Source of the DNA: a virus
Length of the DNA: 27,436 nt
IMG/VR virus record: IMGVR_UViG_3300043409_000026
Coordinates: 1-27,436 of that record
Strand: one strand, 5' to 3'
The position numbers and the translations under genes were made by a program. Below, one piece after another: positions 1 through 27,436 of the stretch (position 1 is its first letter; every line of letters starts with the position of its first letter). The notes under the pieces are model-generated. The model was not told where the DNA came from. It was given only the letters and a program-made list of their open reading frames with translations, and did not search any database.

Positions 1-180
1 GGCGAAACAAATCCATGCTCAAAATTAAAAGTGAAGCAAGTCATTGAAATTAGAGAAATGATTTCTAAAAATATTACGCAAACAAAAATTGCAAAACTAT
101 TTAATGTCCATGTTGGAACAATAAATGCAATACATAAAAAAAGAACTTGGGCTTTTGTTAAAGAAAATGATGTTGCATGA
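1..180 (+). CDS. HNH homing-type endonuclease, C-terminal fragment (cut by window edge)
   Basis: Frame 1 is open from the first base to a TGA at 178-180, giving the last 59 residues of a longer protein. The piece starts with GETNPCSKL and continues into a helix-turn-helix-like stretch (KIAKLFNVHVGTINAIHKK). This is the usual C-terminal DNA-binding tail of phage HNH_3-type homing endonucleases, which follows the catalytic HNH domain. The HNH at 392 has the same layout (GEVNGCSLL, then a similar helix-turn-helix), so the two look like relatives within one family. The catalytic part lies outside the window, so activity cannot be judged. Codon use is AT-rich with AGA arginine, unlike the CGT-rich structural genes, which fits a mobile gene. 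Confidence 0.75.
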   Translation, partial: GETNPCSKLKVKQVIEIREMISKNITQTKIAKLFNVHVGTINAIHKKRTWAFVKENDVA

Positions 181-198
181 ACTTTGAATGGCCTACAA

Positions 199-414
199 AT
201 GACAAACGAAGAACTAGAAAACTTCAAGAACTGCGAAGCCCAAGAGTGGATACGCAGGTTCAACCAAAAGAAATTGACGATTGGCTCAAGCAAAGCGTTG
301 CTCTGGTGGCAGGGAGTGTGCGTGGACTTGGAACGAATCAGAGGAAAGTCAGATACTTTGCTTTTGAGGGACAGAATGACGAGGTTACGAAATGAGGAGA
401 GCAGCAAGAGTTGA
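199..414 (+). CDS. Small conserved phage protein, DUF7696-like
   Basis: This encodes 71 residues from ATG 199. An in-frame TTG at 184 would add five residues, but no good ribosome-binding site supports either start. The pattern CEAQEW near the N-terminus, a Trp pair in the middle, then RIRG and a late Leu/Met helix resembles small alpha-helical phage proteins I recall as DUF7696-like. That match is from memory and tentative, and no function is known. Its last 23 bases overlap the start of the HNH gene at 392. A second frame is also open over nearly the same stretch (177-395) and has tidier stop/start contacts, so the frame choice is not certain. I prefer this frame for its conserved-looking residues. 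Confidence 0.55.
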   Translation: MTNEELENFKNCEAQEWIRRFNQKKLTIGSSKALLWWQGVCVDLERIRGKSDTLLLRDRMTRLRNEESSKS

Positions 415-418
415 TGCA
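392..418 (+). repeat. Upstream copy of nine-codon MRRAARVDA sequence
   Basis: Codons 1-9 of the HNH gene. They encode the same peptide as 856-882 but share only 19 of 27 bases; seven of the nine codons differ, all synonymously. The first 23 bases also encode, in another frame, the C-terminal end of the gene at 199-414. Confidence 0.9.
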
Positions 419-859
419 GATAAATTTTGGTCTTCTGTAGATGTAAAAACAGAAGATGAATGTTGGAATTGGCTTAAAAAACCAAACCAATGGGGATATG
501 GGCGATATAGATTTGATGGTATTCAAACAATGGCGCATAGAGTTGCTTATCGTTTAACTACTGGAGAAAACATAGATGGCAAAGTTGCAATGCACAAATG
601 CGATAACCCTGCTTGTTGCAATCCAAAACATCTTGTAATGGGAACTCATGCAGACAATCAAAAAGACAAGTTTATAAAAAATAGACAAGCCAAAGGAGAA
701 GTTAATGGGTGTTCTTTGTTAACTGAAAAACAAGTTAAAGAAGCAAGAGAAAAATACATACCTAAAGTTGTAACTTACAAAATGCTTGCAAAAGAATACG
801 GAGTTTGCAAAGACACAATGCAAAAAGCTATTCGTAAAATTTACTGGAGACACATATGA
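392..859 (+). CDS. HNH homing-type endonuclease with N-terminus matching the next gene
   Basis: This 155-residue protein has an HNH_3-type core: AHRVAYR near residue 48, then HKCDNPACCNPKHLVMG at 68-84, which holds the HNH residues (H68, N77, H80) and Cys pairs for zinc. A helix-turn-helix-like tail spans about 110-150. It would nick or cut DNA at a specific site and spread its own gene. GAGG at 381-384 precedes the ATG. The first nine residues, MRRAARVDA, are not part of the usual HNH start, which in this family resembles KFW...DECWNW, here from residue 11. They equal the first nine residues of the downstream VRR-NUC protein. The stop overlaps that gene's ATG. Arginine is mostly AGA, unlike neighbouring genes. 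Confidence in the family is high; the insertion history is inferred. Confidence 0.9.
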   Translation: MRRAARVDADKFWSSVDVKTEDECWNWLKKPNQWGYGRYRFDGIQTMAHRVAYRLTTGENIDGKVAMHKCDNPACCNPKHLVMGTHADNQKDKFIKNRQAKGEVNGCSLLTEKQVKEAREKYIPKVVTYKMLAKEYGVCKDTMQKAIRKIYWRHI

Positions 860-882
860 GAAGGGCTGCTCGTGTGGACGCA
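856..882 (+). repeat. Downstream copy of nine-codon MRRAARVDA sequence
   Basis: Codons 1-9 of the VRR-NUC gene, the synonymous counterpart of 392-418. This copy uses GCT, CGT, GTG and GAC where the upstream copy uses GCA, AGA, GTT and GAT, so it looks more like the phage's own codon style. Confidence 0.9.
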
Positions 883-1122
883 AACCAAATTCAGATAGTT
901 TCTGCCTTGCGTGGTGCTGGCGCATACGTCTGGATTATTGGCTTACCAGTTGACCTTTTGGTTGGCTACAAGGGTCACACCTTTCTAGTAGAGGTTAAAA
1001 GTACCTCTAAAAAGCGTTTAACAGGGCTACAAGCCGACTTTTTTGACAGTTGGGGTGGGAGTACCTTGGCGAGAATAGATTGCCCAGAAGCGGCTCTACG
1101 GATGATTGGAGTAGTTAAGTGA
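856..1122 (+). CDS. VRR-NUC-type PD-(D/E)XK nuclease
   Basis: This is an 88-residue single-domain nuclease. Visible catalytic elements are PVDLLVG with D33, VEVK with E46 and K48, and Q59 (GLQADFF), which is the order seen in small phage VRR-NUC or Holliday-junction-resolvase-like proteins. Such proteins cut branched or otherwise structured DNA; here the role in replication or recombination is inferred from the family and from NinB immediately downstream. The ATG overlaps the HNH stop, and GGAG at 846-849 gives a good ribosome-binding site. The start MRRAARVDANQ is typical of this family, so this gene is the natural owner of the peptide duplicated at 392. Its TGA overlaps the GTG of the next gene. 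Confidence 0.85.
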   Translation: MRRAARVDANQIQIVSALRGAGAYVWIIGLPVDLLVGYKGHTFLVEVKSTSKKRLTGLQADFFDSWGGSTLARIDCPEAALRMIGVVK

Positions 1123-1520
1123 TTATCCATCTGACAAGCACAGAACAGGCGAAAACCAGTATTCGCCACAATTGGGACAAGATTACAAAAGCGTTAGATG
1201 CTGGTAACAATCTTGTAATGGAGATAAAGCTGGCAAGCAAAAGCCGTGAGCAAGAGGAAAAGTATCACGCAATGATTAACGACATTGCCAAGCAAGCAAA
1301 GCATTTAGGTGCTAAGTGGTCTTCCGAGGATTGGAAGCGTTTACTTGTAGACCAATTCTTGCGTGAGGAAGCAAACATACAGGGGAAGATTATTCCTAAC
1401 CTTGATGGCACAGGAATTGTCCAGTTAGGCTTTCAGACGAGAAAGTTTACTAAAGAGCAAGCAAGTGAGTTTGTGGAGTGGCTCTACGCTTGGTCAGGAA
1501 ATAATGGAATAAATCTGTGA
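1119..1520 (+). CDS. ninB: NinB-family recombination protein
   Basis: This 133-residue protein starts at GTG 1119, overlapping the upstream TGA. The sequence matches the NinB (lambda Orf) family: a basic N-terminal half with the SREQEEKYHAMINDIA helix, then KWSSEDWKRLLVDQF, then a C-terminal block ending in FTKEQASEFVEWLYAW. Family members bind single-stranded DNA and help load the recombinase, linking single-strand annealing to host recombination factors. Full family length is present and no break is seen. It is translationally coupled to the VRR-NUC gene, suggesting a small recombination or repair operon. Confidence 0.88.
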   Translation: MIIHLTSTEQAKTSIRHNWDKITKALDAGNNLVMEIKLASKSREQEEKYHAMINDIAKQAKHLGAKWSSEDWKRLLVDQFLREEANIQGKIIPNLDGTGIVQLGFQTRKFTKEQASEFVEWLYAWSGNNGINL

Positions 1521-1564
1521 CTAGGGAAAGTACCTAGTAAATATTGTGTTTAGTTTGCTATACT
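1520..1564 (+). promoter_or_regulatory. Candidate promoter with operator-like inverted repeat
   Basis: A perfect inverted repeat ACTAGG (1520-1525) / CCTAGT (1533-1538) is separated by seven bases. It lies just upstream of an extended -10 box, TGC followed by TATACT at 1556-1564. No convincing -35 is seen, which an extended -10 can tolerate. The element sits in the gap between ninB and the next small gene and would serve genes from 1611 onward. The repeat is where a repressor or activator dimer could bind. This is a motif reading only. Confidence 0.45.
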
Positions 1565-1610
1565 TACATCAGCCCAAGCAATTCGCAAGGGTACTTTTAA
1601 GGACTAAGCA

Positions 1611-1751
1611 ATGAAACTTTACGGAATTAATTTTTTCTGCAATTACAAAACACACTCTGAAGAAATTTGGGCTGTTGGGCGTTATGAGTTGGAGAAGCAA
1701 ATTTTGGCTAAGTATCCAAAAGCTACTGGCATCTACATTTGGCTCATTTAA
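1611..1751 (+). CDS. Hypothetical 46-residue protein
   Basis: A short open frame from ATG 1611 to TAA 1749-1751. AAGGA at about 1599-1603 is a good ribosome-binding site. The product (MKLYGINFFCNYKTH...) has aromatic residues at both ends, including a C-terminal IYIWLI, and a charged middle part (RYELEKQILAKY). No family is recognised. It is the first gene after the candidate promoter at 1556-1564, and its TAA lies within the ribosome-binding region of the following gene, which suggests coupled translation. Confidence 0.55.
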   Translation: MKLYGINFFCNYKTHSEEIWAVGRYELEKQILAKYPKATGIYIWLI

Positions 1752-1762
1752 GGATTAAGAAA

Positions 1763-2014
1763 ATGAAATACGAATTTGACACAACAACTGGTGAAGGCTC
1801 TGTAATCGTTACTGTCGTGATGGAATACGAGCAGGACGAGGAAGGTACTTACAACGAGAACATTTCAGATGTGATTTACCAAAACATCTCGGTGATGGGC
1901 ATCTTTACTGACCAGCAATATAAAGAATTAGAGATGGAAGGGACTATGCGTTTGTCTAGCCATTTACTTGCAGAAGCAGAAGAAGCCAAGATTATGGCTT
2001 ACGAGCGTGAATAA
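1763..2014 (+). CDS. Hypothetical acidic protein, 83 residues
   Basis: The start is set at ATG 1763 (MKYEFDTTTGEG) because AAGGA at 1750-1754 is well placed; an upstream in-frame TTG at 1739 would overlap the previous gene. The product is acidic, with a beta-strand-like first part (SVIVTVVMEYEQDEEG) and a helical C-terminus rich in Glu and Ala (LLAEAEEAKIMAYERE). No family or catalytic motif is recognised. It belongs to the short transcription unit that begins near 1570 and may end at the terminator at 2042-2070. Confidence 0.6.
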   Translation: MKYEFDTTTGEGSVIVTVVMEYEQDEEGTYNENISDVIYQNISVMGIFTDQQYKELEMEGTMRLSSHLLAEAEEAKIMAYERE

Positions 2015-2096
2015 GACTTGGAAGTTAATTCTTGTGGGGCTGACTGCTTTTTGGGCAGCAGTCTTTTTTTATTTATTAAGGTTTTGGTATGACTAG
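2007..2096 (+). CDS. Possible 29-residue single-pass membrane peptide
   Basis: An open frame starts at GTG 2007, inside the end of the previous gene, and stops at TAG 2094-2096, just inside the next gene. It reads MNKTWK followed by a hydrophobic stretch (LILVGLTAFWAAVFFYLL) of membrane-spanning length and a short tail RFWYD. That shape is typical of small phage inner-membrane peptides. The same DNA contains the terminator hairpin and T tract at 2042-2070, whose T run supplies the Phe codons, so the hydrophobic character could be partly accidental. No strong ribosome-binding site is seen, though coupling from the upstream stop is possible. Confidence 0.35.
   Translation: MNKTWKLILVGLTAFWAAVFFYLLRFWYD
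2042..2070 (+). terminator. Rho-independent terminator
   Basis: A perfect seven-base-pair stem GACTGCT (2042-2048) / AGCAGTC (2057-2063) with an eight-base loop is followed directly by seven T residues (2064-2070). It lies after the gene at 1763-2014 and before the ATG at 2089, so readthrough or antitermination would be needed to express the next genes from the upstream promoter. Confidence 0.75.
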
Positions 2097-2331
2097 AGAA
2101 AACATTAAAAGCATGGCATTAGAGGCTGGGTTTTCTGATGGTGAAGTTGATTACATTCAATCAATAATTATTCACTTTGCTACCCTAGTTGCTCAACAAG
2201 AACGTGAAAAGTGTGCAAAAGTTGCAGATATTGCAATTGATTTTTGGGTAAAAGCAGGTTACCCAGAAGGCGCAGAAGCTAATGAGGCAATGAATATTGC
2301 AAATGCTATCCGAGCAAGGGGACAAGCATGA
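2089..2331 (+). CDS. Hypothetical phage protein, 80 residues
   Basis: ATG 2089 is preceded by AAGG at 2078-2081. The protein is helical, beginning MTRENIKSMALEAGFSDGEVDYI, with a central region LVAQQEREKCAKVADIA and ending AIRARGQA. The QQEREKCAKVA...AIRARG arrangement is common in small hypothetical proteins of phages of Proteobacteria, but its function is unknown. Its stop shares an ATGA with the next gene at 2328, starting a coupled run of four small genes up to 3038. Confidence 0.65.
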   Translation: MTRENIKSMALEAGFSDGEVDYIQSIIIHFATLVAQQEREKCAKVADIAIDFWVKAGYPEGAEANEAMNIANAIRARGQA

Positions 2332-2558
2332 CTGAACTTTTAAAAGCGTTTGGCTGGCGCAAGCGTCAATCTAACGAAATAGTAGAAAAAATCAGGAACG
2401 ACACTCTTGAGGAAGTGGCTTTAGAGTTTGACAAAATGAAAGCCTTTGGCAGTACATCCCAGAGTTTTGCCACATTTGTAAGGGGTATGCAGGTTTGCCC
2501 TCCGTGTCATGGAAACTGTAACGAAGGCAGAAACTGCCCTGCGAGGATAAAACCATGA
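2328..2558 (+). CDS. Small Cys-rich hypothetical phage protein
   Basis: This 76-residue protein starts in an ATGA overlap. The middle (DTLEEVALEFDKMKAFGSTSQSFATFVRGM) is a helical segment common in small phage proteins. The C-terminal part holds four Cys and one His in a short span (CPPCHGNCNEGRNC), a spacing that could bind a zinc ion; this is inferred from residues only. No function is known. It ends in another ATGA overlap with the gene at 2555. Confidence 0.65.
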   Translation: MTELLKAFGWRKRQSNEIVEKIRNDTLEEVALEFDKMKAFGSTSQSFATFVRGMQVCPPCHGNCNEGRNCPARIKP

Positions 2559-2788
2559 ACGATTGGACTCCAGAAGAAGACGAGGCTTTTAATGAAGTTG
2601 AAAAGCAAAGTAATCTTGGTAAGCGGATTTTGAAAGAGATTAGACCACAGCGCACATGGGTAGGGCTGACGGATGAGGAAAGAGAAAGGGCAATACCATT
2701 TAAAGATTTATCTGGAGAATATTACTATGATGATGTTCTTAATATTTTGTTATTTGTGGAAGCCAAACTAAAGCAAAAGAATGAATAA
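2555..2788 (+). CDS. Hypothetical acidic phage protein, 77 residues
   Basis: This protein starts in an ATGA overlap with the previous gene. It is acidic and helical: MNDWTPEEDEAFNEVE, then a central VGLTDEERERA phrase seen in many phage hypotheticals, then YYYDDVLNILLFVEAKLKQKNE. No catalytic motif is visible and no function can be assigned. It overlaps the following Ref-like gene by eight bases, so the two are likely translated together. Confidence 0.65.
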   Translation: MNDWTPEEDEAFNEVEKQSNLGKRILKEIRPQRTWVGLTDEERERAIPFKDLSGEYYYDDVLNILLFVEAKLKQKNE

Positions 2789-3038
2789 CAGACCCAATAA
2801 CAGGGAACGGCTGCACTTGGCAAAGGTAAAAGAAATGCCTTGTGGGGTCTGCAATGCTTCTCCCCCAAGCGATGCACACCACATTGTTCAGCATAATCAA
2901 TACTTATGTATTCCTTTATGCAAGGATTGTCATACAAACAATTTTCTTGGTTTGCATGGTCAGAAACGTAATTGGGCTATTTTTAAGCAAGATGAAATGT
3001 CGGTGCTAAACGAAACCCTGAAAAAGCTGTTAGGATAG
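2781..3038 (+). CDS. Ref-like HNH nuclease (RecA-dependent nuclease family)
   Basis: This is an 85-residue protein. Paired cysteines (C21, C24), DAHHI with H33-H34, then LCKDCH at 46-51 and LGLHG around 57-60 make a zinc-supported HNH-like fold. The layout resembles phage Ref-type nucleases, represented by phage P1 Ref, which cuts DNA at sites bound by RecA filament. Here only the C-terminal nuclease-like part of that family is present, so RecA dependence is not shown. Together with NinB and VRR-NUC it suggests a recombination role. It is the last gene before the terminator at 3065. Confidence 0.7.
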   Translation: MNNRPNNRERLHLAKVKEMPCGVCNASPPSDAHHIVQHNQYLCIPLCKDCHTNNFLGLHGQKRNWAIFKQDEMSVLNETLKKLLG

Positions 3039-3064
3039 AAACGCTCAGTTGCCATTGAGACTTT

Positions 3065-3091
3065 AGAGGGACTTGTTCCCTCTTTTTTTTT
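3065..3091 (+). terminator. Rho-independent terminator
   Basis: A perfect seven-base-pair stem AGAGGGA (3065-3071) / TCCCTCT (3077-3083) with a five-base loop is followed by a run of T from 3083 to 3091. It closes the early/accessory block after the Ref-like gene. Confidence 0.85.
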
Positions 3092-3101
3092 GTGCAATAA
3101 T
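3073..3101 (+). promoter_or_regulatory. Candidate promoter overlapping the terminator
   Basis: An extended -10 box, TGC plus AATAAT (3093-3101), follows the T tract. A weak -35-like TTGTTC (3073-3078) lies 17 bases upstream, inside the terminator loop and arm. It would start transcription near 3108, a short leader before the gene at 3124. The -35 matches consensus only in TTG, so the call rests mainly on the extended -10 and position. Confidence 0.45.
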
Positions 3102-3123
3102 AGTTAAACTCATTGGAGAACCT

Positions 3124-3630
3124 ATGCACGGACTACTCGCACCTGCTGTAAAAATTGAGATAGAAATACAAAGCCAAGAGAAAAGTGGTGAGGCTTGTCC
3201 AGTTGCCACAGGTGACGTAGAAGTCAATCTTGAGTGTCGTCAAAAGGCTATCGACAAGGCGAACTATGGCCCAATGAATCCTAATGAGCCAAGCATGGAA
3301 TATTGGCGTGATATTTCAAAGGCTTGGAGAATCTCACCTGCACAGGCTAAAAAGTCTCGTTGCGGTAACTGCGCTGCCTTTATTCAAACCCCTAAGATGC
3401 TTGCTTGCATTGAATCAGGTCTTGAGATGAACGGCACAGAGATGGATGCTTGGGAAGTCATTGACGCTGGCGACTTAGGTTACTGCGAAGTGTTTGATTT
3501 TAAGTGTGCTTCCAAGAGGACTTGTGAGGCATGGATTAGTGGTGGGCCAATAACCGAGGATGAATATGATGGGAACGACAAATCAGCAAGCAATGGAAAT
3601 GATGCAGAAACTTATGCAGAAGAAGACTAA
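3124..3630 (+). CDS. Hypothetical Cys-containing phage protein, 168 residues
   Basis: The start at ATG 3124 is preceded by GGAGAA; an upstream TTG at 3073 would lie inside the terminator and is rejected. The N-terminal third is charged and low-complexity. The core, about 80-150, has RCGNCAAF, a second Cys at MLACIESG, WEVIDAGDLGYCEVFDFKC and RTCEAW, giving regularly spaced cysteines that could bind metal. This core is common in phages at the start of the morphogenesis region, but I know of no function. The C-terminus is Asp/Asn/Glu-rich and overlaps a separate small frame starting at 3566. Confidence 0.75.
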   Translation: MHGLLAPAVKIEIEIQSQEKSGEACPVATGDVEVNLECRQKAIDKANYGPMNPNEPSMEYWRDISKAWRISPAQAKKSRCGNCAAFIQTPKMLACIESGLEMNGTEMDAWEVIDAGDLGYCEVFDFKCASKRTCEAWISGGPITEDEYDGNDKSASNGNDAETYAEED

Positions 3631-3703
3631 ACCTGCATCTAAGCCTATGCCTATGCGTGGAGAGCGTACTGCTAAAAACGCAGCAAAGAAAGCCAAAAAA
3701 TGA
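3566..3703 (+). CDS. Tiny basic Met/Lys-rich protein (45 residues)
   Basis: ATG 3566 lies inside the end of the previous gene in another frame, and the frame ends at TGA 3701-3703. The start is a double ATG (ATGATGGG). The peptide is Met- and Gln-rich early (QQAMEMMQKLMQKK) and strongly basic at its end (AKKAKK). Its stop overlaps the double-ATG start of the next small gene, so the coupled layout supports it being real. Function is unknown; the charge suggests binding to nucleic acid or to an acidic protein, which is only a guess. Confidence 0.55.
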   Translation: MMGTTNQQAMEMMQKLMQKKTKPASKPMPMRGERTAKNAAKKAKK

Positions 3704-3858
3704 TGGGCTTGTACAGTAATATTGCTGCAAAGAAGAAGCGTATAGAGGCGCAGAAAGCAGCAGGGAAGACCCCAGAGCGTATGCGTAAGGTAGGTAGCAA
3801 GGGTGCGCCTACTGCTGATGCTTTTAAACAAGCAGCTAAGACTGCTAAAAAGAAGTGA
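3700..3858 (+). CDS. Small basic phage protein (52 residues)
   Basis: This starts with another double ATG (ATGATGGG) overlapping the previous stop. The sequence GLYSNIAAKKKRIEA, then RMRKVGSKGAPTADAFKQAAKTAKKK, resembles a small basic protein found near terminase genes in many podoviruses of Burkholderiales, where I recall the phrase RMRKxGSKGAPTAxAFKxAAKTAK. No function is known. It is coupled by a GTGA overlap to the gene at 3855. The high lysine content predicts a positively charged, probably unstructured or helical protein. Confidence 0.7.
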   Translation: MMGLYSNIAAKKKRIEAQKAAGKTPERMRKVGSKGAPTADAFKQAAKTAKKK

Positions 3859-4106
3859 TTAAACGAGGCTCTGAGCAGTTTTCTGGCTATAACAAGCCCA
3901 AAGCTACTCCTAGCCATCCCACTAAGTCTCACGCTGTTTTAGCTAAGTCTGGTGAGGATGTAAAGCTAATCCGCTTTGGTCAACAAGGGGCTAAAGGCTC
4001 ACCTGATGGCACGAAGCGTAACGAAGCGTTTAAGGCTCGTCATGCTGAGAACATTGCCAAGGGTAAGATGAGTGCAGCGTATTGGGCTAACAAGGTAAAG
4101 TGGTAA
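3855..4106 (+). CDS. DUF6321-like phage protein
   Basis: GTG 3855 overlaps the upstream TGA. The 83-residue product has the conserved layout SHPTKSHAVLAKSGEDVKLIRFGQQG, then a middle part, then FKARHAENIAKGKMSAAYWANKVKW. This pattern matches a small basic family (recalled as DUF6321) common in marine and freshwater phages, with no known function. Relatives tend to sit near packaging genes, as here. It is highly basic overall, continuing the run of basic proteins from 3566. Confidence 0.75.
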   Translation: MIKRGSEQFSGYNKPKATPSHPTKSHAVLAKSGEDVKLIRFGQQGAKGSPDGTKRNEAFKARHAENIAKGKMSAAYWANKVKW

Positions 4107-4108
4107 TC

Positions 4109-6505
4109 ATGGCAGATTTAGGTGCAGCATTTGGATTTTATCCACAGTTAAACAGGCGCAGACAGGGTAGCCCTGCTGATTCTGCTAATCTGCCTGTTGA
4201 TGTTCTAAGGGGACGTTTAGCGGGTTTGCTAGGTTTACCTGCTGACATAGCTAATTTACTTAGGTCGCCAAGCCCAACAGAAATGTTTGGTGATGTTAGT
4301 TATGAAGCACCAGCGCAGTTTCCTTACACAACAGAGAAGTTCTTAAAAGACTTACCACTTGCACCAACATCAAGAGTTGGTCAGGTAGCAGGTCAAGCAG
4401 CGTCATTTGTTCCGTTAAACCCAATGCCAGCCGTAAGGGGTGTGCAAAAGATAGGACAAATGGCAGGCGAAGAACTGGCTGCTACGATGATGGGTCAGCG
4501 TCCTAACAGCATGATGAGCAAGGTAGTGCCACAGCCATTGTTTGCTGTTGCGCCAGAGCAAGGATTGTTATCTGTCAAAACAGAGCCTATTGAAAGCCTA
4601 TTACAGACCAAGCCACAAGCACCAGTTTCTGACATTGGTTTCTATTCAGCTACTGAGCAAGCAGCATTAAATTTAGGCAGAAACAAGGGAACTGGTCAGT
4701 CTTTCATTAACGACTTGATGAAAGCACCTGACGTTAAGAAGGAAGAACTGCAATTCACAGGATTGGATGAGTTCCTGAGAGACAAGCCTAATGTTACTAA
4801 ACAAGAGGTTCAAGACTTTTTGGCTAACAATCGTGTAGAAGTTAAAGAAGTAACTTATGGTGCGGCAATAGCGGAAGACCCAATAGGCATTGCTAAACGC
4901 AAAGAAGTCTTTGATAAGTACGAGCCAGAGATTCAGGCTTTGTATAAAGAAATGGATGACCCTAAATATAAGCTAGTTAATAGAGGAATGGGCGCAGAAG
5001 AATACAACCGAGGCGTTGTTTTGCAAAATAGGGGCTTTAGAGGTGAGCAGTTAACAGCGCAAGAACAACTCGAATTAGACGATATTTTGAGGCGGCTTGA
5101 CGGCAATACTGTTCAAGAGTTTGCCAATGTTGAAGAAGCAAGAAAAGTTTACTCAGGAATGAGTCAAGAAGAAAAACTGATGCACTCAATTAGACCTGTA
5201 AAAAGTTCGACTGAATTGCAACAAGAAATAAATAAAATTCAAAATGTTAGAGATGTTGAAGCTGATGCTTTATATGTAGTACCAGAGTCAACTCCAACTA
5301 AATTCGGCAAATACCAATTAGCGGGTGGTGAGAACTATCGTGAGATATTGTTGACATTGCCATCTTCTAAAACAGCAATGGAAGAATTTTTAAATGTAGC
5401 TGGCAAAAAATATGGTGGTAATACACCAAGAACTCAATGGTCGCCAGAAGATAATGCAATGTATGAAAAATTATTGCAAGAAGAACGAACACCAATTCAA
5501 TCCGAATATCGTTCATCTCATTTTAGTGAGCCAAACATCCTAGCCCACATGAGGGTTAATGACCGAGTTGATGCTGATGGTAAAAAGATGCTATTGGTTG
5601 AGGAAATTCAATCTGATTGGCATCAAGCTGGCAGGGAAAAAGGGTATAAAGGCAAAGGAACACTAAAAGAATTGCCAGAAAATTATTTTGTCCAAGAAAT
5701 TAAAACAATTGATGGCGACACTATGTATGTCGTTAGAAATAAAGACAATCCTAGTGTTGTACTTAACAAAGATTACAACAAGCAAAGTGCTATCAATGGC
5801 GTTGTAAATGAATTAAATGCCTCATCTGCTGGTGGCGTACCAGACGCACCTTTTAAAGACACATGGTATCAACTAGCACTAAAGAGACTAACCAAGTACG
5901 CTGCCGACAATGGCTATGAGCGTATAGGTTTGACTACTGGTAAGCGTCAAATTGAAAGATTTGCAGATGAATTACGTCAGAATGTTGACGAAATTGCTTT
6001 TTCTTCTGGGTATCCAAGCAAAGATATTACAACGATTTCTGCATCTCAGAATGGACAGTTAGCATTTACAGGAACTGTAAAAGACGGAAAGTTTCTTGAT
6101 GGTCAAGCACGAGGTAAAACAGTAGAAGAAGTTTTAGGTAAATCTATGGCAAAACAGATTGCAGAAAAAGAATCTGGAGTGCTTAAAGGTGATGACCTAA
6201 CCATTGGTGGCGAAGGAATGAAGAAATACTATGACGATATTTATCCTAAGTTTTTGGATAAGTACGGCAAGAAGTATGGCGCAAAAGTAGGTGAGACACA
6301 GATAACAACAGATTACGCTAGGGATGCAAGCGGGATTCCTGCACAGCGTCCATCAAAAGAAACCATCCGTTATCTGGACATTACTCCTCAAATGAAAGAG
6401 GGAACATCTAAAGGTCAACCCTTATTTGCTGCTACTCCACTATTACCAGCAACAAGCCTACTAGACGAAGAAAAGCGCAAAGAGATTACAAGTCTGTTAG
6501 AATAA
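4109..6505 (+). CDS. Large polyvalent-type phage protein (about 798 residues)
   Basis: The start is ATG 4109; an in-frame GTG at 4100 overlaps the previous stop and is less likely. Residues 1-120 are Ala/Leu/Pro-rich with possible amphipathic helices (GLLGLPADIANLLRS). Residues about 178-251 (FYSATEQAAL...GLDEFLRDKPNVTKQEVQDFL) and two further blocks near 465-510 (SHFSEPNILAHMR...LLVEEIQSDWHQAGREKG) and 584-615 (TWYQLALKRLTKYAADNGYERIGLTTG) are conserved in large multidomain phage proteins of the polyvalent type. Such proteins are often thought to be delivered with the DNA, which is not shown here. It ends with RYLDITPQMKEG and QPLFA, also typical. Arginine codons shift from CGT to AGA around 5090-5520, hinting at mosaic origin. 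The biochemical role is unknown. Confidence 0.65.
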   Translation: MADLGAAFGFYPQLNRRRQGSPADSANLPVDVLRGRLAGLLGLPADIANLLRSPSPTEMFGDVSYEAPAQFPYTTEKFLKDLPLAPTSRVGQVAGQAASFVPLNPMPAVRGVQKIGQMAGEELAATMMGQRPNSMMSKVVPQPLFAVAPEQGLLSVKTEPIESLLQTKPQAPVSDIGFYSATEQAALNLGRNKGTGQSFINDLMKAPDVKKEELQFTGLDEFLRDKPNVTKQEVQDFLANNRVEVKEVTYGAAIAEDPIGIAKRKEVFDKYEPEIQALYKEMDDPKYKLVNRGMGAEEYNRGVVLQNRGFRGEQLTAQEQLELDDILRRLDGNTVQEFANVEEARKVYSGMSQEEKLMHSIRPVKSSTELQQEINKIQNVRDVEADALYVVPESTPTKFGKYQLAGGENYREILLTLPSSKTAMEEFLNVAGKKYGGNTPRTQWSPEDNAMYEKLLQEERTPIQSEYRSSHFSEPNILAHMRVNDRVDADGKKMLLVEEIQSDWHQAGREKGYKGKGTLKELPENYFVQEIKTIDGDTMYVVRNKDNPSVVLNKDYNKQSAINGVVNELNASSAGGVPDAPFKDTWYQLALKRLTKYAADNGYERIGLTTGKRQIERFADELRQNVDEIAFSSGYPSKDITTISASQNGQLAFTGTVKDGKFLDGQARGKTVEEVLGKSMAKQIAEKESGVLKGDDLTIGGEGMKKYYDDIYPKFLDKYGKKYGAKVGETQITTDYARDASGIPAQRPSKETIRYLDITPQMKEGTSKGQPLFAATPLLPATSLLDEEKRKEITSLLE

Positions 6506-6545
6506 AGTATTACTTAACCTTGACCAACCCTAGAGGAGTCAAACA

Positions 6546-7169
6546 ATGATTGAAAAAAATACCAAATGGTATGTCTATGAACTCATCAATCCGATAAATG
6601 GAAATGTGTTTTATGTAGGCAAAGGTACTGGTAACAGAATAGACCAGCATGAGCGTGATGCCGCTAAAGGGGTATGCTCAAAAAAATGTAATAAAATCAA
6701 TTACATAATTAAACGTGGTTTCAAAATAAAGAAACAAAAAGTAGCACTATTTTGGGATGAACAGGCTGCTTATGACCATGAAACTGACTTAATTGCTCAA
6801 TATGGTTTATCTAATCTCACAAACATCATGGCTGGCGGTCAAGTTGCATTTGATAGGCGCTTAGTTGAGCGTAAGACTCGAATCAAAGAGCCACAGTTTT
6901 CTTTACCTGATTGGCTTGAAAAGAAAAAGCCAGACCATCCTACATTTAGCCGTTTTGCTGAATGGTTTAAAACTGGGATGTACACAGGTAAGAAAATATC
7001 TGTAAGTAGCGAAGACCCAAGACTTACATATCATTGTGTAATTACAGAAGTTGTCTATAACAAGATTTTGCCAATGTTTTGGGAAAAGATTAAACAAGAC
7101 GATAGAGCCATTGAGATATTTACTCAAAGGATGAAACATCACAATGTGGAGTTGGTATATGGCGGCTAG
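6546..7169 (+). CDS. GIY-YIG homing-type endonuclease
   Basis: This 207-residue protein has a strong ribosome-binding site (GAGGAG at 6532-6537). Residues about 7-90 form a GIY-YIG nuclease domain of the LEM-3-like kind: WYVYELINP, VFYVGKGTGNR with the conserved Gly-Lys-Gly and Arg, a His-Glu pair (HERDAA), and a later Glu-containing helix (ETDLIAQYG). The rest (from about 100) has no domain I recognise and may bind the target DNA. It lies between the polyvalent protein and the small terminase gene, overlapping the latter by 11 bases, a common position for freestanding homing genes. It would cut a site in related phages lacking it; the site is unknown. Confidence 0.85.
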   Translation: MIEKNTKWYVYELINPINGNVFYVGKGTGNRIDQHERDAAKGVCSKKCNKINYIIKRGFKIKKQKVALFWDEQAAYDHETDLIAQYGLSNLTNIMAGGQVAFDRRLVERKTRIKEPQFSLPDWLEKKKPDHPTFSRFAEWFKTGMYTGKKISVSSEDPRLTYHCVITEVVYNKILPMFWEKIKQDDRAIEIFTQRMKHHNVELVYGG

Positions 7170-7392
7170 AAAACGAAAGGTTACTTTGAGCGATTCATGG
7201 AAAGATGGAATAAAAGCCTCTGTGATTATGGGACGTTTGTATAACCATGTTCAAGGCGAAACAGAGATGAGTCAGAGCCAAATAAAAGCGGCTCAGATTA
7301 TTCTTTCCAAGTTAGTTCCTGATTTGTCTCGTGCTGAGATTGCAGGTGATGCTGATAAGCCAATTGAGCATAAAGTTACATGGGCGAAGTAA
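7159..7392 (+). CDS. terS: Terminase small subunit
   Basis: The product is 77 residues from ATG 7159, with GGAG at 7147-7150; an in-frame ATG at 7144 lies further within the GIY-YIG gene. The sequence ends with MSQSQIKAAQIILSKLVPDLSRAEIAGDADKPIEHKVTW, the typical tail of small terminase subunits that pair with this type of large subunit. The shortened N-terminal region (MAARKRKVTLSD...) could still form a DNA-binding helix pair. It recognises phage DNA and regulates packaging initiation. The 13-base overlap with the large subunit gene at 7380 supports the call. Confidence 0.8.
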   Translation: MAARKRKVTLSDSWKDGIKASVIMGRLYNHVQGETEMSQSQIKAAQIILSKLVPDLSRAEIAGDADKPIEHKVTWAK

Positions 7393-8642
7393 TCGAAATT
7401 CCCTATAAGCCAAGGGAACACCAACTAAAGATACATGAGTTACTAGATGGCAACAGGTTTGCTGTGGTAGTGGCTCACAGGCGGTTTGGCAAGACAGTCG
7501 CTGCTCTTAACCATCTAATCCGTGAGGCGGTGCTAAACGAGCAAGAAACACCTAGATACGCTTACATTGCGCCTACCTATGGACAAGCAAAGCGTGTGGC
7601 TTGGGACTATCTCGTTAAATACACTACTCCGCTAGGCGGTACTAACAACATCTCAGAGTTGCGAGTTGACTTCTGGGGTAGGCGTATTCAACTGTATGGC
7701 TCAGACAACCCTGATTCCCTGCGAGGGCAATACTTTGATGGGGTTATCGTAGACGAGGTGGGTGACCAAAACCCTAAGATATGGACAGACATCATCAGAC
7801 CAAGTATTGTGGACAGAAAGGGCTGGTGTTTATTTATTGGTACGCCAAAAGGTCATAACCACTTCAAAGAACTGCGAGACAGGGCAAAAACTGAGGATGG
7901 ATGGGGCTTGCTAGAGTTTAAAGCCTCAGAGACAGGGGTGGTTGATGACACAGAACTGAGGGCGGCTAAGAATGAGATGGGTGAGGATAAATATCGCCAA
8001 GAGTTTGAGTGTAGCTTTGACGCTGCTGTAGAAGGCTCTTACTTTGGTCAAATCCTTAATGAACTGGAAGAAAAGAAGCACATGCAAGAGATTCCCAGAG
8101 AGGAGTTGAGTAGGACTTTTACTGCTTGGGACTTGGGAATGGGTGACTCTACGTCTATCTGGGTGGCTCAATTGGTGGGTACTGAGGTTAGATTACTGGA
8201 CTACTACGAGAATCACGGAGTAGGTTTAGACCACTACGTTAAGTGGATTAAGGACAATGACTATCTCAAAGCAGAGCATATTCTGCCCCATGACGTTAGG
8301 GTCAGGGAACTTGGGACAGGTAAGAGCAGAATGGAAATGCTTGAGGAATCAGGACTAGAAGTCAAAATAGCCCCAAGGATGGGACTAGATGATGGCATCC
8401 AAGCTGTAAGAAGGTTGCTGCCAAGGTGCTGGTTTAACGTACCTAAAGTGCAGATAGGATTGAACTGCCTGAGAAACTATCGCAGAGACTACGATGAGAA
8501 ACGTAAGATATTCTACGAAAGACCACTACACGATTGGTCAAGTCATGGCTCTGATTCTTTCCGCTACTTAGCCCTTGGATTGGATGAAGGTCATTCAACG
8601 TGGTCTAAGCCGATTAACTCATTACCGAAATGGATAGTTTGA
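7380..8642 (+). CDS. terL: Terminase large subunit (packaging ATPase and nuclease)
   Basis: This 420-residue protein has a Walker A-like AHRRFGKT at 32-39, Walker B with VIVDE at 122-126, and a coupling motif FIGTPKG at 152-158. The C-terminal RNase H-like nuclease has D251 (TAWDLGMGD), D305 (LPHDV) and D392 (SHGSDSFRY) in the expected order. It pumps DNA into the procapsid through the portal and cuts the genome. All key residues appear intact. It overlaps terS upstream, and its TGA overlaps the next ATG. Length is somewhat short but usual for this podovirus group. Confidence 0.97.
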   Translation: MGEVIEIPYKPREHQLKIHELLDGNRFAVVVAHRRFGKTVAALNHLIREAVLNEQETPRYAYIAPTYGQAKRVAWDYLVKYTTPLGGTNNISELRVDFWGRRIQLYGSDNPDSLRGQYFDGVIVDEVGDQNPKIWTDIIRPSIVDRKGWCLFIGTPKGHNHFKELRDRAKTEDGWGLLEFKASETGVVDDTELRAAKNEMGEDKYRQEFECSFDAAVEGSYFGQILNELEEKKHMQEIPREELSRTFTAWDLGMGDSTSIWVAQLVGTEVRLLDYYENHGVGLDHYVKWIKDNDYLKAEHILPHDVRVRELGTGKSRMEMLEESGLEVKIAPRMGLDDGIQAVRRLLPRCWFNVPKVQIGLNCLRNYRRDYDEKRKIFYERPLHDWSSHGSDSFRYLALGLDEGHSTWSKPINSLPKWIV

Positions 8643-8821
8643 TGTATGTACAAATGCAGGGTGTAAATCTAGCACCTAAAGTAAAAGAACTTGAAAAACG
8701 TATCGAAATGCTTGAAAATGTGGTAAATGAGTTAAAATTGGACAAACCCAGAATTGGAAGACCTCCAAAGGACAAGCATGGAACAGAACGAACTGAAGTC
8801 AATACTACAGGCAGAGATTGA
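8642..8821 (+). CDS. Hypothetical coiled-coil protein with GRPPK motif
   Basis: This encodes 59 residues from ATG 8642, overlapping the terL stop (TGATG); an in-frame ATG at 8630 is also possible. A short coiled-coil-like segment (KVKELEKRIEMLENVVNELK, about 13-32) is followed by RIGRPPKDK, which resembles an AT-hook-like minor-groove motif. The last 44 bases overlap the start of the portal gene. A role as an accessory packaging or DNA-binding factor is guessed from position alone. Confidence 0.6.
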   Translation: MYVQMQGVNLAPKVKELEKRIEMLENVVNELKLDKPRIGRPPKDKHGTERTEVNTTGRD

Positions 8822-10910
8822 TGACGCTATTGGCTTTATTGAAAGTGAAACTGTTGAACAGCGTAAACAGGCTCTGGAGGCTTATCTACGACAGCCATAT
8901 GGTAATGAAGTTGAGGGTAAGTCTCAAATCGTTACAGGAGAAGTGGCAGAAGCGATAGATGGTGCGCTGCCTAGCCTAGTCCGTATCTTCACAGGCTCAG
9001 ACAATATCGTAGTCTTTGAGCCACAAGGCCCAAGGGATGAAGCCTCTGCAAAACAGGCCACAGACTACTGTAATTGGGTATTCTCACGAGACAACGAAGG
9101 CGTAGCCATTCTGCACGATTGGTTCAAGGATGCACTCTTACAGAAGAACGGCATCCTAAAAGCGTATTGGGAAGATAAAGAAGACATAACCAAAGAGCGT
9201 TACTTTGACTTGACTAACGATGAGTTAGCAATGCTGATGAGTGATGAGACTATGGAGATTGTTGAGCAAGATACGACAGAGTTCCCAATATTTGACCCAA
9301 TGGGACAGCCAGTTATAGACCCAATGGGTATGCCTGTGATGGGTGCTACACACAATGTTGTGGTGCAGCAAAAGAAGAAGTCAGGCAAGGTAACGATTGA
9401 GAACGTGCCCCCAGAGGAGTTCTTAATTAGCAAGAAGGCTAGAACTATTGCTGATTCACCTTTTGTAGCCCACAGACAGATGTTGACTCGTAGCACTTTG
9501 ATGGCTATGGGTTTTAACAAGAAGCAGGTAGAAGGCTTGCAAATGGGTGATGCTTTAGCGTACACACCAGAGCGTGTGGCTCGTTATGCAGCAGGTGAGC
9601 AACCTTACCAAACGCAGACTGATGACCCTGCGATGCAAGAGATTGAAGTCTTTGAGTGTTATGTCAAAACTGATATAGATGGCAAAGGCATTGCTTCATT
9701 GGTTCAAGTGTTCTACGCTTCTAATGAAATCCTAGAGGATGCCAAGGGTAAGGAAATGGTTGAGGAAGTGGACTATGTTCCTTTCCACTCAATCTGTCCT
9801 ATTCCAATTCCGCACAAGTTCTTTGGGAACTCGTTAGCTGATAGAACAGTTGACCTACAGTTAATCAAGACCACTATTACTCGTCAGATGTTGGATAACT
9901 TATATCTGACAAACAATGCTCGTGTTGTTGCGGTGGAAGGTCAAGTAAACCTAGATGACTTGCTTACATCTACTGCAGGTGGTGTTATTCGTGCCAAGTC
10001 TCCTAATGCTGTCCAACAGTTAGTTGTTCAGAACGTGGCTTCTCAGGCTTTCCCAATGCTTCAATACTTGGACACAATCCAATCTAAGCGTACAGGCGTG
10101 TCTGATGCCTCACAAGGGTTAGACCCCTCTGTTTTACAGAATGTTACGGCAGCAGCAGTAGCCTCTATGCAACAAGCTGGCGCAGGTAAGATTGAACTAA
10201 TGGCTCGAATCTTTGCTGAGACAGGCGTTAAGTCTTTGTTCAAGGGCATACTACATTTGTTATGTAAGTACCAAGACAAGGCTCGTTTGGTGCGTATGAG
10301 AGGAGAATTCGTAGAGTTTGACCCTCGTACATGGGCTAACCAATACGATGTGTCTATCAACGTGGGTTTAGGCGCAGGGAATCGTCAAGAGCAAATGGCT
10401 ATGTTGTCTATGGTTCTTGCTAAACAAGAGCAGTTGATTGGGCAGTACGGCCCTGCTAATCCTTACGTTTCCCCTGCTCAGTATCGTGGCACATTGGGAC
10501 GCATGGTAGAGATTGCAGGGTTTAAAGATAGTGCTGAGTTCTACAAAGCTATTACGCCAGAGCAAGACCAAGCGTTGAGTAATCCTCCTCCACAACAACA
10601 GCAAATGCCTCCAGAAGTTCAAGCATTGATGGCTAGGACTCAAGCTGAGATACAAGCCAACCAAGCTAAAGCACAAGCTGATATGCAGATGCAACAACAG
10701 CAGATGCAGATTGACATGGAGATGGCGCAACAGAAGGCTGGACTTGAGATGCAATTGTTGCGTGAGAAGGAAGGTGCTAAGTTGCAATTAGAGCGTGAGA
10801 AACAACAGGCTTACTTTGCATTAAAGCAACAAGAGTTTGAAGCAGAAGCACAATTGAAAGCAATGAAGATTGGTGCTGGCATTACATCCAACGTAGAGAT
10901 TAGAGGTTAA
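8778..10910 (+). CDS. Portal protein, SU10-type
   Basis: This is a 710-residue protein. The start is ATG 8778 with AAGGA at 8768-8772; an upstream TTG at 8754 is rejected. The N-terminal core (AYLRQPYGNEVEGKSQIVTGEVAEAIDGALPSL...TDYCNWVFSRDN) is typical of SU10-type podovirus portals. The central wing holds Pro/Gly/Met-rich repeats (FDPMGQPVIDPMGMPVMG near 180-197). The stem-clip part (FFGNSLADRTVDLQLIKTTITRQMLDNLYL) is followed by the crown. The last 120 residues are Gln-, Met- and Glu-rich long helices, matching an extended barrel. It forms the dodecameric vertex through which DNA enters and leaves. The order terS-terL-portal is standard. Confidence 0.93.
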   Translation: MEQNELKSILQAEIDDAIGFIESETVEQRKQALEAYLRQPYGNEVEGKSQIVTGEVAEAIDGALPSLVRIFTGSDNIVVFEPQGPRDEASAKQATDYCNWVFSRDNEGVAILHDWFKDALLQKNGILKAYWEDKEDITKERYFDLTNDELAMLMSDETMEIVEQDTTEFPIFDPMGQPVIDPMGMPVMGATHNVVVQQKKKSGKVTIENVPPEEFLISKKARTIADSPFVAHRQMLTRSTLMAMGFNKKQVEGLQMGDALAYTPERVARYAAGEQPYQTQTDDPAMQEIEVFECYVKTDIDGKGIASLVQVFYASNEILEDAKGKEMVEEVDYVPFHSICPIPIPHKFFGNSLADRTVDLQLIKTTITRQMLDNLYLTNNARVVAVEGQVNLDDLLTSTAGGVIRAKSPNAVQQLVVQNVASQAFPMLQYLDTIQSKRTGVSDASQGLDPSVLQNVTAAAVASMQQAGAGKIELMARIFAETGVKSLFKGILHLLCKYQDKARLVRMRGEFVEFDPRTWANQYDVSINVGLGAGNRQEQMAMLSMVLAKQEQLIGQYGPANPYVSPAQYRGTLGRMVEIAGFKDSAEFYKAITPEQDQALSNPPPQQQQMPPEVQALMARTQAEIQANQAKAQADMQMQQQQMQIDMEMAQQKAGLEMQLLREKEGAKLQLEREKQQAYFALKQQEFEAEAQLKAMKIGAGITSNVEIRG

Positions 10911-10912
10911 TC

Positions 10913-12286
10913 ATGGCATCAGCAGCACTTACTTATGCTTTAAACAATGGCATTAGCCAAGCCCAATACTATAAAAACATCTTTGATTATGTGAATAACA
11001 ATCGTGGCTTGAACGATGTTCAGCTAAGAGATGAGATGGATAGGCTTGGAGTAAGTACAGAAGATGTGGCTGCTGCTACTGGTGTTCCGTTGGCTGGTGT
11101 TCAGACTCGCTATAACGTAGCTGACGAAGTTACCCCTACAGTTTCTGCTGATGATGCTTACAGGCTATACACGCAAGCTAGAGGTAACGCAACTCAAGGT
11201 GCGCAATCACTTCTCAGTTTTACAAATCCTAACGGCTCTGCGACACAAGAATCAATCGACAGAGCAAACGCTTTTCAAGCTGAAGCTGGCAATAGGGCTT
11301 TAGCGCAAGCTGGTTATTCTTTAGACCAAAATGGCAATTTAGTTCCCTCTGGTAGTTATGTTGCGCAAGCAAATATTCCTGTATCTGTTGGTGTGACTTC
11401 TGGTCTAAACAACAACATGACCCAAGCGCAGATTGACAAAAACATCTTTGATTTTATAAATGCAAATCGTGGTTTAAATGATGTTCAGTTAGCTGCTGAG
11501 ATGGATAGATTGGGCATTAGCCCTAATGATGTTGCTCGTGCTACTGGTGTAAGTTATGAGAGCGTAGCAGGTAGGTATAACGCTGCAAAGACAGGTAATG
11601 TTGGCGGTGCTAACAATACGGCAATCACAGACATTTTTAATCAGTATGTAACTCCTACTGGAACAGGATTAATTACTGGAACAAACACAGTAGTTGGCGG
11701 TATTGGCAATGACACAATAGTTGGCGGTACAAACACAGTAGTCGGAGGTACTGGAAACGACACAGTAGTTGGTGGGACAAGCACGATTGTTGGCGGCACT
11801 GGTAACGACACAGTAGCTGGTGGAACAGGGGTTGTAACATTTAACCCTGCAACCATTGCCCAACCAACTGTAACTGCTGGTCAAATGCGTGAGTTGTTCC
11901 CATCATTTGCGGAATCTAAGCGTTTAGCAGGTGCGATGGTTGCTGGTCGTCCAAGCACACAAAGCATCATTAACATGATTCAAGGTGGTTCTGCTGTTGC
12001 AACTCCTACAAATACAGCTGCCTCAACAGTTAGACCAACATCTACTGTTACTGCGCCAGTTAATTTAATGGATGCTTGGAGAGCAGCAGAGAGTTCTGGA
12101 AATTATGGTGCTGTAGCTAATTTGCTAAGAGGCGTAACAACTGCTGACTTGCGTAACTATGGCGCATCCCCTGCTGATATTGCTTACATTACATCTCGTC
12201 CACAGATAGCGGGTATGTTCCCGACAACTGCTGGCGCAACTACTACCCCATCATTGAATAACGTATTGAGCATGATTTCTAAGTGA
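10913..12286 (+). CDS. Unknown head-region protein with duplicated domain and RTX-like repeats
   Basis: This 457-residue protein starts two bases after the portal stop. Residues 12-70 and 167-226 are copies of one domain, sharing KNIFD(Y/F), RGLNDVQL, EMDRLG(V/I)S, ATGV and RYN. Residues 256-303 are three 16-residue repeats of the form GTxTxVGGxGNDTxxG. The GGxGxD element is that of RTX calcium-binding nonapeptides, but the spacing is longer than classical RTX tandems. The rest is Thr/Ala-rich, with a helical domain near 385-440 (NLMDAWRAAESSGNYGAVANLL). I do not recognise the family. Position between portal and scaffold suggests a virion or assembly protein. Calcium binding is inferred from the motif only. 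Confidence 0.75.
   Translation: MASAALTYALNNGISQAQYYKNIFDYVNNNRGLNDVQLRDEMDRLGVSTEDVAAATGVPLAGVQTRYNVADEVTPTVSADDAYRLYTQARGNATQGAQSLLSFTNPNGSATQESIDRANAFQAEAGNRALAQAGYSLDQNGNLVPSGSYVAQANIPVSVGVTSGLNNNMTQAQIDKNIFDFINANRGLNDVQLAAEMDRLGISPNDVARATGVSYESVAGRYNAAKTGNVGGANNTAITDIFNQYVTPTGTGLITGTNTVVGGIGNDTIVGGTNTVVGGTGNDTVVGGTSTIVGGTGNDTVAGGTGVVTFNPATIAQPTVTAGQMRELFPSFAESKRLAGAMVAGRPSTQSIINMIQGGSAVATPTNTAASTVRPTSTVTAPVNLMDAWRAAESSGNYGAVANLLRGVTTADLRNYGASPADIAYITSRPQIAGMFPTTAGATTTPSLNNVLSMISK
11678..11821 (+). repeat. Three 48-bp repeats encoding RTX-like GGxGND units
   Basis: Units at 11678-11725, 11726-11773 and 11774-11821 each encode 16 residues with GGIGND or GGTGND at the centre. The protein copies differ at a few positions and the DNA copies differ further by synonymous changes. 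Confidence 0.85.
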
Positions 12287-12293
12287 GACAAGA

Positions 12294-13370
12294 ATGAACT
12301 ATTTAGAATTGCGTAATGCGGTTTCTGGGAACAATCCTCAAGATGTCAGTTATGAGGACATTGTTTCTGGCATACAGAGCCAGTATCGTCCACAGACTCA
12401 GTTTGCGCCTACAAGGTCATTGCTAGATACGCTTGGCACTCAGTTACCTGACCAACCAAGAATTGCTTATGGCTCGTTACTACAAGCACAGCCAAGGGTT
12501 CTTCCTACACCCATGACAACAATTAGGAATCCTGATGCAGCAGCAAGCCTAGATTCTGGCGTAATCAATCTTGGTGCAGAGACAGCAAACACAGGTTTGG
12601 GCGGTGGTAGAGACTTATCAGGTACGCTTGTTTATAACAATGACTTTAGTAATGCTGGGACTACAGGCGTGGACGCATCTGGAGTAAACAGAGGTTTGTT
12701 TGGAACTAATGTCACAGGAACAGACATAGCCAATGTTGCAGGGACAGTAGCACCGATAGCTGCTTTAGCGGGTAACTCAGACCTAGTTAAAACAGCTATT
12801 GCGCTAAACCTAATTGGTTCTGCTGCTGATATTCGTACAGAAGCAGATGTTCTGAACTTGGGAACTAAGATAGCTATGTTGGCGGCAGGGCCAGCAGGGA
12901 ACGTCATAGCAGCAGGTTTAGGTTTGGCTTCAGACAATACACCCATGACAGTTAACGCTTTGCTTGGGCTTACAAATCCAACCTTGAATCTTGTTAATCA
13001 AATTTCTGGCAATCTAACTGGCTACACATTAGGCGACATTGTTAATGGTTTGCTAAACGCACCAGAAGGCTCTGTTTCTGAGTATGGTCTATTGGGTGCT
13101 GCTAACCTAGCAAATACTGCTGACGCAAGCAGAAGAAGGGCAGGTGCTGCCTATGACAGTTTAGAATCAAATCAATTAAGGGTGCTTGCTGACCTTGGTG
13201 ATACAGAAGCTAGAGATACATTGTTGGCTAGGTCTGGCGGTGGCTCTACCTTTAACCCAATAAGTGAATTAGGTACTGCTAGGGGTAACAGTTACTTTAA
13301 CTTGTTTACCCCTGTTGGCGGTGTAGCAAAACCCAACCCAACTATAACGAGGGCTATCCTTGCAGAATAA
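12294..13370 (+). CDS. Unknown Ala/Gly-rich head-region protein (358 residues)
   Basis: ATG 12294 follows the previous stop by a few bases. The first 80 residues are polar, Gln/Pro-rich and probably disordered. Residues about 140-235 are hydrophobic and rich in Ala, Gly, Leu and Ile (DIANVAGTVAPIAALAG, IAMLAAGPAGNVIAAGLGL), so parts could enter a membrane or pack as internal helices. The C-terminal part has charged helices (RRRAGAAYDSLESNQLRVLADLGD). No family is recognised. Its place between portal and scaffold, next to another repeat-rich protein, suggests a minor virion or internal protein. The stop overlaps a TTG start at 13360. Confidence 0.65.
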   Translation: MNYLELRNAVSGNNPQDVSYEDIVSGIQSQYRPQTQFAPTRSLLDTLGTQLPDQPRIAYGSLLQAQPRVLPTPMTTIRNPDAAASLDSGVINLGAETANTGLGGGRDLSGTLVYNNDFSNAGTTGVDASGVNRGLFGTNVTGTDIANVAGTVAPIAALAGNSDLVKTAIALNLIGSAADIRTEADVLNLGTKIAMLAAGPAGNVIAAGLGLASDNTPMTVNALLGLTNPTLNLVNQISGNLTGYTLGDIVNGLLNAPEGSVSEYGLLGAANLANTADASRRRAGAAYDSLESNQLRVLADLGDTEARDTLLARSGGGSTFNPISELGTARGNSYFNLFTPVGGVAKPNPTITRAILAE

Positions 13371-13608
13371 CGACAAAGCTATTTTGGCTCAATGGGCTAA
13401 AAACTTACTAAATGATGATTTTTTCAAAGAAGTTATAGATAACTTGAAAAAAGAACAGATTAGTGTGATAATTAACACAAGTGCAGATGAATGTGATAGG
13501 CGTGAAGACGCTTATAGGCACATCAAGACTATTGAACTGATTACAGGACACCTAGAAGGCATAGCCTCAGAAACTGTGATTAGAGAGAAGAAATGGAAAA
13601 TTCTGTAG
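13360..13608 (+). CDS. Small phage protein of unknown role (82 residues, TTG start)
   Basis: A TTG at 13360 is used as the start because GAGGG at 13349-13353 sits about six bases upstream and the gene then overlaps the previous stop, as elsewhere here. No ATG occurs in the first part of the frame. The product is helical: LLNDDFFKEVIDNLKKEQISVI, then CDRREDAYRHIKTIELITGHLEGIA. This layout, short helix then DxxxREDAY then a helix ending HLE, is common in small podovirus proteins near the scaffold gene. No function is known. Confidence 0.65.
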   Translation: MQNNDKAILAQWAKNLLNDDFFKEVIDNLKKEQISVIINTSADECDRREDAYRHIKTIELITGHLEGIASETVIREKKWKIL

Positions 13609-13642
13609 CCTAAAAGCTACCCTCCGTCCAGAAGGTTTCTGG
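13605..13642 (+). other. Two small hairpins in the leader of the scaffold gene
   Basis: GTAGC (13605-13609) / GCTAC (13616-13620) with a six-base loop is followed by CCAGAA (13628-13633) / TTCTGG (13637-13642) with a three-base loop. No T tract follows, so they are not ordinary terminators. They lie in the 52-base gap before the scaffold ATG and could be RNA processing or stability elements; this is a base-pairing observation only. Confidence 0.35.
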
Positions 13643-13660
13643 CGATTATTGAGATGACAA

Positions 13661-14584
13661 ATGGAAAACACCAACCCTCAAGGGAGTGGAAACCTAGATG
13701 TAAACCAAGCCGCTTCAGCGTTTGAAAGCATGATGGGTGATTCTGAGGAAGCTGACAACAGCCAAACCGAAGGTCAACCAGAGGAACTTCAAGAGACTGA
13801 TGAAGTTGAGTATTCAGAGGAATCTGATGAGCCAAAGCCTAGATATAAAGTCAAGGCATCTGGTGAGGAAGTTGAGGTAGAACTTGACGAACTTATCAAA
13901 GGTTATCAACAAGGTACGGACTACACTAAAAAGTCTCAGGCTCTAGCTGAACAACGTAAAGCGATTGAAGCTGAACGTGGTCACTTAGAGTATGTGAAAC
14001 AAGAGCGACAGGCATACGCCCAGAAGTTGCAAGCGTTGGATAGCTTCCTTACGCAGCAGCATCAGGGTGTGGACTTAGAAGTTTTAAAGGAAACAGACCC
14101 TATCGGTTATGCGGTAGCGGTAGCGGAACAGAGCCAACGTGAGAAGCAGTTAGCAGTAGTCAGGAATGAACAGCAACGAATTGCCCAACAGCAACAATCC
14201 GAGCAACAAGCCTCTCTGCAAAACCATCTCCGTCAAGAATCTGAGAAGCTAGTTAGTCTGATTCCTGAGTTAGCGACACCACAGGGTGATGCGGTACGGA
14301 AACAAATCCGTGACTATGCGAAATCTGTAGGTTGGACTGACCAAGAACTTAGTTCCGTGTATGACTCTCGTGCTGTGAATACTTTGTATAAGGCAATGAA
14401 GTATGAGCAACTTCAAAAGAGCAAACCAGAGTTGAATAAAAAACTCCAGTCTGCCCCTAAGATGATGCGTTCTGGTACTTCAGTTCCACAAGCTAAGTAT
14501 TCACAAGATAAACAGGCGATGCAGAGGTTGCGTGAGACAGGAAAAGTCTCAGACGCTGCCAAAGCATTTGAACGATTTTTATAA
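13661..14584 (+). CDS. Capsid scaffolding protein
   Basis: This 307-residue protein lies directly before the major capsid gene. It has an acidic N-terminal third (residues about 25-60, rich in Glu and Asp), a RYKVKASGEEVEVELDELIKGYQQGTDYTKKSQALAEQRKAIE segment typical of podovirus scaffolds, then long Gln-rich coiled-coil regions (about 95-210) and a C-terminal helical basic end (RLRETGKVSDAAKAFERFL). Scaffolds guide procapsid assembly and leave before or during DNA packaging. Low complexity, helix content, position and size fit well; no protease motif is seen. Confidence 0.85.
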   Translation: MENTNPQGSGNLDVNQAASAFESMMGDSEEADNSQTEGQPEELQETDEVEYSEESDEPKPRYKVKASGEEVEVELDELIKGYQQGTDYTKKSQALAEQRKAIEAERGHLEYVKQERQAYAQKLQALDSFLTQQHQGVDLEVLKETDPIGYAVAVAEQSQREKQLAVVRNEQQRIAQQQQSEQQASLQNHLRQESEKLVSLIPELATPQGDAVRKQIRDYAKSVGWTDQELSSVYDSRAVNTLYKAMKYEQLQKSKPELNKKLQSAPKMMRSGTSVPQAKYSQDKQAMQRLRETGKVSDAAKAFERFL

Positions 14585-14602
14585 ATTTTGGAGTATTAAA
14601 TT

Positions 14603-15553
14603 ATGGCTACCTACCAAACATATACCGCAATCGGTATGCGTCAGGATTTGACGGACGTTATCTACGATATCTCACCAACAGACACACCATTTATGTCTTC
14701 TATTGGTAAGACTAAAGCTACTGCTGTTTTGCACGAGTGGCAAACTGACTCGTTGGCTGCTGCCAGCTTGTCAAACTTTACAGTTGAGGGTGCAACAGCA
14801 TCTGACGCTACTATGTCTCCTACCACTCGTGTTGGCAACCGCCTTCAGATTGCACAGAAAACTATCAAGATTTCTGGCACTTTGCAGTCTGTTGATAAAG
14901 CTGGCCGCAAATCCGAAAAAGCCTATCAACTTGCGAAAGCCTCGGCCGAAATTAAGCGAGACATGGAAACTTCATTGTTGAGCAATCAAATTGCTACAGA
15001 TGGTAGTTCTTCTGCTGCTCGTAAATTGGGTGGTCTGCAAGCATGGTTAGCTTCCAACTATGATGGTGGTACTTCTGGCGTTGCTGGTGCTTCTGGCACT
15101 ACTGCTCGTACAGATGGCACAAACCGCACCTTCACAGAGACTATCTTGAAGACTGTTGTTAAAGAAGTTTACGCTTCTGGTGGTAATCCTAAAGTGTTGA
15201 TGGTCAACCCTGCTCACAAGCAGTTGGTTTCTGCCTTCACAGGTATTGCTGCACAGCGTTTCATGGCCCCTGCCAATACGCCTACAACTATCATCAGCGC
15301 GGCCGATGTTTATTTGAGCGACTTCGGTTCAATTTCTGTTGTTCCCAACAGATTTATGACTTCTACTAACTCATGTGACGAGACAGCATTTATTGTTGAC
15401 CCTGACATGGCTGCTGTAGCTTATCTGCGTCCTTTCCAGACCAATGAGTTGGCTGTAACTGGTGACAATGAGTCTACACAGTTGTTGGCTGAGTACACAT
15501 TGGAAGTTCGTAACGAAGCTGCACACGGCATCATTGCCGACATTACACCTTAA
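14603..15553 (+). CDS. Major capsid protein, DUF5309/SU10 type
   Basis: This 316-residue protein has a GGAG site at 14590-14593. The start (QTYTAIGMRQDLTDVIYDISPTDTPFMSSIGK) and phrases such as VGNRLQIAQKTIKISGTLQ, EIKRDMETSLLSN and VLMVNPAHKQLVSAF are characteristic of the DUF5309 major capsid family seen in SU10-type podoviruses, which adopt the HK97 fold. About 420 copies usually form a T=7 shell; that figure is from the general architecture, not this sequence. Preferred CGT/GCT codons suggest high expression. A terminator follows at 15572, consistent with a highly expressed 3' end. Confidence 0.95.
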   Translation: MATYQTYTAIGMRQDLTDVIYDISPTDTPFMSSIGKTKATAVLHEWQTDSLAAASLSNFTVEGATASDATMSPTTRVGNRLQIAQKTIKISGTLQSVDKAGRKSEKAYQLAKASAEIKRDMETSLLSNQIATDGSSSAARKLGGLQAWLASNYDGGTSGVAGASGTTARTDGTNRTFTETILKTVVKEVYASGGNPKVLMVNPAHKQLVSAFTGIAAQRFMAPANTPTTIISAADVYLSDFGSISVVPNRFMTSTNSCDETAFIVDPDMAAVAYLRPFQTNELAVTGDNESTQLLAEYTLEVRNEAAHGIIADITP

Positions 15554-15571
15554 TCTGGTGTAACTCAAAAG

Positions 15572-15607
15572 ATGCCTCAGACTTAAACCTCTGGGGCATT
15601 TTCTTTT
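15572..15607 (+). terminator. Rho-independent terminator after the capsid gene
   Basis: A ten-base-pair stem, ATGCCTCAGA (15572-15581) / TCTGGGGCAT (15590-15599) with one G-T pair and an eight-base loop, is followed by TTTTCTTTT. It lies just after the major capsid gene stop. Confidence 0.85.
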
Positions 15608-15617
15608 CTACTCAAAC

Positions 15618-15626
15618 TGATAGAAT
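15618..15626 (+). promoter_or_regulatory. Candidate extended -10 promoter just before 15633
   Basis: The sequence TGATAGAAT is an extended -10 (TGN plus TAGAAT). No clear -35 is present in the T-rich terminator tail upstream. The expected transcription start, about seven bases downstream, falls on or next to the ATG at 15633, so transcripts from it would have almost no leader. Confidence 0.45.
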
Positions 15627-15632
15627 TGGGCT

Positions 15633-15947
15633 ATGCAAAATCCTAACAAATTTCGTGAAACTACTGTCCATGCTGATGGTGATGGCGGCATCATTATTCA
15701 GACTAAACAAGACATTACTGATATTCTTGAGCAAAACAAAAAAGAATATAACTCGTATGATGAACGAGCAAAGTGGTCTGACGAATTATTTGGAAACAAG
15801 ATTGCTTCTATTCCGTTTACAGTTGTTGATGAACTGAACAAACAAGGAATCATGCGTGGCTTTGCTGTGCTTGATGAGAAGCGTTTTAAGGCTTGGTTAA
15901 ACGAGCGTGATAACAGAGTTTTTAGAACTCGGACAGGAGTTGTATGA
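15633..15947 (+). CDS. Small conserved phage protein downstream of capsid (104 residues)
   Basis: ATG 15633 has no clear ribosome-binding site. The protein has a polar N-terminus (VHADGDGGIIIQTKQDITDILEQNKKEYNS), then a conserved-looking core (KIASIPFTVVDELNKQGIMRGFAVLDEKRFKAWLNERDNRVFRTRTG). Proteins of this size and layout often follow the capsid gene in podoviruses, with phrases like IASIPxxVxxxLxxxG and a final RTxxG. The role is unknown; a head-completion or connector-associated job is possible by position. Its stop overlaps the ATG of the adaptor gene. Confidence 0.7.
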   Translation: MQNPNKFRETTVHADGDGGIIIQTKQDITDILEQNKKEYNSYDERAKWSDELFGNKIASIPFTVVDELNKQGIMRGFAVLDEKRFKAWLNERDNRVFRTRTGVV

Positions 15948-16564
15948 GCATTTCTACTTATGCTGAATTACAGACAGCTATTGCAGGGTACTTGGCTCGT
16001 TCAGACCTGACAACTCAGATTCCAGACTTTATCCGTTTGGCAGAGGTGCGCTTGCGTAGAGACTTGCGTATTCGCCAAATGTTGACTTCAGTAACGCTAA
16101 CCTGCGTATCAGGTACAGCAACAGTTACTATCCCTTCTGACTTCTTGGAAGTAAAAGATTTTGTGGTTACTGGTAATCCTGTTAGACCATTGAACTACGA
16201 ATCTCCGTCTTTGTTTTCTCGTAACTCACGAAGCATGGACGCAGGTAAGCCGTTGGATTACACAGTATTGGCAACGACATTTAAGTTAGCACCTATCCCT
16301 GATACTGCCTACACATTGAGCCTTGTTTACTCTGCTGCGCCAGCGTTCCTAAGTGATGCGAACACAAGCAATGCGTTCTTGGTAACTTGTCCTGATTTGC
16401 TTTTGTATGCCGCTTTGCTAGAGGCAGAACCTTACCTGATGAACGATGCTCGAATTAACACATGGGGAACTATGTTTGATAGGGGTATGGGTTCTTTGAC
16501 TCGCTCTGACGAGAAGGGTCAATTCTCTGGCGTTCCAATAGCAATGCGTAACACATACATCTGA
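15944..16564 (+). CDS. Head-to-tail adaptor protein, SU10/gp4-type
   Basis: This 206-residue protein starts in an ATGA overlap. The start TYAELQTAIAGYLARSDLTTQIPDFIRLAEVRLRRDLRIRQM is characteristic of podovirus adaptor proteins (phage adaptor family, SU10-type). The rest includes a beta-rich middle (SGTATVTIPSDFLEVKDF) and a helical C-terminal domain (LVTCPDLLLYAALLEAEPYLMNDARI). Twelve copies would bind beneath the portal to extend the channel and receive the nozzle. The order capsid, small protein, adaptor, nozzle fits this role. Confidence 0.9.
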   Translation: MSISTYAELQTAIAGYLARSDLTTQIPDFIRLAEVRLRRDLRIRQMLTSVTLTCVSGTATVTIPSDFLEVKDFVVTGNPVRPLNYESPSLFSRNSRSMDAGKPLDYTVLATTFKLAPIPDTAYTLSLVYSAAPAFLSDANTSNAFLVTCPDLLLYAALLEAEPYLMNDARINTWGTMFDRGMGSLTRSDEKGQFSGVPIAMRNTYI

Positions 16565-16565
16565 T

Positions 16566-17999
16566 ATGCCTACACAAAGAATACAACTAGGCGAGTGGAT
16601 GCCTGACCAATCAGGTATTACTGGTGCATTGACAGACGCTAGAAACGTGGTTTCTCAAGCTGTTGGCTATGGGTCTTTTCCTAGTCCAGTAGCTTTCTCT
16701 GGCTCTGCTGCCGAAGACTTAGTGTCTTTGTACGCTGCCAAGAATCCAGACTCTACAACTCAGTTGTTTACTTCTGGTGCATCTAAGATTTATACAGTAA
16801 GTGGTGTAGGTGCTTTGACCCAAGTTAAGACAGGCATGACAACTGGCATTAACGACAGGGTGCGTTTTACTCAGTTTGGTAAAACAGTTATTACAACTAA
16901 TAACGCTGATGTACTACAAGCATGGACACTAGGAACATCTACTTCTTTTGCTAATTTAAGTGCATCTGCACCGATAGCTAAATTTATTACTGTGGTGCGT
17001 GATTTTGTTGTTTGCGCTAATACGTTAGAAACGACACAGCAACAGTATCGTGTGAGATGGTCTGCTATCAATAATGAGACTGATTGGGTAGAGGATGTAA
17101 ACACGCAGTCTGACTATCAAGATATTCCTGATGGTGGACAGATTGTAGGAATCCGTGGTGGTGAGTTTGGCTTGGTGTTTTTAGAAAGAGCCATTAGCCG
17201 AATGACCTATGTCGGAACTCCGTTCATATTCCAGTTTGACAATATCTCTCGTAACAAGGGCTGTTTAGTTGCGGGTTCTATTGCTCAGTACCAAGGCGTT
17301 ACATTCTTCTTATCGGACGATGGTTTCTATATGTGTGATGGTCAGCAAGTAGTGCCAATTGGTAGCGAAAAGGTTGACCGATTCTTTATTGATGACGCAT
17401 CTGAATCTGACTATGGCTCTATGTCTGCTGCTGTTGACCCTATTCGTAAACTGGTTATTTGGAACTATGTAGCAATTGATGGCAATCGTAAACTAATGAT
17501 TTACAACTTTGCTACAAAGAAGTGGACTTATGCAGATGCGGGAACAGACTATTTATCTGAGGCTTCCTCAATTGCTGTAACGCTTGAGGGGTTAGATGGC
17601 ATCTCTGGCTCTATTGACGCATTGACTACAAGTTTAGACTCTCGTCTTTATGTTGGCGGTAGATACTTCCTTGGCGGTACTTTGGGTGCAAAGGTTTACA
17701 CATACACAGGTCAACCAGCAACAGGAAATATTGAAACTGGAGATATTGACTTAGGTGGGCAGTCTGTCGTTACTTTGGCTAGACCACAGGTAGATGGTGG
17801 TTCTGCGACTATTGCTGTAGCTTCTAGGCAACTGTTAAGCCAAGACGTTACCTTTGGTACTGCTGTGGCTGCTGACTCAGAGAACAGGGTTTCTTTGCGT
17901 AGTTCTGGTAGATACCACAGGATTCAGTTAATCCCTACTGGTAACTGGACTAATGCTGTGGCTATTGATGTGGACGTAACTGGTCAAGGTGTGCGTTGA
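16566..17999 (+). CDS. Tail nozzle protein (beta-propeller-like, P22 gp10 class)
   Basis: This 477-residue protein starts one base after the adaptor stop. The N-terminal phrase LGEWMPDQSGITGALTDARNVVSQAVGYGSFPSPVAFSG and later blade-like motifs (RDFVVCANT, GVTFFLSDDGFYMCDGQQVVPIG, LVIWNYVAIDG, LMIYNFATKKWTYAD) match the nozzle/hub family that closes the tail beneath the adaptor in short-tailed phages. The repeated strand-rich segments fit a propeller. It would form the tail tube end and attach to fibres. The stop overlaps the next ATG (TGATG). Confidence 0.88.
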   Translation: MPTQRIQLGEWMPDQSGITGALTDARNVVSQAVGYGSFPSPVAFSGSAAEDLVSLYAAKNPDSTTQLFTSGASKIYTVSGVGALTQVKTGMTTGINDRVRFTQFGKTVITTNNADVLQAWTLGTSTSFANLSASAPIAKFITVVRDFVVCANTLETTQQQYRVRWSAINNETDWVEDVNTQSDYQDIPDGGQIVGIRGGEFGLVFLERAISRMTYVGTPFIFQFDNISRNKGCLVAGSIAQYQGVTFFLSDDGFYMCDGQQVVPIGSEKVDRFFIDDASESDYGSMSAAVDPIRKLVIWNYVAIDGNRKLMIYNFATKKWTYADAGTDYLSEASSIAVTLEGLDGISGSIDALTTSLDSRLYVGGRYFLGGTLGAKVYTYTGQPATGNIETGDIDLGGQSVVTLARPQVDGGSATIAVASRQLLSQDVTFGTAVAADSENRVSLRSSGRYHRIQLIPTGNWTNAVAIDVDVTGQGVR

Positions 18000-18772
18000 T
18001 GTTCAGAAGCCTACCCGCATTTGGTGGTGACCAGAGGGCTGTGGCTGAAGTTGTGCGTGGCATCATGGACGGAAAGACCAATAACACAGGGACTTTGACT
18101 CTAGCAACTGGTGGGGCTTTAACTACCACTTTGACAGACAGAAGGATAGGCCCAGACAGCGTTATCTTATTTGCCCCTGCCTCTGCTGCGGCTAACGCTG
18201 ACTATATGCCTTATGGGGCGTTTCAGAGCCTTGTTGACCAAACTGTTGCTACAGCAAATACCGCCTATGCGATGACTCTGGACACTACAGATTACTCAAA
18301 TGGTATTACTTTAAGCAATAGTTCTAGGATGAATGTTAAAAACACAGGAATTTATAACTTTCAATGGTCTGGTCAGTTTGAAAACACAGACTCGCAAGAC
18401 CATGACGTTAGGGTTTGGATAAAGGTTAATGGAACAAATCTTACAGGCTCAACAGGTTTTTTTGCTATTCCTAGCAAGCATGGCTCAGTTAATGGTCATG
18501 CTTTAACTGGATGGAACTACTTTTTAAGTTTAAATGCAAATGATTACATTGAACTTTGGTGGGAAGCAGATAACACGTTAGTAAGTCTTCAAACCTACGC
18601 TGCTGGTACAAATTACCCCTCTACAGCGTCTTTGATTACTACGATGAACTACATCTCTCCGTCAGCGTTGACAAACATCTACGCCAGTTCCCAAGGACAG
18701 GGAACGGCTACGATTACCCACTTTGCCAATTCGACTGCAAACAAGAAATATCGGTATGCAATTATTGGTTGA
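17999..18772 (+). CDS. Virion protein with inserted C1q/TNF-like jelly-roll domain
   Basis: This encodes 257 residues from ATG 17999. The first 60 residues (FRSLPAFGGDQRAVAEVVRGIMDGKTNNTGTLTLATGG) and the last 35 (IYASSQGQGTATITHFAN...KKYRYAIIG) resemble a short podovirus tail-associated protein. Between them (about 80-215) lies a strand-rich region, ANTAYAMTLDTTDYSNGITL, MNVKNTGIYNFQWSGQF, VRVWIKVNGTNL and DYIELWWEADNTLVSLQTYAAG, which resembles C1q/TNF-like jelly rolls in marine phage virion proteins. Such domains commonly bind host surface molecules or make trimers. I infer a tail-tip or head-decoration protein. The domain layout looks like an insertion into a shorter protein. Confidence 0.7.
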   Translation: MFRSLPAFGGDQRAVAEVVRGIMDGKTNNTGTLTLATGGALTTTLTDRRIGPDSVILFAPASAAANADYMPYGAFQSLVDQTVATANTAYAMTLDTTDYSNGITLSNSSRMNVKNTGIYNFQWSGQFENTDSQDHDVRVWIKVNGTNLTGSTGFFAIPSKHGSVNGHALTGWNYFLSLNANDYIELWWEADNTLVSLQTYAAGTNYPSTASLITTMNYISPSALTNIYASSQGQGTATITHFANSTANKKYRYAIIG

Positions 18773-18793
18773 TTTTAATAATTTATGTATAAT
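18765..18793 (+). promoter_or_regulatory. Candidate sigma70-type promoter
   Basis: A perfect TATAAT at 18788-18793 with TG immediately upstream lies 17 bases from TTGGTT at 18765-18770. It partly overlaps the end of the previous gene and would drive the ejection-protein genes from 18842. It is the best -35/-10 pair in the window. Confidence 0.55.
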
Positions 18794-18823
18794 GGATTCC
18801 GTGGATGACCCATCTTGGAATCC
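18794..18823 (+). other. Perfect inverted repeat overlapping the predicted transcription start
   Basis: GGATTCC (18794-18800) and GGAATCC (18817-18823) are exact reverse complements. The interior also pairs weakly, GATG with CATC. The repeat begins directly after the TATAAT box, so it covers the expected start site. No long T tract follows. It may be an operator or an RNA structure on readthrough transcripts. Confidence 0.55.
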
Positions 18824-18841
18824 GAACTTTTAGGAGTAAAG

Positions 18842-19729
18842 ATGGCTACTACTACCACATCAACTGTTGACCCCAAAATTCTTCCATATTTAGAGTATGG
18901 TCTGCAACAGGGTGCAGGGCTTTACCAAGCTGGTGGCCCACAATACTACACAGGCGAAACCTTTGTAGCACCCTCGCAGACTACACAAGCTGGCGTTCAA
19001 GCCCTAGAAACTCGTGCTTTAGCAGGTAATCCCTTAACTGGACTTGCTCAACAACAGTTACAGGGAACTTTGGGCGGTGCTTATTTAGGTGGTAATCCAT
19101 TCTTTCAAGGTGCGTTTGCCCCTGCTGCACAAGCGGCTCAGACTCAGTTCCAAAGCACATTGGGCGACATTGCATCCAAGTCTAGCCTAGCAGGGCGTTA
19201 TGGCTCTGGTGCTATGGGTAACTTGCAGAATCGTGCTACAGGTCAGTATGCACAAGCATTGACTAACACAGCAGGTCAACTGGCTTATCAGAACTACGAA
19301 GCAGAGCGTCAGCGTCAGCAACAAGCTATTGGGGCTGCGCCTCAGTTAGCAATGGCTGATTACCAAGACATTAACCAATTGCTACAAGCAGGTCAGTTGC
19401 GTGAAGGTTACCAAGGTCAACAATTGGGTGCTGACATTCAGCGTTTTAACTTCTTGCAAAACCAACCACAACAGAACTTGCAAAACTATATGTCATTGGT
19501 ATATGGCAACCCATTAGGACGAGTTGGACAAACTACCGCATCTGGTGCTGCTGATACTTCTGCGTTCCAGAAGTTGCTAGGTACTGCTGCTGTTGGTGCT
19601 GGTGTTTATAAGAATCTAGGCTCTCCTAACCTAAGTTGGTTAAATCCCTTTGGTTCTTCATCAACAAATACAAACATGGGAACTATTGATGCTCGTTACC
19701 CTGCTCTTGGCACTAACTGGTGGGATTAA
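18842..19729 (+). CDS. Internal virion / ejection-associated protein (295 residues)
   Basis: The start is ATG 18842 after TAGGAG (18831-18836); the longer frame from TTG 18815 lies inside the inverted repeat and is rejected. The protein is rich in Ala, Gln and Gly, with a Pro/Tyr-rich start (PKILPYLEYGLQQGAGLYQAGGPQYYTGETFVAPS), then long amphipathic helices (AAQAAQTQFQSTLGDIASKSS; YQNYEAERQRQQQAIGAAPQL). This type is found just before large ejection proteins in many podoviruses. The helices suit passage into or across the host envelope. The role is inferred from composition and order. Confidence 0.7.
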   Translation: MATTTTSTVDPKILPYLEYGLQQGAGLYQAGGPQYYTGETFVAPSQTTQAGVQALETRALAGNPLTGLAQQQLQGTLGGAYLGGNPFFQGAFAPAAQAAQTQFQSTLGDIASKSSLAGRYGSGAMGNLQNRATGQYAQALTNTAGQLAYQNYEAERQRQQQAIGAAPQLAMADYQDINQLLQAGQLREGYQGQQLGADIQRFNFLQNQPQQNLQNYMSLVYGNPLGRVGQTTASGAADTSAFQKLLGTAAVGAGVYKNLGSPNLSWLNPFGSSSTNTNMGTIDARYPALGTNWWD

Positions 19730-19731
19730 AC

Positions 19732-21051
19732 ATGGCTGGACTATTAGACATTTTTGGGACTAGCGGTGCAGACACAATGGGTCTGTTGGGTATGTCACAA
19801 GCTGACATTGCTCGTAATCGTGAAGACGCACAAGCACAAGCCTTGTATGCCCTAGCAGGGCGTTTATTCCAAGGTGGGAATACTGGTCAGTCTATTGTTG
19901 AAGGATTACAACGTGGTCAGCAAGCCTACAAAGGCGGTATGCAAGACACATTGCAAAGCCAGTTACAGAATGTCCAATTAGCTGACATGATTCGTAAGCG
20001 TAAGTTAGAGCAACAACAATTAGCTGAACAACAACGAATTCAAGGTGTTATCCAAGGTGCTGTAACCAAGCCTCAAGAGATGTATGGTGAGGACATTATG
20101 GGTCAGCGTCAAGGTGAAGGGATGACTGCGCCTAGCTTTGATTTACAAAGGGCAATGCCTCAATTAATGAGTTCAGTAGAAGGGCGTAAAGCCTTGGGTG
20201 AATTGATTGCATCTAACAAAGCAATGCGCCCAGATACATTCTCACTTGCTGAAGGTGCAACTCAGTTTGAACGTGACCCATTTACAGGTCAAACAAAAAC
20301 TGTTGCTACTGGTTTACCAAAGAAAGAAAAACCAGATATTGCTGGAGATGTAAAAGAAGCAAGACAAGTTCTTGGAATTTTGACTCCAGTTGATGAAATG
20401 ACTCAGACTGAAAGAGCATTAGTTAAGGCTTACATTGACAGAAAAGACGCAAGTAAAACACCTAGAGTTCAAGTAGATTTAAAAGACCCAACTGCTGTAG
20501 CAATGGCTGGTCTTAAATTGCAGGGTGATATTAGACAAGACTTTAAAGGGCCTAAAGACACGGCTACCGCCTATCAAACAATGTATAACGCTGCCACAAA
20601 CCCTACTCAAAAGGGTGACACGACAATGCTTTATACATTCTTTAAAGTTCTTGACCCACAGTCAACTGTGCGTGAAGGTGAGATTGAGATGATTAAACAA
20701 TCTCGTTCTATCCCTGAGAAATTTAAAGGAATGGCTATAAAGTTGGCAAGTGGTCAAACCTTGCTAGAGGGCGAACGAGCAGATTTGTTAAATCAAGCGT
20801 ATCAATATGTTGCAAACCAACAAAGAGGTGTTAATGAAACAATTGATATGTATAAGGACTACGCCAAGGCGGTTGGTTTAAATCCAGAGAAAGCCGTTCC
20901 AAATCCATTTGCAGATATTAAAAAGCCTCCATCAAAAACTGTGATGATAAATAAAAAATCAACAGTTGCAAAACTTGCTGATGATGGTAACTACTATATT
21001 CAGTCTGGAACAAATACGGATGGAACACCTAAGTATTTTAAGGTTGACTAA
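19732..21051 (+). CDS. Internal virion / ejection protein (439 residues)
   Basis: The start is ATG 19732, two bases after the previous stop; a GTG at 19720 in frame overlaps that gene. The N-terminus (MAGLLDIFGTSGADTMGLLGMSQADIARNREDAQAQALYALAGRLFQGG) is typical of podovirus ejection proteins. Residues about 60-105 are Gln-rich coiled coil. The C-terminal half is helical and charged (QTERALVKAYIDRKD; STVREGEIEMIKQSR). The phrase DPQSTVREGE recurs in such proteins. It probably enters the host with the DNA. Arginine codons change to AGA from about 20340 to 20700, suggesting mosaic history. Confidence 0.75.
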   Translation: MAGLLDIFGTSGADTMGLLGMSQADIARNREDAQAQALYALAGRLFQGGNTGQSIVEGLQRGQQAYKGGMQDTLQSQLQNVQLADMIRKRKLEQQQLAEQQRIQGVIQGAVTKPQEMYGEDIMGQRQGEGMTAPSFDLQRAMPQLMSSVEGRKALGELIASNKAMRPDTFSLAEGATQFERDPFTGQTKTVATGLPKKEKPDIAGDVKEARQVLGILTPVDEMTQTERALVKAYIDRKDASKTPRVQVDLKDPTAVAMAGLKLQGDIRQDFKGPKDTATAYQTMYNAATNPTQKGDTTMLYTFFKVLDPQSTVREGEIEMIKQSRSIPEKFKGMAIKLASGQTLLEGERADLLNQAYQYVANQQRGVNETIDMYKDYAKAVGLNPEKAVPNPFADIKKPPSKTVMINKKSTVAKLADDGNYYIQSGTNTDGTPKYFKVD

Positions 21052-21053
21052 AC

Positions 21054-23312
21054 ATGGCTAAATTAACACCAGTTGAAGGAAACCCATTTGCAGGGCTTGA
21101 ATCAGTATTGGTTCAAAAAGAAAAGTCTCAGCGCATTGAGCCAACTGAGCGTGGGCAAATGGCTGGTTACTTGCAATTGTTAAAAGATGTTGGTGCAGGT
21201 AAAGCTGTTATTGGTGCTGTTCTAAATGCAGGTTCTCCTTTAGACCAAGCTAAAGCAATTGTTAAAAATCTTCCAAACGCTGAAATTAAGTTTGATGTTG
21301 TTGCAGGGAACTATGTTCCATACATAACATACAAAGACAAGAACTATGCCATTACAAAGCAAGGTCTAACTGGTGAAGATGTAGCAGAGTTTTTAACTCC
21401 ATCTATTGCTGACATTGTTTCTACTGGTGGAGTAATGGGTGCGCTTAAAGTAGGCTCACAAATCTTACCTCCTCCATTAAGAGCATTAGCACAGGGTGCT
21501 TTAGCTACGCCATTAAAAAGGGCTACTGTTGCTGGAACTACGGCTGGTGCAACAGACCTTTCAATGCAAAACCTTGCACAAATTCTTGGTGGAGAAAAAG
21601 ATACCTCGTATTTGCAAGCAGGTGCAACATCTTTGTTTGGTGGATTTGGTCAAAATATTGGTGAAAACTTAGCTAAAAAGTTTGGCAAAAAGCAAACCAT
21701 ATTAGACAACCAAGGAAAGCTAAAGCCAGAAGTTGAACAGTATTTTATTGACCAAGGCTTAAATACATCTCGTTGGACACCTGACATTTTGATGGAGTTG
21801 GATAAGCTACGCCAACAAGCAGGTAGGTCATTTTTTGATGATGCGGTATTGTCAACATCTGTTGCAAAAGCGGAATCAAAAACATCAGGCATACCTACAA
21901 CAAAAGGTCAGCAAACTGGTGATGTAAATCAACTTGCTCGTGAATATCGCATGAGGGCTGGTGCATCTGGTGACAAAGCTGCTACTACCATGCGTGAGTT
22001 TGACTTGGCACAAGCCCAAGCCATTAAAGAGGCGCAAGAGCGTTTACAAGCTCAAACTGGCAGAACTACACAACCTACGTTTACCACTCGTCAAGAACAA
22101 GGCTCTGCCCTTGCTGAAGACCTGCGTAAGACAGCATCTGCAAAACTCAAAGAAGTAGATGAAGCATATGAGGAAATGAAGAATGTTCCTTTTTCTGTTA
22201 TGCCAGATGACTTTAATGGGTTAGCACAATATGCAACAGATTTTGCTTTAGCTGGTGACAGGATTCTTGACCCTAAGTTGTATCCTGAGATGATGGCAAA
22301 TATTAAGTATTTGCGTGAACTTACAAAAGAGTTTGGTGAAGATTCTTTTTCATTGGGAAAGACAGAGCAAGTTAGGCGTGTTCTTGCGAGAACAGCAAAC
22401 TCTGCAAGCAATGACGAAAGAAAAGCCGCTGCTCTTACGTCAATCAGGGCTTTTGACACATGGTTAGATGACTTGGTTGAGCAAGGTAAGTTTTTGGGTG
22501 ACGAGGTTGCTGTTACTAAACTAAAAGACGCAAGAACAAAACGTACAGAATATGGTCAACTATTTGAGCCATCTCAAAGACTTGGTGGAGATACTGCTGG
22601 AAGGTCTATTGAGCAAATCATTAAAAACGATGATGTAACTTCTCCAGAAATTGTAAACAAGATTTTTGGTAACGCTGATGTTGGTGGCAACCAAAATGCT
22701 TTTAGGACAGTTGATAGATTAGTAAAGGCGTATGGTGCAGACTCACCAGAAGTAAATCGGGTTCGTGAAGCTGTGTTCTATCAAATTATCAATGGTGCTG
22801 CTGGTGACCCTGCGAATCCTTTAAAGGTTGTCCAAAGGATTGATAAGGCAACTAAAGAAGGAAGTGAAATTCTTAATTTAGTTTTTAATGGCGAAGACTT
22901 GGGCAAGTTGTTTGATTTGCGTACTCAGTTGTCTAGGGTTTTGCCCCCAGATAATCCATTGTCAGCAAACTTTGCTGGTGCAGGGTCTATCAATCGTTCT
23001 GGCTCTGCTTATGAGTTATCAAGGGGATTGGGTGACTTGCTACAGAAATTATCTACTGGTGGAACATTGGCTGCAACAGGTGACCCTATGACAGCAGGTG
23101 GTCAGTATTTAATTCAAAAGGCAATGGGTGCTGGTAAAGATGTATTTAGGAATATGCCAGCTAAAGAAGCGGTGCGTGGTGCGACAATACCTAATGCAAT
23201 GCCAAACAGTTTATTGTTCCCTGCAACTAGCGCAGCAGCAGGTTCTCAATTGGTTGAACAGGTATACCCATATCTTGAAGAACTTTTATCTGGCGGTCTG
23301 CTAGGTCAATAA
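21054..23312 (+). CDS. Large internal virion / ejection protein (752 residues)
   Basis: ATG 21054 is preceded by AAGG at 21040-21043. The start has NPFAGLESVL, matching the NPFADIKKP near the end of the upstream protein. Residues about 120-200 have hydrophobic Ala/Gly helices (FLTPSIADIVSTGGVMGALKVGSQ; ALAQGALATPLKRATVAGT). The rest is mainly charged helices, including QAQAIKEAQERLQAQTG and DERKAAALTSIRAFDTWLDDLVEQ, ending in a hydrophobic SAAAGSQLVEQVYPYLEELL. No lytic transglycosylase or peptidase motif is visible. By size, hydrophobic segments and location before the fibre gene, it is the largest ejection protein candidate. Confidence 0.7.
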   Translation: MAKLTPVEGNPFAGLESVLVQKEKSQRIEPTERGQMAGYLQLLKDVGAGKAVIGAVLNAGSPLDQAKAIVKNLPNAEIKFDVVAGNYVPYITYKDKNYAITKQGLTGEDVAEFLTPSIADIVSTGGVMGALKVGSQILPPPLRALAQGALATPLKRATVAGTTAGATDLSMQNLAQILGGEKDTSYLQAGATSLFGGFGQNIGENLAKKFGKKQTILDNQGKLKPEVEQYFIDQGLNTSRWTPDILMELDKLRQQAGRSFFDDAVLSTSVAKAESKTSGIPTTKGQQTGDVNQLAREYRMRAGASGDKAATTMREFDLAQAQAIKEAQERLQAQTGRTTQPTFTTRQEQGSALAEDLRKTASAKLKEVDEAYEEMKNVPFSVMPDDFNGLAQYATDFALAGDRILDPKLYPEMMANIKYLRELTKEFGEDSFSLGKTEQVRRVLARTANSASNDERKAAALTSIRAFDTWLDDLVEQGKFLGDEVAVTKLKDARTKRTEYGQLFEPSQRLGGDTAGRSIEQIIKNDDVTSPEIVNKIFGNADVGGNQNAFRTVDRLVKAYGADSPEVNRVREAVFYQIINGAAGDPANPLKVVQRIDKATKEGSEILNLVFNGEDLGKLFDLRTQLSRVLPPDNPLSANFAGAGSINRSGSAYELSRGLGDLLQKLSTGGTLAATGDPMTAGGQYLIQKAMGAGKDVFRNMPAKEAVRGATIPNAMPNSLLFPATSAAAGSQLVEQVYPYLEELLSGGLLGQ

Positions 23313-23328
23313 TTTAACGGAGTAAATA

Positions 23329-25887
23329 ATGGCAAAGACCAAGATTTCAGAATACAGCGCAACCGCTAACAACAATACTGACATTAACAGTATTAATTTA
23401 GCGGAGGGGATGGCTCCAAGTTTAGTCAACAATGCTATCCGTCAATTGATGGCTCAGTTAAAAGATTTCCAAGCAGGTACGGCTGGTGATAGCGTAACTG
23501 TAGGCGGTAACTTATCTGTTACTGGCACATCGACTCTCACAGGGGCTATAACTGCTACTGGTGGTGTTTCTGGTGCTATTACATCATCGTCTGCCACAAT
23601 TACTGGTGGAACAATCACAGGCATTACAGACTTAGCTGTTGCTGATGGTGGTACTGGTGCATCTACTGCTACTGCTGCCTTAAATAACTTATTGCCAAGC
23701 CAAACAAGCAATGCAAACAAGTATCTTCAGACTGATGGCACAAATGCTACATGGGATGCAGTAAGCCTATCTACTGCTGACATTACAGGGACACTTGCTG
23801 TCGCAAATGGTGGTACTGGTGTAACTTCTTCTACAGGTACAGGCAATGTAGTGTTGTCAAACTCGCCAACATTGGTGACTCCTGCATTGGGAACACCTGC
23901 TTCTGGTGTGGCTACAAACTTAACAGGAACGGCATCTGGCTTAACTGCTGGCAATGTCACAACAAATGCTAACTTAACAGGCGCAGTTACTTCTGTTGGT
24001 AACGCAACGTCTTTAGGGTCATTTACTTCTGCCCAATTGCTTAGTGCATTAACTGACGAAACTGGAACTGGCTCTGCTGTCTTTGCAACTAGCCCAACAT
24101 TGGTTACCCCTGCCCTTGGTACTCCATCAGCTTTGGTAGGAACTAACATTACAGGAACTGCTGCTGGTCTGACTGCGGGTAATGTAACCACTAACGCAAA
24201 CCTTACTGGTGCTATTACTTCAGTTGGAAATGCTACATCTCTTGGTTCATTCACATCAGCTAACCTTTTGGCTGCTTTGACAGATGAAACTGGAACAGGC
24301 TCTGCAGTATTCGCTACTTCACCTACTCTTGTTACACCTATCCTTGGAACACCCACTAGCGCAACTTTAACTAACGCTACAGGGCTTCCAATTGCTACTG
24401 GTGTGTCAGGTCTAGGAACAGGCGTAGCAACGGCTCTAGCGGTCAATGTAGGCTCATCTGGCGCACCTTTGGTCAATGGTGGTGTGCTTGGTACTCCATC
24501 TAGCGGAACTGCTACTAACCTTACAGGCTTACCAATTTCAACAGGTGTATCTGGTTTGGGTACTGGTGTAGCTACTGCTCTAGCTGTGAACGTAGGTTCT
24601 GCTGGTGCTGCTGTTGTTAATGGCGGTGCATTAGGCACACCCTCTGGTGGTACAGCAACCAACTTAACTGGTTTGCCTTTGACAACTGGCGTAACAGGTT
24701 TACTACCTGTGGCTAATGGTGGTACAGGAACAGCAACTCCTAGCATTGTTGCAGGTACAAACGTAACTGTTACAGGAACATGGCCCAACCAAACTATCGC
24801 AGCATCTGGTGGTTCTGGCTCAGTTACAAGCGTTGCAGCTACAGTCCCAAGTTTGTTTAGTATTTCAGGTTCACCTATTACCACATCTGGAACATTGGCA
24901 ATGACCTACTCAGGTACTGCTTTGCCAGTAGTTAATGGCGGTACAGGAGAAACTTCTTACACAAATGGTCAACTGCTTATTGGTAATACCACAGGAAATA
25001 CGCTGACCAAGGCGACATTAACTGCGGGCACAGGAATTAGCATTACCAATGGAACTGGCTCAATTAGTATTGCTTCAACTGCATCAGGTAGCCAATGGAC
25101 AACAAGTGGTTCTGATATTTACTACAACACAGGAAATGTTGGTATTGGAACAAGTACAGCACCAACGGCAAGATTATCTGCAACAGGTACAGCAACAAGT
25201 TTTGATGGGGCTTTAATAAATATTAGGGCAATGCAAAACGATGGCACTACTTTAGGAACTCCTATTGTTTTAGCAGGGCATCGTTATCTTGGTTCACAAG
25301 ACAACAATTCTGGCGTAATTGATGTGCCATCTTCTACTGGAAGAATGGCTTTGAGTGTCAACGGCACAGTAATGGCTGCATATAACACTACGCAAATGGG
25401 AATTGGTGCAAATTCATTTGGTGAATTGAATCACAGATTTGCTGTAATTGCTTTAAACGATTTAGGTATTGAAGTTAATTGTGGAAGTGCAACAGCTACA
25501 CCTATGACATTTAGGTCTGGTGGAGGCAATAGAGGAACTATTACAACAACATCAGGTGGAACTGCATACAACACAACATCTGATTACCGCCTAAAAGAAA
25601 ACATCCAAGCAATGCAAAACGCATTGGCTACTGTTTCAGCACTAAAACCTGTTACATATAAATGGAAAGCAGACAATTCAAATGGTCAAGGTTTTATTGC
25701 ACATGAATTAGCTGAAGTTTGCCCCCAAGCTGTTACTGGTCAAAAAGATGCTATAGATGCTAACGGAAACCCACAATACCAAGGCATTGATACATCATTT
25801 CTAATTGCTACATTGACTGCTGCAATTCAAGAACAACAAGTTATTATCAATTCACTTAAAGCACGACTTGATGCTGCGAACCTCTAA
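23329..25887 (+). CDS. Tail fibre/tailspike with C-terminal S74 chaperone domain
   Basis: This 852-residue protein has CGGAG at 23318-23322 before its ATG. Residues 1-50 (KISEYSATANNNTDINSINLAEGMAPSLVNNAIRQLMAQLKDF) form the usual virion-attachment start. Residues about 60-600 are Gly/Thr/Ala-rich repeats with LGTPxSGTxTNxTGLP, TNANLTGA and VSGLGTGV units, giving a long trimeric shaft. Residues 600-750 form a different, lower-repeat tip. The last 102 residues are a peptidase S74 intramolecular chaperone: S751-D752 and K756 in SDYRLKENI form the serine-lysine site for self-cleavage, then KPVTYKWKAD, GFIAHELAEVCPQAV and a final coiled coil. The domain helps trimer folding and is then released. 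The protein binds the host surface. Confidence 0.92.
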   Translation: MAKTKISEYSATANNNTDINSINLAEGMAPSLVNNAIRQLMAQLKDFQAGTAGDSVTVGGNLSVTGTSTLTGAITATGGVSGAITSSSATITGGTITGITDLAVADGGTGASTATAALNNLLPSQTSNANKYLQTDGTNATWDAVSLSTADITGTLAVANGGTGVTSSTGTGNVVLSNSPTLVTPALGTPASGVATNLTGTASGLTAGNVTTNANLTGAVTSVGNATSLGSFTSAQLLSALTDETGTGSAVFATSPTLVTPALGTPSALVGTNITGTAAGLTAGNVTTNANLTGAITSVGNATSLGSFTSANLLAALTDETGTGSAVFATSPTLVTPILGTPTSATLTNATGLPIATGVSGLGTGVATALAVNVGSSGAPLVNGGVLGTPSSGTATNLTGLPISTGVSGLGTGVATALAVNVGSAGAAVVNGGALGTPSGGTATNLTGLPLTTGVTGLLPVANGGTGTATPSIVAGTNVTVTGTWPNQTIAASGGSGSVTSVAATVPSLFSISGSPITTSGTLAMTYSGTALPVVNGGTGETSYTNGQLLIGNTTGNTLTKATLTAGTGISITNGTGSISIASTASGSQWTTSGSDIYYNTGNVGIGTSTAPTARLSATGTATSFDGALINIRAMQNDGTTLGTPIVLAGHRYLGSQDNNSGVIDVPSSTGRMALSVNGTVMAAYNTTQMGIGANSFGELNHRFAVIALNDLGIEVNCGSATATPMTFRSGGGNRGTITTTSGGTAYNTTSDYRLKENIQAMQNALATVSALKPVTYKWKADNSNGQGFIAHELAEVCPQAVTGQKDAIDANGNPQYQGIDTSFLIATLTAAIQEQQVIINSLKARLDAANL
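23872..24327 (+). repeat. Two 228-bp repeats in the tail fibre
   Basis: Two adjacent units (23872-24099 and 24100-24327) each encode 76 residues starting LVTPALGTP and ending AVFATSPT. The proteins are close to identical over long stretches, but most codons in many stretches differ synonymously; in NVTTNANLTGA, nine of eleven codons differ. Confidence 0.9.
24343..24630 (+). repeat. Two 144-bp repeats in the tail fibre
   Basis: Units at 24343-24486 and 24487-24630 encode 48 residues each, starting LGTP and containing VSGLGTGVATALAVNVGS in both. Of those 18 codons, 13 differ synonymously. A partial third unit follows from 24631. Confidence 0.9.
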
Positions 25888-25901
25888 TCTGTGGATAAAT
25901 C

Positions 25902-26129
25902 ATGGAAAATGAAGTCACCCATAAGCAAATCTACGACAGACTCGTTGAAGTCGAAAGTAAGGTAGATAGCATAGACCAGAACACTAAAGGTCTTGTAGAG
26001 GCTATAAAGGCTCTTGATGGGGCTTTTAAAGTCTTGGGGTGGATAGCCTCTGCTGCCAAACCAATTCTGTGGGTAGGCGGTTTAATTATGGCTGCTGGTG
26101 CTGTTTGGCAGACTTGGATTAAAAAATGA
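25902..26129 (+). CDS. Holin-like small membrane protein
   Basis: This 75-residue protein has a charged, helical N-terminal half (THKQIYDRLVEVESKVDSIDQNTKGLVEAIKALDGAF) that suits a coiled coil. One hydrophobic segment follows (ILWVGGLIMAAGAVWQTWI, about residues 55-73), and it ends in KK. The layout of a coiled-coil part followed by a single membrane span near the C-terminus resembles small phage proteins annotated as holins or lysis-associated. It is the first gene of the lysis-like cassette. Its TGA overlaps the ATG at 26126. Pore-forming activity is inferred, not shown. Confidence 0.65.
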   Translation: MENEVTHKQIYDRLVEVESKVDSIDQNTKGLVEAIKALDGAFKVLGWIASAAKPILWVGGLIMAAGAVWQTWIKK

Positions 26130-26218
26130 ACGATTGGGCTGTGGCTTTTACTACCGCAGTCCTTTTTTGCATTACTGTCGTCTGGTGTTTTTACATCATC
26201 GTTTGGGCTATGACGTGA
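26126..26218 (+). CDS. Tiny membrane protein (30 residues)
   Basis: ATG 26126 overlaps the stop of the holin-like gene and TGA 26216-26218 overlaps the next GTG, so it sits snugly in the operon. The sequence MNDWAVAFTTAVLFCITVVWCFYIIVWAMT is almost one hydrophobic segment after a short polar start, with two Cys and three Trp. It is too short to classify. The double overlap and pronounced hydrophobicity argue that it is real, probably a membrane accessory of lysis. Confidence 0.6.
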   Translation: MNDWAVAFTTAVLFCITVVWCFYIIVWAMT

Positions 26219-26367
26219 AATGGCTACTGGTGCTTTCAACCTTGTTTACATTGGTGGCATCTAGTAAAGAAAAAACTGAATATCGTTGTGTCAGATGGGC
26301 ATGGACAGGTGATGTTTACAACCGAAAAGTAGTATGCCTTGAGTGGCAAAAAGTTGATAAAAAATGA
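26215..26367 (+). CDS. Small exported protein (50 residues)
   Basis: GTG 26215 overlaps the previous TGA and is chosen over the longer frame from 26098, which runs through the two upstream genes. The product starts with a signal-peptide-like MKWLLVLSTLFTLVASS, then a short mature part with two Cys (YRCVRWAWTGDVYNRKVVCLEW) that could form a disulphide in the periplasm. The RCVRWxWTGDVYNRKVVCLEW arrangement is one I recall from other phage hypothetical proteins. Without a clear lipobox, it is not an Rz1-type lipoprotein by sequence. Function is unknown; a periplasmic lysis role is plausible. Confidence 0.65.
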   Translation: MKWLLVLSTLFTLVASSKEKTEYRCVRWAWTGDVYNRKVVCLEWQKVDKK

Positions 26368-26861
26368 TTGACCCTATCACAGCACTAGCTGGCATACAGT
26401 CAGCAATCAGCTTAGTTAAGAAGGCGGCAGGTGTTGCCCAAGACCTTTCTTCCCTAGCACCCATGATTGGTAAGCTATTTGACGCAAAGTCTGTAGCTAC
26501 CAAAGCAATGCTTCAGGCTAAACAGTCTGGCAAAGGCTCAAACATGGGTACGGCTTTGCAGATTGAAATGGCACTAGAGCAAGCTAGAGCGTTTGAGGAA
26601 GAACTCAAGATGCTCTTTATGCAGACAGGAAAGATTGACGTATGGCAGAAGATTAAAGCCCGTCAAGCAGAGATGGACTTGGCAGACGCTAAAGAGATTA
26701 GTGCGCTAAAGAGGGCAGATAAAGAAGCCAAAGAGAAAGAGCAAGAACAACTAGAGATTGGCTTGGCAATAGGTGCAGTTTTCTTTGTTTTGTTTTTAAT
26801 CTTTGTTGGCATTTATGAATTGATGGAATTCTGCCAAACAACCAGAAGGTGTGGTCGGTGA
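26364..26861 (+). CDS. Phage membrane-associated helical protein (165 residues)
   Basis: This starts in an ATGA overlap. Residues 1-45 are mildly hydrophobic (ITALAGIQSAISLVKKAAGVAQDLSSLAPMIGKLFDA); the middle (60-128) is charged helix (ALEQARAFEEELKMLFMQTG...ADAKEISALKRADKEAKEKEQ); a strong membrane segment follows (IGLAIGAVFFVLFLIFVGIYEL, about 132-153), with a short basic tail. Similar proteins occur near fibre and lysis genes in cyanophages and pelagic podoviruses, with no known function. It could anchor in the inner membrane and be part of lysis control. Its TGA overlaps the next GTG. Confidence 0.7.
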   Translation: MIDPITALAGIQSAISLVKKAAGVAQDLSSLAPMIGKLFDAKSVATKAMLQAKQSGKGSNMGTALQIEMALEQARAFEEELKMLFMQTGKIDVWQKIKARQAEMDLADAKEISALKRADKEAKEKEQEQLEIGLAIGAVFFVLFLIFVGIYELMEFCQTTRRCGR

Positions 26862-27007
26862 ATGAGTATCAGAAGACCTTTGATATGTGCCTCAAGATAT
26901 TCGTTTATGGATGCGTGGCACTTTATTTCTTGGGTTTTCTGAAGTTCTTGCCTGACGATTTGTCGGACAAAATTGTTAATCTCTTACTTGGAAAGATTGG
27001 ACTGTAA
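26858..27007 (+). CDS. Small membrane protein (49 residues, GTG start)
   Basis: GTG 26858 overlaps the upstream TGA, and AAGG at 26846-26849 is well spaced. The product starts with a short polar part (MNEYQKTFDMC), then one membrane segment (LKIFVYGCVALYFLGFLKFL, about 12-31), then PDDLSDKIVNLLLGKIGL, an amphipathic end. It stops at TAA 27005-27007, which overlaps the next ATG. It fits the run of small membrane proteins in this cassette. A holin or antiholin role is possible but not shown. Confidence 0.6.
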   Translation: MNEYQKTFDMCLKIFVYGCVALYFLGFLKFLPDDLSDKIVNLLLGKIGL

Positions 27008-27436
27008 TGCTATCTCTATTTTCTACACTTGGTGGTTTGCTAATCTCAGGCTTACCCAAACTACTAGACTTCTTTCAGAATCAAGCTGACCAAAAGCATG
27101 AACTTGCTTTGGCTAGGATGCAGACAGAGCGAGAACTACAGATGGCTGCTGCTGGCTTTGCTGCCCAAGAGCGTATTGAGGAAATCCGAACAGACCAAGT
27201 TGCTATGCAGTCTGAGGCTCAGATGACAGAAGCGGCTCTAAAGCACGATGAGAAGGTGTTAGAGAAGGCTTCCCAATGGGTTGCTTCTTACGTTGGTACT
27301 GTAAGACCCACAGTAACCTATATCTTTGTGTTTGAGTTATGTGCCATCAATGCTTGGATTGCTTACTACATTTATTCAAGACCTATCTTGGTTCAGAATA
27401 TGGATGACTTGATTCGCTTGACAGACATTATCTTTT
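27007..27436 (+). CDS. Possible 3TM-holin-like membrane protein, 3' end outside window
   Basis: ATG 27007 overlaps the previous TAA (TAATG), and the frame stays open to the window end (143 residues seen). The N-terminus is hydrophobic (LSLFSTLGGLLISGLPKLLDFF), followed by a long charged helix (QADQKHELALARMQTERELQ...EKVLEKASQWV, about 26-91) and then a membrane segment (TVTYIFVFELCAINAWIAYYIY, about 102-123). The layout resembles the holin-of-3TMs family found in gene transfer agents and phages, but this is from memory and the C-terminus is missing. It is the last member of the lysis-like cassette. Confidence 0.6.
   Translation, partial: MLSLFSTLGGLLISGLPKLLDFFQNQADQKHELALARMQTERELQMAAAGFAAQERIEEIRTDQVAMQSEAQMTEAALKHDEKVLEKASQWVASYVGTVRPTVTYIFVFELCAINAWIAYYIYSRPILVQNMDDLIRLTDIIF

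Follow-up and report, generated by a model that had tools for sequence, protein, structure and literature searches.

Homing genes that move without an intron must spare the gene that they invade. Mobile ORFs of this kind are known from fungal mitochondria (Allomyces macrogynus atp6, and Glomus atp6, atp9, cox2 and nad3), where the endonuclease ORF brings with it a divergent version of the coding end that it disrupts, the protein being conserved and the DNA 64–81% identical (PMC3630166). The phage HNH gene described here is similar in that a divergent duplicated coding end comes with an endonuclease ORF and the relict end matches the recipient's relatives, but the fungal cases involve the 3' end, mostly LAGLIDADG enzymes (one is GIY-YIG) and mitochondria, whereas ours involves the 5' end, an HNH enzyme and phages. 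Start capture and an operator-like palindrome further set the phage gene apart, and we claim no kinship between it and the fungal LAGLIDADG or GIY-YIG enzymes. The free-standing seg and mob enzymes of T4 ("intronless homing") are described as cutting at a distance of hundreds to thousands of bp from the place where they are inserted (PMC2988022); like these, our gene belongs to a phage, has no intron and would home with co-conversion of its flanks, but its putative site spans the insertion point and would be rebuilt by an altered replacement end, which we call the rescue. An HNH gene inside a phage coding sequence whose product still works has been described as mobE in Aeh1 nrdA (cited in PMC2988022 and PMC10448857); in the accounts given there the protein is split in two, whereas here the protein remains whole through a second copy of the broken end.

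I-TevI represses its own expression through an operator which resembles its homing site and overlaps the promoter (PMC2988022). In the relatives of our locus a sequence overlapping the putative promoter strongly resembles the putative homing site, the leader being absent from the locus itself, but I-TevI is an intron-encoded GIY-YIG enzyme and the resemblance to this HNH gene comes from sequence alone. In engineered home-and-rescue gene drives the rescue is recoded. HomeR is a synthetic drive of this type which combines a homing nuclease with rescue of the target gene, using CRISPR in Drosophila (PMC7968924); it is engineered and CRISPR-based whereas the phage HNH is natural and protein-guided, but the logic is common to both. 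Our search of the phage literature, with subscription journals mostly outside its coverage, found no account of such an arrangement of HNH gene and replacement start.

We analysed IMG/VR virus record IMGVR_UViG_3300043409_000026, and refer to this whole stretch of 27,436 bases as the window. Direct reading of the sequence confirmed the twin starts reported in the original prediction: ATGAGGAGAGCAGCAAGAGTTGATGCA at 392–418 and ATGAGAAGGGCTGCTCGTGTGGACGCA at 856–882 both translate as MRRAARVDA, with 19/27 bases alike and seven of the nine codons differing, all synonymously. They open an HNH ORF and a VRR-NUC ORF, respectively, with 464 bases from start to start. The features of the locus are as follows:

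184–414, + strand: resident upstream gene (start given earlier as 199), the 3' end of which runs into the opening codons of the native VRR-NUC start.
392–418, + strand: relict native VRR-NUC start, codons 1–9, now the start of the HNH ORF (from comparison with the HNH-free loci L002, L007 and L059).
410–418, + strand: left half of the putative homing site, GTTGATGCA (from a half-site matrix derived from relatives' leaders).
419–859, + strand: HNH coding part, with the HNH_3 domain and a C-terminal helix-turn-helix-like region (stop TGA, 857–859).
856–859, + strand: ATGA overlap between the HNH stop and the rescue start (from the sequence).
856–891, + strand: rescue tract, divergent replacement VRR-NUC codons 1–12 (from comparison with L002).
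856–1122, + strand: target gene, a VRR-NUC / Holliday-resolvase-like PD-(D/E)XK nuclease, resident sequence from about 892.
1119–1520, + strand: NinB-family recombination gene, 3' of the target gene (PF05772, E 1e-21).

The upstream gene is left intact by the HNH insertion, and its stop at 412–414 falls within codons 7–8 of the first copy, which does double as the end of this gene as had been noted. The HNH frame terminates within the ATGA overlap in 16 of 19 HNH loci, and this overlap probably couples the rescue start to HNH translation.

VRR-NUC relatives were gathered by IMG/VR scans with the second gene's protein, removing near-identical loci; each scan lists the best 80 matches, and the full set exceeds 590 VRR-NUC loci. 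The sample of best matches listed comprised 346 loci, of which 327 were HNH-free and 19 had an HNH gene whose end coincides with the VRR-NUC start codon, though 19/346 should not be read as a frequency because the sample was partly seeded with HNH-bearing queries. HNH presence is therefore polymorphic at one conserved site, the codon 8–10 site being the one occupied in 16 loci. In the HNH-free relatives, the gene at 184/199–414 passes directly into VRR-NUC, and the window flank plus codons 1–9 align with 38 of these loci, reaching 99.4% identity across 176 bp in the best case. The 152 bases that lead up to the junction base are identical in the window and L002, and 392–418 is the same in L002, L007 and L059 except at that base (GCA versus GCT). 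Because the HNH-free flanks continue through codons 1–9 at up to 99.4% identity, 392–418 is the native start and the twin-start arrangement is not chance. The original prediction that the upstream copy is ancestral, and that HNH-free relatives would have the upstream gene overlapping VRR-NUC directly with first-copy sequence, is thus borne out, as is the placing of the HNH gene just after codon 9, since the alignment holds to this codon. The duplicated start (relict plus rescue) is present in 16 HNH loci, and we found no true case of a duplicated start upstream of VRR-NUC among the 327 HNH-free loci sampled. The "duplicate starts" returned by a regular expression search of these were mostly the C-terminus of an upstream cytosine methyltransferase, and were rejected.

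Searches with the HNH protein and with its alignment identified 18 further distinct HNH loci in varied phage backgrounds, all directly upstream of VRR-NUC, and a relict native start of 8–10 codons precedes the HNH gene or forms its N-terminus in 16 loci. Relict and flank match the phage's own HNH-free relatives in L083 (93.8% over 177 bp with L124), L086 (98.9% over 177 bp with L010) and L087 (89.5% over 171 bp with L208); no HNH-free flank in our sample aligned for L085, L089, L095 and L098. The left-over native start is the recipient's and the downstream start is foreign, and many phages have the same unit, an HNH ORF plus divergent VRR-NUC codons 1 to about 12, placed after native codon 9.

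The extent of the foreign sequence can be seen in the comparison with L002, the closest HNH-free relative, where 856–891 has 12/36 mismatches, 892–917 has 0/26, and differences are rare beyond. As the identity of the window to L002 stops and resumes at 417/418 and 891/892, these are the left and right breakpoints. When each HNH locus was compared with the HNH-free locus nearest to it in codons 30–84, the six with a VRR-NUC 3' part less than 8% diverged differed by 0.33–0.43 in codons 4–10, compared with averages of 0.05 and 0.07 for HNH-free controls in the same bins. The window and L081 have a nearly common rescue (2/27 bases differ, with Ile12 in both); the upstream gene, relict and VRR-NUC body all differ between them. 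Rescue distance is correlated with HNH distance (Mantel r 0.27, P 0.038; 13 loci), compared with r 0.10 (P 0.24) for relict distance in the same number of loci. It should be noted that the HNH loci are mutually related and P values assuming independence are too small. Rescue starts track the HNH gene and not the recipient, and the earlier suggestion that the HNH gene carries a differently coded replacement start is upheld by this joint movement. The recoding is synonymous in the window as had been claimed, but elsewhere it often is not, with the codon 9 Ala replaced by Gln, Lys, Asn or Glu.

Most relatives have a leader of about 45 bases between the relict and the HNH gene, which has its own start codon. 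An extended –10-like motif, TGnTATnnT, occurs in 11/12 leaders compared with 3% of shuffled leaders, and many leaders form a palindrome with arms like TTGATGC...GCATCAA that contains this motif. The arms resemble codons 7–9 of the native gene (GTTGATGCA or GTTGATGCT), which is the insertion site. In 215/314 HNH-free loci a matrix of leader arms, picked and oriented by eye, gave its best score among about 1110 positions to the codon 7 site, compared with a median rank of 432 for column-permuted matrices. Because the arms were chosen by eye, we added a test with unaligned leader 9-mers, which matched the HNH-free genes best at codon 7 base 2 of 400 positions (mean 7.1/9 versus 5.43, sd 0.25; rank 1 for 10/12 leaders). 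Mean half-site matrix scores were 9.6 for natives, 8.5 for relicts and 3.2 for rescues, and the rescue scored below its relict in 16/16 loci (P 1.5e-5, treating loci as independent). Within 1–1600 of the window the best match is 410–418 (13.2; runner-up 9.4), and the rescue half-site at 874, GTGGACGCA, is weakened to 6.8, though the rescue of L081 nearly equals its relict (11.5 versus 11.9). The proposal that recoding hides the site from the enzyme gains indirect support from a half-site kept in the relict and degraded in every rescue, and a relict with the left half only and a rescue with the right half only fits a target spanning the junction. The likeness between arms and homing site need not mark a binding site and could also stem from descent, the arms being a duplicated target of the kind seen in L086. 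We note that at the start of the L086 leader the native target is repeated in tandem almost exactly (GTTGATGCTAA–GTTGATGCTATAAT), which may be a remnant of the original insertion event.

We consider it highly probable that this is a homing endonuclease gene carrying its own rescue, which travels with an immune, divergent replacement for the 5' end of its target gene; cleavage by the HNH enzyme and immunity of the rescue are what we infer from the sequences. The enzyme would recognise codons 7–10 of the naive gene (half-site RTTGATGCW) and cut near the codon 9/10 junction, after which the HNH gene and rescue would be copied during repair from the genome that carries them; the exchange on the left would fall in codons 1–9 or farther upstream, and that on the right past the divergent tract. 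Insertion would destroy the site twice, as the relict loses the right half and the rescue spells the left half differently in restoring the protein, and the divergence would prevent strand exchange in repair before the rescue has been copied. The promoter-like element within the half-site palindrome of most relatives would probably be an autorepression operator, as in I-TevI. In the window and L081, where the leader is gone, reading of the HNH gene would begin at the native VRR-NUC start, to which the rescue start would be coupled via ATGA. Such a gene would follow a third route, beside introns or inteins and intergenic insertion, by bringing a respelled replacement for the end that it breaks. 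If true, this would give engineered home-and-rescue drives a natural equivalent in which natural targets, rescues and possible resistant alleles are many and open to comparison, and immunity by recoding, the evolution of resistance and the separation of nuclease and rescue (L465, below) become directly testable.

The alternative that survives best is passive co-conversion, in which the phage that donated the HNH gene had a VRR-NUC gene that was naturally divergent, and adjacent codons were carried along in homing with no role in immunity. HNH-free phages with a native VRR-NUC start spelled like the rescue copies do exist (L248, L245, L273 and L180, with the L248 start identical to the L081 rescue core), the fungal parallels have been interpreted as horizontal transfer (PMC3630166), and the rescue divergence is not tuned to the recipient, as shuffling of rescue/relict pairings gave no support for individual tuning (P 0.85). 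We nevertheless regard passive co-conversion as rather unlikely, though possible, since a full replacement start is required anyway and it degrades the leader-derived half-site in all 16 pairs. Furthermore, the relict–rescue mismatch excess centres on codons 6 and 9 (0.81 versus 0.21 at codon 6 base 1, and 0.69 versus 0.23 and 0.34 at codon 9, with an excess at codon 5 as well), and relict–rescue distance is greater than distance to random natives (P 0.001, for loci which are related). The four HNH-free starts spelled like rescues are candidate resistant alleles or rescue donors, and the rescue copy may have its origin in an allele that had diverged naturally, and not in a purpose-made recoding.

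The HNH ORF (392–859) matches HNH_3 (PF13392, E 5.4e-10, above cut-off) and also phage HNH endonuclease families, and the motif residues H68, N77, H80, D88 and N89 are invariant across 18 relatives. I-PpoI and I-HmuI were the top fold matches with a probability of 0.8–0.94, but these are weak (E 0.02, TM 0.26–0.38), and a PDB sequence search with the HNH profile gave zero matches. The sole match in the bacterial genomes searched was distant (Nocardia, 35% identity) and pointed to no host, and relatives in cultured phage records were all below 60% identity. We rejected a group I intron or intein, as an Rfam search of the entire window (E up to 0.1) returned nothing, and hence no group I intron match, and an intein is excluded because HNH and VRR-NUC occupy two distinct frames that overlap. 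The HNH gene is under purifying selection (dN/dS 0.12 versus L081) and coupled to the recombination cassette, which might suggest a domesticated enzyme, co-expressed with VRR-NUC and NinB, that serves the phage and is not selfish. We find this improbable given its patchiness among close relatives (19/346 loci, in a sample partly HNH-seeded), its transfer across divergent backgrounds and its own promoter-like leader. The target VRR-NUC ORF matched no Pfam family at E 0.1, nor did six relatives at E 0.01. The best match to its AlphaFold model (pLDDT 85.5) was VRR_NUC 4qbn (probability 1.00, TM 0.72, E 9e-3), followed by archaeal Hjc Holliday junction resolvases, and the VRR-NUC label given earlier appears valid by this predicted fold. 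The nearest VRR-NUC protein in our search of cultured phage records (75%) is from an uncultured Manatee Spring phage, where the gene is immediately followed by ninB and preceded by a methyltransferase gene and two small genes.

Nine identical residues would also occur twice in one locus if the gene start had been duplicated in tandem and had then drifted silently, but here the relict is essentially that of HNH-free phages, the rescue differs at 12/36 bases while the adjoining 26 are unchanged, and unrelated recipients have one rescue in common; the breakpoints and sister comparison rule this explanation out, and we give it very little credence. HNH genes between phage genes are common, but a free-standing gene with an N-terminus alike by convergence or chance is scarcely credible when HNH N-termini match each recipient's VRR-NUC start down to phage-specific differences (MRRAARVDA versus MRYAARVDAN).

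In the rescue-carrying gene we favour, these N-termini would result from capture of the native start. The window and L081 have no leader, and their HNH ORF continues in frame from the native VRR-NUC start; L089, which belongs to a more distant group, also has HNH fused to a native-like start, MVYKKVDKE. Start capture appears to be a derived minority state (the window, L081 and probably L089) that probably arose at least twice, because L089 is fused while its relatives L102 and L103 keep their own starts. The suggestion that the HNH gene captured the native start signal is therefore correct for the window but does not extend to most relatives, which have the promoter-like leader and their own start codon. 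Gene-start annotation near phage HNH genes may be confusing, as the HNH protein may bear its neighbour's N-terminus. We lean slightly towards a still broader reading, that this is a natural phage home-and-rescue drive in which the HNH gene always moves with a recoded, cleavage-immune start and represses itself via the palindromic half-site, with repeated leader loss and start capture.

Positions 1–180 of the window hold the C-terminal end of a second HNH-type protein, the stop of which overlaps ATGA before the next gene. In L176 the first letters of a related HNH in this position are ATGAATTTT; they resemble the native start of the gene that follows it (ATGAACTTT), and start capture may recur at this place.

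We also looked for HNH remnants upstream of HNH-free genes, and found none that were convincing in the MR-type set and one clear scar in the MVYK-type set. This is L465 (about 780–1220), which has no HNH gene but retains 21 bases of the HNH 3' end beside a rescue-like VRR-NUC start, and it is likely that the nuclease was lost and the rescue kept. Because L465 keeps this scar beside a rescue-like start, rescue and nuclease can apparently separate. The HNH gene of L465 is replaced by an unrelated small ORF containing cysteines. Three HNH-free MVYK-type loci (L434, L435 and L439) have the CGT spelling of HNH-bearing relatives (MVYKRVDNCQ) and not the common AAAAGGGTAGAT.

Elsewhere in the window, a small Cys/His-rich ORF at 2781–3038 (phrog_1588; no Pfam match) has an HNH-like zinc-binding look by eye. 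A GIY-YIG homing-endonuclease-like gene (PF22945) at 6546–7169 lies just 5' of the terminase genes, and its stop codon falls within the opening codons of the small gene that comes next (ATGGCGGCTAG).
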